From Alphaproteobacteria bacterium LSUCC0684 (GTDB lineage: Bacteria; Pseudomonadota; Alphaproteobacteria; Puniceispirillales; UBA1172), in contig CP166130.1 of the NCBI GenBank assembly GCA_041228335.1, positions 1 to 64,000 of the forward strand: a stretch of 64,000 nt of DNA, written 5' to 3'. Position 1 is the stretch's first letter; every line of letters starts with the position of its first letter. Shown here piece after piece: positions 1 to 64,000 of this stretch. Below the pieces are notes generated by a model. That model was not told where the DNA came from and did no database searches. It saw only the letters and a list, made by a program, of their open reading frames with translations. Position numbers and translations under genes: made by a program.

Positions 1-341
1 CTTGTATATTCGACATGGCCGGGCGTGTCGGCGAGGATGAAACGACGTTTTTCCGTTGCCAGAAAGCGGTAGGCGACATCGATGGTGATCCCCTGCTCGC
101 GTTCAGCGGCAAGCCCGTCCACCAGCAGGGCAAAATCCAGCTCGCCATTCTGCGTGCCGGAATCCCTTGATTCCGCCGCCAGGGTGGCAAGCTGGTCATC
201 AAAGAGACTTTGCGCATCATAGAGCAGTCGGCCGATCAGGGTGCTCTTGCCATCATCGACGCTGCCGCAGGTGATCAGGCGGAGCGTATCCTGAGCGGCG
301 AGCCCGGCCAGATAGGTTTCGATATTCTCCGGTGAGGTCAT
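1..341 (-). CDS. cysN: Sulfate adenylyltransferase large subunit CysN (N-terminal part, cut by window edge)
   Basis: GTPase subunit of ATP sulfurylase, which with CysD makes adenosine 5'-phosphosulfate from sulfate and ATP in the cytoplasm. Only the first 113 codons are present. The translation shows a G1 P-loop [10 protein letters not shown] near residues 25-34, the switch region EQGITID and the G3 motif DTPGH near the truncated end, which together mark an elongation-factor-like sulfate adenylyltransferase. Its ATG (341-339) overlaps the TGA of the upstream cysD by one base, so the two are co-translated. Whether an APS kinase domain (CysC) is fused at the C-terminus cannot be seen here. Confidence 0.94.
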
Positions 342-1849
342 CAGAAATATCCTTCGATCTTCTTCATTTCCATGGATGCACCGCCATCACGGTCGATGAC
401 GCGGCCTTCACGTTCCGACGTTCTTGCCGCCAGCAATTCCTGAATGATTGCAGGGATATTCCGGGCCGATGAGGGCACGGCGCCCGTCAGCGGATAGCAG
501 CCAAGTGTCCGGAAGCGGACCGTCTCAATCGAAATGACGTCATCATCCTTGAGTTGCATGCGGTCATCGTCGACCATGATAAGGGTGCCGTCGCGCTCTA
601 CCACCGGCCGCGGCGCGGCAAAATACAGCGGCACGATGGGGATGCTCTCCCGCCAGATATAGTGCCAGATATCCATCTCGGTCCAATTGGAAAGAGGGAA
701 GACCCGCATGCTTTCGCCGCTGTTTATCCGGGTATTGTAAAGGCTCCATATTTCAGGTCGCTGGTTTTTGGGATCCCACTGGTGGCTGGCCGAACGAAAG
801 GAAAAGATACGCTCCTTGGCCCGGCTTTTTTCCTCATCACGGCGGGCGCCGCCAAAGGCCGCGTCAAATCCGTGCTTGTCCAGCGCCTGCTTCAGGGCTT
901 CGGTTTTCATGATATCGGTATGAACGGCGGAGCCGTGATCAAACGGGTTGATGCCGCGTTTTATCCCGTCAGGGTTCTGGTGGGTGATCAGCGTCATCCC
1001 CGTCTTATCGGCAACAGCGTCACGAAATTCATACATGGCCCTGAATTTCCACCCCGTATCAACATGCAGAAGCGGAAATGGCGGCGTGCCCGGGGCAAAC
1101 GCCTTGAGCGCCAGATGCAGCATGACCGCGCTGTCCTTGCCGATCGAATAGAGCATGACAGGATTGCTGACCTCGGCCACCACTTCCCGCATGATGTGAA
1201 TGGATTCGGCTTCAAGACGATCGAGATGGGTGAGGTGCCGCAGCGGGGCATCACTTCCCGGGGTGCCGCGCTCAAGGTTGCCATTGGCCTTGTGCGCAGG
1301 CAGCAGATCAGGCAGATCAAAACTCACCTCTTCGGGATAGGCGGGAAGGCCGCTTTCAACACCATCAGGCCAGTCTTCAAGAGACCGCAGGAGAGGAGCA
1401 AGCTCAGCCGACGGAAGAACGAGGAGCGGCGTTTTCATCGCGTTGCGAAAAGACATGAGGGCAAGAGCAAGGAAGGTATCATCCTTCATGCCGGCGGGCC
1501 GAAAGATCCAGTGCCGTCCGCCACGGCCGTCATTGGCAACGATCATGTCCACGCCCGGTTCCGGCTGGTGATGTTGCATAAATACCGCCTTGCCGCGACG
1601 ACGCTGCACCGATGCCACCATCGATGTCGCCACTTTGGTGCGGAACCCGCTGATCGAGGCAAGCTGCTCCAAATTCAGCATCTCGGGCAGAAATCCGCTC
1701 TGGGCCACCAGCCGTTCCGCCTGACGGCGATCAGACCTGCCCCCGTCACCGCCAAGCCATTCCTGCACATGCATCAGATTCCAGGCCGTCGGAATGCCGC
1801 CCGGGCCGGGGTCCAGATTGAAAAGAGGGAGTTTGTCGCTGTTTTGCAT
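341..1849 (-). CDS. cysD: Sulfate adenylyltransferase small subunit CysD with an unusual ~200-residue N-terminal extension
   Basis: Catalytic subunit of ATP sulfurylase (sulfate + ATP to APS). The CysD domain begins near residue 205 with [17 protein letters not shown] and carries the PP-loop SIGKDS near 235-240, [20 protein letters not shown], and the usual C-terminal KKIEGYF. CysD proteins are normally about 300 residues; this one has 502. The first ~200 residues form one uninterrupted frame with the CysD part and match no family I recognise; they look soluble and mixed alpha/beta, without signal peptide or membrane segment. I chose the ATG at 1849 because AGGGA lies five bases upstream; an in-frame ATG at 1879 would add ten residues. 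It is followed directly by cysN. The leader is AT-rich and contains a TTGACT hexamer. Confidence 0.9.
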
Positions 1850-1964
1850 TTTCCCTAGCTTAAGATAAAATAAACTCAAGACAGGAAATAATTTATAATT
1901 TATTGCAAGTCAATCAAAATAGCGACAAATGATTGATCAGCCTTCCGCGATGGTGCCGTCGGCT

Positions 1965-3236
1965 CTAGCCAAGGCGACGCTTGATATCAGGTGAGGCGTT
2001 GATCTCGGCATTGCGAACATATTCCTCGTGATTCTGTTCGACCTTTGCCAGATCATAGCGGTAATTGACCATCAACCCGGCCGATTGCCGGATGGCCTTG
2101 CCCGACAGATCCCCTCTTGCGTTGAGGCGGTCGAGAATGGCGCCATTGCCGAGATGGAACCGGGCCACGGGGTCATTGGGCCGGCCATCAGGACGGTCGG
2201 AATGGAGGAAGTAGCGCGCGGCGGCGGTAAGTATCTTCTCATCGGTCTCCTCGGTGATCAGGGCCGGGTTCGCGCTAAGGGTGAAAAGTTCAGGTTCATG
2301 GCGTTCAAGCCAGGACCTGAAACCCGGAACAGGCGAAAGGGTGACAAATGTCTTGAGCCCGGGCAGGTCGCGCTTGAGTTCCTGGGCGACACGCTTGATG
2401 AGGAAATTGCCAAAAGATATCCCTTCAAGCCCCTGCTGGCAGTTGGAAATCGAATAGAAAACAGCGGTGTTCGCTGCCGTTTCAGAAAGGATGTCCCGCT
2501 CGCCTGCCAGCACGGCATGGATCGTCCCCGGAATTTCCTGCATGAGCGCCACCTCGACAAAGATCAGCGGCTCATCGGGCATGGAAGGATGGAAAAAGGC
2601 AAAGCAGCGCCGGTCCTGCGGGGCAAGCCGCGCCCTCAAGTCATCCCATGAGGTGATTTCATGCACGGCTTCATAGGCAATGATCTTCTCAAGGATGCTG
2701 GCGGGGCTTTCCCAGGTGATGGGTTTCAGCACGAGGAATCCGGGATTGAACCAGCCGCGCATCAGTTGCTTGAGGCCGGTATCAAGTCTCTTGAGGGCCG
2801 GGCTCTTCCGTGCCGCCTTGATCAATGCTTCACGCATGCGGACAAGTCGGACCGTTCCTCCAGGGGTGGCGTTAAGCCTGCGGAAGACTTCCTGCCAGCC
2901 AGGCTCGGCGGTTGTTGAGATCATCTCAAGATTGGCGGCTGAGGGCGTGTCTCGATAGGCGGAGGTCGCGGCGGCCAGCGCCTCCGGATCAAGATCGAGC
3001 GAGAGCAGAAGATGGAAGAATTCCTCCCGTGTCTCTTCGGTCAGGCTTTCAAAAAGATCAAGCAGATGCGTGCCGTGTACAAGCGATGAGATTTCACCTT
3101 CGGCGGCCACCACCGAATTGAGCACGGCTTCGGGGGTGTCTCCCAGAACTCCCACCTGGCTGCGGCTGAAGAGCGGCAGCCTGAGGCCGCCATCCATAAG
3201 GGAGGAAAGAATATCGTTAAAAAACCGCATCTGCAT
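1965..3236 (-). CDS. Malonyl-CoA decarboxylase
   Basis: Converts malonyl-CoA to acetyl-CoA and CO2 in the cytoplasm. The 423-residue product has the family's usual length, with a helical N-terminal domain (about 1-150) and an acyltransferase-like C-terminal domain. Family signatures are clear: FHPSMPDEPLIFVEVAL near 215-231, FYSISNCQQGLEGISFGN near 260-277, TLSPVPGF at 299-306 and FHLGNGA at 360-366; the last two hold the Ser and His expected for catalysis in this family. GGAG sits about eight bases before the ATG. No malonate activation or transport gene is adjacent, so the source of malonyl-CoA is not shown by context. Confidence 0.95.
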   Translation of the reverse strand: MQMRFFNDILSSLMDGGLRLPLFSRSQVGVLGDTPEAVLNSVVAAEGEISSLVHGTHLLDLFESLTEETREEFFHLLLSLDLDPEALAAATSAYRDTPSAANLEMISTTAEPGWQEVFRRLNATPGGTVRLVRMREALIKAARKSPALKRLDTGLKQLMRGWFNPGFLVLKPITWESPASILEKIIAYEAVHEITSWDDLRARLAPQDRRCFAFFHPSMPDEPLIFVEVALMQEIPGTIHAVLAGERDILSETAANTAVFYSISNCQQGLEGISFGNFLIKRVAQELKRDLPGLKTFVTLSPVPGFRSWLERHEPELFTLSANPALITEETDEKILTAAARYFLHSDRPDGRPNDPVARFHLGNGAILDRLNARGDLSGKAIRQSAGLMVNYRYDLAKVEQNHEEYVRNAEINASPDIKRRLG

Positions 3237-3383
3237 GGTGTTTCTCCGGCAAAGTCAGGTGCATCATATCAATCGATGGCATCCCCTGCCAGCCTTTTGC
3301 AAGACAGGCTAACTGAGGAAGTTACCAGTTTAGGGGAAAAATATTGCAGAAATAAGTCGGCTTATGCCGCCTTCGCCGTGCCG

Positions 3384-4694
3384 CTAGAAGGGCTGGACAA
3401 GCAAGACAAGAGCTTCGCCTGAATATTTGCTGAATTCATCGATGTTGGATCTGGTCTTGCTATAGTTGACCGAAAAGCGAAGACGTGGGGGCTGATCAAG
3501 TCCGGGGAGTGAAGACTTGAGCCCGATGGCAAAACCTGCGGTTAGCGTGGAGATTTCATCCTTGCGCTGGCGATGTTGGAAACTGGGATCGGCGGCTTTG
3601 TGTTCGGCCGTCTCATGATCAAGCCCGATGCTGGCAATGCCGCCGAAGACTTGCCGACTGAGCTCCACGCCGACGCCACGGCTCGTTTTGGCGTGATAAT
3701 CCTTGCGGCGGTCATCTTCCGCCGCATTCAGAGTCATGGCCATCTGATAGCGCCTGAATGAGCGCAGAACCCTGCCCGAGAGCGAGATCGACGTGCCGTT
3801 TTTATCAGAAGGTTTGCGGGCAAGATTGGGGTCAAAGGAATCATGAAAGCTGCTTCGGCTTATCCGGGCAGTGGTGGCAAGTGCCCAGTCCGGGGACGGA
3901 ATGAAGGTATCGGTGACCTGAAGGCTGAAAGTGTCAAGATAGGTTCGATCATCGATCGAGGTGTTAAGGTAGGTGCCAAGAAAAATCAGCTGACGGTCGG
4001 CAAAGGTTTTGAGATACCGGCTGTTGACCCCGAGGCTGGTGATATCGCCGAGTGCATATCCTTCCATGTCGCGGCCACTGGCGGTGACCCCGAAGGAGAG
4101 GCTTTCGGGCAGTTGCGAGACGAGGTTGCCGGTGATGTTGAGGGCGGCGGAGGACGTCAGAAATGAATGGGCATTGGCGCGTTTCGTGTATTCAAAACCG
4201 GTGATTGACCGGTTACCGATGGAGCCGCCTTCGGGATTGTCGACAACGCCGCCGCCTAAGGTGACAACGCCGGTGATGTTGTAGCTCTTTTCAGCATTGT
4301 CGATCAGCGAAAGAAGGTCCCTGATCTCGGTTTTCTGGGTTTCCGTTGCTGCCGGGTTGAGGAGCAGAATTTCAGCCATCCGCCGGGCTTCGGCAAGATT
4401 TCCGAGCCTGAACTGGGCGCCGGCAAGAAGAGCCTGGGCCTGGCTGTTGTTCTGGCTGAGGGCAAGGATTCGCTCAAGGGTGGCAACCGCTCCCTTGATG
4501 TTCTGCTGGCGGAGTTGGCTGATCACCAGCTGAAAATTCAATATCAGATCCCCCGGGTTTTCAAATACCGCCGCAAAGGCTTCATCTTCGGTCAGGGGCG
4601 GCGCATCATTGGCCCGGGCAGGCATGGCGGCAAGACATGTGAGGGAAATTCCGGCGGCAATTGCACTGAAAACACTGAACTTGACCATTTTCAT
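3384..4694 (-). CDS. TPR-containing outer-membrane beta-barrel protein, possibly Slam-like
   Basis: The 436-residue product has a signal peptide (hydrophobic stretch to about residue 28, ending AMPARA-ND), a TPR-like helical part near 45-135 (VATLERILALSQNNSQAQALLAGAQFRLG... is typical), and then about 290 residues of alternating amphipathic strands, ending in phenylalanine as outer-membrane barrels do. TPR plus a C-terminal barrel is the architecture of surface lipoprotein assembly modifiers (Slam, DUF560); the sequence resemblance is architectural and I cannot confirm the family. It is transcribed divergently from a secreted FecR-domain protein 93 bases away, which suggests a shared regulatory region and possibly a transporter and substrate relationship. 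ATG 4694 and ATG 4688 are both plausible starts. Confidence 0.7.
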   Translation of the reverse strand: MKMVKFSVFSAIAAGISLTCLAAMPARANDAPPLTEDEAFAAVFENPGDLILNFQLVISQLRQQNIKGAVATLERILALSQNNSQAQALLAGAQFRLGNLAEARRMAEILLLNPAATETQKTEIRDLLSLIDNAEKSYNITGVVTLGGGVVDNPEGGSIGNRSITGFEYTKRANAHSFLTSSAALNITGNLVSQLPESLSFGVTASGRDMEGYALGDITSLGVNSRYLKTFADRQLIFLGTYLNTSIDDRTYLDTFSLQVTDTFIPSPDWALATTARISRSSFHDSFDPNLARKPSDKNGTSISLSGRVLRSFRRYQMAMTLNAAEDDRRKDYHAKTSRGVGVELSRQVFGGIASIGLDHETAEHKAADPSFQHRQRKDEISTLTAGFAIGLKSSLPGLDQPPRLRFSVNYSKTRSNIDEFSKYSGEALVLLVQPF

Positions 4695-4787
4695 ATATCC
4701 TGTTCCTAAGGGTGATTGCGAGCGCTTCTGCCAGAAATGTATAGATGAGGATGATGCTGAAATTTATGACCAAGTCAGGTGAAACCC

Positions 4788-6524
4788 ATGGATAAAAAGA
4801 GTGTATACACGGCTGCTGCAAGGTTCTTAGCTCGGCCCTTGATGGTGCCTTTCATCATGCTGGCGATGGCGGCGCTGATACCCGATGCCGTCGCCCAGAT
4901 AACAAGACAAGTCAGCGGGGTCGTTGCGGCGAGCACCTCGCCTGTCGAGGTGCGCTTTACCGACGAAGGGGGCGGCAATATCGGCCGCCTTGCCAGTACG
5001 GGTGATCAGATTTTCCTAGATGATGAGGTTGTCACCGGGCCCGAGACCTCGGCGCAGATCCTGCTCAAAGACCAGTCGGTCATCTCCATCGGCCCGTCAT
5101 CAGCCATCACGATCGACCGGTTTGTCTATGATCCGGATGATGCCGCTACATCTTCTCTTGTGGCAAGCATCAGCCGGGGGACGTTCAAGTTCATCTCCGG
5201 GCGGATTGCCAAAGCAGGTTCAGGCGAGATGAAACTGAACCTGCCCAATGCGGTGGCATCGATCCGCGGCACTTCCGGTGCGGGGCGTGTCGGCGATGAT
5301 GGGACAACGGAAATCGCGCTTCTCTCCGGCGTCATTTCGGTCAGTTCAGCTGCCGCACCCTCGCCGGTAGATCTCCTGAGCTCGGGCTGGGGGGTGACCA
5401 TTTCCCCGGGCGGCGGCATCGGTGCACCTGAACTCCTGCCGGCTGATGTGCTGGACAGTATTATCGCAGGTGCGGAATTCATTCAGCCGGCAAATTCAGA
5501 AGTGAGTTCTCCGGCAAGTGCCAGCGCGGGAGGTGAAAGCTCTGAAAGCGTGGTCCAGGGCGGCAATCTGGCGGATGGAGCGGAAGCAGGAAGTCTTGCC
5601 ACACTCACCCCTGCCGAGCTCGAAGAGCGTCTTGCCGGGGCTGAAACACTCGATGAGGCCATTGCCACGATCGCGGCCGTGCTGGGCTCGGAGGACGAGG
5701 GCGGGTCTCTCCGGGTTGAGGATGTCGGCCGGATTGTCCTTGAAAACGAGCATCTCCTCAGCCTTGCCAATATTGATCCGGCGCTCCTGGCGCCGGAAGA
5801 AAGCGTCGGCGTGAATATCTCAACGGCTCTCTTGAGCTACGCGCTGGAAGGGGGAGAGCCGCAATGGATGACGGTGATGTCCGAAAATGGCAATACCCTG
5901 GTCGGCAACCCGTCACCATTGCCGGATTACGCTGATCTTGTCTCCCGGATCTATACGGGTTCGGTTCATTTTGCCCAGACCGGACTTGAGTTGCCCAATG
6001 CGGGGGACACCGCGGCCGATACCGGCATGGCGGATTACGATATCACCTTCAGTTACGATACCCTGACCTTCACGGGGACCTACCGGGTCTATGATCTCGT
6101 TATGGGCGGGCGCAGCTACACCGATGGCAGTGAGACATCCTTTACCGCGCAACTGCATGATCAGGCCGCCAATGCCGATGAGCGTATCTTCAAATACGCG
6201 CAGTTTGATGCGGCAGGCAATCTTTCCGCATCAGGCAATCAGGATGAAAACGGCAATGGCCTGCTTGATACGGGTGAAACCCTCGAAGGCCTGACGATTG
6301 ACAGGAGCGTTCTCAGCCAGGCCGGATCTTCCGATTACGAAGGTCATGTTTCCCTGGGCGGGCATTTCGGGTCCATCTCAAACGGCATCTCTGCCATTGA
6401 CGGTAATTTCGGTGGCATTTCCGTTGCTGTTGATGAAGTGGATACAACCGGAGTAACGCCCGGTTTCACCGGCAATTCGGTTTCCGGCATCCAGTATGAG
6501 ATCGGTGAGGTGAGCCAGCCCTGA
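4788..6524 (+). CDS. Secreted FecR-domain protein with C-terminal beta-rich domain
   Basis: The product of 578 residues has a signal peptide ending near PDAVA-QIT. Residues about 40-210 form a FecR domain: the stretch from GDQIFLDDEVVTGPETSAQILLKD through SVISIGPSSAITID and LNLPNAVASIRGTSG is typical. A low-complexity acidic linker (about 230-340) follows, then a glycine- and aspartate-rich beta domain (about 375-575) with alternating strands and a segment VSLGGHFGSISNGISAIDGNFGG that resembles small TbpB-type barrel repeats. FecR domains outside iron signalling are common in alphaproteobacterial envelope proteins; a role in iron sensing should not be assumed. I chose ATG 4788 with AGGTGA six bases upstream over the GTG nine bases earlier. 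It is divergent from the TPR/barrel gene. Confidence 0.75.
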   Translation: MDKKSVYTAAARFLARPLMVPFIMLAMAALIPDAVAQITRQVSGVVAASTSPVEVRFTDEGGGNIGRLASTGDQIFLDDEVVTGPETSAQILLKDQSVISIGPSSAITIDRFVYDPDDAATSSLVASISRGTFKFISGRIAKAGSGEMKLNLPNAVASIRGTSGAGRVGDDGTTEIALLSGVISVSSAAAPSPVDLLSSGWGVTISPGGGIGAPELLPADVLDSIIAGAEFIQPANSEVSSPASASAGGESSESVVQGGNLADGAEAGSLATLTPAELEERLAGAETLDEAIATIAAVLGSEDEGGSLRVEDVGRIVLENEHLLSLANIDPALLAPEESVGVNISTALLSYALEGGEPQWMTVMSENGNTLVGNPSPLPDYADLVSRIYTGSVHFAQTGLELPNAGDTAADTGMADYDITFSYDTLTFTGTYRVYDLVMGGRSYTDGSETSFTAQLHDQAANADERIFKYAQFDAAGNLSASGNQDENGNGLLDTGETLEGLTIDRSVLSQAGSSDYEGHVSLGGHFGSISNGISAIDGNFGGISVAVDEVDTTGVTPGFTGNSVSGIQYEIGEVSQP

Positions 6525-6534
6525 GGCGATATGA

Positions 6535-7353
6535 TCAGGGCAGTGGCATGTGCCGGTTGACATCCTTGTAGAGCAGATAGCGGAAACGCCCGGGCCCGCT
6601 CGCCACGCAGCATTGCGGGCAGAACGCACGAAGCCACATATAGTCACCGGCCTCGACTTCAACCCAATCCTGATTGAGCCGGTAGACAGCCTTCCCCTCG
6701 AGCACATAAAGCCCGTGTTCCATGACATGGGTTTCCGCAAAAGGGATGCTGCCACCAGGCTCGAAGGTGACAATATTGACGTGCATGTCGTGGCGCAGGT
6801 CCGCCGGGTCGACAAATCGCGTGGTTGCCCAGGCACCGCCTGTATCCGGCATCGGCATGGGCGCGACGGCATCATCGGAGGTTACGAAAGCGAGCGGGGC
6901 CTCAATCCCCGGTGCGTATTGATAGCGTTTGCGCAGCCAGTGAAAGGATGCAGGTTTTTTCGTTGAATTCCGCAGACTCCAGGGTGTGCCCGGCGGAATA
7001 TAGGCATAGCCTCCCTTGCCCAGTTTGTGTTTTTCACCGGCGATGGTCAGCCCGAGGCGCCCATCGGTTACAAAGAGGACGTGTTCGGCATCCTCGTCAT
7101 CATCCGGATCGGTGCTGCCGCCACCGGGGCCAACTTCCATCAGATAATGCGAGAAGGTTTCGGCAAAACCGGAAAGAGGCCGGGCCAGCACCCAAAGACG
7201 GGTTGCCGTCCAATGAGGCAGGAACGAGGTGACTATATCTGTCATGACCCTTTTGGGGATGAACGCATAGGCGGTGGTGAAGACCGCACGGTCATTGCCT
7301 GTGTCGCTCTGGGGCGGAAGGCCGCCTTTCGGGGTGTAATACGTCGTTTTCAT
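6535..7353 (-). CDS. allE: (S)-ureidoglycine aminohydrolase
   Basis: Hydrolyses (S)-ureidoglycine to (S)-ureidoglycolate and ammonia, a late step of purine breakdown. The 272-residue bicupin begins MKTTYYTPKGGLPPQ and includes NDRAVFTTAYAFIPKRVMTDIVTS and ARPLSGFAETFSHY, hallmarks of UGHY. The second cupin carries the metal site: FAETHVMEHGLYVLEG near 207-222 and a histidine-poor C-terminal tail. The ATG at 7353 has GGTGG five bases upstream; an earlier in-frame start is possible but breaks the family alignment. It is separated by about 19 kb from the main purine cluster (uraD to purine permease) and converges with the FecR gene ten bases away. Confidence 0.93.
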   Translation of the reverse strand: MKTTYYTPKGGLPPQSDTGNDRAVFTTAYAFIPKRVMTDIVTSFLPHWTATRLWVLARPLSGFAETFSHYLMEVGPGGGSTDPDDDEDAEHVLFVTDGRLGLTIAGEKHKLGKGGYAYIPPGTPWSLRNSTKKPASFHWLRKRYQYAPGIEAPLAFVTSDDAVAPMPMPDTGGAWATTRFVDPADLRHDMHVNIVTFEPGGSIPFAETHVMEHGLYVLEGKAVYRLNQDWVEVEAGDYMWLRAFCPQCCVASGPGRFRYLLYKDVNRHMPLP

Positions 7354-7479
7354 ATGGCCACCATACCTGATTTCCCTCAATTCCGCATCCTCAAGATGAA
7401 GCGCTGTCTTTTACGTTATTGCGCAACCCGGCATCCTGTGGATTAATACCCTTGATATCCTGTTGGCGGGGAGGGATCA

Positions 7480-8709
7480 ATGGCATCATCCAGTTCAAAT
7501 TTAGGGGTGTTCCCTGCCGAACCCACAGCGCAGATCTATGATGTCATCATCATCGGCGGGGCGATGATCGGCTCCTCCGTTGCCTGGTTTCTCTCCAGCA
7601 ACCCGGATTTCGACGGCAGCATTCTAGTGGTCGAACGTGACGCCAGATATGAATTCTGTTCCACCGCCCATACCAATTCCTGCATCCGGCAGCAGTTTTC
7701 GAACGAGATTAATATCCGCATCTCCCAGTTCGGCGCGGAATTTGTCAAAAATTTTCGTCACTACATGGATGATGATCCCGATGTGCCGGATGTTCTGCTG
7801 CAGAATTTTGGCTATATGTATCTCGCCGGCACCGAAGAGCTGGCCGAAGTGCTGATCGAGAATCAGAAAATTCAGGAATCCCTTGGTGCCGGTACCCGGA
7901 TCATGACACCTGATGAAATTCAGGAGGCGTATCCGTTCTATAACCTCGACGGCATTATCCTCGGCAGCCATAACACCAGGGACGAAGGCTATTTTGACGG
8001 CAACACGCTCTTTGACTGGTGGAAGCGCAAGGCACGTCAGAACGGCGTTGAATATATCGAAAACGAAGTCGTGGCGATGGCTCGGCAAGGAAACCGGATC
8101 GAGCATATCACCCTCGCATCGGGCACGGTTGTTGCCGCGGGCAAGGTGGTGAACGCCAGCGGCCCGCGCGCCGCCCGCACCGCCGCCATGGCAGGATGTG
8201 ATCTGCCGATCGAGCCGCGCCGCCGCTATACGTTCATTTTCGATGCCGCCACCCCGCTTGACCGTGATCTGCCCCTGACCATTGACCCGTCCGGTGTTCA
8301 TGTCCGCACCGATGGCAGATATTATCTCTGCGGCTGTCCGCCTGATGAAGACCCCGCGGTCGCTTTTGATGATTTCGATCTCGATCATCGCATCTGGGAG
8401 GAGAAACTATGGCCGCATATCGCCCATCGCATTCCGGCATTCGAGGCGATCAAGGTGATCAATGCCTGGGTCGGGCATTACGCTTATAACACGCTCGATC
8501 AGAACGCGATCGTCGGCCCGCATGACGAGGTCGGGAATTTTCTTTTCGTCAACGGGTTCTCCGGCCATGGTTTTCAGCAATCACCGGCGATGGGGCGTGG
8601 TCTTTCCGAGTTGATCACCTATGGTGAATACCGGAGTCTCGATCTCTCGCCACTCGGGTTTGAGCGTATCCGGAGCAACACGCCTTTCCTTGAAAAAGCC
8701 GTGATCTGA
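7480..8709 (+). CDS. FAD-dependent oxidoreductase of the DAO family
   Basis: The 409-residue flavoprotein has an N-terminal Rossmann motif YDVIIIGGAMIGSSVAWFL near 19-37, the second FAD segment around VVERD, and the C-terminal FLFVNGFSGHGFQQSPAMGRGLSEL that closes the FAD site in glycine oxidase/sarcosine oxidase-like enzymes (FOXRED1-like). Such enzymes oxidise secondary or N-methylated amino acids to an imine or aldehyde, using oxygen or the respiratory chain. GGGGAGGG precedes the ATG. It converges on an MttB-family methyltransferase (27 bases away) and probably belongs to the same catabolic cluster, where it could demethylate an N-methyl amino acid; the substrate cannot be read from the sequence. 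Confidence 0.85.
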   Translation: MASSSSNLGVFPAEPTAQIYDVIIIGGAMIGSSVAWFLSSNPDFDGSILVVERDARYEFCSTAHTNSCIRQQFSNEINIRISQFGAEFVKNFRHYMDDDPDVPDVLLQNFGYMYLAGTEELAEVLIENQKIQESLGAGTRIMTPDEIQEAYPFYNLDGIILGSHNTRDEGYFDGNTLFDWWKRKARQNGVEYIENEVVAMARQGNRIEHITLASGTVVAAGKVVNASGPRAARTAAMAGCDLPIEPRRRYTFIFDAATPLDRDLPLTIDPSGVHVRTDGRYYLCGCPPDEDPAVAFDDFDLDHRIWEEKLWPHIAHRIPAFEAIKVINAWVGHYAYNTLDQNAIVGPHDEVGNFLFVNGFSGHGFQQSPAMGRGLSELITYGEYRSLDLSPLGFERIRSNTPFLEKAVI

Positions 8710-8735
8710 GTGCAGGTGGAAGAACGGGGCCTCAC

Positions 8736-10289
8736 CTAGAATTCCTGATTGAGCGCGTCTTCGGCAGGGATTTCCCGCTCCCGCCGGGCAATATAATCCT
8801 TGAGCGCGTCATCAATCGCGGGGTCAAGTGCCGGTTCCTCGTATTCGGCCAGAAGCTTCTGGGCTTTTTCAAGACCGCGTCTGGTGGTGTCCTTGGCGCC
8901 TTCTGCAAGCCATTGTTCATAGGAATTGTTGTCAAACAGCCCCGGCATGAAAAAGGCACGCTGGAAATTTTCCTGGGTGTGGGGATGGCCGAGGTAATGG
9001 CCGCCCGGGCCGATATCCCTGACCGCGGCCAGAGCTTCATCAAAATCATCCCATCTCAGCCCCTGCATCATCCGGTAGGCCATCTCGCATTGCTCGGCAT
9101 CCACCACGAACTTGGCCATGGAACAGTGCATCCCGGCTTCGTTCCAGCCCGCGGAATGCCAGATGTAATTCGCCCCGGACAACATGACGGCCATCAGTGT
9201 GGTGGCGCTTTCGTACCCGGCCTGGGCATCAAGTATCTTGGCGCCGCCAAGGGTGTTGGAAGTGCGCCAGGGAATATTGTAATGCCGGGCCATCTGACCG
9301 ATCATGAAATTCATGAGGCTGATTTCCGGCGTGCCGGCCATCGGTGCCCCGGATTGCATGGATACCGTCGAAAGGTAATGGCCGTAGATTGCCGGGCATC
9401 CTTTGCGGATAACCTGGGTATAGGCAAGAGCGGAGAGAGCCTCGGCGTTGAGCTGGGCCACCGCCGGCACCGTCGAGGCCGGGGTGTTGGCCCCGCCGAG
9501 AACAAAAGGCGAGCACAGCACCGGCTGATTGCGGCGGCAGAAAGCCCGCATGGCGCTGAGCATCGTCTCATCCCAGACCAGCGGCGAGTTGCCGTTGCAG
9601 TTTCCCGTCACCACCGGATGCGTTTCCATGACGTCATGCCCGAACAGGATTTCGCACATATCGAGCACGTCTTCGGCGTTTTTGCCGGATGTCGTCATGC
9701 CCATGAAGGTCTTGTCCGAATGTTTCATCGAGGAATAGGTGATGCGCAAATGCCGGTGAGAGACCGGATGATCCATGGGCTCGACGATATGATGTGCTGA
9801 AGAATGCAAGCCTGGCAGCATATGCGAAAGTTTGTGGAAATCGGCCAGATCATCAAGAGTGGGGTTGCGCCGTTCATCCTCAAGATCCCGCAGATAAGGA
9901 GCGCCGGTCATGGGCACGAAGATCGAATGCAGCCCGCCAAGCGGAAGATTGCGGTCCGGGTTGCGCGCAATATAGGTGAAATCCGGCGGGATGGTTGAGG
10001 TGAGCTCGCGCACAAGGCCGCGATCAAGACGCACCCGATCCCCCTTTACATCTGCCCCGGCACGGCGCCAGTCCTCAAGGGCGATATTGTCCCGGAAGAC
10101 CACCCCCACCTCTTCCAGAATATCCATGGAGGCATGATCGATTTTTTCAATCTGCTCCGGGCTGAGCGGTTCCACCAGCGGCAGGTTGCGCCTCAAGGCG
10201 GGCAGCATGTCGTGCCGCGGCCGGGTGCGGATGCTCCGCCGTTCCCGGCGACCGCCACGGCGGGTGTTCAGCGAGGAGGTTTGTTCCAT
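8736..10289 (-). CDS. Trimethylamine methyltransferase family protein (MttB superfamily, no pyrrolysine)
   Basis: Members of this family move a methyl group from a quaternary or tertiary amine (glycine betaine, proline betaine, carnitine and similar) to a corrinoid protein. The 517-residue product has the full barrel, with PLSPEQIEKIDHASMDILEEVGV near 40-62 and TSNTLGGAKILDAQAGYESATT near 343-364. In pyrrolysine-type MttB an in-frame UAG lies in the central barrel; here the frame is open with ordinary residues throughout, placing it with the non-Pyl MtgB/MtpB-like enzymes. No corrinoid protein or corrinoid:folate methyltransferase is adjacent, which is odd. It is divergent from a GntR regulator across a palindromic site and is followed convergently by a DAO-family oxidase. 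Confidence 0.9.
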   Translation of the reverse strand: MEQTSSLNTRRGGRRERRSIRTRPRHDMLPALRRNLPLVEPLSPEQIEKIDHASMDILEEVGVVFRDNIALEDWRRAGADVKGDRVRLDRGLVRELTSTIPPDFTYIARNPDRNLPLGGLHSIFVPMTGAPYLRDLEDERRNPTLDDLADFHKLSHMLPGLHSSAHHIVEPMDHPVSHRHLRITYSSMKHSDKTFMGMTTSGKNAEDVLDMCEILFGHDVMETHPVVTGNCNGNSPLVWDETMLSAMRAFCRRNQPVLCSPFVLGGANTPASTVPAVAQLNAEALSALAYTQVIRKGCPAIYGHYLSTVSMQSGAPMAGTPEISLMNFMIGQMARHYNIPWRTSNTLGGAKILDAQAGYESATTLMAVMLSGANYIWHSAGWNEAGMHCSMAKFVVDAEQCEMAYRMMQGLRWDDFDEALAAVRDIGPGGHYLGHPHTQENFQRAFFMPGLFDNNSYEQWLAEGAKDTTRRGLEKAQKLLAEYEEPALDPAIDDALKDYIARREREIPAEDALNQEF

Positions 10290-10303
10290 GGGACACTGCC
10301 TAA

Positions 10304-10320
10304 ATACATATTGTATACAT
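10304..10320. promoter_or_regulatory. Candidate GntR-family operator between mttB-like gene and its regulator
   Basis: Two overlapping inverted repeats: ATACA-TAT-TGTAT (10304-10316) and the 8-base palindrome TGTATACA (10312-10319). Palindromes built on GTATAC are typical for FCD-type GntR regulators, and the site lies in the 104-base gap between divergently transcribed genes, one of which encodes such a regulator. Binding is inference. Confidence 0.55.
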
Positions 10321-10393
10321 TTTTTTCTTGCATTATCATCCCGAGCAAGTCAACACAAATACGTCCAAATATTCTGGCAGGTGAGAAGGCCCG

Positions 10394-11128
10394 GTGACCA
10401 AGGTCAAGGATACTATCGGCAGATATACGAAAGAGGATGTGCTGGCGCGGTTGCGGCGGCAGATCCTGACCATGGAGCTTGAGCCCGGCCAGCCGCTCGA
10501 CGAAGCCTGGCTGACCCGGCTTTTTGGTCTTTCCCGGACGCCGATGCGCGAAGTGCTGCGCCAGCTTTCCGGTGAAGGCTATACCCAGATCCTTGAGAAC
10601 AGGGGGGCGTTTGTCTCCCCGATGGATCACAAATCCATGCGGAATTTCTTTCTCACCGCCCCGATGATCTACGCGGCAACGTCACGTCTGGCCGCGCAGG
10701 CATCAACGCCGGCCCAGATCGATGCGCTGGCCCGGATTCAGGCGGATTTCAAGGATGCGGTCAGGCGACAGGATGTCGACGGCATGGTCTATTTCAATGA
10801 TCGTTTTCATTACCAGACCGGCGTGATTGCCGGGAATACCTATATAATGCCGAGTTTGCAGCGGCTACTGATCGATCATGCGCGAATAGGCCAGATTTTC
10901 TGGCAGGAGAAAGGTGATGCCCGCGATGAACGCATCGGGGCGGCCTCAAGGCATCACGATCAGTTCATCGAGATCTTTGCCGCCGGGGATGAAGACGAGG
11001 CTATCCGCCTTACGCTTGAACACTGGGAGCTATCCCGCCAGTATATGGATGAGTATATTCACCCAAGGCCGCTGGACTACGACATCACCTCATTCGAAAC
11101 ACCTTCGGATCAACAGACGGGAACATAA
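10394..11128 (+). CDS. GntR family transcriptional regulator, FCD (FadR-C) subfamily
   Basis: A 244-residue regulator. Residues about 12-75 form the winged helix (DVLARLRRQILTMELEPGQPLDEAWLTRLFGLSRTPMREVL is the typical GntR helix-turn-helix), and 85-225 the all-helical FCD effector domain with candidate metal ligands DRFHYQTG, SRHHDQF and LEHWELS. The start is a GTG with GAGAAGG five bases upstream; an ATG does not occur earlier in a suitable place. It is divergent from the MttB-like gene and 31 bases ahead of the DapA-like gene, so it probably controls both arms, in the way HypR controls hydroxyproline genes in Sinorhizobium. The effector is unknown. Confidence 0.92.
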   Translation: MTKVKDTIGRYTKEDVLARLRRQILTMELEPGQPLDEAWLTRLFGLSRTPMREVLRQLSGEGYTQILENRGAFVSPMDHKSMRNFFLTAPMIYAATSRLAAQASTPAQIDALARIQADFKDAVRRQDVDGMVYFNDRFHYQTGVIAGNTYIMPSLQRLLIDHARIGQIFWQEKGDARDERIGAASRHHDQFIEIFAAGDEDEAIRLTLEHWELSRQYMDEYIHPRPLDYDITSFETPSDQQTGT

Positions 11129-11159
11129 CCCAACACTGGCTCAAGGAAAGACCAAAGAG

Positions 11160-12071
11160 ATGGAATTCAAGGGAATAATTACCCCGGTCATCACGCCATG
11201 TCATGACGATGGCTCGATCGACCGGGAGGGGTTCAAGACGGTGCTGGATCACCTGATCACCGAAGGGGTGGACGCGATCATCATCGGCGGCACCACCGGG
11301 GAATATTACGCGCATTCGATGGAAGAGCGCCTTGATCTGCTCAAGCTTGGCTGCGCGCATGTGGATGGCAGGGTGCCGGTCGTGGGCGGGACAGGCACGC
11401 TCCGGACCGAAGATTCGATCATCCTCGCAGAGGCGTCAAAAGCGGCGGGCTGTTCGGGTATCCTCATCACCACGCCGCCCTATTCCCTGCCAACGGGGCG
11501 CGAGAATGCGCTGCATGCGCTGGCGGTGGAACGAAGCGTTGATCTGCCGGTCATGCTCTATAACTACCCCGGGCGCATGGGCGTGGGCATGGATGAAGAG
11601 TATCTTGACCGTGTTGGCAGGTCCCCGAATTTCAAGGCCATCAAGGAAAGCTCGGGCGATATCAATCGCGTGCATCTTCTTGCGCGCCGGTACCCGCATA
11701 TCTCGCTTTCCTGCGGCATGGATGATCAGGCGCTCGAGTTTTTTGCCTGGGGGGCGAAAAGCTGGGTCTGTGCCGCGTCGAATTTCGCCATGGCCGCGCA
11801 TCGGGCCATGTTTGAGGCCTGTGTCGTTGACGGCAATTTTGAAAAAGGGCGGCGGATCATGACGGCAATGCTGCCGTTGATGCAGGTGCTCGAGCAGGGA
11901 GGCAAGTTCCTCCAGAACATCAAGCATGGAATGACTCTCCGCGGGTTGCCTTCGGGGATGCCGCGCCTGCCGCTCAAGCCCCTTAACAAGGATGAGAAGC
12001 GCGAACTCGCGCAAGTCATCACCATCATGAACATCACCATCCAGAAGATTGAAGAGGAGTTCGCATCATGA
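11160..12071 (+). CDS. DapA-family (DHDPS/NAL) class I aldolase-type lyase or deaminase
   Basis: The 303-residue product is a complete (beta/alpha)8 member of the dihydrodipicolinate synthase family: GGTTGEYY near 43-50, the catalytic-tyrosine segment LYNYPGR (Tyr134) and the Schiff-base lysine in KAIKESSGD (Lys162). The family includes DapA, N-acetylneuraminate lyase, KDG aldolase and pyrroline-4-hydroxy-2-carboxylate deaminase. The neighbours (aldehyde dehydrogenase, DAO oxidase, GntR regulator) fit the last one, which releases 2-oxoglutarate semialdehyde and ammonia, better than lysine synthesis. The ATG at 11160 matches the family start; the frame stays open further upstream but lies inside the regulator gene. 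Its stop overlaps the next start (ATGA). Confidence 0.88.
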   Translation: MEFKGIITPVITPCHDDGSIDREGFKTVLDHLITEGVDAIIIGGTTGEYYAHSMEERLDLLKLGCAHVDGRVPVVGGTGTLRTEDSIILAEASKAAGCSGILITTPPYSLPTGRENALHALAVERSVDLPVMLYNYPGRMGVGMDEEYLDRVGRSPNFKAIKESSGDINRVHLLARRYPHISLSCGMDDQALEFFAWGAKSWVCAASNFAMAAHRAMFEACVVDGNFEKGRRIMTAMLPLMQVLEQGGKFLQNIKHGMTLRGLPSGMPRLPLKPLNKDEKRELAQVITIMNITIQKIEEEFAS

Positions 12072-13579
12072 GTGATGTGCTGAGCCTTGAAGAATACGAA
12101 GCCATTGCCAAAACCCTTACCCCGCCCGCCGCGGCCTTCATCGATGGCGGTTTCCGTGCCGGAACAGGTCCTGCCATGGCCGTCACCAATCCGGCTACCG
12201 GAAAGGAGATCACCTCCATCCATGCCGCCAGTGCCGATGATGTCGATCACGCGGTCCAGAAGGCACGGGAGGTTTTCGAAATTGGGACCTGGTCGCGTGC
12301 CCATCCTGCCGAGCGAAAGGATGTGCTGATCCGCCTGTGCAAGCTGATTACACGAAATCGTCATGAACTTGCGGTGATGGAAGCGATCGACAGCGGCAAG
12401 CCCATCGGTGACTGCGCTACGATTGACATTCCTGAGACCATCACCACGATCAAATGGCATGCCGAGGCGATCGACAAGATCTATGATGAGACCGCCCCTG
12501 CCGGTGATGATGCCATGGCCTTGATCACGCGAGAGCCGATCGGCGTTGTGGGATGTGTGCTGCCCTGGAATTTTCCGATGCTGATGATGGCCTGGAAGAT
12601 CGGCCCGGCGCTGGCGGCGGGAAATTCCGTTATCGTCAAGCCCGCCGAACAGACGCCGCTGACGGCACTTCGCCTTGCCGAACTGGCGATGGAGGCCGGC
12701 CTGCCGCGAGGTGTGCTTCAGGTTCTGCCGGGGGACGGCCCGACCACGGGTGAGCCGATCGGCCGCCATCCGGATATCGATATGGTGAGTTTCACCGGGT
12801 CCACCGAAACCGGACGGTTGTTTCTGAAATACGCGGCCGAGAGCAACCTTAAGAAGGTTACCCTTGAATGTGGTGGCAAGAACCCGGCCATTGTGCTGGA
12901 AGATGCCGAGGATCTCGAAAGTGTCGCCGGGCATATTGTCAATGGTGCGTTCTGGAACATGGGGCAGAACTGCTCTGCCACTTCAAGGCTGATCGTCCAT
13001 GCGGAGATCAAGGATGAACTGATGGCAAGGATTCTGGCCCATGTGCGGGAGTGGCGCCAGGGCAATCCGCTGGATCCGGTGAACCGGATGGGTGTTCTCG
13101 TGGATCAGGGGCATTTCGCCAAGGTGACCGATGCCATTGATCGGGCAAAGAAGGCTGGCATGAAACCGCTCTGCGGTGGCGAAAGCCCGGATGGAGCCGG
13201 AGTTGAGCCCACGATTTTTGACAATATTTCCACGGATCATTTCCTGGCCCGGGAGGAGATCTTCGGCCCCGTCCTGTCGGTGATCACGGTCACCTCGGCC
13301 GAAGAGGCGCTGGAAGTTGCCAATGATACGAGCTATGGGCTGGCCGGGTCCCTTTTCACCAGCAACATGCGTAAAGGGCTGCGGCTGGCAAGAGGGATGC
13401 GGGCCGGGAACATCACGGTAAACTGCTATGGTGAAGGTGATATCACAACACCTTTCGGCGGCTATCGTGAAAGTGGCTTTGGTGGCCGCGACAACAGCAT
13501 CCATGCCCATGATCAATACACCGAAATCAAGACGATCTGGGTAGATCTGAGCGACCCGAAACCAGAAGAGATCAGCTGA
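12068..13579 (+). CDS. NAD(P)-dependent aldehyde dehydrogenase
   Basis: A 503-residue aldehyde dehydrogenase, with LPWNFPMLMMAWKIGPALAAGNS near 168-190, the glycine-rich FTGSTETG near 242-249, the general base in LECGGK (Glu267) and the nucleophile in GQNCSAT (Cys302). It is closest in style to PuuC-like gamma-aminobutyraldehyde dehydrogenases. The ATG lies in a four-base overlap with the DapA-like gene, so the aldehyde it oxidises is probably the product of that enzyme or of the following DAO oxidase; 2-oxoglutarate semialdehyde is one candidate. Its TGA overlaps the next ATG by one base. Confidence 0.93.
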   Translation: MSDVLSLEEYEAIAKTLTPPAAAFIDGGFRAGTGPAMAVTNPATGKEITSIHAASADDVDHAVQKAREVFEIGTWSRAHPAERKDVLIRLCKLITRNRHELAVMEAIDSGKPIGDCATIDIPETITTIKWHAEAIDKIYDETAPAGDDAMALITREPIGVVGCVLPWNFPMLMMAWKIGPALAAGNSVIVKPAEQTPLTALRLAELAMEAGLPRGVLQVLPGDGPTTGEPIGRHPDIDMVSFTGSTETGRLFLKYAAESNLKKVTLECGGKNPAIVLEDAEDLESVAGHIVNGAFWNMGQNCSATSRLIVHAEIKDELMARILAHVREWRQGNPLDPVNRMGVLVDQGHFAKVTDAIDRAKKAGMKPLCGGESPDGAGVEPTIFDNISTDHFLAREEIFGPVLSVITVTSAEEALEVANDTSYGLAGSLFTSNMRKGLRLARGMRAGNITVNCYGEGDITTPFGGYRESGFGGRDNSIHAHDQYTEIKTIWVDLSDPKPEEIS

Positions 13580-14922
13580 TGGGCATCTGCCGTGAGGCCC
13601 GTCGCCTGCCCCGTGATCCCGGGCCGGCGGCATGGAACGAGATACTCGAGCCTGCCCTGTCACATCCGGTGCTTGCCGGGGATATCACCACCGACTGGCT
13701 GATCATCGGGGCCGGGTTTGCCGGGCTTTCGGCGGCGCGGCGGCTGAGCCAGCTTCGTGGCGGCGACAAGATCACCGTCATTGAGGCTTGCCGAATCGGC
13801 CACGGACCGGCGGGGCGAAATTCAGGCTTCATGATTGACCTGCCCCATGATCTTTCCTCGGATCACTACACATCCAGCCTTGACCGGGATCACTGGCAGA
13901 TCAAGCTCAACCGGCAGGCCATCAGCTTTGCGCGTGAGGTGGCCGAAGATTATGACCTGCCACAGGAGGCGGCTGATCCCTGCGGCCGGATCAACGGGGC
14001 GGTGACCGCGGCGGGCATTGCCCATAACACCGACTACGCCGCGCATCTTGAAAGACTGGGCGAGCCGTTTGAGACGCTGGATGCGGATGCGATGTACGAG
14101 ATTACCGGCAGCCGTTTCTATGCCCATGGTCTCTATATGCCCGGCTGCATGCTGCTTCAGCCGGCGCTTTATATTCGCGGGCTGGCGACGGGTCTTGCCG
14201 CATCGGTGGATATTTTTGAGCAAACCCCGGCGCTGCGATTCGAACGCCAGCAGCAGGAATGGTGCGTCACCACCAAGGCCGGCCGTATCACCACCCCACG
14301 GATCATCCTTGCGGTGAATGGCCATGCGGAAAGTTTCGGCTATTTCAGCCGCCGTCTGATGCATGTCTTCACCTATGCATCGATGACCGAGCCCCTTGAC
14401 GGTGCGCAGCTGAAGCGACTGGGCGGCAACCCCCGCTGGGGGATAACGCCGGCCGATCCCATGGGGAGCACGGTGCGGCGGATCAGCGGTATCGGTGGCG
14501 ACCGCATCGTGATCCGCAACCGCTGGTCATTCAACCCATCAATGGAAGTGTCCGACGCGCGGGTTGAGCGATATGGCCGCGATCAGGACAAGGGCTTTGC
14601 CCGGCGCTTTCCCCGGCTCGGTGACGTGAAAATGGCCTATAGATGGGGGGGACGATTGTGCCTGAGCCGGAATTCCGCCCCCGCGTTCGGGGAGATCGAG
14701 GAAGGGATCTTTTCCGCCTGTTGCCAGAATGGGCTGGGCACGGCGAAAGGCACGCTGGCCGGGATTGCCGCCGCTGAACTTGCAACACGTTCCAACTCGC
14801 CGGTGGTCGACGACATGCTTGCCGCGCCGATGCCGCAACGTCTGCCGCCGGAACCCTTTGCAACCTTGGGCGCAAGCCTGGTGATCAAATGGCGGGAATG
14901 GAAAGGCCGGGCCGAAATATGA
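13579..14922 (+). CDS. FAD-dependent oxidoreductase, DAO family (PuuB/hydroxyproline-oxidase-like)
   Basis: The 447-residue flavoprotein carries the dinucleotide-binding motif WLIIGAGFAGLSAARRLSQL near 40-59, followed by VIEACRIGHGPAGRNSGFM, which is characteristic of gamma-glutamylputrescine oxidase-like DAO enzymes, and a C-terminal FAD segment near NGLGTAKGTLAG. It would oxidise an amine or a D-/N-substituted amino acid to an imine or aldehyde. It is the last gene of a three-gene block with one- and four-base overlaps (DapA-like, aldehyde dehydrogenase, oxidase). Within that block a role as D-hydroxyproline or related imino-acid oxidase is plausible, polyamine oxidation is the alternative. 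Confidence 0.88.
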   Translation: MGICREARRLPRDPGPAAWNEILEPALSHPVLAGDITTDWLIIGAGFAGLSAARRLSQLRGGDKITVIEACRIGHGPAGRNSGFMIDLPHDLSSDHYTSSLDRDHWQIKLNRQAISFAREVAEDYDLPQEAADPCGRINGAVTAAGIAHNTDYAAHLERLGEPFETLDADAMYEITGSRFYAHGLYMPGCMLLQPALYIRGLATGLAASVDIFEQTPALRFERQQQEWCVTTKAGRITTPRIILAVNGHAESFGYFSRRLMHVFTYASMTEPLDGAQLKRLGGNPRWGITPADPMGSTVRRISGIGGDRIVIRNRWSFNPSMEVSDARVERYGRDQDKGFARRFPRLGDVKMAYRWGGRLCLSRNSAPAFGEIEEGIFSACCQNGLGTAKGTLAGIAAAELATRSNSPVVDDMLAAPMPQRLPPEPFATLGASLVIKWREWKGRAEI

Positions 14923-14992
14923 CAACCTTGCCAGGCAGGGAATTGTCGGGCAGTGTCAGGGAATAGTTGAACATTCCGGGAAGGAGATCACC

Positions 14993-15436
14993 ATGGTTTC
15001 AGTCAAAGGTATTGCCGTAGCACCGCGCATCCTTGCCCCCATGGAAGGACGTGATCATGTCGCCGTCACCATTGAAAAAGGTCTCGATGGCGATGCCCGG
15101 GGCGGCAAGAGCCGCCGGCAGGTTTCCATTCTTTTTGAAGATGACTGGAACGATGCGGTTGCATCAACCGACGGCGAGCCGATGCCATGGATGGAGCGCC
15201 GCGCCAATCTCCTTGTCCGGGGGATGCGGTCACCCCGGGAAGTCGGCGGTGTTTTCAGCATTGGCGATGTCCGGCTTGAAGTCATGGAAGAAACCGAGCC
15301 ATGCGATCTGATGGAAAGCAAGCGTGCTGGGTTGCGGCAGGCCCTGATGCCAGACTGGCGGGGCGGTGTCTGCTGCCGTGTATTAAACGGCGGTGAAATC
15401 CGTCTTGGTGATGCGGTAACTTACACCGACGCCTGA
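14993..15436 (+). CDS. MOSC domain protein
   Basis: A stand-alone MOSC domain of 147 residues. The family motifs are visible: RQVSILFEDDW, WMERRANLLVRG near 61-72, FSIGDVRLEVMEETEPCDLM near 83-102 with the conserved cysteine that can carry sulfur or a metal ligand, and the C-terminal DWRGGVCCRVLNGGEIRLGD. MOSC domains occur in molybdenum cofactor sulfurases and in small sulfur-carrier proteins. AAGGAG lies seven bases before the ATG. It follows the catabolic cluster by 70 bases and precedes fur; neither neighbour explains it, although xanthine dehydrogenase elsewhere in the window needs a sulfurated molybdenum cofactor. Confidence 0.88.
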   Translation: MVSVKGIAVAPRILAPMEGRDHVAVTIEKGLDGDARGGKSRRQVSILFEDDWNDAVASTDGEPMPWMERRANLLVRGMRSPREVGGVFSIGDVRLEVMEETEPCDLMESKRAGLRQALMPDWRGGVCCRVLNGGEIRLGDAVTYTDA

Positions 15437-15505
15437 ACCAGACCTTGATACAGGGCGATCTTCACGCTAGGCTTGGATAAAATCAACACACAGGAATTCA
15501 AGCCC

Positions 15506-15904
15506 ATGCGGGTCATCGATAAATGTCTTGAAGCTGGCGTTCGAATGACAAACCAGCGCCGGATCATCATCGAGCTGATCGATGAAGCCGATGATCATCC
15601 GGATGTCGAGACAATCTACCGGCGTGCCATCGCGGTCGACAAGACCATTTCCCTTGCCACCATCTACCGGACGGTCGGCGTGCTGGAACAGGCCGGGGTG
15701 ATCGAGAAGCTCGAGGTCGGGGATGGCAAGGCACGGTATGAACTTGCAGGCGAGCATCACGAGCATCTTGTCGATGTCGACAGCGGCGAAATTCACGAAT
15801 TCCAGCACGAGGAACTCGAAGCGCTCAAAGAACAGATTGCCCGGGATATGGGGTTTGAACTGGTCGGCCACCGTCTTGAACTGTTCGGGCGAAAAATCAA
15901 ATAA
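15506..15904 (+). CDS. fur: Fur family transcriptional regulator
   Basis: A 132-residue Fur-type regulator: winged helix with RMTNQRRIIIELIDEADDHPDVETIYRRA near 13-40 and ISLATIYRTVGVLEQAG, then the dimerisation domain with the metal-site run GEHHEHLVDVDSGEIHEFQ. The Cys pairs of enterobacterial Fur are absent, as usual in alphaproteobacterial Fur/Mur. An in-frame TTG at 15473 would add eleven residues, but the ATG at 15506 gives a normal N-terminus and has AGGA upstream. In some alphaproteobacteria this protein senses manganese (Mur) rather than iron; the sequence does not decide that. A Fur box lies 42 bases after the stop, ahead of an iron-type permease. Confidence 0.9.
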   Translation: MRVIDKCLEAGVRMTNQRRIIIELIDEADDHPDVETIYRRAIAVDKTISLATIYRTVGVLEQAGVIEKLEVGDGKARYELAGEHHEHLVDVDSGEIHEFQHEELEALKEQIARDMGFELVGHRLELFGRKIK

Positions 15905-15945
15905 GGTTTCACATGCTTCAGGGTTGTGGTCGTCTGCGTCTTTAT

Positions 15946-15965
15946 GCGCATGATAATCATTCTCA
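15946..15965 (+). promoter_or_regulatory. Fur box upstream of iron-type ABC permease
   Basis: By direct comparison 15 of 19 bases match the classical Fur consensus (15946-15964), and TGATAAT-C-ATTCTCA (15951-15965) fits the 7-1-7 form with one mismatch. It lies about 75 bases before the permease start and just after the fur gene, where a metal-repressed promoter for the permease operon would be expected. Confidence 0.78.
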
Positions 15966-16037
15966 ATAAATCTTGATCTCCTTCATCATCTCTGATTAGG
16001 GTTACGGGATAGAGTAGCGGTAAGAAATGGGCATTCG

Positions 16038-17711
16038 ATGGCCGTAACCATGACAGTAAAGAGGCGCTCCGAAACCGGCAGGGCGGGGGTATTGCTCGTC
16101 GCCCGTCTTGCGATGTGGGGCTGCTGCCTTGCGTTGCTTGCGCCGGTTGCGGCGCTTGTGCATACCGCCATGGGCGATGGCCAGGGCCTGATGGCCCATC
16201 TCATGGAAACCGTTCTCTTCCGGTATTTTGCGAATACGATGCTGCTGATGCTCGGGGTCGGGGCGGGGGCGTTTATCTTCGGCGTGTCGACGGCGTGGAT
16301 GGTCAGCCGTTATGCTTTCCCCGGACGTCGGCTGCTGGACTGGATGCTGGTCCTGCCCGCGGCGGTGCCAGCATATATCATTGCCTATACCTATACCGAT
16401 TTTCTCGAATATGCCGGCCCGGTCCAGACCTTGCTCAGGGACTGGACGGGCTGGCAGACCTCCCGGGAGTACTGGTTTCCGGAAATACGATCCATGGGCG
16501 GCGCCATGCTTGTGATGGCCTCGGTTCTTTATCCTTATGTCTATATCACCGCCAGAACAGCTTTCCGCATCACGTCAAGCCGGCTCTATGAAGCGGCGAT
16601 ACTTTCGGGGCAGAACATCTTTTTCAAGGTTGCCCTGCCGCTGAGCCGGCCGGCGATTGTTGCCGGGCTGGCGCTCGTCCTGATGGAAGTGATTTCGGAT
16701 TTCGGCACGGTGGATTATTTTGCCGTTGAAACCCTCACGCTTGGCATTTTCAACGTATGGCTCGGGATGAACAGCATCACCACATCGGCGCAGATTGCCC
16801 TGATGGCTTTTGTCCTCATCATCGTGGTGCTCGGGGTCGAACTCTATGCCCAGTCGCGCAATGGCGGCGAGGCAAATATCAGGGGGCAGACCGGTGTGCC
16901 GGTCCGCGAGGCCCATGGTGTCTTGCGGGTATTGTTGCCGTTGGGGTGTTTTATTCCGGTGCTGCTCGGCTTTGTGGTGCCGGTGGGAGTGCTGCTCGGT
17001 TTCGTGATTGAAGACATCTCGCTCATAAAGGCGCCTGATCTTGGAAATATTCTTTTCAATACGGTTCTCGTGGCTCTGTCGAGCAGCGTGATAATCATGG
17101 CGATGGCCGGGTTCGTTGCCATCATGGCGATCTGGCGAAGCGGAAAGGCAGGTCGCCTTATCGCCGGGCTCGCGGCAATGGGATATGCTTTCCCCGGCAC
17201 TATTCTTGCGATTGGCGTATTGGCGGCGGCAGGGGTGCTCGATCAGGCCATCACCCGCATCACCGGTAGCGCGGGCGGTATCCTGATCGGAAGTGTCGCG
17301 ATGCTGATCTTTGCCTATATCGTCCGGTTTCAGGCGGTGGGGTATGGCACGATCCGTTCGGGAATCCGGCGTCTGCCGCCAAATGTCATGCCTGCAAGCC
17401 AGGTGATGGGCCATGGTTTTGGCAGCAGCGTCAGCCAGGTGGCTCTGCCCTTGCTGCGGCCATCCTTTCTTGCCGGGTTGCTGATAGCCTTTGTCGATAT
17501 CATGAAAGAGCTGCCGATGACGCTTCTGCTTCGGCCCTTCAATTTCGAGACGCTGGCCACCATGACGTATCAATATGCCAAGGAAGAAATGCTTGAAGTG
17601 GCGGCCCTGCCCGCCCTGATCATTGTTCTGGCCGGATTGATTCCGGTGAGCATCGTCAACCGTTCTCTTGACCGTTGGCCGCGGTTGAGGAGGGCTGGCA
17701 CCAGTGGTTGA
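16038..17711 (+). CDS. Ferric iron ABC transporter permease (FbpB/AfuB-like, fused double domain)
   Basis: Inner-membrane permease of 557 residues made of two BPD_transp_1 modules (about 60-260 and 335-535) and roughly twelve hydrophobic segments. Each half has an EAA-type loop (YEAAILSGQNIFFKVALPLSRPAIVAGL and the less conserved ASQVMGHGFGSSVSQVALPLLRPSFLAGL), as in FbpB, SfuB and AfuB. A Fur box lies upstream, supporting iron uptake. There is no ATPase or iron-binding protein next to it; instead its last eight bases overlap a methyltransferase gene that is followed by a TupA-like binding protein. The missing partners are probably elsewhere on the chromosome. Confidence 0.9.
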   Translation: MAVTMTVKRRSETGRAGVLLVARLAMWGCCLALLAPVAALVHTAMGDGQGLMAHLMETVLFRYFANTMLLMLGVGAGAFIFGVSTAWMVSRYAFPGRRLLDWMLVLPAAVPAYIIAYTYTDFLEYAGPVQTLLRDWTGWQTSREYWFPEIRSMGGAMLVMASVLYPYVYITARTAFRITSSRLYEAAILSGQNIFFKVALPLSRPAIVAGLALVLMEVISDFGTVDYFAVETLTLGIFNVWLGMNSITTSAQIALMAFVLIIVVLGVELYAQSRNGGEANIRGQTGVPVREAHGVLRVLLPLGCFIPVLLGFVVPVGVLLGFVIEDISLIKAPDLGNILFNTVLVALSSSVIIMAMAGFVAIMAIWRSGKAGRLIAGLAAMGYAFPGTILAIGVLAAAGVLDQAITRITGSAGGILIGSVAMLIFAYIVRFQAVGYGTIRSGIRRLPPNVMPASQVMGHGFGSSVSQVALPLLRPSFLAGLLIAFVDIMKELPMTLLLRPFNFETLATMTYQYAKEEMLEVAALPALIIVLAGLIPVSIVNRSLDRWPRLRRAGTSG

Positions 17712-18381
17712 GGCCGCGCCCTGCCGGTTATGCGGTGCTAATGGTGAAGGTTTTGCCGTGGTCGATCAGCGGCGATATTTCCGGTGTCCATCCTGCGCTC
17801 TTGTCTTTCTTGCGGCGGAGCAGCTGCCGTCCTCCCAGGCTGAAAAAGATCATTACGACACCCATGAGAATGATATCAATGACCCCAGGTATCGGACATT
17901 TCTCAGCCGCCTCGCGGCCCCGCTGATCCCGAGGCTGCGCCAAGGGGCGGGCGGACTTGATTTTGGCTCCGGTCCCGGGCCTGCGCTGGCGGCCATGCTG
18001 CGTGAAGCGGGCTTTACCATGGAAATCTACGATCCATTCTACGCCGATAATCCCGATGTCTTTCACCGGCAATATGACTTCATCACCATGACGGAAGTGG
18101 CCGAACACCTGCATCATCCCGGGGAAGATTTTGCCCGCCTTGACCGGATGCTGAAACCAGGCGGGTGGCTGGCGGTCATGACCCAGATTCTTGATGATGA
18201 AACGGCATTTGCCGGTTGGCACTATCGCCGCGACCCGACCCATGTGGCGTTTTTCCAGCGGCAGACATTTGACTTTCTAAGTCAATATTTCGGTTACAGG
18301 ATCGACTGGCTCCATGCATCTGTTGTCCTGATGCAGAAAGCCGGAAAAAATCACCGTTCCTCTACCCCAACGCAGGTTTAG
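17704..18381 (+). CDS. Class I SAM-dependent methyltransferase with N-terminal zinc-ribbon
   Basis: A 225-residue protein. The N-terminus has two CxxC-type pairs (CRLCG near 7-11 and CPSC near 31-34), suggesting a zinc ribbon, followed by a Rossmann methyltransferase with motif I LDFGSGPG near 84-91 and YDFITMTEVAEHLHHPGEDFARLDRMLKPGGWL, a typical motif II/III arrangement of methyltransf_23-like enzymes. The substrate is unknown. The start is a GTG inside the permease gene (8-base overlap), so it is probably translated by coupling. It lies between an iron-type permease and a tungstate-type binding protein, with no obvious link to transport. Confidence 0.82.
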   Translation: MVEAAPCRLCGANGEGFAVVDQRRYFRCPSCALVFLAAEQLPSSQAEKDHYDTHENDINDPRYRTFLSRLAAPLIPRLRQGAGGLDFGSGPGPALAAMLREAGFTMEIYDPFYADNPDVFHRQYDFITMTEVAEHLHHPGEDFARLDRMLKPGGWLAVMTQILDDETAFAGWHYRRDPTHVAFFQRQTFDFLSQYFGYRIDWLHASVVLMQKAGKNHRSSTPTQV

Positions 18382-18397
18382 CCGTTATATTTCGGCC

Positions 18398-19240
18398 ATG
18401 AATATATTGAAGACAAAATATTTCCGGGCCGGATTGATGTTGGGGGTGGTGATGGCCCTGGGGCTGCCCTTCACCTATCCTGTCTTCGGGCGTGACTTTC
18501 TTCTTCTTCAATCCGCGACCACAACCCAGAATTCCGGGCTTTATGATGTGATCCTGCCCGAATTCACGGCCGATACGGGCATTCCTGTCCGGGTGGTGGC
18601 GGTTGGCACCGGCCAGGCGCTGCGCAATGCCCGCAACTGTGATGCCGATGTGTTGCTGGTCCATGATTATGTGGCCGAAGAGATCTTCATCAAAAACGGC
18701 TATGGTGCCTGGCGCCGCAAGGTGATGTTCAACGATTTCGTGCTGATCGGCCCGGAAGATGACCCGGCCGGTGTTGCCGATGCCGCTACCATTGCCGATG
18801 CTTTTGATCGCATCATTAAAAAAAAGGCGAAATTTGTCTCTCGTGGAGATGACAGCGGCACCCATAAGGCGGAACGCCGGATCTGGGCGGATCTGGGCAA
18901 GGATCCGGAGATTCATTCCGGTGACTGGTATCTTGAGATCGGCAACGGGATGGGAACGGCGATCAATTTCGCCCTTGAAACACAAAGCTATATCCTTTCT
19001 GACCGGGCGACATGGACGGCGCTGCGGAACAAGTCCGGCGGCCGCATTCTCTTTGCTGGTGATCCGGTTCTGCACAATCAGTACAGCGTTATTCCCATCA
19101 GCGTGGCGCATTGCCCGGAAATAGAGCAAGACAAGGCCGAGGCATTTGCAGCATGGATTCTTTCCCCCCGAGGGCAGATGGCGATCGCATCCTATCAGCG
19201 GGATGGGGTGCCCTTGTTCATCCCGAACGCCGCACCATGA
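18398..19240 (+). CDS. Tungstate-type ABC transporter substrate-binding protein (TupA-like)
   Basis: Periplasmic binding protein of 280 residues with a signal peptide (hydrophobic 10-32). It has the hallmarks of TupA: SATTTQNSGLYDVILPEF after the signal, VGTGQALRNARNCDADVLLVHD, VMFNDFVLIGPEDDPA, SRGDDSGTHKAE and GMGTAINFA, which form the oxyanion pocket in tungstate- and molybdate-binding members. No tupB or tupC gene is next to it; the genes before it are a methyltransferase and an iron-type permease, 16 bases and 686 bases upstream. The start lacks a clear Shine-Dalgarno sequence, which fits translation coupled to the gene before. Confidence 0.87.
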   Translation: MNILKTKYFRAGLMLGVVMALGLPFTYPVFGRDFLLLQSATTTQNSGLYDVILPEFTADTGIPVRVVAVGTGQALRNARNCDADVLLVHDYVAEEIFIKNGYGAWRRKVMFNDFVLIGPEDDPAGVADAATIADAFDRIIKKKAKFVSRGDDSGTHKAERRIWADLGKDPEIHSGDWYLEIGNGMGTAINFALETQSYILSDRATWTALRNKSGGRILFAGDPVLHNQYSVIPISVAHCPEIEQDKAEAFAAWILSPRGQMAIASYQRDGVPLFIPNAAP

Positions 19241-19395
19241 TGGCAAAAACACCTCCCTTGCCCCCTATTGAAAATCTGCTCCTCAATCCTCACCTATAAA
19301 GGGAGGGAGAAACTTCCCGGGCCGTGCCTCAAAGGGCGGTTTTTACTGCGAAAGATACCGGATGCCTTAAGGGTCCGGTGGAAACGGAGAGTGAT

Positions 19396-21999
19396 ATGAA
19401 TATGGACAATCTTACAGCGCTGATGCGCAATGCAATTGGTGAAGCCCAGATGATGGCGCTTCGGGCAGATCACCAGCAACTGACCCCGGATCATCTGCTT
19501 CTGGCCCTTCTTGAAAATGAAAGCACGATTGCCGCGATGCTGATTGACCGCGCCGGCGGCGACAGCATGGCGCTAAAACAAGAGATTGAAACCGTGCTGG
19601 AAGGTCTGCCGGCGGTCACCGGTTCAGGTGCCGGTCAGCTCAGCATGGATCCGGATCTTGCAAAGATTCTGGCCAAAGCAGAAAAACTTTCCCGGGATCA
19701 TGGCGACGGGTTTGTGGCCGCCGATCAGGTCGTGCTGGCCATGGCCCAGTCTTCGGCCCCGGTTGCGAAACGGATGCGCTCGGCTGGCATTGATCCGGCC
19801 AGACTCAAGGCGGCACTGGATCAGCAGCGTGGCGGTCGCCGCGTTGAAACCGACAGTGGCGAGGATCTTTTCGAAGCGCTTGGGAAATATGCAACCAACC
19901 TGACCGATGCCGCCCGCCGGGGCAAGCTTGATCCGGTGATCGGCCGTGAGGCGGAAGTCCGCCGGACAATCCAGATCCTGTCGCGCCGGACCAAGAACAA
20001 CCCTGTCCTGATCGGCCAGCCCGGCGTCGGGAAGACTGCCATTGCCGAAGGTCTGGCCCAGCGTATTGTCAACCGTGATGTGCCGACGGCGCTGCTTGAT
20101 AAAACCCTTCTGGTGCTCGATATGGGGGCACTGGTCGCCGGGGCAAAATATCGTGGTGAATTCGAAGAACGGCTCAAGGCCGTGCTCAAGGAAGTTCAGT
20201 CCCGTGATGGTGAAATCATTCTTTTCATTGATGAGATGCATCAGCTCGTCGGTGCCGGCAAGACCGATGGTGCCATGGATGCGTCAAACCTGCTCAAGCC
20301 CGCGCTGGCCCGTGGGGAGCTGCACTGCATCGGGGCGACAACCCTTGATGAATATAGGCGCTATATCGAAAAGGATTCGGCGCTGGCCCGGCGGTTTCAG
20401 CCTGTCTTCATCGATGAGCCAACGGTGGAGGACACCATCCATGTTCTGCGGGGGCTGAAGGAGAAATATGAATTGCATCACGGCATTCGTATCACCGATG
20501 ATGCTATTGTGGCCGCAGCCCAGCTTTCGGACCGTTATATCAGTGAGCGGTTTCTTCCCGACAAGGCCATCGACGTGATGGATGAGGCGGCAAGCCTGCT
20601 CAGGATGGCATCGGACAGCAAGCCCGAAGCCCTCGACAAGGTTGATCGCCAGATCATCCAGCTCAAGATTGAACAGGCGGCCCTCAGGAAGGAAAACGCG
20701 AGCCGTACGGCCAAGAGACTCGAGGTGATCAAGGAAGAGCTCAGATCACTTGAAGACCAGTCACTTGAGATGACTGAACAATGGGAAAAGGTTACTTCCC
20801 AGCGAAACGAGGTCAGCCAGCTTCAGCAGGCCATCGAAGACACGCGGCACCAGCTCAACGTGGCCCAGCGTGAAGGTCAGCTTGAAAAGGCTGCCCAGCT
20901 TGCCTATGCCACCCTTCCGGGGCTGGAACAACAGCTCGCGGCCGCCAAGGAGGCCATCGCCGCGACCACGCTTTTTGATGAAGACGTGCGGGCAGATCAC
21001 ATCGCGCAGGTCATCAGCAGCTGGACAGGTATTCCCATGGACAAGATGCTGGAAGGCGAACAGCAGAAACTGCTTCATATGGAAGACACGCTGGCAAGAT
21101 CCGTGGTCGGTCAGCCCGATGCAATAGCAGCGGTTGCCAACGCCATCCGCAGGTCGCGTGCCGGCATTGCTGATCCGGATCAGCCGACGGGCAGTTTCCT
21201 GATGCTGGGCCCCACCGGGGTGGGCAAGACGGAACTTGCCAAGGCACTGGCGCGCTTTCTCTTTGATGACCCGCAGGCGATCCTGAGGATGGATATGTCG
21301 GAATATATGGAAAAGCACGCGGTCTCACGTCTCATCGGTGCCCCGCCCGGTTATGTCGGCTACGAAGACGGCGGGAGCCTGACGGAAGCGGTACGGCGTC
21401 GCCCCTATCAGGTGATTCTTTTCGATGAGATTGAAAAGGCACATCCCGATATCTTCAATGTGCTCCTGCAGGTGCTGGATGAAGGTCACCTGACCGATGG
21501 CCAGGGACGACGGGTTGATTTCAGGAATACCCTCATTCTCCTGACATCGAATATCGGTGCTGAGCATCTTCTGGCCCTGCCGGATAATGCGCCGAGCGAA
21601 CAGGCAAGAGATGCGGTGATGGCAGAACTTCATCAGGTGTTCCGCCCTGAATTTCTCAACCGTCTTGATGCCATGATCCTGTTCAATCGTCTTGGCCGTG
21701 ATGATATGGCCCGGATTGTCGATATCCAGCTTGATGCCCTGGCGCTGAGGCTGGCAGATCGCGGGATCACGATTACCGTCAGCGATGAAGCAAGGGTCTG
21801 GCTCGGTGATCTTGGCTATGATCCACAATTCGGGGCAAGGCCGCTCAAAAGGGTCCTGCAATCGACGTTGCATGACCGGCTGGCCGAATCTCTGCTCAAG
21901 GGGCAATTTGGCGATGGCGACCAGATTGCCATCAGCCTTGATGCCGCGGCCGATCGGCTGGATTTTTCGGCCGCAGGGGATTTGCGGGAGAGCGCCTGA
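19396..21999 (+). CDS. clpB: ATP-dependent chaperone ClpB
   Basis: Hexameric AAA+ disaggregase that works with DnaK to rescue aggregated proteins. The 867-residue product has the N domain (1-145), first AAA+ module with Walker A GQPGVGKT near 207-214 and LFIDEMH, the coiled-coil middle domain (about 410-530, KLEIEQAAL-like heptads rather than the short ClpA/C linker), and a second module with GPTGVGKT near 605 and [11 protein letters not shown] chose ATG 19396, which has GGAGAG upstream and gives the normal N-terminus. The 155-base gap before it contains CTTG and CTCAAT hexamers that could be a heat-shock promoter, but the fit is weak. Confidence 0.97.
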
Positions 22000-22026
22000 T
22001 CACGCCTTAACAAGCATGAGCTCGCG

Positions 22027-22060
22027 GGCAACGGCATCGGTCATCTCAGGTGCTGTTGCC
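22027..22060. other. Hairpin downstream of clpB, without U-tract
   Basis: GGCAACGGCA (22027-22036) pairs with TGCTGTTGCC (22051-22060) over ten positions with one G-U wobble and a 14-base loop. It lies 27 bases after the clpB stop and could protect or end the clpB mRNA, but no run of T follows, so it is not a classical intrinsic terminator. The 22000-22259 gap otherwise holds only the small open frame described at 22073-22150. Confidence 0.4.
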
Positions 22061-22072
22061 TCGGGCCCTAGA

Positions 22073-22150
22073 TCAGTTCAGGAAAAGCATCCTGATCCAG
22101 CCCTGCTGCCCCTGGCCCATCATGCCAGGATTGCTTGAACTCTTTGCCAT
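22073..22150 (-). CDS. Possible 25-residue small protein or leader peptide
   Basis: ATG at 22150 is preceded by a strong AGGAG with seven bases of spacing, and the frame runs 25 codons to TGA at 22073. The peptide starts MAKSSSNPGMMGQGQQG and ends WIRMLFLN; it has no membrane segment or signal peptide. The strong ribosome-binding site is the main evidence. It lies antisense between clpB and the TerB-like gene. It may be a real small protein, or chance. Confidence 0.3.
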   Translation of the reverse strand: MAKSSSNPGMMGQGQQGWIRMLFLN

Positions 22151-22259
22151 ATGGGTTCTCCTCTCTTGCCATTCTATCACCATCCCGGTATCACGGAAGA
22201 CCTCATCTCCACGCGGACGGACCCATTGAGTCCAGTCCGGCTTGAGCAAGGAAAACCTG

Positions 22260-22703
22260 ATGATTGATCTGATGAAAAAACTTGTCGCCGGTGCCCCTCA
22301 ACCCGAAGACAGCCATGAAGAAAAACTGCGGCTGGCGGCAACGGCGCTGCTGTTCCGCGCTCTTTATGTGGATGGGGATGCCAGACCCGAAGAGGAAGAC
22401 CAGATCCGAAAGATTGTCACCGAAGAATTCGGGCTTGCCAACGAGGCGGTCGACACGCTGCTTGTCGAGGCGCGGGAAACTGCCCGCAACGCCAGCGATC
22501 TTTACGGCTGGACCAAGATCGTCAACGCGGAATACAGCCATGATGAGAAAATCTATCTGATGGAAAAACTCTGGCAGGTGATCCTTGCCGATGGCCGGAT
22601 TGACCATCACGAACATGCCCTGATGCGGCGGCTTGCGGGGTTGATCTATGTATCCGACAGCGATTCCGCGACTGCACGACTAAGGGCCGCATCCGGAGGG
22701 TGA
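22260..22703 (+). CDS. TerB family (TerB-like/DjlA N-domain-like) protein
   Basis: A 147-residue, all-helical cytoplasmic protein of the TerB fold. Two acidic repeats are recognisable, ALYVDGDARPEEEDQI near 38-53 and VILADGRIDHHEHALM near 108-123, which in this family bind metal ions or mediate contacts. AAGGA sits seven bases before the ATG at 22260; a TTG 18 bases earlier is less likely. TerB-like proteins of this size are common in alphaproteobacteria and are not necessarily linked to tellurite resistance. No Ter partners lie nearby. Confidence 0.82.
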   Translation: MIDLMKKLVAGAPQPEDSHEEKLRLAATALLFRALYVDGDARPEEEDQIRKIVTEEFGLANEAVDTLLVEARETARNASDLYGWTKIVNAEYSHDEKIYLMEKLWQVILADGRIDHHEHALMRRLAGLIYVSDSDSATARLRAASGG

Positions 22704-22804
22704 ACAGGCATCGGGTAGAGGCTTGAAAGAGGTGTTTGCGCCTTGCATTCCTTTATGGTGAGGTCTAACAGTAGAAATGAAAGTTCAGAAATCAGGAGCC
22801 TCTC

Positions 22805-23182
22805 ATGGATAACAAATTTGAAATCGGTCTTGAAAAGCGCAAAGCCACGCTGGGTGCCGAATATGTCGAAAACACCCTGGAGAAGGCGGACGACTTCACG
22901 CGCCCGTTTCAGGAAGCCATGACCGCCTGGTGCTGGGGCTTCGGCTGGGGCGATGAAGCCATCGATGCCAAGACAAGATCGATGATGAATCTCGCCATGA
23001 TCGGCGCGCTCGGCAAGATGCATGAATGGGAGCTGCATTGCCGCGGCGCGATCAAAAATGGTGTCACCGTTGAGGAGATTCGCGCCATCATCCATGTTAT
23101 CGGCATTTACTGCGGGGTGCCGCAATCGCTTGAATGTTTCCGTGCCGCCCGCAAGGTGCTGGAAGAGCAGGGCCTCATCTAG
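22805..23182 (+). CDS. Carboxymuconolactone decarboxylase family protein
   Basis: A 125-residue CMD-fold protein related to PcaC: DEAIDAKTRSMMNLAMIGALGKMHEWELHCRGAIKNGVTVEEIRAIIHVIGIYCGVPQSLE spans nearly the whole domain. It lacks the CxxC peroxidase motif of AhpD, so a lyase or isomerase-like role is more likely than antioxidant activity. A well-placed AGGAG precedes the ATG at 22805. An aldehyde dehydrogenase begins 29 bases after its stop and the two are probably co-transcribed, suggesting breakdown of a ring or lactone-derived compound. No other aromatic-catabolism gene is near. Confidence 0.88.
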   Translation: MDNKFEIGLEKRKATLGAEYVENTLEKADDFTRPFQEAMTAWCWGFGWGDEAIDAKTRSMMNLAMIGALGKMHEWELHCRGAIKNGVTVEEIRAIIHVIGIYCGVPQSLECFRAARKVLEEQGLI

Positions 23183-23211
23183 AGAAGAGTTTACCAGAAA
23201 GGATGACCATC

Positions 23212-24630
23212 ATGTCGCTGAAACAGTTCTATATTGACGGAAAATGGGTGGATCCGGCATCCCCGGAAACCCTGGATGTGATCAACCCTGCCACCGAAGA
23301 GGTGGCGGCCACCATCAGCATCGGATCGGCGGCGGATGTTGACCGTGCCGTGGCGGCGGCAAAGCGGGTGTTTCCGAGTTTTGCCAGCACCAGCACTAGC
23401 GAAAGGCTTGAGTTGCTGACCACCATCCGCGAGATCTACAAGAGGCGTTTTGATGATATTGCCGATGCCATCCGCACCGAGATGGGCGCCCCGATCAATC
23501 TGGCCCGCGGGGCGCAGGCGATGGTCGGACTTGGTCATCTCAAGACGGCGATCCGTGTTCTGGAGGAACATGTCTTTGAATATGAGCATGGCAATTTCCT
23601 GATCCGGCATGAGCCGATCGGTGTCTGCGGGCTGATCACGCCCTGGAACTGGCCGATCAACCAGATTGTCTCCAAACTTGCCCCCTGTCTTGCAGCAGGA
23701 TGCACGGCGGTGCTGAAACCGTCGGAGATTGCGCCGCTTTCCGCGATGGTGATCGCGGAGATCATTGACGAAGCCGGTGCCCCTGCCGGGGTATTCAACC
23801 TTGTCAACGGGTATGGCCCGGTGGTGGGTGAAGCCATGTCGTCGCATCCGGATATCGACATGATGTCCTTCACCGGCTCCACCCGGGGCGGCGTGGCCGT
23901 GGCCAAGGCCTCGGCGGATAGCGTCAAGCGGGTCAGCCAGGAACTCGGCGGCAAATCGGCCAATATCATCCTTGATGACGCAAGCTTTGCTTCATCTGTT
24001 GCCAGAGGCGTGGATGGCTGCATGAACAATACCGGCCAGTCCTGCAACGCGCCAACCCGGATGCTGGTGCCAAGTCATCGCCATGATGAAGCGCTGGCGA
24101 TCGCAAAAGACGTCAGTGAAAACCTGAAAACCGGCAACCCCGAAGCCGAAGACACGGATATCGGCCCGCTGGTCAGTGATGTGCAGTTCAACAAGGTTCA
24201 GCATCTGATCGAAACCGGCATAAAGGAAGGTGCAACCCTGGTAACCGGTGGCCCCGGCAAACCGGAAGGGTTGAACAGCGGCTATTTTGTCAAGAACACC
24301 GTCTTCGGCCATGTCACGAACGACATGACCATCGCGAGGGAAGAAATTTTCGGCCCGGTCCTGTCGGTGATCTCCTATGACAGCGTCGATGATGCGGTCG
24401 CGATTGCCAATGACAGCGACTATGGTCTTGCCGCCTATATTTCGGGGGATGACAAGGAGACAGTGCTCAATATCGCGCGTCGTCTCCGGGCTGGACAGAT
24501 CCATGTCAATGGCGGGTCCGGCGGCACGGATGCGCCTTTCGGCGGCTATAAGCAATCCGGAAATGGCCGCGAGAAAGCCGAATGGGGGCTTGAGGAATTC
24601 CTGGAGGTGAAAGCTATCCTCGGGGTCTGA
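23212..24630 (+). CDS. NAD(P)-dependent aldehyde dehydrogenase
   Basis: A 472-residue aldehyde dehydrogenase: TPWNWPINQIVSKLAPCLAAGC near 143-164, FTGSTRGG near 221-228, the general base in QELGGKSAN and the nucleophile in GQSCNAP (Cys278). The ATG at 23212 has AAAGGA with eight bases of spacing; earlier ATGs at 23203 and 23134 are poorly placed and the latter lies inside the CMD gene. It is of the broad-range type (AldA/betaine aldehyde-like) and its substrate cannot be told. It follows the CMD-family gene, with which it probably forms an operon. Confidence 0.92.
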   Translation: MSLKQFYIDGKWVDPASPETLDVINPATEEVAATISIGSAADVDRAVAAAKRVFPSFASTSTSERLELLTTIREIYKRRFDDIADAIRTEMGAPINLARGAQAMVGLGHLKTAIRVLEEHVFEYEHGNFLIRHEPIGVCGLITPWNWPINQIVSKLAPCLAAGCTAVLKPSEIAPLSAMVIAEIIDEAGAPAGVFNLVNGYGPVVGEAMSSHPDIDMMSFTGSTRGGVAVAKASADSVKRVSQELGGKSANIILDDASFASSVARGVDGCMNNTGQSCNAPTRMLVPSHRHDEALAIAKDVSENLKTGNPEAEDTDIGPLVSDVQFNKVQHLIETGIKEGATLVTGGPGKPEGLNSGYFVKNTVFGHVTNDMTIAREEIFGPVLSVISYDSVDDAVAIANDSDYGLAAYISGDDKETVLNIARRLRAGQIHVNGGSGGTDAPFGGYKQSGNGREKAEWGLEEFLEVKAILGV

Positions 24631-24682
24631 GGGGTAGTCTTGTCTTTTTTAGTGTAAAGCCCGGCCGGAAGGATAGCCTGAC

Positions 24683-25270
24683 ATGGCGAAACTCTATTTC
24701 AACTTTTCGGCCATGAATGCCGGCAAGTCCACCATTCTGCTGCAGGCATCGCATAACTATATCGAGCGGGGCATGAACACCTTCCTGCTGACAGCAGGGC
24801 TCGATGACCGTGACGGAAAGACAGGGCAGATCAGCTCGCGGATCGGCATTGCCGCCCCGGCGAGCTGCTTTGCCCCGGGGGACAATCTCCATCATCTGAT
24901 CATGGCGCATCACGCATCCAGACGTATTGACTGTGTGCTGGTGGATGAAGCCCAGTTCCTTGAACCTGATCAGGTCTGGCAGCTTGCCGCGGTTGCGGAT
25001 GATGGCGGCATTCCCGTGATGTGCTACGGGCTCAGAACAGATTTCAAGGGGCAGCTGTTCCCGGGCAGCGCCATGCTGCTGGCAATATCGGATGATATCA
25101 GGGAGATACGGGCGATCTGCTGGTGCGGCCGCAAGGCGACGATGGTGGCCCGGCTCGGCCCGGATGGCAGACCTGTTGAAGACGGCGATCAGGTGGAGAT
25201 CGGCGGCAATGAGAAATATATCTCGCTCTGCCGCAAACACTGGCAGCAGCGAGACCTCGGCTCATCCTGA
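24683..25270 (+). CDS. tdk: Thymidine kinase
   Basis: Salvage enzyme phosphorylating thymidine to dTMP with ATP. The 195-residue product is a type II thymidine kinase: Walker A SAMNAGKST at 9-17, the DVLVDEAQF-type Walker B (CVLVDEAQFL near 92-101), the segment VMCYGLRTDFKGQLFPGS and a C-terminal zinc ribbon with CWCG near 148-151 and a final cysteine in ISLCRKHW. Its length is normal. It converges with the cyclopropane fatty acid synthase gene seven bases away. Confidence 0.96.
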   Translation: MAKLYFNFSAMNAGKSTILLQASHNYIERGMNTFLLTAGLDDRDGKTGQISSRIGIAAPASCFAPGDNLHHLIMAHHASRRIDCVLVDEAQFLEPDQVWQLAAVADDGGIPVMCYGLRTDFKGQLFPGSAMLLAISDDIREIRAICWCGRKATMVARLGPDGRPVEDGDQVEIGGNEKYISLCRKHWQQRDLGSS

Positions 25271-25277
25271 TTAGGTC

Positions 25278-26453
25278 TCATCCCCCGGGGTGGAGATAGG
25301 CCCGGCTCATCATCGGGGGCGTTTCGGGCTTGACCAGCTGAAGCTGGTAGACGACAAGCCGCTTGTGGCGAAAACTTGCTTCGCTTGCCGCAAGGTAGAA
25401 TTCCCATATCCGGGCAAAGCGTTCATCATAGAGGCGAAGGACGTCTTGCCTGTTGCGCAGGAAGTTTTCACGCCAGGATCTGAGTGTTTCGGCGTAATGC
25501 AGAAACAAGACCTCAATATCGCTGATGGCAAGCGAGGTTTTTTCCACGGCAAGGGTGAGTTCGGAAAGGCTGGGAATATATCCGCCGGGGAAGATATATT
25601 TCTGGATGAAATGGCTGGTTGGCCTCGGGCTTTCCGGCCGACCGATTGTATGGATGAGCGCAAGCCCGTCGTCTTCAAGGCATTTTTCCACCTGGCTGAA
25701 AAAGCGGGAAAGCTGTCTCTTGCCCACATGTTCGAGCATCCCGACGGAAACGATGCGGTCATAACGTGCCGCCTTCTCCCGATAATCCTGATGCGCGAAG
25801 ATGATAGGCAGCTCGGCATCGGCGGCACGTTGCCGGGCCCGATCATATTGCTCATCGGAAAGGGTGACGCCTTTGACCATGGCCCCGGCCCGGGCAAGAT
25901 CCATCGCCATGCCGCCCCAGCCGCACCCGATATCGAGAACCCGTGCCCCCGCCTCAAGCCTTAGCTTGCGCCGGATGTGATCCTTCTTGGCCTTTTGGGC
26001 ATCATCAAGGGTCATGCCGCGTTGATGGAAATAGGCGCAGGAATACTGCCAGTCCTTATCAAGAAAAAGGGCGTAGAGTGCATTGCCGAGATCGTAATGG
26101 GCATGAACATTCTTTCTTGACTGGCGCCTCGTCCAGCCCTGATTAAGTCGCTGGATCAACCCGAAGGAACGCGCCGCTATCCGGGCGGGAAGCGGCATCG
26201 CCTGCACCGCTGCCGGATTGATCAGCGCATGGAGGAGGTCAGAGATATCCCCGCCGGTGATGGTGATGCGATCTTCGGCATAAAGTTCCGCAAGGCCGGT
26301 ATCCGGGAAAATCACCAGCCGCCACATGTCCCGGTAGCGATGAAATTTGAGCGTGGGCTGTCCTTCGGCGGCGTGATGAAGAACCTGGCCCCGGGGCAGG
26401 ATACAGCCGACCCCCGATGCGTTAAGAAGTGGGAGAAAATATTTCCTGATCAT
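25278..26453 (-). CDS. cfa: Cyclopropane-fatty-acyl-phospholipid synthase
   Basis: Uses S-adenosylmethionine to add a methylene bridge to unsaturated acyl chains of membrane phospholipids. The 391-residue product has an N-terminal lipid-contact region (about 1-110) and a methyltransferase domain with YDLGNALYALFLD near 119-131, YSCAYF, SAM motif I VLDIGCGWGGMA near 170-181, and the C-terminal LRSWRENFL and VVYQLQL typical of the family. A palindromic site lies about 113 bases upstream. No lipid gene neighbours it. Confidence 0.95.
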   Translation of the reverse strand: MIRKYFLPLLNASGVGCILPRGQVLHHAAEGQPTLKFHRYRDMWRLVIFPDTGLAELYAEDRITITGGDISDLLHALINPAAVQAMPLPARIAARSFGLIQRLNQGWTRRQSRKNVHAHYDLGNALYALFLDKDWQYSCAYFHQRGMTLDDAQKAKKDHIRRKLRLEAGARVLDIGCGWGGMAMDLARAGAMVKGVTLSDEQYDRARQRAADAELPIIFAHQDYREKAARYDRIVSVGMLEHVGKRQLSRFFSQVEKCLEDDGLALIHTIGRPESPRPTSHFIQKYIFPGGYIPSLSELTLAVEKTSLAISDIEVLFLHYAETLRSWRENFLRNRQDVLRLYDERFARIWEFYLAASEASFRHKRLVVYQLQLVKPETPPMMSRAYLHPGG

Positions 26454-26565
26454 GGAAACTGCACGGTGCTGTTGTCATCGAATGTCAGCCTTCCCTCATG
26501 GCCGGGCAAGGTAGGCCTATCCCGGCTTCTTTTCATGGTGCGGATCAGGGGGTTTTTTCGTCAAA

Positions 26566-26579
26566 TCACATTATTGTGA
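26566..26579. promoter_or_regulatory. Palindrome upstream of cfa (candidate operator)
   Basis: TCACA-TTAT-TGTGA is a perfect 5-4-5 inverted repeat in the 171-base gap between uraD (which ends here) and cfa. The spacing of four bases resembles FNR/FixK-type sites more than CRP sites, but the half-sites do not match the FNR consensus. Only the symmetry is seen; the rest of the gap is GC-rich with a GGCCGGG direct repeat. Confidence 0.3.
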
Positions 26580-26624
26580 ATGTCTGGATGGCCGGGCTTT
26601 ATCACGGCCGGGTCAGGCCCTGCT

Positions 26625-27155
26625 TCAGATGGAGGTGGTCATCTGGCCGAGCCTGAGCCGAGCGATACGATGTGTTTCCCGGATGGCGGTGTCGAATTCA
26701 TCTTCGAATGAATTGTTGATCCGCTCACGGAAGGCAGCAAGGATGCTGGCGCGGGTATGATCGCGGACAGCGATGATGAAGGGAAAGCCGAAAGCCGATG
26801 TGTATCGGGTGTTGAGAGACTGAAAAGCGGCAAACTCTTCGGCTGAGCAGGCGTCTAGCCCGGCGGAAGCCTGCTCGTTCGTGGAATGCGCCGTGAGCTT
26901 GCCGGCGAGAGCCAGTTTGCCCACCAGTTCCGGATGAGCCCGAAGCAGGGCAAGTTTCTTCTCATAAGGGGCAGCGTTGACGACGGCCTGCATCCGTCTG
27001 GCAAGAAAGGATGGATCACGATCCCGTGCATCACGGCCCTGATCAGCAATCGCTTCAGCAACCCATTCCGCATGCTCGTAAATCCCGCCATAGGTTTTGA
27101 TGAACCCGTCACGGGACAGGCTGGCCGGGTCCGGGGTAAGGTAAGGTGTGTTCAT
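26625..27155 (-). CDS. uraD: 2-oxo-4-hydroxy-4-carboxy-5-ureidoimidazoline (OHCU) decarboxylase
   Basis: Third enzyme of the urate to (S)-allantoin route, decarboxylating OHCU stereospecifically. The 176-residue helical protein carries the family landmarks GGIYEHAEWVAEAI, RAHPELVGKLA near 70-80, STNEQASAGLD and NTRYTSAFGFPFIIAVRDHTRASILAAF near 121-148. I chose ATG 27155, which gives the family length; ATGs at 27170 and 27221 would add 5 and 22 residues. It is divergent from uraH, with about 106 bases between the two starts, so both arms of the purine cluster may share a control region. Confidence 0.95.
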   Translation of the reverse strand: MNTPYLTPDPASLSRDGFIKTYGGIYEHAEWVAEAIADQGRDARDRDPSFLARRMQAVVNAAPYEKKLALLRAHPELVGKLALAGKLTAHSTNEQASAGLDACSAEEFAAFQSLNTRYTSAFGFPFIIAVRDHTRASILAAFRERINNSFEDEFDTAIRETHRIARLRLGQMTTSI

Positions 27156-27261
27156 GGGATCGAGCCTCATCCACTTTAAGACGGCATGATGTGCTATACC
27201 TTGCATAGGAGGCAAAATCATATCACATTAGACTGAGACTTGATAATGATGGATTGAAGTG

Positions 27262-27621
27262 ATGGGTCGATTGACAACACATGTTCTGGATACATCCCTC
27301 GGTGTTCCGGCAGCGGGGCTTCAAATCGTGCTGCAGCGACGCGGCGGCAGCGACGGGCAGCTTATCGATATCGCAAAAGTCATGACCAACAGTGATGGCC
27401 GGGTGGACGGCCCGCTTCTTGAAGGTGATGCCCTGCAGGCGGGAAGATACCGCCTGATCTTCTCGGCAGGTGCCTATTTCAGGGCGCAGGGTATCGAGTT
27501 GCCCGAATACGCCTTTCTTGATGACGTAGTGATCGATTTTGGTATCTCGGATCCGGATCAGCATTATCATGTGCCGCTTCTCCTGTCTCCATACGGGTAT
27601 TCGACCTATCGCGGGAGCTAG
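27262..27621 (+). CDS. uraH: 5-hydroxyisourate hydrolase (transthyretin-like)
   Basis: Hydrolyses 5-hydroxyisourate, the product of urate oxidation, to OHCU. The 119-residue protein starts GRLTTHVLDTSLGVPAAGL, the N-terminal signature with the catalytic histidine, and ends in the diagnostic tetrapeptide YRGS; the strand HYHVPLLLSPYGYSTY precedes it. ATG 27262 fits the family start. It heads a plus-strand block with xdhA, xdhB, xdhC, puuD and allA, with a one-base gap to xdhA, so co-transcription is very likely. Confidence 0.96.
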   Translation: MGRLTTHVLDTSLGVPAAGLQIVLQRRGGSDGQLIDIAKVMTNSDGRVDGPLLEGDALQAGRYRLIFSAGAYFRAQGIELPEYAFLDDVVIDFGISDPDQHYHVPLLLSPYGYSTYRGS

Positions 27622-27622
27622 G

Positions 27623-29131
27623 ATGCTGGACGCTGACACTTTGGCAAAACTTGGCCCATATCGCCGTAGCCTCCGGTTCAGACTCAACGGGACGGAAAGA
27701 TCGGTGGAGGGTGTTTCGCCGGATACAACTCTTCTCAACTGGCTCAGGGAAGAGGCCAGCCTCAAGGGCACCAAGGAAGGGTGCGCCGAAGGAGATTGCG
27801 GGGCCTGCACGGTGGTGCTGGCGCGGTTGCGGGCAGATGGAACGGTGGAACGGATGCCCGTCAATGCCTGTATCCTGTTCCTGCCCATGCTCGATGGTCT
27901 TTCCGTTACAACGGTCGAAGGGCTGCTCGGGCCTGCGGGCGAGCTGCACCCCTGCCAGGAGGCCATGATCGCGGCCCATGCCAGCCAATGCGGCTTCTGC
28001 ACGCCGGGCTTCGTGATGTCGCTCTATGCCTTGTGGGCTTCCGCGGAAAAGCTGACCCGGCAGATGATCCATGACGGGCTTGCGGGAAATCTCTGCCGCT
28101 GCACGGGGTATCGCCCTATTGTCGAGGCCGGGCTCGGCCTCGGGGCAGGGCTGTCTCCTTCATGGTCACGGGAAAGGCTTGATGCTGAAGATGCCTGGCT
28201 TCTTGAGGCAGGGAAAGATCCCCTGATGGAAAAAACCCTTCTTGTTGAAGATGACAGATCAGCGCTTGTCCAGCCAGCGGATGCTGAAACTTTCAGCCAG
28301 ATCCATGCGGCAAGGCCCGACGCGACGGTTCTTGCCGGCGCCACGGATATCGGGCTCTGGTTGAACAAGCAGCACCGCCAATTGCCGATGATGATTTCCA
28401 TCGGCCGTGTCAGGGAATATCAGGAGATTGCCATCGGGGACGGGCAGATCACCATTGGTGCAGGCGTCACCCATCAGGAGGCGCTACGGGCGCTGGCGCC
28501 GCATTTCCCCGATCTTGGCGAGGTTTTGCGACGTTTCGGCTCCGCCCAGGTGCGGGCAAGCGGAACGGTGGGTGGCAATATCGCCAATGGCTCCCCAATA
28601 GGCGATCTATCACCGGCTTTTCTGGCCCTTGGTGCTGACATTCATCTGCGATCAGGTGCGGAGAAAAGATCACGTCCCCTTGACGGGTTCTTCCTCGATT
28701 ACATGAAAAAGGACCTGCGCGCGGGCGAGCATGTGAGCCATCTGAGCATCCCGATGCTCGAGGCCGATGAGATCTTCGCCTGCCACAAGGTTGCCAAAAG
28801 GTTTGATCAGGATATTTCGGCCATCATGGGCGCGGCGCGTTTACGGCTCAAGGGCAATCGCATCGTTTCAGCCTGTCTTGCCTATGGTGGTATGGCGGCG
28901 ATCCCGAAACGCGCGCGGGCAACGGAAGCCGCGCTTGAAGGGGTTGATCTTGCCGATACGGCGGGAATTGAAAAGGCTGTTTCATGCCTTGAGGATGACT
29001 TCACGCCGATCAGCGATATGCGGGCCAGCGCAGATTACCGGGCTCTGGTGGCGGCAAATTTTGTACATCGACTGGCCCGTGCGCGTCTTGAAGGCGCTAT
29101 CCCCAATCTTGCTTCCGCCGCCGGATGGTAA
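27623..29131 (+). CDS. xdhA: Xanthine dehydrogenase small subunit (FeS/FAD)
   Basis: Electron-transfer subunit of xanthine dehydrogenase, which oxidises hypoxanthine and xanthine to urate. The 502-residue product has a plant-type [2Fe-2S] site (CAEGDCGAC near 54-62), a second cluster with CGFCTPGF and CRCTGYRP near 124-168, and a CO-dehydrogenase-like FAD domain from about 205 onward (LAGATDIGLW, GSAQVRASGTVGGNIANGSPIGD). The upstream frame stays open but overlaps uraH; ATG 27623 gives the normal start and has GGGAG upstream. The molybdenum subunit follows three bases later. Confidence 0.96.
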   Translation: MLDADTLAKLGPYRRSLRFRLNGTERSVEGVSPDTTLLNWLREEASLKGTKEGCAEGDCGACTVVLARLRADGTVERMPVNACILFLPMLDGLSVTTVEGLLGPAGELHPCQEAMIAAHASQCGFCTPGFVMSLYALWASAEKLTRQMIHDGLAGNLCRCTGYRPIVEAGLGLGAGLSPSWSRERLDAEDAWLLEAGKDPLMEKTLLVEDDRSALVQPADAETFSQIHAARPDATVLAGATDIGLWLNKQHRQLPMMISIGRVREYQEIAIGDGQITIGAGVTHQEALRALAPHFPDLGEVLRRFGSAQVRASGTVGGNIANGSPIGDLSPAFLALGADIHLRSGAEKRSRPLDGFFLDYMKKDLRAGEHVSHLSIPMLEADEIFACHKVAKRFDQDISAIMGAARLRLKGNRIVSACLAYGGMAAIPKRARATEAALEGVDLADTAGIEKAVSCLEDDFTPISDMRASADYRALVAANFVHRLARARLEGAIPNLASAAGW

Positions 29132-29134
29132 GCC

Positions 29135-31447
29135 ATGACAGGACAGGTGCGTCAATCCCGTTTCCACGATAGTGCCCATCTCCATGTCAGTGGTGAGGCC
29201 CGGTATACCGATGATCTGCCAGTTCCGCCGGATACCCTTCATCTCTGCCTCGGGCTCTCCTCAATAGCCCATGGCCATATCCGTGATCTGAAACTTGACG
29301 ATGTGCTTGCAGCACCCGGGGTGATCGGGGTGCTGACGGCGGCGGATATTCCCGGCGTCAATGACGCGAGCCCCATTGCCGGAGATGATCCGATCTTCAC
29401 GGATGATCTTGTGTCCTATCATGGCCAGTCCATTTTTGCCGTGGCGGCTGAAAGCCGGCTTGAGGCCAGGCGCGCCGCCGCCCTTGCCAGGGTTGAGTGT
29501 GATCCCCTGCCGCCGGTGCTGACGATCGAAGAGGCGATGAGCGCTGAACACTATCTCGCCCCGCCTTCGGTCATGCAGCGGGGTGAGCCGGAAAGAGCGC
29601 TTGAAGATTCACCCCACCGACTGTCGGGAGAGATCAGCATAGGCGGGCAGGAACATTTCTATCTCGAAGGTCAGGCGGCGCTGGCCCTGCCCGGTGAAGA
29701 CGGTGCCATTCATGTCTATGCCTCCACCCAGCACCCGACTGAAATCCAGCACAAGATCGCGCAGGCGCTGAACTGCCCGTATCATCAGGTGACGGTTGAA
29801 GTGCGCCGGATGGGGGGTGCCTTTGGCGGCAAGGAAAGCCAGGGCAACCTGCCGGCACTGGTGGCCGCGCTTGCCGCCCACCGCTTTGGCCGCCCCGCCA
29901 AGATTGTCTATGACCGTGATGACGATATGCGGCTGACGGGCAAGCGCCATGACATGCTTATCCGATATGAAGCCGGGTTTGATGCCGATGGCCGTATCAC
30001 CGCCATTCTTGCCGAGCATCATATTCGATGCGGGATGTCCTGGGACCTCTCACAGCCCATAGCCGATAGGGCAATGCTTCATGCCGATAATGCGTATTTT
30101 CTGCCAGCGGTGCGGGTGCGATCCCATCTTTACCGGACGAATACGCCTTCAAACACGGCATTTCGCGGCTTTGGCGGCCCCCAGGGCATGGTGGGCATGG
30201 AACGGATCATTGACGCGATCGCCCATCATCTCGATCTTGATCCTGTGCGGGTGCGGCAGAAAAACTTCTACCCGGATTTCACCAAACCTGATCCGGCGCG
30301 CCAGCTCACCCCTTATGGCATGGAAGTGACGGACGCAAATATCAACGCGCTGAGCGAAAAGCTTCTGGCATCTTCTGCCTATCATACAAGACGCGAAGAG
30401 ATTGAAGCCGGCAATGCATCGGATCCGGTCCTGCGCCGCGGAATAGCCTTCACGCCGGTCAAGTTCGGGATATCCTTTACCAAGACATTTCTCAATCAGG
30501 CCGGGGCGCTGGTGCATGTCTATACCGATGGTTCCGTTCAACTCAATCACGGCGGCACCGAGATGGGGCAGGGCCTTCATACCAAGATCAGGCAGGTGGT
30601 GGCGGACTGCTTTGCGATCCCGCTTGAAGATGTCCGCATCACGGCGACCAATACGGGCAAAATCCCGAATACCTCTGCCACCGCGGCCTCTTCCGGCACC
30701 GATCTGAACGGGATGGCGGCACTTAATGCGGCGATGGCGATCCGTTTCCGGATGGCCGAATATCTCGCCGGCCTGCATCAGGCCGCCCCGGAAGAGGTGG
30801 AATTCATGGGGGGGATGGTCCGGATAGGCGGGACATCTCTTTCCTTCAAAGAGGCCGCTGAGGCATGCTGGATGGGGCGGATCTCGCTCTCCTCCTCCGG
30901 GTTTTACGCAACCCCGGATATTTCCTGGGACAGGGAGCGTTTTTCAGGCCGCCCCTTCTATTATTTTGCTTATGGCGCGGCGGTGACCGAAGTCGCCATC
31001 GATACCCTCACCGGCGAGAACCGGATTCTGCGATGTGATATTCTTCATGATGTCGGCCACTCGCTCAATCCGGCGATAGATCGGGGACAGATCGAAGGCG
31101 GCTATGTTCAGGGGGCGGGATGGCTGACCATGGAAGAGATTGTCTACGCTGACGATGGCAGGCTGATGACCCATGCGCCGTCCACCTACAAGATACCTGC
31201 GATCTCGGATCAGCCGGTGGATTTCCGGGTTGATCTCTATGAAGGAGAGGGAAACCGGGCTGATGCAATCCACCGCTCGAAGGCGGTGGGAGAGCCGCCA
31301 CTCATGCTGGGGATCAGTGTTCTTATGGCCCTGAGCCATGCCATAAGCGGTTACAAAGGCGCAAGCCTCTATCCTGATCTGAATGCGCCGGCGACGCCCG
31401 AGCGCGTGCTCATGGCGCTGTCCCGCATGAAGGGCGAGGGGCGATGA
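29135..31447 (+). CDS. xdhB: Xanthine dehydrogenase molybdopterin-binding subunit
   Basis: Catalytic subunit of 770 residues holding the molybdenum cofactor. Visible motifs include RRMGGAFGGKESQ near 225-237, TNTPSNTAFRGFGGPQGM near 333-350 with the substrate-binding arginine, LNHGGTEMGQGLHTKI near 470-485, and VGEPPLMLGIS near 728-738 with the catalytic glutamate. These match xanthine dehydrogenase rather than aldehyde or CO dehydrogenases. It sits between xdhA and xdhC with a three-base gap and a four-base overlap. Confidence 0.97.
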   Translation: MTGQVRQSRFHDSAHLHVSGEARYTDDLPVPPDTLHLCLGLSSIAHGHIRDLKLDDVLAAPGVIGVLTAADIPGVNDASPIAGDDPIFTDDLVSYHGQSIFAVAAESRLEARRAAALARVECDPLPPVLTIEEAMSAEHYLAPPSVMQRGEPERALEDSPHRLSGEISIGGQEHFYLEGQAALALPGEDGAIHVYASTQHPTEIQHKIAQALNCPYHQVTVEVRRMGGAFGGKESQGNLPALVAALAAHRFGRPAKIVYDRDDDMRLTGKRHDMLIRYEAGFDADGRITAILAEHHIRCGMSWDLSQPIADRAMLHADNAYFLPAVRVRSHLYRTNTPSNTAFRGFGGPQGMVGMERIIDAIAHHLDLDPVRVRQKNFYPDFTKPDPARQLTPYGMEVTDANINALSEKLLASSAYHTRREEIEAGNASDPVLRRGIAFTPVKFGISFTKTFLNQAGALVHVYTDGSVQLNHGGTEMGQGLHTKIRQVVADCFAIPLEDVRITATNTGKIPNTSATAASSGTDLNGMAALNAAMAIRFRMAEYLAGLHQAAPEEVEFMGGMVRIGGTSLSFKEAAEACWMGRISLSSSGFYATPDISWDRERFSGRPFYYFAYGAAVTEVAIDTLTGENRILRCDILHDVGHSLNPAIDRGQIEGGYVQGAGWLTMEEIVYADDGRLMTHAPSTYKIPAISDQPVDFRVDLYEGEGNRADAIHRSKAVGEPPLMLGISVLMALSHAISGYKGASLYPDLNAPATPERVLMALSRMKGEGR

Positions 31448-32343
31448 TACCATCCTGGACATCCGCGCTTCGTGATCTTCTGGCTGAGGGCGGGGTGGCG
31501 GTGCTTGTTACTGTCATTGAGGCGCGCGGATCGACTCCGCGGGAGGAAGGTGCCTGGCTTGCGCTTGGACGCAAGGGGTTTATCGGAACAATCGGCGGCG
31601 GCGCGCTCGAATATGACGCGATGGCGCGGGCGGGGAAACTCCTTGATGATGCGTCCCCGTGGCGGAGAATGGTCATCGATCAGCCGCTTGGCCCCGGCCT
31701 CGGTCAATGCTGCGGCGGGCATGTCAGGTTGCTCTTTGAACGGGTGGGGGTGGCCGAAATGGCTGAACTTGACCGGCTGAAGGAAGATGTGCCGACCTTT
31801 CATCCGCTTCAAACCGGTCTGCCGGTCAGCCAAACGTCGCCGCAACACAGGGATGAGGCTGGTGCCGTCTATCATCGGCCTAAAGCATCCTTGCCGCGCC
31901 CGCTGTTTGTTTATGGCGCCGGTCATGTTGGCCGGGCATTGATGGCGGTTACCGGTGATCTTGGTTTTGCGCGGGTCTGGGTGGATATCAGCCGGGACAG
32001 GTTTCCGCCAACGATCGCCGATGATATCGATGTGTTTGTGGCACCCGACCCGGGCAGGGCGGCGGCCCATGCGCCGGATGGTGCGCTGCACCTCGTGATG
32101 ACACATGATCATGCGCTGGATCAGCAGATATGCGAAATTCTGATGAGAAAAGCGAGGTTTGGCTTTCTTGGGTTGATCGGATCAGATACAAAGCGGATGA
32201 GGTTTCTGCGCCGGCTTTCGGAAGCCGGAATTGATCAGGCCGTGCTGGAAAGGCTGGTCTGTCCGGTTGGAATCCGATCTGTCGAGGGCAAGGATCCGGC
32301 AAGGGTTGCGCTGTCGATTGCCGCCCAGCTTGCCAGCATGTAG
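31444..32343 (+). CDS. xdhC: Xanthine dehydrogenase accessory protein XdhC
   Basis: Binds the molybdenum cofactor, helps its sulfuration and delivers it to XdhB. The 299-residue product has the N-terminal XdhC/CoxI domain (VTVIEARGSTPREEGAWLAL, GTIGGGALEY near 55-64, GPGLGQCCGG with conserved cysteines near 80-89) and a C-terminal Rossmann-like domain (FVYGAGHVGRALM near 152-164; MTHDHALDQ; FLGLIGSDTKRMRF). ATGA overlap with xdhB indicates translational coupling. Confidence 0.95.
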   Translation: MIPSWTSALRDLLAEGGVAVLVTVIEARGSTPREEGAWLALGRKGFIGTIGGGALEYDAMARAGKLLDDASPWRRMVIDQPLGPGLGQCCGGHVRLLFERVGVAEMAELDRLKEDVPTFHPLQTGLPVSQTSPQHRDEAGAVYHRPKASLPRPLFVYGAGHVGRALMAVTGDLGFARVWVDISRDRFPPTIADDIDVFVAPDPGRAAAHAPDGALHLVMTHDHALDQQICEILMRKARFGFLGLIGSDTKRMRFLRRLSEAGIDQAVLERLVCPVGIRSVEGKDPARVALSIAAQLASM

Positions 32344-32367
32344 AATAGAACGAGAGGGGAGTGCGGA

Positions 32368-33561
32368 ATGATTGATCTTGTCATGATCTGGGTAGAGATG
32401 CTGATCCGCTGGCTGCATGTCATCGCCGGCGTGGCCTGGATCGGATCGTCGTTTTATTTCATTGCTCTTGACCTCAGCCTGAAGCCGGGCAAGGGCCTTC
32501 CGGATGAGGCCCATGGAGAGGCCTGGCAAGTCCATGGCGGCGGATTTTATAACATGGTGAAATATCTGGTGGCGCCGAAACGGATGCCGTCGGAACTCAC
32601 CTGGTTCAAATGGGAAGCCTACGCAACCTGGCTTTCCGGTGCCGCCTTGCTGGTGCTGATCTATTATCTCGGTGCCGAACTCTACCTGATCGATTTTGAA
32701 GGCATTGCGCTTGAACCCTGGCAAGCGGTGGCGCTTTCCTTTGGCGGTATCATCGCAGGATGGGCGGTCTATGATATGATCTGCCGCTCTCCCCTTGGCC
32801 GGAATACCGGCCTTCTTGCGGGCCTGGTTTTTGTCTTTCTGGTGGTGATGGGCTGGGGATACCATCAGTTGTTTGCTCCCCGCGGGGCCTTCATGCAGAT
32901 GGGCGTGATGATGGGAACGATCATGGCGGCCAACGTGCTGATGGTGATCATTCCGGGCCAGCGCAAGGTTGTTGCAAACCTTATCAAGGGAGAAGATCCT
33001 GACCCTGAATACGGCCGCCGCGGCAAGCAGCGATCGCTCCATAACAATTATCTCACCCTGCCCGTGGTGCTGGTGATGATTGGCGGGCATTACCCGATGC
33101 TTTATGCAACTGATTATGCCTGGGTCATTCTCGGGCTTGTGCTGGTCATCGGGGCAGTGGTGCGGCATTTCTTCAACACCAAGCATAAGGGTGATCCAGC
33201 CCCCTGGTGGACATGGGGTGTTGCGGCGCTTCTGATGGCGCTTGCCATCGGGCTCGCGATGATTGGCTCACCCGTCATGAAAAAGGCCGATGAAGAGGCC
33301 GTGATCAGCAACGATATCAATGAAGAAGCGATTGCCCTTGTAGTGGAGCGATGCGCTATCTGCCATGCAGCCCGCCCGGACTGGGATGGTCTGGCGATGC
33401 CGCCAAAGGGGGTCGTGCTTGATCATCCCGAGGCCATACAACGTGAACGGCGAAAAGTGGCCGAACAGGCGGCCTGGTCCGAAGCCATGCCTCCCGGCGG
33501 GGTGATAAGCCTCACAACCGCTGAACGGCAGCTGCTCGCTGCCTGGTATGAACGTCAATAG
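32368..33561 (+). CDS. puuD: Membrane-bound urate oxidase PuuD with C-terminal cytochrome c domain
   Basis: Oxidises urate to 5-hydroxyisourate, passing electrons to the respiratory chain instead of making peroxide as cofactor-free uricase does. The 397-residue protein has about eight membrane segments (urate_ox_N/DUF989; opening RWLHVIAGVAWIGSSFYFIALD) and a soluble tail with a haem motif CAICH at 329-333 and a candidate axial methionine in SEAMPPGG (Met374). A strong GAGGGGAG precedes the ATG. Position between xdhC and allA, next to uraH and uraD, agrees with this role. Confidence 0.95.
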   Translation: MIDLVMIWVEMLIRWLHVIAGVAWIGSSFYFIALDLSLKPGKGLPDEAHGEAWQVHGGGFYNMVKYLVAPKRMPSELTWFKWEAYATWLSGAALLVLIYYLGAELYLIDFEGIALEPWQAVALSFGGIIAGWAVYDMICRSPLGRNTGLLAGLVFVFLVVMGWGYHQLFAPRGAFMQMGVMMGTIMAANVLMVIIPGQRKVVANLIKGEDPDPEYGRRGKQRSLHNNYLTLPVVLVMIGGHYPMLYATDYAWVILGLVLVIGAVVRHFFNTKHKGDPAPWWTWGVAALLMALAIGLAMIGSPVMKKADEEAVISNDINEEAIALVVERCAICHAARPDWDGLAMPPKGVVLDHPEAIQRERRKVAEQAAWSEAMPPGGVISLTTAERQLLAAWYERQ

Positions 33562-33569
33562 AGAAACTG

Positions 33570-34070
33570 ATGACCCAACTCTTGACCCCGAAACCGCTGG
33601 TGAAGGAAAGTTTTGCCCCTTATGGCGATGTGCTCGAAATTGACGGGGCCGAACAATTTCCCATTAATGCCGGGACAACGACACGGTATCACCGGCTGGC
33701 GGATGTTGTCACCCGCCCCCCTGATGGAAGCGCTATTCTTTCCATTTTTCGGGGGACACGTCGCCCGTCCCCGGTTGCGATCACCATGATGGAACGTCAT
33801 CCGCTCGGCAGTCAGGCTTTCTACCCGCTCAGCCCATCGGACTGGCTGGTGGTGGTGGCCGATGACATAGATGGCAGGCCTGATCCTGAAAGCCTTCACT
33901 GTTTTCAGGCAAGCGGGGTGCAGGGGGTGCAATACGCCCCGGATATCTGGCATCACCCGTTGCTGATACTGGATCCGGTGCAGGATTTCTTCATCGTCGA
34001 TCGCCATGGCGATGGAAACAATCTCGAAGAATACGACTTCGGCGAGGTCGTGGCTGAAATCAGGCTCTAG
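33570..34070 (+). CDS. allA: Ureidoglycolate lyase
   Basis: Splits (S)-ureidoglycolate into glyoxylate and urea, the last step of the branch begun by AllE. The 166-residue beta-barrel protein shows FAPYGDVLE near 15-23, the metal/substrate region MMERHPLGSQAFYPLS near 73-88 and GVQYAPDIWHHPLLIL near 117-132, all typical. It starts eight bases after puuD and its stop overlaps by four bases the stop of the convergent 8-oxoguanine deaminase gene. Confidence 0.95.
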   Translation: MTQLLTPKPLVKESFAPYGDVLEIDGAEQFPINAGTTTRYHRLADVVTRPPDGSAILSIFRGTRRPSPVAITMMERHPLGSQAFYPLSPSDWLVVVADDIDGRPDPESLHCFQASGVQGVQYAPDIWHHPLLILDPVQDFFIVDRHGDGNNLEEYDFGEVVAEIRL

Positions 34071-35419
34071 CCGTTCACAAGATCAAGCGAAAACTTGCGG
34101 TGACGCTGCATGAGTTCACCCAGATCCATGGTGGTCAGGATACCGTCGCGCACCACCAGCCTGCCATTGATGATCGTGTGCCGGGTCTTGACGGGGCCGC
34201 AGAAGATCAGTGCGGCTACCGGATCATGAAGGGCCCCGGCAAAATCAATCTGATTGAGGTCAAAGACCGCCATATCCGCGGCGTAATTCGGGGCAATCTG
34301 GCCAATATCATCACGGTTGAGCACCCGGGCACCATCGCGCGTTGCCATGGTCAGGGCATCGCGGGCGGTCAGTGCCGCCGGATCACCGCCAACCCGCTGA
34401 AGCAGCATCGCCTGACGGGCTTCGTTCAGCATATGCCCGCTGTCGTTTGAAGAAGAGCCGTCGACACCAAGCCCCACGGCGACGCCATGGTCACGCATTT
34501 TGCGAACAGGGGCGATGCCGCTGGCCAGCCGCATGTTTGAACACGGGCAATGGGCGATACCGGTGCCGGTCCGGGCAAAAAGATCAATCTCCGATGTATT
34601 TAGCCGGACACAATGGGCATGCCAGACATCCTCCCCGACCCAGCCGAGATCTTCGGCGTAATCGCCGGGGCGCTTGCCGAATTTTTCTTCGGAATAGATG
34701 ATGTCTTCCTCGTTTTCGGCAAGATGCGTATGCAGGCCGACACCTTTTTCCCTTGCCATGATCGCGCTGTCGCGCATCAGCCCGGTACTGACACTGAAGG
34801 GAGAGCAAGGGGCAAGAGCCACCCGCGTCATGGCGAAGCGTGCCGGGTTGTTATAGGCATCGACGATGCGCTCGCTTTCCTTGAGGATAAAGGGCTCATC
34901 CTCGATCAGGTAATCGGGGGGCAGGCCGCCGTTGCTTTCGCCGATGCTCATGGAGCCGCGGGTTGCGGTGAAACGGACGCCGATTTCCTCGGCGGCGGCG
35001 ATACTGTCATCAAGCCGGGCCCCATTGGGGAAAATATACTGATGATCCGATGAGGTCGTGCAACCGGTGAGGGCAAGTTCGGCAAGGCCGAGGGCGATCG
35101 CGGCCTCAATGGCTTCCGGATGAAGTCGAGACCAGATCGGGTAGAGGGTCTTGAGCCAGCCGAACAGGGTTTCGTTCTGGGCCGCGGGTACTACGCGGGT
35201 CAGATTCTGAAAGAGATGATGATGCGTGTTGACCATGCCCGGAATGACGATATGACCTGAAAGATCAAGGACATTATCGGCTGTTTCGGGCACCTCACCG
35301 CTCTTGCCAACGGCTTCAATAACGCCATTACGGCAGAAGACGGCGGCGCCCGATATCTCCCTTCGGTCTTCATCCATGGTGACGAGGGTGTCAATATTCT
35401 TCAGCAGCAAGGTTGTCAT
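34067..35419 (-). CDS. 8-oxoguanine deaminase (amidohydrolase superfamily)
   Basis: Deaminates 8-oxoguanine to urate, which feeds PuuD. The 450-residue metal-dependent hydrolase has the N-terminal HHH region (GMVNTHHHLFQNLTRVVPA near 61-79), THLAEN near 231-236 with the next metal ligands, HCPCSNMRLASGI near 288-300 and GLGVDGSSSND near 315-325 with the catalytic aspartate. ATG 35419 follows a strong terminator. The subfamily (8-oxoguanine rather than guanine, cytosine or triazine substrates) is supported by the LFQNLTRVVPAAQNETLF stretch and by the purine cluster around it. Confidence 0.87.
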   Translation of the reverse strand: MTTLLLKNIDTLVTMDEDRREISGAAVFCRNGVIEAVGKSGEVPETADNVLDLSGHIVIPGMVNTHHHLFQNLTRVVPAAQNETLFGWLKTLYPIWSRLHPEAIEAAIALGLAELALTGCTTSSDHQYIFPNGARLDDSIAAAEEIGVRFTATRGSMSIGESNGGLPPDYLIEDEPFILKESERIVDAYNNPARFAMTRVALAPCSPFSVSTGLMRDSAIMAREKGVGLHTHLAENEEDIIYSEEKFGKRPGDYAEDLGWVGEDVWHAHCVRLNTSEIDLFARTGTGIAHCPCSNMRLASGIAPVRKMRDHGVAVGLGVDGSSSNDSGHMLNEARQAMLLQRVGGDPAALTARDALTMATRDGARVLNRDDIGQIAPNYAADMAVFDLNQIDFAGALHDPVAALIFCGPVKTRHTIINGRLVVRDGILTTMDLGELMQRHRKFSLDLVNG

Positions 35420-35430
35420 GAGGTTCCCGT

Positions 35431-35465
35431 AAAAAAAATCCGTTGCCAGTATACGCTGGCAACGG
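35431..35465 (-). terminator. Rho-independent terminator after the purine permease gene
   Basis: Read on the minus strand, CCGTTGCCAG pairs perfectly with CTGGCAACGG (ten base pairs, six-base loop), directly followed by a run of eight T with one A before it. It ends the purine permease transcript 43 bases after its stop and insulates it from the 8-oxoguanine deaminase gene, which starts 12 bases further on; the deaminase therefore needs read-through or a promoter of its own, possibly inside the permease gene. Confidence 0.92.
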
Positions 35466-35507
35466 AAGGATTTCCATGGCTTACATGTGAATGTGCAAGC
35501 CTTCAGA

Positions 35508-36836
35508 TCAACTGTCGTCTTCAGGCAGGATCTGGTTCAGTACCACCGAAAGGAAAGCCGCGGGCAGAAGCCCCGAGGCCAGCAATATCTGGGCTGTCTG
35601 GGGCAGATGCTGCAGGGCTTTCGGCTCAAGATGCAGGCCGAGGCCAAAGGCAAGAGACAGGGCAAGGATCATCATGTTCCGGCGTGTCCAGGAAACATCA
35701 GAGAGCATGTTGGTGCCCGCGGCCGCAACCATGCCGAACATCACGATCACCCCGCCGCCCAGCACCGAAATCGGCATGGCGGCAATGATTGCCCCGATCT
35801 TGGGAATAAGACCGCAGAGGATCAGGAAAATGGCCCCGGTGGTGACCACCGACCTTGACATCACGCCGGTCATTGAAATCAGCCCGACATTCTGGCTGAA
35901 GGAGGTGTTGGGCAGCCCGCCGAAAATCCCGGCTACAGCCGTCCCCAGACCATCGGCAAAGGTGCCCCCTGCCAGTTCCCTGTCGGTGGCTTCACGGCTG
36001 GCGCCACCTTTCGTTATGCCGGAGATATCGCCAACGGTTTCAATCGCGCTGACGATCGACATCAGGCAGATGCCAATGATAGCGGCAATATTGAAATCAA
36101 TACCGTATTTGAAAGGCATGGGCATCGCAAACCAGGAGGCTTTGGCAACGCCGCCGAAATTCACCTGACCCATGAGGATGGCGACGATATAGCCGGCGAT
36201 CAGGCCGAACAGCACCGCGCCGGTTGAAAGAATGCCCTTTGTCCAGAACTTGAGCCCAAGGGCAACAACGATGACCACCAGGGCCATCCCCCAATGGGTG
36301 GCGTCACCCCAGGATGGATTGTTCATCTGGAAATCCGCGGCACCGCCGGCGGCGTATTTGATGCCGACGGGGATCAGCTCAATCCCGATGACCAGAATTA
36401 CCAGGCCCGAGACAAGCGGTGGAAACCAGTGCCGCAACCGGCCGATGAAGAAACCCAGCGTGGCGTGGAACAACCCGCCAACAAAGATCGCCCCGAATAG
36501 CGAGGCGATACCTGCTCCCTTGACCACGGGTATCATGACGGGAATGAAGGCAAAGCTTGTTCCCTGCATCACCGGCAGCCGGGCACCTACCGGACCGAAG
36601 CCGATCGTCTGCATCAGCGTTGCAATGCCGGCAAACAGCATGGACATCTGAATGAGAAATACGGCATCCGCCCCGCCGAAGGCGAAGCCTGCCGCCCCGC
36701 CGATGATGATGGCGGGCGTGAAGTTGCTGACGAACATGGCCAGCACATGTTGCAGGCCCAGCGCCACCCGGTCACCCATAGGTGGCACATAATCAGGATT
36801 ACGCAGATCATCTGCGCTAGATGTTGAAGATGTCAT
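35508..36836 (-). CDS. Purine permease, NCS2 family
   Basis: Inner-membrane proton symporter for xanthine, urate or uracil-type bases; 442 residues with about fourteen hydrophobic segments. Characteristic parts are GLQHVLAMFVSNFTPAIIIGG near 27-47, the motif QGTSFAFIPVM, SIVSAIETVGDISGITKGGASREATDRELAGGTFADGLG with the glutamate and the NCS2 signature, and FGGLPNTSFSQNVGLISMTGV. These are closest to xanthine/urate members. The ATG at 36836 with GGGGGA upstream is preferred to a start 18 bases earlier. It is followed by a terminator and lies at the end of the purine cluster. Confidence 0.93.
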   Translation of the reverse strand: MTSSTSSADDLRNPDYVPPMGDRVALGLQHVLAMFVSNFTPAIIIGGAAGFAFGGADAVFLIQMSMLFAGIATLMQTIGFGPVGARLPVMQGTSFAFIPVMIPVVKGAGIASLFGAIFVGGLFHATLGFFIGRLRHWFPPLVSGLVILVIGIELIPVGIKYAAGGAADFQMNNPSWGDATHWGMALVVIVVALGLKFWTKGILSTGAVLFGLIAGYIVAILMGQVNFGGVAKASWFAMPMPFKYGIDFNIAAIIGICLMSIVSAIETVGDISGITKGGASREATDRELAGGTFADGLGTAVAGIFGGLPNTSFSQNVGLISMTGVMSRSVVTTGAIFLILCGLIPKIGAIIAAMPISVLGGGVIVMFGMVAAAGTNMLSDVSWTRRNMMILALSLAFGLGLHLEPKALQHLPQTAQILLASGLLPAAFLSVVLNQILPEDDS

Positions 36837-36853
36837 AAGTTCCCCCTTTGACA

Positions 36854-36866
36854 CTCAATAATTGAG
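36854..36866. promoter_or_regulatory. Palindrome upstream of the purine permease (candidate operator)
   Basis: CTCAAT-A-ATTGAG, a perfect 6-1-6 palindrome 17 bases before the purine permease ATG and close to where a promoter or repressor would act. It lies in the 224-base gap between the divergent permease and amidinotransferase genes. The factor is unknown. Confidence 0.35.
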
Positions 36867-36908
36867 ATATCATACTCTTTTGGGTGATAAATACAAAGTC
36901 TTGTGTTG

Positions 36909-36963
36909 CCCGACCCGTTCCAGCCATAGATGATGATTTCTGATCGTGTCGGGAACGTTTTTT
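36909..36963 (+). promoter_or_regulatory. Possible attenuator-like element upstream of the amidinotransferase gene
   Basis: CGTTCC (36916-36921) can pair with GGAACG (36952-36957), which is followed by six T, as in a plus-strand terminator. CCCGAC (36909-36914) can instead pair with GTCGGG (36948-36953), which shares two bases with the first stem, so the two hairpins exclude each other. Stems are only six base pairs and loops are long, so this is tentative. Confidence 0.25.
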
Positions 36964-37060
36964 CAGCAAGGTTTTTGCGGCGCTGTTTCGGCACATGTTT
37001 TGCTTGCTGTGATATCTATTTAAGGGTATGGCAGAGCAGCATTTTTTACCGGAGGCCGCG

Positions 37061-38188
37061 ATGAGCGAAACTGCATCGGAAACAGGGACAATTGTTGAAA
37101 GCTGGAACGAGTGGGACCCCCTCAAGCATGTGATTGTCGGACGGGCGGATGGGTGCTGTATCCCGGCGCCTGAACCTGCACTTGACGCCAAGGTGCCGGA
37201 AGATTCCGATATGCGTGGCCAGTATGGGCCGCGGCCCCAGGAAACCGTTGATCGCGCCAATGAGCTACTCGACAATTTCGCGGCGATGCTGGAAAAGCGC
37301 GGCGTAATGGTCGATCGCCCGACGCCGCTTGATTTCAATCAGCCAACGGCAACACCCGATTGGGAAACCGAAACCATGTTTGGCTGCATGCCGCCACGGG
37401 ATGTGCTTCTGACCGTGGGCAAGGAGATGCTTGAAGCTACCATGAGCTATCGGTGCCGCTGGTTTGAATATCTCTGCTACCGGCCGCTGCTGCAGCGCTA
37501 TTACATGGAAGATCCCGGCATGCGTCATGAAGCGGCGCCAAAACCCCGTCTCACGGATGCGGATTACCGGCCGGATTATCTCTCCGAGAAGATCGGTGAT
37601 GCCAAGCGTCTTGAATGGACCGCCGAGAAGTTTTTTGTGACCACCGAGGAAGAGCCGCTTTTCGATGCCGCCGACGTGCTTCGCTTTGGCCGCGATCTGG
37701 TGGTGCAGCATGGATTTACCACCAACCTCAAAGGGATTGACTGGCTCAGGCGGCATTTCCCTGATCATCGGGTGCATTCGGTCAATTTCCCGGGTGATCC
37801 ATATCCTATCCATATTGATGCGACCTTCACGCCACTGCGCCCGGGGCTTATTCTGAACAACCCCCAGCGGCGTCTGCCCGATGACCAGCGCGAGATGTTT
37901 GAGAAGAACGGCTGGGAAATTGTCGATGCCGCCCAGCCGGCCCATAATTCCCCGCCACCTTTGTGCTATTCATCGGTCTGGCTGTCGATGAATGTGCTGG
38001 TGCTTGACCCGAAGACCGTCTGTGTCGAGAAGACCGAGGTCTATCAGGCCGAACAGATGGACAAACTTGGCATGGAAGTGGTGGAAGTCGATCTGCGTGA
38101 TGCCTATGCCTTTGGTGGCGGGCTGCATTGTTGTACGGCCGATGTCCGCCGTGAAGGCACTTGCGAGGATTATTTCCCCAACCTTTAG
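37061..38188 (+). CDS. L-arginine:glycine amidinotransferase-like enzyme
   Basis: Transfers the amidino group of arginine to an amine, giving ornithine and, if glycine is the acceptor, guanidinoacetate. The 375-residue product has the pentein fold residues: the aspartate in FDAADVLRFGRDL, the histidine in HIDATF and the cysteine in GLHCCTADVRR (Cys357). It ends in the family's DYF tail. GGAGG with five bases of spacing fixes the ATG at 37061. The acceptor is uncertain: some bacterial relatives act on inosamine or hydroxy-amino acceptors. No guanidinoacetate methyltransferase is adjacent. A ureohydrolase at 44.5 kb could hydrolyse a guanidino product. Confidence 0.88.
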   Translation: MSETASETGTIVESWNEWDPLKHVIVGRADGCCIPAPEPALDAKVPEDSDMRGQYGPRPQETVDRANELLDNFAAMLEKRGVMVDRPTPLDFNQPTATPDWETETMFGCMPPRDVLLTVGKEMLEATMSYRCRWFEYLCYRPLLQRYYMEDPGMRHEAAPKPRLTDADYRPDYLSEKIGDAKRLEWTAEKFFVTTEEEPLFDAADVLRFGRDLVVQHGFTTNLKGIDWLRRHFPDHRVHSVNFPGDPYPIHIDATFTPLRPGLILNNPQRRLPDDQREMFEKNGWEIVDAAQPAHNSPPPLCYSSVWLSMNVLVLDPKTVCVEKTEVYQAEQMDKLGMEVVEVDLRDAYAFGGGLHCCTADVRREGTCEDYFPNL

Positions 38189-38355
38189 GGATTTCACCCC
38201 AAGCTTGCGATCAGCGACGACGGCGACGTTGCAAGGCGGGAAGCAGGTTGCCGCAACGGCAATGCCGTCCTTGTCCGGCCGCCGGAAAGAATTTCGCCAG
38301 GGAGCGGGGTTTATCTGGTGCAATCCTGGTTGAGGGGCTTCATATCGAAACGCCT

Positions 38356-39366
38356 TCAGGATGAACGCTGACGCTGATGCCGTCTGGCGCAGGCGGAGGC
38401 AGCGCCGAGATGCTTTTCCCCGCGCATTTCGGCAAGGGTGATCTGGCGCTGTCTTTCCCGGAACCGCTGACGCTGAGCCTCGCTGTATCTGTCTGAACAA
38501 TGCGGGCAGGACACGCCTTTTTCAAACTTCGGGTCCTCCCGTTCGGTAGCGGAGACCGGCTCCTTGCAGGCATGGCAGAGTTCATATTCCCCCTGAGTCA
38601 ACTGGTGGCCCAGCCCCACCCGTTCATCAAAGACAAAGCACTCGCCTTCCCAGAGGCTTTCTTCGGCGGGCACCACCTCAAGATATTTCAGAATACCACC
38701 CTTGAGATGATAGACTTCATCAATGCCAAGCTGTTTCATATAGGCCGATGCTTTCTCACATCTGATCCCGCCCGTGCAGTACATGGCAACAGCCTTCGGG
38801 GCATCGGCATCATGTGCAAGCGCATCAGCCCAGTCGGGAAATTGACGGAATGTCTCGGTGCCCGGATCAACAGCCCCGGCAAAACGTCCTATCCGTGTTT
38901 CATAGATGTTGCGTGTGTCGATGACCATTACATCCTGGCGGCGGATCAGCGCGTTCCAGTCTTCGGGGGCAACATAGGTGCCGACATCCTGGCGAGGGTC
39001 GATATCCGGCTTGCCCATGGTGACGATTTCGGATTTAAGCCGGACTTTCATGCGCAGAAAACCCGGGGAGCGTGAAGCGGAATACTTGACCTCAAGCCCT
39101 CTGATCTCCGGCCAGGATTCAAGATGGCGGATCACCTCCGCAATACCATGTGCTGAACCTGCGATAGTGCCGTTGATGCCCTCATGGGCAAGAAGCAAGG
39201 TCCCGCGAATGTCATGATTCTTGCAGAGCGGCAGCAGGGATGCGCGTTTTTCGGCCGGATCGGCAAGATGCGTGAAATGATAGAGCGCTGCCACCTGATA
39301 GACGGCGTCATCTTCCCCGGTATTCTCTTTCGTGATCTGTTCCCCGGCTTCGGGCAGGCGCGTCAT
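38356..39366 (-). CDS. trhO: tRNA uridine(34) 5-hydroxylase TrhO (rhodanese-like)
   Basis: Oxygen-dependent enzyme forming 5-hydroxyuridine at the wobble position of tRNA (YceA family). The 336-residue product has an N-terminal acylphosphatase-like domain (RGTLLLAHEGINGTIAGS near 54-71), a rhodanese domain (VMVIDTRNIYETRIGRF, active cysteine in MYCTGGIRCEK near 188-198) and a cysteine-rich C-terminal part (CHAC and CPHC pairs) that suits zinc binding. GGAGG with five bases of spacing sets the ATG at 39366. The 167-base gap after it is GC-rich with no feature I can name. Confidence 0.93.
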   Translation of the reverse strand: MTRLPEAGEQITKENTGEDDAVYQVAALYHFTHLADPAEKRASLLPLCKNHDIRGTLLLAHEGINGTIAGSAHGIAEVIRHLESWPEIRGLEVKYSASRSPGFLRMKVRLKSEIVTMGKPDIDPRQDVGTYVAPEDWNALIRRQDVMVIDTRNIYETRIGRFAGAVDPGTETFRQFPDWADALAHDADAPKAVAMYCTGGIRCEKASAYMKQLGIDEVYHLKGGILKYLEVVPAEESLWEGECFVFDERVGLGHQLTQGEYELCHACKEPVSATEREDPKFEKGVSCPHCSDRYSEAQRQRFRERQRQITLAEMRGEKHLGAASACARRHQRQRSS

Positions 39367-39698
39367 GTCATCCTCCGGCGTTTTCTCGCAAGACCTGTGC
39401 TGTTCCTGGCCTGCGTCAGGTGGCAAAGTCCTGCCAGGTATTTTTAGCCTCTGTCCTGTGTTGCGGGCAAGTCTCATTGTTTTCCGCGCCCATGCGAGAA
39501 TTAATAGAAAATTAATATTTTTATTTATTTTCCGTGCGTTAAGTAAAAATTAACTACTCGTCCGTATACTTCTTTCCGAATCAGCCAGTTGGCTTGACCG
39601 ATAGCAAGGGCATCTGCCGTGTCGGTCAATCCATCTGGCAAAGGGCCAGGCCACCCGCATTGGTCAGAGTAGTTTTGGTGGTTACGGAAGGAGGTACC
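39367..39698. other. Divergent intergenic region between trhO and the type I secretion operon
   Basis: 332 bases. The frame of trhO stays open to 39477 but lacks a better start. From about 39500 to 39555 the sequence is strikingly AT-rich (repeated TTAAT and AAATTAA runs), unlike the surroundings, and this is the likely promoter region for the secretion operon. No RNA gene or strong palindrome seen. Confidence 0.5.
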
Positions 39699-41069
39699 AT
39701 GACACATCCACAACAGGGCCGCTGGTTGAATACCTGCGGCTATCTTTTTATACTGATGCTGCTGCCGTCGGTTGCCGGTCAGGCATTCGGCCAGACAGCA
39801 GAGACATCTTCATCCGATCACGAAATCCTGACCGAGGGTGGGGGGCTGGCCGAACGTGCCGTGGCCGCGGTGATCGGTCATCCCAATGTGTCCGCCGCCC
39901 GGGCCAATATCTGCAGCGCTGCCAGCAATTTTGATCTGGCAACAAGCAGGCAGTATCCACAGATTACCTTTGATCTGCAGGGCGGGTCATCGCTGTCGAG
40001 CAATATTACCCGGCGGGATACATTGAGTCGCCGTTTTGATGATGATGCCATCGATGCGGTGGTGCGGGTCAACCAGGTCCTTTATGACTGGGGGGTGATC
40101 GAAGCCGACAAGCAGATCGCCCTCAATGATGCGGCCGCCCAGCGGCTGGGCATGCATATCCAGATCGATCGGGTTGCTGCGGATATCGTGGATCTGGCGA
40201 TGCGGATTGCCGAAAACCGTGATCAGGCAAAACTCTATGCTGATTATGCCGAGGACCTTGCGCCAATAGGAGAGCGGGTGGAGGCCGGGGTCAATGCCGG
40301 GGTCACGCGAATTGGCGATCTCAGGGCCTATAAGGTGATCGAGCTTGATGCCCAGATTCAACTGACACTGGCCAACAGGCAGATCAGCCTCAACGAAGCG
40401 GAACTTTCAAGCCGGTTTGCTCTTGATGCCTCGGCGGCGCTGGCCCTTTTTGACCGGTTCCGTCTGGCGCGGCCGGAAACGCCACCAGATATTGCCAGTG
40501 AGACTATCCGGGAGATTCGCCGGCTGGATTTCGAAATCCAGAGCAATATCGCCGAAGTCGGCCGCCTTGAAGCGGAGAAGAAGCCGCAATTTACCGGCCA
40601 GCTCAACACCACCTTCTTTGATATCGACGGATTTTCCGAAGAATACGAGATGACAGGGCAGGTCCGGTTCAGCATGCCCCTCTATGTTGGCGGCAGCAAT
40701 GCTGCCCGCCAGGCCGAAGCGAAATGGCAGGGCCGCAGCCTTGATAATCAGCGGGATGATCTTATCCGGCAGCATCGTAATCAGGTTGAAAACGTGATCG
40801 AAACCCTGCGGCAGGCAAGGGAAAGACGCAAGGCCAATGATGAGAAAATGGCCGAACTTGTGGAACGGCTTGAGGAAGCACAGGCCCGGCAGGGCCAGAC
40901 GGAGAGCGATCCTCTTTCCGTGACCCGCCTGATGGAGCAGATCGCTCAACTTGAGGCGGAACAGATCAGCCTGACCTATGAAGTCGAAGGGGCGCTGCTG
41001 CGTGGTGTCTTCTTTGCCGACCGGCTCGGCGATGTGCTCAGCCTGCCTTATGGAGGTCCGCAATGCTGA
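39699..41069 (+). CDS. TolC-like outer-membrane channel of a type I secretion system
   Basis: Outer-membrane protein of 456 residues with a signal peptide ending near AGQAFG-QT. The OEP domain is recognisable from the helical repeats: ARANICSAASNFDLATSRQYPQITFDLQGG in the first half, and RFSMPLYVGGSNAARQAEAKWQ near 337-358, which is the typical strand-turn of a TolC-family repeat, followed by long coiled-coil helices. GGAAGGAGG precedes the ATG at 39699. It overlaps by seven bases the ABC exporter and forms an operon with it and an HlyD-like adaptor. Confidence 0.92.
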   Translation: MTHPQQGRWLNTCGYLFILMLLPSVAGQAFGQTAETSSSDHEILTEGGGLAERAVAAVIGHPNVSAARANICSAASNFDLATSRQYPQITFDLQGGSSLSSNITRRDTLSRRFDDDAIDAVVRVNQVLYDWGVIEADKQIALNDAAAQRLGMHIQIDRVAADIVDLAMRIAENRDQAKLYADYAEDLAPIGERVEAGVNAGVTRIGDLRAYKVIELDAQIQLTLANRQISLNEAELSSRFALDASAALALFDRFRLARPETPPDIASETIREIRRLDFEIQSNIAEVGRLEAEKKPQFTGQLNTTFFDIDGFSEEYEMTGQVRFSMPLYVGGSNAARQAEAKWQGRSLDNQRDDLIRQHRNQVENVIETLRQARERRKANDEKMAELVERLEEAQARQGQTESDPLSVTRLMEQIAQLEAEQISLTYEVEGALLRGVFFADRLGDVLSLPYGGPQC

Positions 41070-42832
41070 ATCCTGTTGCACCACGTACCAGCGAAGATGG
41101 TCCGGCTGAGGCCAAAACCGGGGCAAAAGATGCCAAAGCGTCAAACAAAGGTCACTGGTTCTGGCAATATGTGCTGAACAACCGGCGGACGTATTATCAG
41201 GTTATTGTCGCGTCGGTGATGATCAATTTCTTTGCTCTTGCCTCGTCGCTCTACATCATGACGGTCTATGACCGGGTGATACCGAACAACGCGACCGAGT
41301 CTCTCTTTGCCCTGACCCTGATCGTCATCATCATCATGGGGTTTGACTTTACCCTCAAGATCATCCGCGGCAGTTTTGTCGATCATGCCGGCACGGAAAT
41401 CGACAAGCAGGTTTCTAGCGATCTCTTTGACAAAATCTCCCGCCACGATATCAGCATGTCCAGGCAGGCTACCGGGGCGCTGGCGAATACCGTACGGGAT
41501 TTTGAAATTCTCAAAGAGGTGATCGGTTCGGCAAGTTTCGCGGTTTTTGCTGACCTGCCTTTTGTCATTCTGTTTCTTTTTGTCCTCTACGCGATTGGCG
41601 GGCCGGTGGCGGCGGTGCCTGCGCTGGTGGTGCCGGTGGTCATTCTTTTCGGCCTGCTGCTGCAGCCGATCATGCGCAAGATCAGTGATGTCAGCGCCAA
41701 ACAGGGGCAATCTAAACAGGCGGTGATGGTGGAGCTTCTCAGCAACCTGCATACGGTGAAATCGGTTCGTGGCATCACGATACTGCGCAACAGATGGTTT
41801 CAGGGGGTGATCAATCAGGGGTCAGCCCAGCGGAGAAGCAGATTCACCTCCCAGCTTGCAACCTATTTCACCCAGTTGGGTCAACAGGCATCCCAGGTCG
41901 GGATAATTGTTTACGGCGTCTTTCTGATTGCCAGCGGCAACCTGACCATGGGGCAACTGATTGCCTGCGTGATCCTGTCGGGGAGAACGCTGGCACCGCT
42001 CGGGCAGATCACGTCACTCCTTGGCCGGCTTAATCAGGCTATTGTAGCCTATAGCGGGCTTTCCAAGGTGATGAATATCACCACCGAGGAAGAAGAGCGT
42101 ATCGGTCATGTGCGGCGGGAAAAACTCAATGGCGGTATTGTCTTCAAGAATGTCAACCTGACCTATGAAGGCCAGAACGAGCCCTCGCTGAACAATTGCA
42201 GTTTCGCTGTCAAGCCGGGGGAAAAAGTTGCCATTCTCGGGCGTATCGGCTCTGGCAAATCCTCGCTGCTCAGCCTGATGGCCGGGATCAACAGTGCCTC
42301 GGCTGGAGCGGTTTTGCTCGATGATGCGGATATCCGTAACCTTCATCCCGAAGATGTCCGTAATAATGTCAGCGTTGTTCTTCAGAACCCGATCCTGTTT
42401 TCAGGGACAGTGCGGGAAAACCTGCTCATGGGGGCGCCGGATGCCAGCGACGAGCAACTGGTTGCCGCCGCGGAGATGGCGGGTGCCGGCCAGTTCATCG
42501 GGCTGTTGCCGAACGGATTTGATTTTGTTCTTTCGGAACGCGGGCAGGAGCTTTCGGCCGGGATGCGCCAGTCGCTGGCGATAGCCCGGGCGATGATCGG
42601 CAACCCCAACATCGTTCTGATGGATGAGCCGACGTCGTCGATGGACGCCACCACCGAAACCCAGCTTGTTCAGAATCTGAAGGAATCTCTGAACGGCAAG
42701 ACCGCCATTTTTGTTACCCATCGCGGCCCACTTGTGAGTATTGCGGACCGGATCCTAATTATGGATTCCGGCCGGATTGTCATGGATGGCCCGCGTGATG
42801 AGGTGTTGGAAAAATTGAAAGGAGGGAATTGA
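41063..42832 (+). CDS. Type I secretion ABC transporter (LapB/PrtD-like)
   Basis: Inner-membrane exporter of 589 residues: about six membrane segments (45-340; SLYIMTVYDRVIPNNATESLFAL is typical of type I secretion exporters) and an ATPase domain with Walker A GRIGSGKSS near 393-401 and Walker B IVLMDEPTSSMD. The signature reads LSAGMRQ rather than LSGGQ, a change that usually still works in T1SS exporters of the PrtD/LapB kind. It lacks the N-terminal C39-like domain of HlyB. It is co-transcribed with the TolC-like and HlyD-like genes (overlaps of seven and one bases). No secreted substrate is encoded next to it. Confidence 0.93.
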   Translation: MLNPVAPRTSEDGPAEAKTGAKDAKASNKGHWFWQYVLNNRRTYYQVIVASVMINFFALASSLYIMTVYDRVIPNNATESLFALTLIVIIIMGFDFTLKIIRGSFVDHAGTEIDKQVSSDLFDKISRHDISMSRQATGALANTVRDFEILKEVIGSASFAVFADLPFVILFLFVLYAIGGPVAAVPALVVPVVILFGLLLQPIMRKISDVSAKQGQSKQAVMVELLSNLHTVKSVRGITILRNRWFQGVINQGSAQRRSRFTSQLATYFTQLGQQASQVGIIVYGVFLIASGNLTMGQLIACVILSGRTLAPLGQITSLLGRLNQAIVAYSGLSKVMNITTEEEERIGHVRREKLNGGIVFKNVNLTYEGQNEPSLNNCSFAVKPGEKVAILGRIGSGKSSLLSLMAGINSASAGAVLLDDADIRNLHPEDVRNNVSVVLQNPILFSGTVRENLLMGAPDASDEQLVAAAEMAGAGQFIGLLPNGFDFVLSERGQELSAGMRQSLAIARAMIGNPNIVLMDEPTSSMDATTETQLVQNLKESLNGKTAIFVTHRGPLVSIADRILIMDSGRIVMDGPRDEVLEKLKGGN

Positions 42833-44427
42833 TGCGTTCAGATTCCGGTTCTTCCCGCTCGTTCATTAAAAGACTGTTTGGCTTTGGCCGGGGTGCCGAT
42901 AAAGCACCCGAAGAAGAAACCTGTGCCGATGGGATCAAGGTAGAGAAGGTTGAGGCAGAAGCCGTTGACCCGAAAGCACCCCTGCCCCGGTCCGTGCCGG
43001 AGGAGGATGACGCTGAAACCCCGCCGCCACGCCTGTCGATCGGTGGCCGAATAGCGGCCTGGTTCGGCCGGCGCAAGCAGGCGATCGTAAATTTCTTCAT
43101 CCCGAGGCCTGTTCTTGTTCCGGCCCAGCTCGTCACCCCGGAGATAAGCCTTGATTCAGGGAGCAAAGCCCCGCTCAAGGGGCAGATGATCTATATCATC
43201 ATCGCGGTGTTCTTCGTTTCGGCGGTGTCCTGGGCCATGCTTTCTGAAATCGATGAGGTGGTCCGCGCGGATGGGGAGGTCGTCCCCAGCGAGAATGTGC
43301 AGATCATCCAGTCACGTCTGCCGGGCTCGGTGGTGGCCATCCATGTCAAACTTGGTGACCGGGTATCCAAGGGTGACGTCGTCTTTGAGGTCGAGGATGA
43401 GGATGTGCGCGCCAATTTCGAGGATAACGAGATCCAGCGGCTGACCGCGAGCGCAACAATCCACCGGCTCGAAGCGGAAAGCCGGGGCGATGGCAGCATC
43501 CGTTTCCCCGCCGAACTGCTGCAGGAAGCCCCTGAGGTCACAGCACAGGAGGCGGCCGTCTTCCAGAGCCGGCGCAAGGCGCTCGACAGTGAAAAGAAGG
43601 TGATCGAGCAGGAAATCGAAAGCCTGCGCCAGGGTATCGCCGAGCAGATTGCCGAGGGCGAGGTGGCGGCGATGCAGATTGCCACGATCAAGGAAGAACT
43701 CAGTGTCGTGAAACCTCTGGTGGACCGGGGGTATGAGCCCAAACTCAGCCTGCTCAATGTTCAGGCAAGGCTGGATGAAGCCATGGGAAGAGAACGTCTC
43801 GCCGGGCTTGCCGCCCAGCGGATGGAGGCAGATCTGAAAAGTCGCCAGCGCCGGTTGCAAGCCGTCGATGACAGTTTTCGGGCCGATGCCGAAACCCGGC
43901 TGGTCGAGGTGCGCACCGAAGCAGCCCAGGCCGAAGCCCGGCTTGAGGCGTTGAAGGGCAAAGTCGCCTATGCCGCGGTTCGAGCACCGGCGGATGGCGT
44001 GATTTCGGTGGTTCATATCAACACCATCGGCGCGGTGGTGGATGGCGGGGCGATCATGGCCGAGCTTGTTCCGGATGAAAGCGAGGTTACGGTCCGCGCC
44101 CGGGTCAATACCGATGATGTATCCAAGATCAGGATCGGCCAGAAAGTGCGAATCTCGCTCACGTCCTATGATCCGTCCCGGTTCGGCACGCTGGAAGGGC
44201 AGGTGCAGAAGATCGCCAGCAACAGCACCCAGGAAGAAAACCAGCCGCCCTATTTTGTCACCATGGTCAACGTGCCGGACACCACCTTTCCGCAGTCGGG
44301 CGTCTCCCCCGATGTCGTGCCCGGCATGACCGTGATTGTCGATCTTCTGGGGGATAAGAGAACGATAATGGAATATATCCTCTCGCCGATCAAACGTGCC
44401 CAGACCATCGCTTTCCGGGAGAAATAA
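42832..44427 (+). CDS. HlyD family periplasmic adaptor of a type I secretion system
   Basis: Membrane-fusion protein of 531 residues linking the ABC exporter to the TolC-like channel. Residues 1-118 are cytoplasmic and acidic/proline-rich, which is longer than usual; one membrane segment follows (about 119-137), then a lipoyl half (ADGEVVPSENVQIIQSRLPGSVVAIHVKLGDRVSKGD), a long coiled coil (about 225-360) and the second lipoyl half with VRAPADGVISVVHINTIGAVV, ending in a beta-barrel domain. GGAGGG precedes the ATG, which overlaps the ABC stop by one base. A terminator follows. Confidence 0.93.
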   Translation: MRSDSGSSRSFIKRLFGFGRGADKAPEEETCADGIKVEKVEAEAVDPKAPLPRSVPEEDDAETPPPRLSIGGRIAAWFGRRKQAIVNFFIPRPVLVPAQLVTPEISLDSGSKAPLKGQMIYIIIAVFFVSAVSWAMLSEIDEVVRADGEVVPSENVQIIQSRLPGSVVAIHVKLGDRVSKGDVVFEVEDEDVRANFEDNEIQRLTASATIHRLEAESRGDGSIRFPAELLQEAPEVTAQEAAVFQSRRKALDSEKKVIEQEIESLRQGIAEQIAEGEVAAMQIATIKEELSVVKPLVDRGYEPKLSLLNVQARLDEAMGRERLAGLAAQRMEADLKSRQRRLQAVDDSFRADAETRLVEVRTEAAQAEARLEALKGKVAYAAVRAPADGVISVVHINTIGAVVDGGAIMAELVPDESEVTVRARVNTDDVSKIRIGQKVRISLTSYDPSRFGTLEGQVQKIASNSTQEENQPPYFVTMVNVPDTTFPQSGVSPDVVPGMTVIVDLLGDKRTIMEYILSPIKRAQTIAFREK

Positions 44428-44449
44428 GCGTACCATTTCCTCGGTTGAA

Positions 44450-44496
44450 GGCAGGCCCTGAATTCCTCCCCACGGATTGGGCTTGCCTTTCTTCTT
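44450..44496 (+). terminator. Likely terminator of the type I secretion operon
   Basis: GGCAGGCCC (44450-44458) pairs with GGGCTTGCC (44479-44487), nine positions with one G-U pair and a 20-base loop, followed by TTTCTTCTT. It starts 22 bases after the HlyD stop. Confidence 0.6.
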
Positions 44497-44536
44497 GATG
44501 CGCTTCACCTTTGTTCGAGGTGATCGGGAGGGCGTT

Positions 44537-45490
44537 ATGGCAACACATGGGTATTCATCGGGGCGGCTCAATCTGCCTTTTGTCGGGCTTTGCAGTTTCG
44601 GCAAATATCCTGTTCAGATGGACTGGGAGTCGATCGATGCGGATGTTGCCATTCTTGGCGCCCCCTTCGATTTCGGCACCCAGTACCGGCCTGGTGCCCG
44701 CTTTGGCCCGAGGGCAATCCGTGAGGCGTCAACACTCTTTTCCTTTGGTCATGCCGGGGCCTATGACCATGAAGACGACATTACCTATCTTGCCGCCGAA
44801 ACCACCCGGATTGTCGATATTGGCGATGCCGATATCATCCATACCGACACAAAGCAAAGCCACGCCAATATCGAAACTGGCGTCCGTGCCATCCTCAAGG
44901 CAGGGGCCTTGCCGGTGGTTCTCGGAGGGGATCATTCGGTGAATATTCCGGCGATCAATGCTTTCAGCGAAGAGAAGCCGTTTCATCTCGTGCAGATTGA
45001 TGCCCATCTCGATTTTGTCGATGAGCGGCATGGCGTTACCGTCGGGCATGGCAATCCGATGCGGCGGGCCGCGGAAAAGCCCTATGTGACGGGGCTCAGC
45101 CAGATCGGGATCAGGAATGTTTCATCCACGGCAAGGGAAGGGTATGAGGATGCCCGCCGCTTCGGCAGCGACATTCTTTCGGTCCGGCAGTTCCGCTCTC
45201 TTGGCGTGGCCGCGGTGCTGGAACGGATTCCCGCGGCCAGCAGGTATTACATCACCATTGATATTGATGGATTTGATCCCTCGATCGCCCCCGGGACCGG
45301 CACGCCCAGTCATGGCGGCTTCCTCTATTACGAAATTCTTGAACTGCTCGATGGTCTGGCAAGGCGAGGTGATATCATCGGCCTTGATCTGGTCGAAGTG
45401 GCGCCGGATTATGACCCCACCGGATCGACTTCAACGCTGGCGGCACAGCTTCTTCTCAATACCATTGGCCGAATACTTCATCATCGATGA
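44537..45490 (+). CDS. Ureohydrolase (agmatinase/guanidino-acid hydrolase family)
   Basis: Manganese-dependent hydrolase of a guanidino group, releasing urea; 317 residues. Metal motifs are GGDHS near 130-134, DAHLD near 155-159 and DIDGFDPS near 242-249. The N-terminus (DADVAILGAPFDFGTQYRPGARFGPRAIREAS) is that of the agmatinase/guanidinobutyrase branch, not arginase. GGAGG with six bases of spacing fixes the ATG. It is followed, after 182 bases, by a polyamine-type ABC importer, which favours agmatine to putrescine; hydrolysis of the amidinotransferase product is an alternative. The exact substrate cannot be read. Confidence 0.85.
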   Translation: MATHGYSSGRLNLPFVGLCSFGKYPVQMDWESIDADVAILGAPFDFGTQYRPGARFGPRAIREASTLFSFGHAGAYDHEDDITYLAAETTRIVDIGDADIIHTDTKQSHANIETGVRAILKAGALPVVLGGDHSVNIPAINAFSEEKPFHLVQIDAHLDFVDERHGVTVGHGNPMRRAAEKPYVTGLSQIGIRNVSSTAREGYEDARRFGSDILSVRQFRSLGVAAVLERIPAASRYYITIDIDGFDPSIAPGTGTPSHGGFLYYEILELLDGLARRGDIIGLDLVEVAPDYDPTGSTSTLAAQLLLNTIGRILHHR

Positions 45491-45554
45491 AATGCAGGAC
45501 AAGGCCGAAGTTTCATCATCTGCTGGCCTGTTAATGGATATGAGTGAAATTGGT

Positions 45555-45569
45555 ATTTTGTCTCAAAAT
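45555..45569. promoter_or_regulatory. Inverted repeat between the ureohydrolase and the polyamine importer genes
   Basis: ATTTTG-TCT-CAAAAT, a perfect 6-3-6 inverted repeat about 104 bases before the ABC ATPase start. Could be an operator or a weak hairpin; nothing else is visible in the 182-base gap except AT-rich sequence just before the ATPase gene. Confidence 0.3.
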
Positions 45570-45672
45570 GACAGGAATTCAGCGAATTTATGTCGAATTT
45601 TGCTAATAAAACCTTGCATCCTGGGCCATTGTTCGTTTTAGTGTGATAACATAATTAATATCGGGGATGGGA

Positions 45673-46764
45673 ATGGCACAGGGAACACCGTTTGTTCGTT
45701 ATCAGAATGTGCAGAAGAGTTACGATGGCGAAACCCTCGTTGTCAAAAACCTCAATCTTGACATAGAAAAAGGTGAATTTGTCACCATGCTCGGGCCGTC
45801 GGGGTCGGGCAAGACCACCTGCCTCATGATGCTGGCCGGATTTGAAACCGCCACCCATGGCGATATCATGATCAACGGCAACCCGATCAACAATATCCCG
45901 CCCCACAAGCGTGGCATCGGGATGGTTTTCCAGAATTACGCTCTTTTCCCGCATATGACGGTCAATGAAAACCTTGCATTCCCCCTCAGTGTCCGCAAGT
46001 TCGGCAAGGCGGAAACCGAGGATAAAGTGCGCAAAGCGCTCGATATGGTGCAGATGGGTGCTTTTGGTGACCGTCGGCCGGGCCAGCTTTCCGGGGGCCA
46101 GCAGCAGCGGGTTGCCCTCGCCCGGGCGCTGGTCTTTGAACCTGAACTCGTGCTCATGGATGAACCTCTTGGCGCGCTCGACAAGCAGTTGCGTGAGCAC
46201 ATGCAGTATGAGATCAAGCATATTCACGAGAATCTGGAGGTGACGGTTGTCTATGTCACCCACGACCAGTCCGAGGCCCTGACCATGTCCAACCGTATCG
46301 CGGTTTTCGATGACGGGGTGATCCAGCAGCTTGCGGACCCGGTAACGCTGTATGAACGTCCGGAAAATGCTTTTGTGGCCCAGTTCATCGGGGAGAACAA
46401 CAAGCTCAATGGAACCGTCTCAAGCGTGACCAGGGGCGTGGCACAGATCGATTTGGGTGAGCATGGCAAGATCAAGGCCACGGCCGTTAATGTTGGCAAG
46501 GGTGACCGGACAACGCTCTCAATTCGTCCGGAGCGGATCAGCTTTGGGAAGAAAAAACCGGGCGGCAAGGTGGCCATGCCAGCGAAGATCGAAGAGTTGA
46601 TCTATCTTGGGGATCATATCCGGTGCCGGATGGACGTTGCCGGCAACAGGGAATTTATTGTCAAAGTGCCCAACGCAAGCCTGAGTGGTGATATCAAGCC
46701 CGGCACGTCCGGATTTGTTGCCTGGGATACACAGGATTGCCGGGCCCTGGATTTCACGGGATAA
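45673..46764 (+). CDS. Polyamine-type ABC transporter ATP-binding protein (PotA-like)
   Basis: Cytoplasmic ATPase of 363 residues energising import through the two following permeases. It has Walker [10 protein letters not shown] near 41-49, signature [15 protein letters not shown], Walker [12 protein letters not shown], and a C-terminal TOBE-like domain (about 240-360; RPERISFG), as in PotA and PotG. ATG 45673 is preferred to one six bases earlier for spacing. It is the first gene of a tight operon (gap of 10 bases to the first permease). No PotD-type binding protein is near. Confidence 0.9.
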
Positions 46765-46774
46765 GGCTGAAACG

Positions 46775-48028
46775 ATGTCTGGTGCAGAACAAACAGGCCC
46801 ATTGCTGACCCAGGACGGTGTTCCGCTCAAAGTCAGCCTCCGCCGGTCCCAGCAGCGCATCAAGATGCGGGCATTTCTTCTGGTTGTGCCGCTCCTTGTC
46901 TTTATCATGATTTCGTTCGTGGTGCCGATTGCCAGCCTCTTTACCAGATCCGTGGATGACATGCTGGTCAATGAGGTCCTGCCGCTGACCTTTGAGGAAC
47001 TGAAAAACTGGGATGGCCAGTCCGTGCCGGATGAGCCGCTCTTTGCGGCGATGTTCCAGGATCTGAAGAACGCGGACAAGATTGATGTCGGCCGTGTTTC
47101 AACGCGGATGAACTATGAAAAATCCGGTTGGAAAAGCCTGCTCAAGAAAACTGCCCGGATGATGAAAAAAATCAAGGAGCCGCCCTATAAGGATAAGATG
47201 ATCGATATCCACGATCGGTGGGGGGATGTTGAATTCTGGCAATCACTGAGCGCCATGAAGGACCCGTATACCCTTGGCTATTACCTGAACGCCGTCGATC
47301 TGAAATACGGGTATGAGAAATCCATCGAACAACAGCCCGAAAACCGGCAGGTCTATGTTCTTTTATGGAAGCGGACGCTGCTTGTGTCGCTTCTGGTGAC
47401 GGTGTTCTGCCTGGTGCTGGGCTACCCGGTGGCGCATCTGCTTGCCACCCTGCCGATCAGCAAATCCAATCTCCTGATGATCTGTGTGCTGATACCGTTC
47501 TGGACATCGTTGCTGGTGCGGATTGTATCCTGGATGGTGATGCTTCAGCAGGAAGGGGTCGTCAACGATACGCTGGTTGCCTTGGGTCTGCCTGAAGAGT
47601 TGCGCCTGCCGATGATGTATAATTTCACGGGCACACTCATCGTGATGACGCAGATCCTCCTGCCCTTCATGATTCTGCCGATCTACAGCGTGATGAAGAC
47701 GATACCGCCAAGCTATATGCGGGCGGCCCAGAATCTTGGCGCGACGCCGTCGCTTGCCTTTATTCGCGTATATCTGCCGCAGACGCTTCCAGGTGTTGGT
47801 GCAGGTTCGATTCTCGTCTTCATTGTCGCGATCGGGTATTACATCACGCCCGAACTGGTTGGGGGCAAGGATGGCCGGCTGATCGGCAACTTCATCGCTT
47901 TTCACATGCAGAATACGCTGAACTGGGGCCTTGCGGCGGCAATGGGGGTTATTCTTCTTTTCGGGATCCTCATCCTCTATTGGCTTTATGACAAGATTGT
48001 CGGTATCGACAACATGAAAATGGGGTAA
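46775..48028 (+). CDS. Polyamine-type ABC transporter permease (PotB/PotH-like)
   Basis: Inner-membrane permease of 417 residues. The first membrane segment (near 35-57) is followed by an unusually long, charged periplasmic insert of about 150 residues before the second, a feature of a marine/alphaproteobacterial subgroup. The transporter core has the EAA-type loop in SYMRAAQNLGATPSLAFIRVYLPQTLPG near 310-337. It pairs with the following PotC-like permease five bases downstream. Confidence 0.87.
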   Translation: MSGAEQTGPLLTQDGVPLKVSLRRSQQRIKMRAFLLVVPLLVFIMISFVVPIASLFTRSVDDMLVNEVLPLTFEELKNWDGQSVPDEPLFAAMFQDLKNADKIDVGRVSTRMNYEKSGWKSLLKKTARMMKKIKEPPYKDKMIDIHDRWGDVEFWQSLSAMKDPYTLGYYLNAVDLKYGYEKSIEQQPENRQVYVLLWKRTLLVSLLVTVFCLVLGYPVAHLLATLPISKSNLLMICVLIPFWTSLLVRIVSWMVMLQQEGVVNDTLVALGLPEELRLPMMYNFTGTLIVMTQILLPFMILPIYSVMKTIPPSYMRAAQNLGATPSLAFIRVYLPQTLPGVGAGSILVFIVAIGYYITPELVGGKDGRLIGNFIAFHMQNTLNWGLAAAMGVILLFGILILYWLYDKIVGIDNMKMG

Positions 48029-48033
48029 CGGCT

Positions 48034-48915
48034 ATGGCGCTTCCCATCTATGCCACAACAGGCCAGAAAATCTGGCACTACACGTACCTTTCGATCTGCG
48101 GGCTGGTACTGTTCTTTCTGATCGCCCCGTTGATCGTGGTGATACCGCTCTCCTTCACGAATGGCGTTTTTCTGAGCTTCACGCCGGAAATGCTGGCGCT
48201 GGACCCGGATGCCTTTTCGCTCAAATGGTACAAGAACATGCTTGGGTTCTGTGATGACCCAAGCATCAAGACCATGTGTTCCGATAAATGGAAGACAGGG
48301 GCCGTTAATTCAGCCTTTATCGCCGTCGCGGCGACGGCGCTTTCCACCAGTCTTGGAACGATGGCGGCAATCGGGCTTTCGCACCCGCTGATGCCGTTCC
48401 GTAAAATCCTGATGGCGACGCTGATTTCTCCCCTGATTGTGCCGCTGATCATCACCGCATCCGGCATGTTCCTTTTCTATGCCAAGGTCAATCTGATCGG
48501 CACCTATACCGGCCTTATCCTGGCGCATGCGGCGCTCGGCACACCTTTCGTGGTGATCACCGTGACCGCAACCCTGACCGGGTTTGACCAGAACATGACC
48601 AAAGCTGCCCAGAGTCTTGGGGCGAATACGTTTGTCACCTTCTTCCGCGTGCAGATGCCTCTTATTCTTCCGGGCGTCATTTCAGGTGGACTGTTCGCCT
48701 TTATCACGTCTTTTGACGAAGTGGTGGTCGTGCTGTTCATGGGCGGGCCGGAAACAGTCACCCTGCCGCGGCAGATGTGGTCCGGCATTCGGCAGGAGAT
48801 CAGCCCGACAATTCTGGCGGCGGCGACCTGTCTTGTGTTGATTTCGATTCTTCTGCTCACCACACTTGAGCTACTTCGTCGCAGAAGCGACAGACTGCGT
48901 GGCATCACGCGCTGA
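48034..48915 (+). CDS. Polyamine-type ABC transporter permease (PotC/PotI-like)
   Basis: Second permease of the importer, 293 residues with six membrane segments and the EAA loop MTKAAQSLGANTFVTFFRVQMPLILPG near 189-215. VVVVLFMGGPETVTLPRQMWSGI is typical of PotC-like subunits. It ends the three-gene importer operon and is followed by hemA after 35 bases; no terminator separates them, so read-through to hemA is possible. Confidence 0.9.
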   Translation: MALPIYATTGQKIWHYTYLSICGLVLFFLIAPLIVVIPLSFTNGVFLSFTPEMLALDPDAFSLKWYKNMLGFCDDPSIKTMCSDKWKTGAVNSAFIAVAATALSTSLGTMAAIGLSHPLMPFRKILMATLISPLIVPLIITASGMFLFYAKVNLIGTYTGLILAHAALGTPFVVITVTATLTGFDQNMTKAAQSLGANTFVTFFRVQMPLILPGVISGGLFAFITSFDEVVVVLFMGGPETVTLPRQMWSGIRQEISPTILAAATCLVLISILLLTTLELLRRRSDRLRGITR

Positions 48916-48923
48916 ATCATGTA

Positions 48924-48949
48924 ATAATCTCTTTAATTTAGGAGATTAT
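48924..48949 (+). promoter_or_regulatory. Hairpin covering the hemA ribosome-binding site
   Basis: ATAATCTC (48924-48931) pairs perfectly with GAGATTAT (48942-48949) over eight base pairs with a ten-base loop. The Shine-Dalgarno AGGAG (48940-48944) lies across the loop and the 3' arm, and the TTG start of hemA is one base after the stem. The stem is seven A-U and one G-C short of strong, so it could open with temperature or ribosome traffic from upstream. Confidence 0.55.
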
Positions 48950-48950
48950 A

Positions 48951-50177
48951 TTGGCAACAGGGTACGAAAAGCGGCTTGCTGACAGCCTGGATGCGCTGAG
49001 GCGTGAGAACCGATATCGGTACTTCGTTGAAATCGAGCGTATCGCAGGGCGTCATCCTGTGGCCTGCTGGCATGCTCCTGATGGCCCGCGTGATGTGATC
49101 ATGTGGTGCTCCAACGACTACCTCGGGATGGGGCACAACCCGTTGGTCACCGAAGCAATGGCAGAGGCTGTCCGGTCGCAGGGCGCCGGTGCTGGCGGGA
49201 CACGCAATATTTCAGGAACAACCCAGCCGCTTGTTGCGCTTGAGCGAGAACTTGCTGACCTGCATGGCAAGGAGCGCGCGCTGCTCTTCACTTCCGGATA
49301 TGTCGCCAACGAAGCCAGCATTTCAACCCTGGTCAAACTGCTGGGAGACTGCAAGGTCTTTTCTGACGCGATGAATCACGCCTCCATCATCAGCGGTATT
49401 CGTAACAGCCGGGCGGATAAGGTGATCTTCAGGCATAATGATATCGCCCATCTCGAAGAGCTGCTTCAGGCCGAGCCGCTGGAACGTCCCAAACTGATCG
49501 TGTTTGAGTCGGTCTATTCCATGGATGGCGATACCGGGCACATTGCGGCGATTGTCGCGCTTGCCAAACGCTATAATGCGATCACCTATCTTGATGAAGT
49601 CCATGCCGTGGGGATGTATGGGCATCAGGGAGGTGGTGTCGCCGAACGTGAAGGGGTCGCTGGTGAAGTTGATATCATCCAGGGAACGCTGGGCAAGGCC
49701 TTTGGCGTCATGGGCGGCTATGTCGCCGCATCGGATGTGATCTGTGATGCGATCCGTTCTTACGGCTCGGGTTTTATCTTCACCACGGCGCTGCCACCCG
49801 GTATTGCCGCCGGTGCGCTGGCCTCTGTCCGCTATCTGAGGAAAAATTCAGATGAGCGCAAGCTTCAGAAGGGTCGTGTTGTGCTGCTGAAGCACCTTCT
49901 TGAAGGGGCAGGTTTCGATGTTCTGCCAGGCGATACCCATATCGTGCCGGTGATGATCGGTGATCCGGCGCTGTGTCTTGCGATTTCGGCAAGGCTGCTC
50001 GAACGTCACGGCATGTATATCCAGCCGATCAATTACCCGACCGTTGCCAAGGGAACGGAACGGCTGCGGATAACTCCGGGCCCGCTTCACAGCGAAGAGA
50101 TGATCCATGACCTTGTCGAAGCCATGCAGGAGAGTTTCCACGCCTGCCGTCATGGTCGCGGCAAAAGCATCGCCTGA
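48951..50177 (+). CDS. hemA: 5-aminolevulinate synthase
   Basis: PLP enzyme condensing glycine and succinyl-CoA to 5-aminolevulinate, the first step of haem (and B12) synthesis by the C4 route, found in alphaproteobacteria. The 408-residue product has [10 protein letters not shown] near 52-61, [10 protein letters not shown] near 82-91, [12 protein letters not shown] near 213-224 and the PLP lysine in QGTLGKAFG (Lys249). It begins with TTG, chosen because AGGAG is correctly spaced and no ATG exists there. The RBS is embedded in a hairpin. It follows the polyamine importer operon and converges with an M23 peptidase. Confidence 0.96.
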
Positions 50178-50198
50178 TCGCAATTCACCTATCCATGT

Positions 50199-51029
50199 CT
50201 ATTCCGGCATGGGCCCTGCAACAAGCATGGGGTCAAGCCGTTTTTCAAAAAGATTGACGCGCCAGTCAAGATGCGCGCCGGTGGATCTGCCGCTTGACCC
50301 GACGGTTCCGATGACGTCGCCCTGCTTCACCGCCGTGCCGAGCGGTGCCGATATCGTGTCGAGATGAAGAAAGGTGGATGAAACCCCGTGGCCATGATCA
50401 AGGATGATCGTCCATCCGGTGAAATAGAGGTCATCCGCCATGCGGATGACCCCATCCGCTGGCGCCAGGACGGGTGTGCCTTTGCTTGCGGCAATATCAA
50501 TCCCGTAATGCGGGGCGCGTGGCTCGCCGTTGAGGATACGGCGGGAGCCGTAGACACCGGTAATAATTCCCCGGACCGGCCAGATAAAAGAGGTGGCAAA
50601 AGCCGAAATGGGCGTGGCAAAGGCGCGTGCCTTTTTCACCACGTCGCGGTCCCGGGCGATCCGGGCCAGCACATCTGCAGGCGGGGTGACCATTGTCTGC
50701 GGCAGTCCGTCTATGCGCTGTTCGATATATTCACGGATAGCCGGGGTGAAGACATGGTTCTCAGCCGTGCCATCGGGGGCGATTTCACGGATCGTGATCG
50801 CGTTTTCCTCATCACGGTGAAAGCCGATGACGGCAAACCCGTCCGGGCTGACCATGAGGGGCTCTCCCTCGGCAGTAAGTTGGTAACCCGGATCTGTTTT
50901 GAGAAGTATCATTCCGCCCTGTTTTATCTCCCCCCGCACAAGTTCGAGGGCCTGGGCAGGCATGACGCATACCATCGCAATCAGGAACATAAGTAGCCGC
51001 GATAAGAAAAAGCATGAGCACCGGCGCAT
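50199..51029 (-). CDS. M23 family metallopeptidase (LysM-free peptidoglycan endopeptidase-like)
   Basis: Exported protein of 276 residues with a signal peptide ending near PAQA-LE. The N-terminal half is a beta-rich domain preceding the C-terminal lysostaphin-like domain with HYGIDIA (zinc ligands), DHGHGVSSTFLHL and GAHLDWRV near the end. The usual HLH motif reads HLD, a substitution also seen in other bacterial members, which may alter or remove catalysis. Likely acts on, or regulates amidases of, the cell wall. Start uncertain: ATG 51029 gives a typical signal peptide; earlier starts to 51062 exist. Confidence 0.88.
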   Translation of the reverse strand: MRRCSCFFLSRLLMFLIAMVCVMPAQALELVRGEIKQGGMILLKTDPGYQLTAEGEPLMVSPDGFAVIGFHRDEENAITIREIAPDGTAENHVFTPAIREYIEQRIDGLPQTMVTPPADVLARIARDRDVVKKARAFATPISAFATSFIWPVRGIITGVYGSRRILNGEPRAPHYGIDIAASKGTPVLAPADGVIRMADDLYFTGWTIILDHGHGVSSTFLHLDTISAPLGTAVKQGDVIGTVGSSGRSTGAHLDWRVNLFEKRLDPMLVAGPMPE

Positions 51030-51173
51030 TGTCTTTGCCAAGATATTCAATTTGATCACCATCAACGGATTTAAGTGAAATTCCCTCTAAAAACCTTAAA
51101 GGATAGACTTGATAGGCGCAATGAATGGAGTAGACTGAACGCCGTTGATTTCAGCCCACCTTCGAGCCGTGCC

Positions 51174-53135
51174 ATGCCTGATCTTCTCTGGACCCCACGC
51201 CCTGATGCGATAGAGCAAACGGAAGTAGCACGTTTCGCGAAGAGCTTTCATGCGGCAACAGGGGTCGACTGGCGACAGGATTACGAAAAACTCTGGCGGG
51301 CGTCGGTGGATAAGCCTCAGTCGTTCTGGTCCCATCTCTGGGATTGGCATGGCATTCTGGGAACGAAAGGCGACGTTGTGCTCCGTGATCCGGACCAGAT
51401 GACCGGCGGGCAGTTCTTCCCTGATGGGATACTGAATTACGCTGAAAACATGCTTGTTCATGCTGATGAACGACCTGCCATCATTGCCCATCGCGAAGAA
51501 GGTGGCCGGCGGGTGCTGAGCCGGGCGGAACTGAAAGAAAAGACGCTGGCCCTGGCGGGATGGATGAAGGCCGAAGGCATCGGCCCGGGTGACCGGGTTG
51601 CCGCCTATACCCCCAATACGCCGGAAGCCATCATCACCATGCTGGCCGCGGCAAGTATCGGGGCGGTGTTTTCGTCCTGTTCAAGTGATTTCGGCCTCGG
51701 CGGGGTGACGGACCGGTTCGGCCAGATCAAGCCTGTCCTGCTGATGGCCGCTGAAGGCTACCGCTATAACGGCAAGGCCATTGACCGCCGCGATATCATC
51801 GCTGATCTGACCAAGGCCATCCCGTCCATCCGGTCCGTGCTGATCGTCCCGTTTCTTGAGGATGCACCCGATCTCGGCAGTATCCCGAATGTAACGATGT
51901 TCGATGATGCGCTGGCAGCAGACCCGGTCGACGGGTTTCTGCCCATGCCATTCAATCACCCGCTTTATATCATGTACTCATCAGGGACCACCGGGGCGCC
52001 GAAATGCATCACCCATGGCGCGGGCGGAACACTGATCCAGCACATAAAGGAGCACCGGCTGCATTGCGATACAAAGGCAGGGGATGTGGTCTTCTATTTC
52101 ACCACATGTGGGTGGATGATGTGGAACTGGCTGGTCTCCGCTCTTGCGGTTGAAGCGGCGGTGGTGCTCTATGAAGGCAACCCGTTTTTTCCCGGGCCAG
52201 AAAGGCTCTGGCAGATGGCTTCCACGGAGAAGATCAACCTCTTCGGGACGTCGGCCAAATATATCGATGCGGTGCGCAAAAGCGGCTACCGCCCCGGGGA
52301 GGCGGTGGATCTCAGCCATTTGCGGGTGATCTGCTCAACCGGCTCCCCCCTGACAACCGATGGGTTTGATTTTGTCTACAAGGCCATTCATCCTGAAGTT
52401 CAACTGGCCAGCATTTCGGGCGGGACAGACCTTATCTCCTGTTTTGTGCTGGGCTGTCCTGTTCTGCCGGTCCATGCCGGCGAGATACAGGTACGCGGGC
52501 TGGGGATGGCCGTGGATATCTGGGATGAAGACGGGAAATCTGTTTCAGGAGTGCAGGGTGAACTGGTGTGCACAAAGCCTTTCCCGTCCATGCCGATCGG
52601 TTTCTGGGATGACGCCGATGGTAGCAAATACCGCGCTGCCTATTTTGAACATTTTCCGGGGATCTGGCGGCATGGTGACTGGGCAACCCTGACCGAGCGT
52701 GGCGGGATCATCATCCATGGGAGATCTGATGCAACATTGAATCCCGGCGGTGTGCGTATCGGCACGGCTGAAATATATCGCCAGGTTGAATCCTTTGATG
52801 AGGTTCTCGAGGCTCTTGTTATCGGCCAGACTATTGAAAGCGATGGCGCGAAGGATGTTCGGGTCGTGCTGTTTGTCCGCATGACCGAGGGCGCTGAACT
52901 GACCGATGATCTCAAGGACCGGATCAAGGCGGCAATACGGAAAGGGGCAACCCCTCGACATGTTCCGTCATATATTCTTGAAGTGGCGGATATCCCGCGT
53001 ACGCGCTCCGGGAAGATTACCGAACTTGCCGTGCGCGATGTGGTCGAGGGACGCGAGGTCAAGAATACCGAAGCTCTTTCCAACCCCGAAGCTCTGGAGA
53101 ATTTCCGCAATCGTCCGGAACTAAACCAGGCCTGA
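51174..53135 (+). CDS. Acetoacetate--CoA ligase
   Basis: Activates acetoacetate to acetoacetyl-CoA with ATP, used for ketone-body or PHB-derived carbon. The 653-residue product has the acyl-adenylating core: YSSGTTGAPK near 267-276, GTSAKYIDAVRKSGYRPG, SISGGTD near 406-412, and the C-terminal RTRSGKITELAVRD with the catalytic lysine. N-terminal LWTPRPDAIEQT... and the FWSHLWDW segment identify the acetoacetyl-CoA synthetase branch rather than acetyl-CoA synthetase. ATG 51174 gives the family length; an in-frame GTG at 51075 is possible. trxB follows 17 bases later. Confidence 0.93.
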   Translation: MPDLLWTPRPDAIEQTEVARFAKSFHAATGVDWRQDYEKLWRASVDKPQSFWSHLWDWHGILGTKGDVVLRDPDQMTGGQFFPDGILNYAENMLVHADERPAIIAHREEGGRRVLSRAELKEKTLALAGWMKAEGIGPGDRVAAYTPNTPEAIITMLAAASIGAVFSSCSSDFGLGGVTDRFGQIKPVLLMAAEGYRYNGKAIDRRDIIADLTKAIPSIRSVLIVPFLEDAPDLGSIPNVTMFDDALAADPVDGFLPMPFNHPLYIMYSSGTTGAPKCITHGAGGTLIQHIKEHRLHCDTKAGDVVFYFTTCGWMMWNWLVSALAVEAAVVLYEGNPFFPGPERLWQMASTEKINLFGTSAKYIDAVRKSGYRPGEAVDLSHLRVICSTGSPLTTDGFDFVYKAIHPEVQLASISGGTDLISCFVLGCPVLPVHAGEIQVRGLGMAVDIWDEDGKSVSGVQGELVCTKPFPSMPIGFWDDADGSKYRAAYFEHFPGIWRHGDWATLTERGGIIIHGRSDATLNPGGVRIGTAEIYRQVESFDEVLEALVIGQTIESDGAKDVRVVLFVRMTEGAELTDDLKDRIKAAIRKGATPRHVPSYILEVADIPRTRSGKITELAVRDVVEGREVKNTEALSNPEALENFRNRPELNQA

Positions 53136-53152
53136 AACCGGAGAAGATGTCT

Positions 53153-54091
53153 ATGAGTGCAGAAAAAGTTGTTATTATTGGTACCGGCGCGGCTGGTCTT
53201 ACCGCGGCGATCTATGCGGCCCGCGCCAATCTGAACCCCCTTGTGCTCGCAGGCCTGCAGCCAGGTGGTCAGTTGACGATCACCACCGATGTCGAAAACT
53301 ATCCCGGTTTTGCCGAGGTGGTGCAGGGGCCGTGGCTGATGCAGCAGATGCAGGCCCAGGCTGAAAATGTCGGCGCCAGGGTGGAATATGATCTTGTTAT
53401 CGGCATAGATGCATCGGCGCGCCCATTTGTTCTCCATTGCGACAGCGAGACCGAGATCAGGGCGGAAAGCGTGATCATCGCGACGGGCGCCCAGGCGCGC
53501 TGGCTCGGGCTTGAAAGCGAGACGACCTTCAATGGAAGGGGTGTGTCGGCCTGCGCTACCTGCGACGGTTTCTTCTACCGGGACAAGAAAGTCGTCGTGG
53601 TTGGCGGCGGGAATACCGCCGTCGAAGAAGCGCTTTATCTTGCTAATATCTGCAGTCATGTCACCCTTGTGCATCGGCGTGACAGCCTTCGGGCGGAACA
53701 GATCATGCAGGAACGGCTCATGCGGACGGAAAATATCACTGTTCTCTGGAACAGGGTTGTGGAGGAAGTGCTGGGCGATGCAGGCATGGGTGGCGGGGTC
53801 ACTGGTCTCAAACTCGGTTCAACCGCGGGTGAAGAGGTGATGGAGCTTGCCGCGGACGGCCTGTTTGTTGCTATCGGGCATGATCCGGCCACCACGGCCT
53901 TCAAGGGGGTCATCGACATGGATGACGAGGGCTATATCAAGGCTGATCCCGGCAGCACGCGGACCTCGGTTGAAGGGATTTTTGCCGCAGGAGATTGCGT
54001 TGACAAGATCTACCGTCAGGCGGTCACTGCTGCGGGCATGGGCTGTATGGCTGCCCTTGACGCGGAACGCTGGCTCGGAATGCAGCACTGA
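53153..54091 (+). CDS. trxB: Thioredoxin reductase
   Basis: Flavoprotein passing electrons from NADPH to thioredoxin. The 312-residue product has the FAD motif VVIIGTGAAGLTAAIYAARA near 6-25, the redox-active CATC at 134-137, the NADPH motif VVVVGGGNTAVEEALYLAN near 145-163 and the C-terminal AAGDCVDKIYRQAVTAAGMGCMAALDAERWL. ATG 53153 has GGAGA with eight bases of spacing; ATG 53147 is too close to it. The gene overlaps nothing but lies directly after acetoacetate--CoA ligase and converges with the MFS gene at one base. Confidence 0.97.
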   Translation: MSAEKVVIIGTGAAGLTAAIYAARANLNPLVLAGLQPGGQLTITTDVENYPGFAEVVQGPWLMQQMQAQAENVGARVEYDLVIGIDASARPFVLHCDSETEIRAESVIIATGAQARWLGLESETTFNGRGVSACATCDGFFYRDKKVVVVGGGNTAVEEALYLANICSHVTLVHRRDSLRAEQIMQERLMRTENITVLWNRVVEEVLGDAGMGGGVTGLKLGSTAGEEVMELAADGLFVAIGHDPATTAFKGVIDMDDEGYIKADPGSTRTSVEGIFAAGDCVDKIYRQAVTAAGMGCMAALDAERWLGMQH

Positions 54092-55288
54092 TCACGGACG
54101 CGCCGGCGCTGCCATGGGCAGGGGCTTCTCCCGGATCAGGATATGCAGGATGAAGGCGGCCAGCCCGGCAATCAGGTTGATGACCCACATGATCTCATAA
54201 TTGCCGTAGAGATCGTAAAGTCTCCCACCCAGCCAGGCGCCCATGAACGAGCCGAGCTGATGCGAGAGAAAAACAAATCCATAGAGCGTGGCGAGATAAC
54301 GCGGCCCGAAGAATGTCACAATAAGCCCGCTCGTCAGCGGGATCGTACCAAGCCAGACAAACCCCATCGCCGCGCCAAAGATCAGCGCAGATGTTCCGGA
54401 GACCGGCAGGCTGATAAAGACGGCGATGATCAATGTACGGGCCAGATAGATGAGCGCGAGGGGAATTTTCTTGGAGGTGACGCCGCCAATCCAGCCGAAA
54501 AACAGGGCCCCGGCAATATTGAAAAGGCCGACCAGCGACAACGCCCAGCTGGCAATCGACGGGTCCACGTTATGATCTCGCAGATAGATCGGCAGGTGAG
54601 TTGCAATAAACACAAGATGCAACCCGCAGACAAAAAATCCCATTGTCAGCAGGATATAGTCACGTGAACTGAAGGCGTGCCGGATCGTGCGCCCGATGGT
54701 TGCTTCGGCCACCATGGCGGTATTGCTGTCATCGGCGCCGCGCAGGCCGTAGCCGATGGCAATCATCATCGCGGCTATCATTGACATGCTGAGCATGGCG
54801 GCCTGCCAGCCGAAATCGAGGATCATGATCTGGGTCAGCGGCACGAGGGCAAACTGGCCAAAAGACCCGAGCGACGTCACAATACCAAGGGCAAGGGGAC
54901 GACGGGCATCCGAAACCGACCGGCTGACCGCCCCAAGCGCCACGGCCATGCCAGCACTCCCGAGGCCAAGGCCGATCATGAAATTCCCGAGCACAACACC
55001 GGCAGGCGTCACAAGTCCTGTCATGATGGCAAGGCCGCCGGCGTAGAGAATTCCCCCTATTGAGGCAACCCGCCAGCCGCCAATCTTGTCCGCAAGCATC
55101 CCGAAGAAAGGCGACGACAGCCCCCAGAGCAGGTTCTGGATGGCAATGGCAAAGGAGAAAACCTCGCGCCCGGTCCCCATCTCAAGGCTGACCGGGCCGA
55201 GAAAAAGACCCATGGACTGGCGGATGCCAAGGCTGATGGTGACCAGCGCGGATGCACTGAAAAGGATGATAAGCCAGCGATTGTTCAT
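54092..55288 (-). CDS. Major facilitator superfamily transporter
   Basis: A 398-residue inner-membrane carrier with twelve hydrophobic segments and a central cytoplasmic loop (about 185-210). Conserved motif A-like sequence GMLADKIGGWRVASIGG lies near 63-79, and the second-half equivalent WIGGVTSKKIPL near 266-277. The pattern SLGIRQSMGLFLGPVSLEMG resembles the monocarboxylate/oxalate-formate type (MCT-like) of bacterial MFS carriers. Substrate unknown. It converges with trxB, whose stop is adjacent. Confidence 0.85.
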   Translation of the reverse strand: MNNRWLIILFSASALVTISLGIRQSMGLFLGPVSLEMGTGREVFSFAIAIQNLLWGLSSPFFGMLADKIGGWRVASIGGILYAGGLAIMTGLVTPAGVVLGNFMIGLGLGSAGMAVALGAVSRSVSDARRPLALGIVTSLGSFGQFALVPLTQIMILDFGWQAAMLSMSMIAAMMIAIGYGLRGADDSNTAMVAEATIGRTIRHAFSSRDYILLTMGFFVCGLHLVFIATHLPIYLRDHNVDPSIASWALSLVGLFNIAGALFFGWIGGVTSKKIPLALIYLARTLIIAVFISLPVSGTSALIFGAAMGFVWLGTIPLTSGLIVTFFGPRYLATLYGFVFLSHQLGSFMGAWLGGRLYDLYGNYEIMWVINLIAGLAAFILHILIREKPLPMAAPARP

Positions 55289-55397
55289 GAAAAAATATCC
55301 AGGTTGACAGCTGGATTACTTTAGGCGAGGGGCGCGGGCAGAACAAGCGAAAGGAGTATCAGGGAGCACCTTCGTGAGTTGATATTTTTCAATCCCA

Positions 55398-55423
55398 AGC
55401 CAGGACTCGCTTCACCCCTGGCT
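55398..55423. other. Hairpin in the gap between the MFS and cold-shock genes
   Basis: AGCCAGG pairs with CCTGGCT over seven base pairs with a 12-base loop. It lies 53 bases beyond the stop of the cold-shock-domain gene on the minus strand and could end that transcript, but no T-run follows in either direction. Confidence 0.35.
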
Positions 55424-55475
55424 GGCCTTGTCACCAATGTCTTTCCGGGCGAAGTGTTTATCCCCCGGGTGACGG

Positions 55476-56108
55476 TCAAGACGTTTCCTCGGAAAGGTCA
55501 ATTATATCCAGATCGGCATCATCATCGATATCATCTTGCATGTCGCGTCTGAGCAGGTCATTGCCGCTTATCTCCTCAGCGCAGAGATCTGCGCTATGGG
55601 TATCATTGCCTTCAGCATAGAAACGGATGGTGGAAACCTGTTCCCCGCGGTCTCCTGCTTCCACCCTGACCAGAATCTTCTGGCCGGTATCCAGCATGGC
55701 AAGACCATTATCCTCGAGTACGCGCGAGTGGATGAAGATATCTTCATCATGGCCGTCGATCATGATGAAACCATACCCTTTGGAATCGTTAAAGAACTTC
55801 ACGGTGGCGATCTCTTCGTCTTCATCGGGTGTCTCGGCGATGAGTTGCGGCGGAATTGGAGGCCGTTCAATACCAAAGAGGCAGTTCACAATCTGCCCGC
55901 GTTCGGTCGTTGTCAGGCTTACCGTAACCAAGTCCTCGTTCTGGAGGCGATACAACCCGAAGGCCAGAAGAGCCGACCGATGGATGAAGACTTCATCACC
56001 ATCCACTTCTATGAATCCATAGCCGCGGCGTTCGCTGAACCACTTCACCTTTCCCTGAAATCTTTTCGTGCCATCTTCAAAAGAGGTCTTTTTTGCTGAC
56101 ATTACCAT
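55476..56108 (-). CDS. Double cold-shock-domain protein
   Basis: RNA- or ssDNA-binding protein of 210 residues with two cold-shock domains. The first (about 17-80) has RNP1 RRGYGFIEV and RNP2 EVFIHRSAL; the second (about 98-165) has KGYGFIMID and DIFIHSRVL. The acidic C-terminal tail (about 180-210, DDIDDDADLDIID) is unlike CspA and typical of alphaproteobacterial double-CSD proteins. Its leader contains a strong hairpin about 45 bases before the start, and a Fur box lies further upstream. The first of two in-frame ATGs (56108, 56102) is used because GGAAG is ten bases ahead. Confidence 0.92.
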   Translation of the reverse strand: MVMSAKKTSFEDGTKRFQGKVKWFSERRGYGFIEVDGDEVFIHRSALLAFGLYRLQNEDLVTVSLTTTERGQIVNCLFGIERPPIPPQLIAETPDEDEEIATVKFFNDSKGYGFIMIDGHDEDIFIHSRVLEDNGLAMLDTGQKILVRVEAGDRGEQVSTIRFYAEGNDTHSADLCAEEISGNDLLRRDMQDDIDDDADLDIIDLSEETS

Positions 56109-56150
56109 CGATTTTCATCTTCCATACGCATTGCGTTTATGTCTTCACGC

Positions 56151-56195
56151 CCATCCAAGGTAAAACTTCGGCAAGCAAATTTTCACCTTGGATGG
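56151..56195 (-). promoter_or_regulatory. Strong hairpin in the leader of the cold-shock-domain gene
   Basis: CCATCCAAGGT (56151-56161) pairs perfectly with ACCTTGGATGG (56185-56195); with one bulged base the stem continues through AAAA/TTTT. No T-run follows on either strand, so it is not a plain terminator. It begins 43 bases before the gene start (minus strand). A second small hairpin, ACGCA-T-TGCGT (56126-56136), sits between it and the start. If transcribed as 5' leader it could be a temperature-sensitive or antitermination structure, as in cspA. Confidence 0.5.
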
Positions 56196-56241
56196 TGCGA
56201 ATCGTATAAAACTAATGGTATTTGAAATATGTTAATAAACA

Positions 56242-56260
56242 CTTAATGATAATCATTATT
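56242..56260 (+). promoter_or_regulatory. Fur box upstream of the DUF3047 gene
   Basis: 16 of 19 bases match the classical Fur consensus, with an unbroken 16-base match over TAATGATAATCATTAT. It lies 60 bases before the DUF3047 ATG, in an AT-rich stretch suited to a promoter, and about 134 bases from the divergent cold-shock gene. Confidence 0.85.
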
Positions 56261-56320
56261 GTGAAAAATTCTTTGCGGTCTTATGGTTGACCTTGAATTT
56301 TCGGGCTTGGGAATCTGCGT

Positions 56321-57040
56321 ATGCTCCTGTTGAGACTATTCTCCGGCATGGCTGGACTTCTTGTCGCTGTTTGGGTAATGGCGGCTGCAGGTCCTGCTTC
56401 GGCGGAGCTTGATCAGGCGTTGCTTGACGCGGGGTGGGATGAAATTCTCTTCGATGAGGCCACACCCAACCGGTTTGAAGCCATCATGGAGGATGGCCGG
56501 GTCATCGGGCTGAATGTGCTGTCGGACCGTACGGTATCCGTTGCATTTCTCACGCTGGATACAGATATACGACGCAATCCGGTCCTCAGCTGGCAGTGGC
56601 GGAGTGATCTTCCGGGCGTTGATACCGATACCACCCGTAAAGGTGGTGACGATCGCACGCTGGCGCTTTACATCGCTTTTCCCTGGCAGAAGAAAGATGC
56701 CAGCTTTTCCGAGCAGCTTCAGCGCCCCCTGATTGAAGCGCTCAAGGGCAAGGATACGCCAGGTCGTGTGCTGACCTATGTCTGGGGCGGCGGCGCGGAA
56801 GAAGGGGAGCGCTTTGAAAATCCCTATACCGGAAAATACGGAGCGATGATCATCCGTAAACGCCCTTCGGCTGAAACCGGCCGCTGGTATGATGAGGAAG
56901 TCGATATTGCCCGGGATTTCGAAGATGCGTTCGGCTTTGCCCCTGCCGATCCGATCTATATTGCCATCGGGGCCGACAGCGATGATACCGGGGTCAGAGT
57001 CGAGGCGGCGGCGAGGAACTTTGTCTTCAAGCCGCGTTGA
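56321..57040 (+). CDS. DUF3047 family exported protein
   Basis: A 239-residue protein of unknown function with a signal peptide ending near GPASA-EL. The DUF3047 domain covers most of the rest: NPVLSWQWRSDLPGVDTDTTRKGGDDRTLALYIAF near 86-120, LTYVWGGGAEEGERFENPYTGKYGAMIIRK near 151-180 and the ending PIYIAIGADSDDTGVRVEAAARNFVF. It would act in the periplasm. A near-consensus Fur box upstream suggests it is induced under iron limitation. It converges with pyrF. Confidence 0.88.
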   Translation: MLLLRLFSGMAGLLVAVWVMAAAGPASAELDQALLDAGWDEILFDEATPNRFEAIMEDGRVIGLNVLSDRTVSVAFLTLDTDIRRNPVLSWQWRSDLPGVDTDTTRKGGDDRTLALYIAFPWQKKDASFSEQLQRPLIEALKGKDTPGRVLTYVWGGGAEEGERFENPYTGKYGAMIIRKRPSAETGRWYDEEVDIARDFEDAFGFAPADPIYIAIGADSDDTGVRVEAAARNFVFKPR

Positions 57041-57114
57041 TCTGCTCTTTTTTCCTGAAATGAAAGGCTTGTTCTGCAAAGCCAGTGGCCTGAAGAACTG
57101 GCCGAAAGACAGGT

Positions 57115-58029
57115 TCAGTTGCCGCGAATCGTGCGGATGGCGGCATCCACCGCCTTGTCGATGGCCTGACGCCAGCCAGCCAGCTGTCTGGCCTCGGCAG
57201 CTTCTGCCGGGAAAGTAATCCCGCGGGATGTATTGACAATCCCGCCTTCCGGCCCTTCCGGCCCTTCAACCAGCCCGGCCAAAGCTTCCTCGCGGCCGCC
57301 GCCCTGGGCACCAAAGCCGGGAACGAGAAAAAGGGCCGAAGGTAAAAGGCGCCGCAGGGTAGCGGCCTCTTCGGGCCATGTTGCGCCGGCGACGATACCA
57401 AGGCTTGAGAAGCCGGATTTTCCCTCATGAGCTTCGATGAGTGGCCGCAGACCATCTGCAAGATGGTGGAAGACCGGGCGCCCGTCGCGGGCTTCTAGGC
57501 CCTGGATATCAGCCGAGCCGGGGTTACTCGTCCGGGTCAGCACGAAAAGCCCTGATGCGGTGCTGTCTGCCACATCGATGAACGGCTTTAATGTATCAAG
57601 GCCGAGAAACGGATTAACGGTCAGCGCATCGGAAGGAAAGCCTGCCGCATGGCCGAGCCACCCTTTGGCATAGGCAGCAGAGGTCGAGCCGATATCCCCG
57701 CGCTTGGCATCCATGATCACCAGCATCCCCAGTGCCATGGCTTCGCGCGACAGATCAGCAAGAATGGACATGCCCGCCGGGCCAAGGCGCTCAAACATGG
57801 CGGCCTGTGGCTTGATCACCGGGACCTTGCCGTGAAGACGGGTCAGTATCTCAAAGCAGAAATCACGCAAGCTTTCGGCGGTGGCCGGGGCGGTGTCGGA
57901 CATGTCGCCACGTCGAAACAGGGCCGGGATCAGGTCAAGATGCGGGTCGATGCCCGCGCAAAGAGGATTGCCCCGTGCCCGGGTCTGTTCTGTCAGGCGG
58001 CTGGCGAAATCCGGCAGGTCTGCCATCAT
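57115..58029 (-). CDS. pyrF: Orotidine 5'-phosphate decarboxylase (PyrF, long type)
   Basis: Converts OMP to UMP in pyrimidine synthesis. The 304-residue product is the longer PyrF type found in actinobacteria, Myxococcus and some proteobacteria: LCAGIDPHLDLIP near 23-35, VIKPQAAMFERLGPAGM near 73-89, the catalytic MDAKRGDIGSTSAAYA near 105-120, and LFVLTRTSNPGSADIQ. AGGAG four bases before the ATG at 58029 settles the start. It is the last gene of an operon with DUF1244 and gapR-like genes (gaps of 19 and 7 bases). Confidence 0.94.
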   Translation of the reverse strand: MMADLPDFASRLTEQTRARGNPLCAGIDPHLDLIPALFRRGDMSDTAPATAESLRDFCFEILTRLHGKVPVIKPQAAMFERLGPAGMSILADLSREAMALGMLVIMDAKRGDIGSTSAAYAKGWLGHAAGFPSDALTVNPFLGLDTLKPFIDVADSTASGLFVLTRTSNPGSADIQGLEARDGRPVFHHLADGLRPLIEAHEGKSGFSSLGIVAGATWPEEAATLRRLLPSALFLVPGFGAQGGGREEALAGLVEGPEGPEGGIVNTSRGITFPAEAAEARQLAGWRQAIDKAVDAAIRTIRGN

Positions 58030-58036
58030 CGCTCTC

Positions 58037-58297
58037 CTAGAGAATGCCGAGGGCGGAGCGATAGAGTTCAAGGACAGCGTCCTGTTCCATCAGGCTGTCT
58101 CTGTCCATTGCGCGGAGCTTGATCACCTGACGCATGATCTTCGGATCAAGACCATGCCCTTTGGCTTCGGCATAGACATCACGGATATCAGCCATAAGCC
58201 CCGCCTTTTCCTCTTCGAGACGTTCGATTCGCTCAACATATTGGCGCAGCATTTCCGGGGCTGGTGCCCCTGTTCTCAGGTGTTCTGATGGCGGCAT
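58037..58297 (-). CDS. GapR family (DUF2312) nucleoid-associated protein
   Basis: A small (86-residue) coiled-coil DNA-binding protein. Like Caulobacter GapR, it has RQYVERIERLEEEKAGLMADIRDVYAEAKGHGLDPKIMRQVIKLR near 18-62 and an ending LELYRSALG. GapR binds overtwisted AT-rich DNA and aids topoisomerases during replication. AGGGA seven bases before the ATG supports the start. It lies between DUF1244 and pyrF genes in an operon; the protein is nearly specific to alphaproteobacteria, which helps place the organism. Confidence 0.93.
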   Translation of the reverse strand: MPPSEHLRTGAPAPEMLRQYVERIERLEEEKAGLMADIRDVYAEAKGHGLDPKIMRQVIKLRAMDRDSLMEQDAVLELYRSALGIL

Positions 58298-58316
58298 GGA
58301 TAGATTCCCTGTCAGG

Positions 58317-58613
58317 TTAATGGTTATGGGACTGCTTGAGCGCTTCCATCTGTTCTGGCGTGGCCTCGGTCTGGTATCTGTCTTTCCATTCCGCGTAGGG
58401 CATGCCGTAAATCAGTTCGCGAGCCGTGTCATTATCGATGGATTGGCCTGCTTCCTCGGCGGCTTCCCTGTACCAGCGGGAAAGGCAGTTCCGGCAGAAG
58501 CCGGCAAGATTCATCATATCGATATTCTGGACATCGGTCCGTTCCTGGAGGTGTGAAACCAGGCGGCGGAAAGCAGCGGCTTCAAGCTCGGTCCGGGATG
58601 ATGATTTGTCCAT
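58317..58613 (-). CDS. DUF1244 family protein
   Basis: A 98-residue helical protein of unknown function. DVQNIDMMNLAGFCRNCLSRWYREAAEE near 27-54 and YGMPYAEWKDRYQTEATPEQ near 69-88 are the diagnostic segments of DUF1244; the CRNC pair could bind a metal. GAGGGA with eight bases of spacing supports the ATG at 58613. It opens the operon that continues with the GapR-like and pyrF genes. Confidence 0.93.
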   Translation of the reverse strand: MDKSSSRTELEAAAFRRLVSHLQERTDVQNIDMMNLAGFCRNCLSRWYREAAEEAGQSIDNDTARELIYGMPYAEWKDRYQTEATPEQMEALKQSHNH

Positions 58614-58715
58614 GATCAGTTCCCTCAGATTGGGTGAATTATGCTGTCGTCATCATAACGCCAACCCCTGGCGCTTCAAGATAGTATAAAGACCTATAAT
58701 GATTTTTGCCTTGCC

Positions 58716-58767
58716 TAAGTTTTTTGCTTTACTTAAAATCGGCATATGTTCCAGTTGCCTGAACTGG
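58716..58767. promoter_or_regulatory. Dyads upstream of mntR (candidate autoregulatory sites)
   Basis: TAAGT-N10-ACTTA (58716-58735) and CCAGTT-GCCTG-AACTGG (58751-58767) lie 32 to 83 bases before the mntR start in an AT-rich stretch. Either could be the operator of MntR or of another regulator; neither matches the enterobacterial MntR box. Confidence 0.35.
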
Positions 58768-58798
58768 TTCACCACCCACGCAGCGCAGGAACAATTCC

Positions 58799-59254
58799 AT
58801 GGCGAGCCCGGAAAATTCCATCACCGACTGGCAGGCAAGAGCATATGAGAGTGCAAGCCGTTTTGAACGGATCCGGCGCGCCCACCAGAGCGAGGTGGCG
58901 GAAGACTACGTTGAGATGATCGCGGATCTGATTGCGGAAACCGGGGAAGCACGCGCCGTTGATCTGGCCGCGCGCTTCGGCGTTACGGCACCGACGGTGA
59001 ACGCCACCATTCAGCGACTGGCGAGGGAAGGGCTGGTGATAACGCAACCTTACCGGTCTATCTTTCTCACCGATGCTGGTCGCGAACTTGCCGATCGTTG
59101 CGCCAAAAGACATGCAATTGTCCGGGATTTTCTGATTGCCATCGGGGTTGACCCCGAAACGGCCGAAGCCGATGCCGAAGGGCTTGAGCACCATGTGAGC
59201 CATGAGACACTGGATGCTTTCAGGAATGTTATCAAAAAAGGTGTGAAGGCCTAG
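58799..59254 (+). CDS. mntR: Manganese-responsive transcriptional regulator MntR (DtxR family)
   Basis: A 151-residue iron-dependent-repressor-type regulator. The winged helix is QSEVAEDYVEMIADLIAETGEARAVDLAARFGVTAPTVNATIQRLAREGLV near 30-80, and the metal domain has RHAIVRDFLIAIGV and EGLEHHVSHETLDAF near 122-137, typical of proteobacterial MntR. It would repress manganese uptake when manganese is replete; no manganese transporter is adjacent. ATG 58799 has AGGA upstream. Its stop overlaps that of the convergent GT39 gene by four bases. Confidence 0.93.
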   Translation: MASPENSITDWQARAYESASRFERIRRAHQSEVAEDYVEMIADLIAETGEARAVDLAARFGVTAPTVNATIQRLAREGLVITQPYRSIFLTDAGRELADRCAKRHAIVRDFLIAIGVDPETAEADAEGLEHHVSHETLDAFRNVIKKGVKA

Positions 59255-60690
59255 TGTTCTCCTGATTCAACTGCTGGGTGGAAATAGAGCACCCGCTCAC
59301 GTCGCTGGCTGATTTCGATGCTTGACTGACTTGGGGCCTGATCAATACGCAGCGCGGGATTGTCCGCTGTGCTGGTTTCATTTACAAGAATGACCTTGCG
59401 CCCTTGGGTGGGCGTCCAGGGATGGCGATGCTCATAATGGTTGTCGGGAACACCATTGACGTCGATCAACTCGACGGGAATATGTTGATCACGCAGCCCC
59501 CAGAAGAGTTTTGCGGCAACGCCGCGCCGCTCGGTGACAATGGCTTCGGCTGGCCATTGCTCAAGAACCTTTTGAAGATCGGTGACATGCGTATCCCAGC
59601 CCCGGAGACGTCGTAACGGATCAGATGCCGGGGTCAGGGGGCCAAGGCTTCCGGCCATGACCGCCGCCAGCAGAATACCGCAGAGGATGAAATTGACGCC
59701 GATGGCGGCCTGGCCGAAGGCCCGGCTCCAACCCCGCCAGTTTCCCGACAGCCATCCGGAGGTGAGGATAATGGCGCCGGGCCAGGATGCCAGCGCCCAA
59801 TTGGCGTTCGCATCAGAAATGAATGCCTGAACGGTGATTGTCGCAAGGGCGGGAATGCTCAGCGCAATCCAGAAGCGTGAAAGCTTGCTGCCATTTGTGC
59901 TGATCAGGGAAAACACCCAGCATAACATCATCAGCGGGCCGATAACCCCGGCCTGCGATAGAAGAAAATTTACGGCACGGAGGAAGGAATATTCGCCCCC
60001 ATCAAGATTGGCGTTATGACCGAGATGCCCGACGGTGACAAATCCATGGTTGAGATTCCAGATAAGATTTGGGCTGAGGCTGACCATCATCCCGGCAAGG
60101 AACAACAGGACATGCCGGGGGTTTGTGGTGCGATCCAGCCTGCCCTGCCAGCACCACCAGAGGACAAGGCCGATGGGCAGGTAGATTGCCGCGTATTTGG
60201 ACATCATGGCAAGGCCGCCAAAAATCCCGGCTAGAGCCGCCTCAATCCAGCTGACCCGTTCTCCCCTTGCGAGTGGCGTCAGGACCAGAATCATCGCCAG
60301 CAGGAAAAGCAGCATCGGGCTGTCGGTGGACATGACGACACTGCCGATAGCGCTTGCGGGGAGGCTGATCCAGATCAGGGCGGCAAGTTTTCCGGCCAGC
60401 GCATCATAGGCCCGGGCGGCAATACGCCAGATCAGCAGGGCCGAGATCAGTTGCAGGAAGGGGGCAGCCATCCGGACACCAAATTCGGTATTCCCGGCAA
60501 TTGCTGTCGTCAGCCCGATCCACCAGGCAATCATCGGCGGTTTGGAAAAATACCCGCCATCCGGCGTCTGACTCCAGAGCCAGTACTGGGCTTCTTCCAC
60601 ATCAAGGCCAAGGGGCGTGATAGCAATCGCGATCAGCCGGAGCGCCGTCATCACCAGCAATACTGTTGCAACCGCCTTGTTCCCACCCAT
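59251..60690 (-). CDS. Glycosyltransferase family 39 (ArnT/PMT-like) membrane protein
   Basis: Polytopic inner-membrane glycosyltransferase of 479 residues that moves a sugar from a polyprenyl phosphate to a lipid or protein. The first loop has the catalytic acidic pair in LGLDVEEAQYWLW near 28-40, followed by GYFSKPPMIAWWIG near 46-59, the PMT_2 signature; about eleven hydrophobic segments follow and a soluble C-terminal domain begins near 365. The acceptor is unknown. An eight-base-arm palindrome lies 19 bases upstream of the ATG. Confidence 0.88.
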   Translation of the reverse strand: MGGNKAVATVLLVMTALRLIAIAITPLGLDVEEAQYWLWSQTPDGGYFSKPPMIAWWIGLTTAIAGNTEFGVRMAAPFLQLISALLIWRIAARAYDALAGKLAALIWISLPASAIGSVVMSTDSPMLLFLLAMILVLTPLARGERVSWIEAALAGIFGGLAMMSKYAAIYLPIGLVLWWCWQGRLDRTTNPRHVLLFLAGMMVSLSPNLIWNLNHGFVTVGHLGHNANLDGGEYSFLRAVNFLLSQAGVIGPLMMLCWVFSLISTNGSKLSRFWIALSIPALATITVQAFISDANANWALASWPGAIILTSGWLSGNWRGWSRAFGQAAIGVNFILCGILLAAVMAGSLGPLTPASDPLRRLRGWDTHVTDLQKVLEQWPAEAIVTERRGVAAKLFWGLRDQHIPVELIDVNGVPDNHYEHRHPWTPTQGRKVILVNETSTADNPALRIDQAPSQSSIEISQRRERVLYFHPAVESGEH

Positions 60691-60708
60691 GGCAGAAAGA
60701 ACCCTCTT

Positions 60709-60726
60709 TAAACCAGCTCTGGTTTA
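60709..60726. promoter_or_regulatory. Palindrome between the GT39 gene and mutA (candidate operator)
   Basis: TAAACCAG-CT-CTGGTTTA, arms of eight bases with a two-base centre, in the 191-base gap between the divergent genes. The short centre suits a protein-bound operator rather than an RNA hairpin. The remainder of the gap shows no other clear element. Confidence 0.4.
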
Positions 60727-60881
60727 TCCCGTTCCACCTTGCCAGCAAATCCCCGCCTCTGCAAGAAAGCGGCGTGAGAAACAGAGCAATTCCGGCCAGC
60801 CCTTCTGCCAGGATGCCCCGGCCTTTGCCTTGCCATGGATAGAGGTTATCGGGTATGAATATCTAACGGATAGATACTCTC

Positions 60882-62558
60882 ATGCCAGAAGATTATTCAC
60901 AACACCCGAAGGCAACATACGAAGATTGGGAACGCCTGGCGGAGGCAACGCTAAGTGGTGTGTCTCTGTCCAGTCTTGAAAAGAGTACAGAAGACGGCAT
61001 TCCACTTTACGCTCTCTACACAAGCCGGCATCAAACCCGAAACGGAGGCGCGCCTGTCGCCGTGCCGCGGGAATGGATGATCGCCCAGCGGATAGAACCT
61101 CAGGCCAGTGAAAAGGCGCTGAATGCCGCCATGCTGGACGAGCTTGCTGGCGGCGCCCAGCGTATAGAATTTCCTTCCGACATGGATATCTCCCTTCTGC
61201 CCGGGGCGCTCCGGGATGTGCTGGTCGGGGCCGTGTCGTTTTCAATCGAACCTGGCCCGGATACCGGCGCGGCGACGGCGGCCATATGCTCGGCATATGC
61301 GGAGGCCGGGGTTGATCCAAAGGACGCCAATGCGTCTCTTGGCGCGGATCCATGGGCGATGCTGGCCTCAGGGATTATGGATAAAACCGAGGCCGGGGAG
61401 GCGCTCAAATCAACACTGAACTGGATGAAGGAGGCTGGCGCGGGCTTGCCTTGTATCCGTCCTTTTGCGGTTGCGGGGGATCTCTATCATCAGCTTGGGC
61501 TTACCGCGGCAGGTGAACTGGCGGCGGTGTTGGCCGGGACAGTCGCAATCCTGCGGGCAGGTGAAGATCAAGGTGGCAGCCTTGATGAGCTTTTCCGGCG
61601 GATGGAATTCCGGCTGGCGGCGGAACCTGATATCTATCTGACGATTGCCAAGACCCGCGCGTTGCGGCAGGGTCTTCGGCAGGTGGCGGAAGCTTGCGGC
61701 ATTTCTGATCCGGGTCTCGGGGAACGTGTCCATGGGATAACTTCCGCGCGGCACCTCACCACGGTTGATGCTGACACCAATATCCTTAGGAATGGCACCG
61801 CCATGCTCGGGCTTGTGCTTGGGGGTGCTGGCATAATTACCTGCCTTGCCCATGACTGGCTGACCGGAAGCAGCGCCAGAGGGCGCAGGCTGGCACGCAA
61901 CAGCCACCATCTGATGCGTGATGAAGCGCGGCTGGGCCAGATCGCAGACCCGGCCGCGGGAGCCTATTTCCTTGACCGGTTTACCATGGAACTGGGTGCG
62001 AAAGCCTGGGCACTCTTCCAGGAGATTGAGGGCGAGGGCGGTCTTGCCGAAAGCCTTGTCCGGGGCAAGATCGACCGATGGGCTGAAGAAGCCTCATCCC
62101 GCCGCCAGCAAGAGGTCAATTCCGGCAAGTCATCTCTTCTCGGCGTTACCTTGCATCCGGTCATGGGCGCATCCTCGGCACAGGTTCTCGCAACATCGTT
62201 TGGCCCGCGCGGGGGTGCCTGCCGACCTTCAGGTCCATGGGAGGAACTGCGCGCAAGAACAGAGGGTAAAGGGTTGCGGGTTCTCTTGCTTGATCTCGGC
62301 GAATCCAGGGGGGCCGGGGCAACATCTCGCTGGTTCCAGGCAATCGGGATCAATGCAACTGCCATGAAGACCAGCGCTGATGAGGCGATCAAGATCATTA
62401 CGGCGGCCAGCCCTGATCTCATCGTCACGGATGGTGTTGACGCCGCGATCGCACGTCAGATCAGCGGCATGGCCGTACCACCACGTCATCTTGAGGCAGG
62501 TGCGTTTAAAGGTGATGTACTGGCGCTGCTTGAAAAAACACTCGGGGGCAAGAGATGA
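60882..62558 (+). CDS. mutA: Methylmalonyl-CoA mutase small (beta) subunit
   Basis: Non-catalytic subunit of the heterodimeric B12-dependent mutase that interconverts methylmalonyl-CoA and succinyl-CoA. The 558-residue product has the family N-terminus ([14 protein letters not shown] near 11-24, [14 protein letters not shown]), the TIM barrel with [41 protein letters not shown] near 365-374, and a degenerate B12-binding domain near 450-550 without the DxHxxG cobalt-ligand motif, as expected for this subunit. The ATG has only a weak RBS. It overlaps the large-subunit gene by four bases. Confidence 0.93.
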
Positions 62559-64000
62559 GCCGTATTCCTGATTTCAGCCATCACGAATTTCAACGCATGC
62601 TCCATCCTGCCAGCGCCGATGGCACGACCATGATTTCACCCGAAGGGATTGCCATCCCGCCGGTCTATCCGGTTGATCCGTCGGCGGAGGATATTTCGGG
62701 CATGCCGGGAATGGCACCATTTATCCGCGGCCCATACCCGACCATGTACGCAACGCGCCCCTGGACGATCCGGCAATATGCCGGCTTTTCGACCGCCGCG
62801 GAATCCAATGCCTTTTACCGCCGCAATCTTGCGGCCGGGCAGATGGGGCTTTCGGTTGCGTTTGATCTGGCGACACACCGGGGCTATGACAGCGACAACC
62901 CAAGGGTTGCCGGTGATGTAGGCATGGCCGGGGTGGCGATCGATTCCATTCTTGACATGCGTCAGTTGTTCCAGGGGATTCCGCTCGATCGGATGAGTGT
63001 CTCGATGACAATGAACGGTGCGGTTCTGCCGGTGATGGCGCTCTATGTGGTGGCCGCCGAAGAACAGGGCGTGTTGCCGGCAAAACTCACCGGGACCATC
63101 CAGAATGATATCCTGAAAGAATTCATGGTGCGCAATACCTATATCTATCCACCGCGCCCATCGCTCAGGATTGTTTCTGATATCTTTGCCTATACCGCAA
63201 GAGAAATGCCGAAATTCAATTCCATTTCGATTTCGGGCTATCACATGCAGGAAGCCGGCGCGACGGCAGATCTCGAACTTGCCTACACGCTGGCCGACGG
63301 GGTTGAATATATAAGGACCGGGCTTGCGGCAGGACTTGATGCCGAGCGGTTTGTGCCGCGGCTGTCGTTTTTCTTTGCCATCGGCATGCCGTATCTGATT
63401 GAGGTCGCCAAACTCAGGGCGGCACGACTGCTCTGGTCGAAACTTCTTGGCAAGCATTTCGGTTTCACCAACCCCAAGGCGCTGATGCTCCGCACCCATT
63501 GCCAGACCTCGGGATGGTCACTGGCGGCACAGGATGTCTATAACAACGTGGTGCGAACCCTGATCGAGGCGAGTGCGGCGGTTGGTGGACAGACGCAGTC
63601 CCTGCATACCAACGCCCTTGATGAGGCACTTGGTCTGCCAACAGATTTTTCCGCCCGTATCGCCCGCAATACCCAGTTGCATCTGGCAGGTGAGGCCAAT
63701 GCCCGCCATGTCATTGACCCATGGGGAGGCAGTGCTGCCATTGAAACGCTGACCCGGGATCTCGTGGCTCGTGCCGAGGAGCATATTGCTGAAATTGACG
63801 CGCTGGGCGGTATGGCAAAGGCCATTGATGCAGGGCTGCCCAAGCAACGTATCGAGGAGGCCGCCACCCGGACTCAGGCACATATCGACAGCGGCAGGCA
63901 GAAGATCATCGGGGTGAATATCTTCCCGCCGGATCTCAAGGACGGGGAAGAAGAGGTGGAGATCCTGCGCATCAACAACGCCGATGTGCTCGCCCAGCAG
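62555..64000 (+). CDS. mutB: Methylmalonyl-CoA mutase large (alpha) subunit, cut by window end
   Basis: Catalytic subunit of the mutase; the first 482 residues are present. Visible are [24 protein letters not shown] near 57-80 with the substrate-binding tyrosine, [15 protein letters not shown] near 100-114, [17 protein letters not shown] near 185-201, [16 protein letters not shown] near 226-241, [15 protein letters not shown] near 309-323 and [24 protein letters not shown]. These are catalytic-subunit motifs, and the length and order fit MutB. The B12-binding domain lies beyond the window. The ATGA overlap with mutA implies coupled translation. It uses propionyl-CoA derived methylmalonyl-CoA. 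Confidence 0.97.

Follow-up and report, generated by a model that had tools for sequence, protein, structure and literature searches.

The window analysed here is a stretch of 64,000 nucleotides from the marine bacterium Alphaproteobacteria bacterium LSUCC0684 (contig CP166130.1, positions 1 to 64,000, forward strand). Near its start, P0001 (3384-4694, minus strand, 436 residues) encodes a Slam/SlipAM-like protein with TPR and predicted outer-membrane β-barrel domains, and P0002 (4788-6524, plus strand, 578 residues) encodes a putatively secreted, FecR-headed partner that is its probable cargo. The two genes diverge over 93 bp (4695-4787), from ATG 4694 on the minus strand and ATG 4788 on the plus strand, just as an earlier note on this DNA had placed them; a longer reading frame for P0002 in the program-made list starts at GTG 4779. 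Scanning the intergenic region for promoters gave no sigma-70-like match. Pfam identified a malonyl-CoA decarboxylase next to the pair, and the other flanking genes were read as belonging to amine or amino-acid metabolism; because these flanks are metabolic genes, the pair stands alone. Beyond P0002, the genes at 7480-8709 and 8736-10289 have close homologues that adjoin a FecR gene in several relatives.

The product of P0001 starts with a hydrophobic leader, read from the sequence as a putative signal peptide, and continues with a TPR domain (residues 36-135; 4290-4589, minus strand; Pfam TPR_19, 5e-6) and a β-barrel (residues 138-436; 3387-4283, minus strand) whose last residue is phenylalanine. 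An AlphaFold (AF2) model with a mean pLDDT of 82.9 displayed TPR helices and 14 predicted strands between residues 138 and 435, consistent with the signal peptide, TPR and Phe-terminated barrel of the earlier description; absence of the barrel would have counted against that reading. The best PDB fits in the fold search were the plain 14-strand porins CymA (Z 22.9) and OmpG (Z 21.4). PelB (9h80_M) covered the TPR domain and barrel jointly (residues 49-436, Z 15.1), and BcsC headed the Foldseek list. Among the matches listed in the PDB fold searches there was no Slam or SlipAM structure, which carries no weight either way.

When P0001 was compared with the SlipAM (DUF560) profile PF04575, the score was 13.4 bits (E 0.056) against a Pfam cut-off of 22 bits, so the profile match anticipated for this barrel was not obtained for P0001 itself; the cut-off was exceeded by FecR-adjacent barrels of seven other genomes. 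A SlipAM search of the LSUCC0684 genome gave no match, and control genomes gave none either. A barrel-only profile that included P0001 retrieved canonical SlipAM proteins over the whole barrel, with a best value of 2e-14, and the barrel family of P0001 is homologous to SlipAM over the barrel. In a quick tree of 100 barrels, 16 canonical proteins were joined, along with L203, by one starred branch and the remainder were mostly FecR-linked barrels; the tree is unrooted, with weak deep branches and some long rows, and gives no order of origin. The link of P0001 itself to Slam is less direct, running through its relatives and its predicted structure. Like Slam/T11SS outer-membrane proteins, P0001 combines an N-terminal TPR domain with a predicted C-terminal barrel, and its gene adjoins that of a probable cargo with a predicted small barrel at its end. 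It differs in that it scores below the Pfam cut-off and canonical members form a separate clade, and in that the partner here starts with FecR and is no lipoprotein.

P0002 begins with a hydrophobic leader that is probably a signal peptide (residues 1-37, read as ending in DAVA before a Q; 4788-4898, plus strand). Its FecR domain was recognized by Pfam at residues 79-183 (5022-5336, plus strand; PF04773, 3e-9), and residues 76-233 fit the cell-surface signalling domain (CSSD) of PupR (6ovk_R, Z 16.7). An acidic linker follows (residues 234-305; 5487-5702, plus strand) with 14 Asp or Glu against 1 Lys or Arg; residues 233-271 are predicted to be disordered, with pLDDT below 50. AF2 placed eight strands in a C-terminal domain (residues 392-572; 5961-6503, plus strand), with an EF-hand-like loop, DENGNGLLDTGE, found by pattern match between strands 4 and 5 (residues 486-497; 6243-6278, plus strand) and kept in most close relatives. 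This domain order agrees with the signal peptide, FecR domain, acidic linker and β-rich C-terminus reported previously. The top fold matches of residues 305-578 were the fHbp and NHBA barrels, at a Z of 5.9 that is too low for trust alone. The proposed kinship of this C-terminus with TbpB-type barrels was not borne out by profile: Pfam gave no match at E values up to 10, TbpB_B_D and the fHbp-type barrel included, PDB sequences gave no real match, and comparison with profiles of other C-terminal groups (hhalign) was not significant. An iterated profile does reach the P0002 C-terminus from those groups, a join on which we do not rely; direct matches of one C-terminal profile (A10) to the siblings L052 and L053 went no lower than about 1e-4 when 100 sequences were searched.

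The FecR fold is shared with the FecR/PupR cell-surface signalling regulators, but the architecture around it differs. A cytoplasmic anti-sigma domain followed by a membrane helix is missing from P0002; the leader comes first and the predicted exported part follows directly. Neither a sigma factor nor a TonB receptor lies beside the gene, whose neighbours are metabolic genes and the TPR-barrel gene, and that barrel is no TonB-dependent receptor. P0002 lacks a lipobox, since it contains no cysteine. Residues 40-141 (4905-5210) are similar to the domain that anchors an ice-binding adhesin to the cell surface (5ix9; Z 7.0, 23% identity, E 0.043 by sequence), which hints at an anchor role for FecR-like domains.

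The survey of relatives revealed that the two genes stay together in several of them, as the earlier note would have it. Homologues of P0001 and P0002 were adjacent and divergent in five of 61 relatives (G001, G002, G006, G009 and G010), so the arrangement is not due to chance. Paralogous barrels in the relatives are followed by same-strand FecR proteins of 785 to 1649 residues when complete. A scan of genome contigs with a FecR alignment yielded 36 loci, some of them contigs already present in the search of relatives; at many, a barrel gene adjoins the FecR gene, including those of a betaproteobacterium, Elusimicrobiota, Omnitrophota and a Rhizobium MAG. Five loci among others had FecR and no detected barrel, and several stretches were short or cut by a contig end. 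Pairs of a barrel and a FecR-headed probable cargo thus occur repeatedly, across no fewer than three phyla of bacteria.

Because the contig scan started from FecR and so favours FecR-linked barrels, we also searched 289 alphaproteobacterial genomes with a barrel profile, and 77 were positive. We read 58 barrel loci together with the flanking sequence, and at 43 of them a FecR gene lay within 3 kb, divergent or co-directional; some of the remaining 15 are at contig ends, and because the profile was built from FecR-linked barrels, this share may exceed that of the superfamily as a whole. Of the 77 genomes with a barrel, 67 also had FecR (odds ratio 10). Across all loci read, 77 FecR proteins were encoded near a barrel: 60 on the same strand after it, 12 divergently and 5 before it. 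At six loci, FecR genes form tandem pairs after one barrel. At three loci, all from a single family of genomes, barrels related to these adjoin CHASE2 genes, and no FecR gene was seen there.

Comparison of the partners indicated that FecR is their constant head across phyla, whereas the middle and the C-terminus vary; the domain had been taken for an unusual passenger, a description that these data overturn. In some partners, which reach 1649 residues, cadherin-like or TSP3 repeats separate FecR from the C-terminus, and such repeat-rich, variable middles suit surface proteins. When a profile of the tails of long partners (A12) was searched against all PDB sequences, it matched the NHBA C-terminal barrel at 1.3e-6, and the A10 profile, made from tails in other phyla, had only two matches, hemophilin HphA (8e-4) and TbpB (0.21). 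TbpB_B_D was found in single FecR partners at 2e-4 and 3.8e-4. A recognized C-terminal domain of one of three groups was present in 30 of the 62 complete barrel-near partners, and about 13 of the 62 were short FecR-only proteins (261-341 residues) without room for a small barrel. In one further genome, TbpB_B_D matched fourteen times, in reading frames as long as 3303 residues, with no SlipAM match (E ≤ 0.001) and no match to the barrel profile.

Most classical T11SS cargo proteins are lipoproteins, and a lipobox pattern was present in 4 of the 77 partners. Likeness to the cargo proteins TbpB, fHbp and hemophilin HphA, and to the NHBA barrel, lies in the eight-strand C-terminal barrel, a fold common to NHBA and the fHbp C-terminus: relatives show it by sequence, and P0002 is tied to T11SS-type barrels by predicted fold only. 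The FecR head, acidic linker, variable middle and missing lipobox set P0002 apart from such cargo. Since Slam1 did not substantially influence NHBA display in Escherichia coli (PMC5500766), an NHBA-type barrel is no proof of Slam dependence.

We favor the reading, with a probability of roughly 55%, that P0001 and P0002 work as a Slam/T11SS-type export system with two partners. The exporter and substrate proposed in the earlier note are well supported for the family, by the SlipAM homology, the linkage and the T11SS-type barrels of the partners, and less directly for the window proteins, whose own Pfam tests fell under the cut-off. Computation established which domains are present and how they are predicted to fold, that the linkage is conserved, that the family is homologous to SlipAM and that the C-termini of several relatives are homologous to T11SS-type barrels; from these results we infer that cargo is recognized, translocated, exposed at the surface and retained, and that signalling takes place. 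P0002 would pass the inner membrane via Sec, P0001 would take up its C-terminal small barrel, and P0002 would then be moved to the outer surface. The FecR head probably touches the TPR domain and keeps P0002 attached to the outer membrane after export, a retaining role that we propose because a lipid anchor is absent. Where a lineage has a CHASE2 cyclase, this head may also relay a signal inward.

The CHASE2 cyclase was a neighbor not foreseen in the earlier note. Its genes often adjoin the barrel/FecR pair in other lineages, in many clusters, and this is one ground for a possible, distinctly less probable alternative in which nothing is exported and the pair belongs to an envelope signalling unit, with the barrel as receptor, the FecR protein as periplasmic relay and the cyclase as inner-membrane output. 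FecR (PF04773) and CHASE2 (PF05226) co-occurred in 137 of 289 alphaproteobacterial genomes (totals of 151 and 148), giving an odds ratio of 113 that is uncorrected for genome size; small genomes may lack both. The fit of the P0002 FecR part to the PupR domain also agrees with such a unit, as do published clusters of a CHASE2 cyclase, a FecR protein and a TPR protein in Campylobacterota (PMC9239204) and the reported need of Sinorhizobium meliloti CHASE2 cyclase signalling for the barrel protein NsrA (PMC7529298). A related link has been published for Burkholderia (PMC5192318). At four loci (L072, L074, L075 and L076), a single protein of about 1140-1155 residues combines FecR and TPR with a long C-terminal part, and a CHASE2 gene follows directly; the length resembles that of NsrA, and L073 has a cut copy. 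We considered these fusions as barrel homologues and rejected them, as only the TPR region aligned and no barrel-family similarity was detectable beyond it, which speaks against the signalling unit as well. Set beside the S. meliloti CHASE2 pathway with NsrA, the pair's relatives are alike in having FecR, TPR and barrel parts near CHASE2 cyclases; unlike it, the NsrA-sized fusions show no detectable barrel homology and CHASE2 is unlinked in the LSUCC0684 genome.

That genome has a single CHASE2 gene, at 1,052,974 and about 1 Mb from the pair; the surrounding genes (1,046,000-1,060,000) look like those of a pilus or a type II secretion-like system, with no FecR gene beside it. No CHASE2 was detected in G001, G006, G009 and G010 (97-99% complete), all of which keep the divergent pair. 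The pair is therefore independent of CHASE2, and a pure signalling unit would also leave the T11SS-cargo-type C-termini and repeat-rich middles unexplained. Because of the frequent CHASE2 neighbor and the short FecR-only partners, the pair may have a signalling role, alone or added to export. A broader and rather doubtful proposal would join the two: FecR-headed pairs would be the older, wider branch of the Slam/T11SS superfamily, of which canonical Slam would be one derived clade, and the exported FecR protein would be both a surface protein and the input of the CHASE2 cyclase, making export and outside-in signalling one system.

It is unlikely that the large barrel serves as a mere outer-membrane anchor or assembly factor, with the FecR protein staying periplasmic and its small C-terminal barrel packing against or plugging the large one. 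FecR-only partners and the adhesin-like residues 40-141 agree with such an arrangement, but partners of up to 1649 residues with cadherin-like repeats argue against it, and so does the barrel's kinship with a known translocon. Export of a polymer by a PelB- or BcsC-like TPR-barrel, with the FecR protein as regulator, would account for the joint PelB fit and the leading place of BcsC, but seems very improbable given that no glycan synthase is present among the flanking genes, that plain porins gave better Z values and that the barrel family is homologous to SlipAM.

In the open-licence literature, we found no published description of barrel/FecR pairs as an export system and no paper joining FecR with Slam, DUF560, the surface lipoprotein assembly modifier or T11SS; surveys of T11SS (PMC12282271 and PMC8406197) do not mention FecR. 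If two-partner export is correct, type 11 secretion would extend far past host-associated Proteobacteria and include Elusimicrobiota and Omnitrophota, and many proteins annotated as FecR domain-containing would act not as iron regulators but as cargo at the cell surface. The pair would also supply a concrete, testable cargo candidate for non-classical DUF560 proteins, whose cargo is a stated gap for marine cluster 3 (PMC12282271), and a secretion system might prove to be joined to cyclic-nucleotide signalling.
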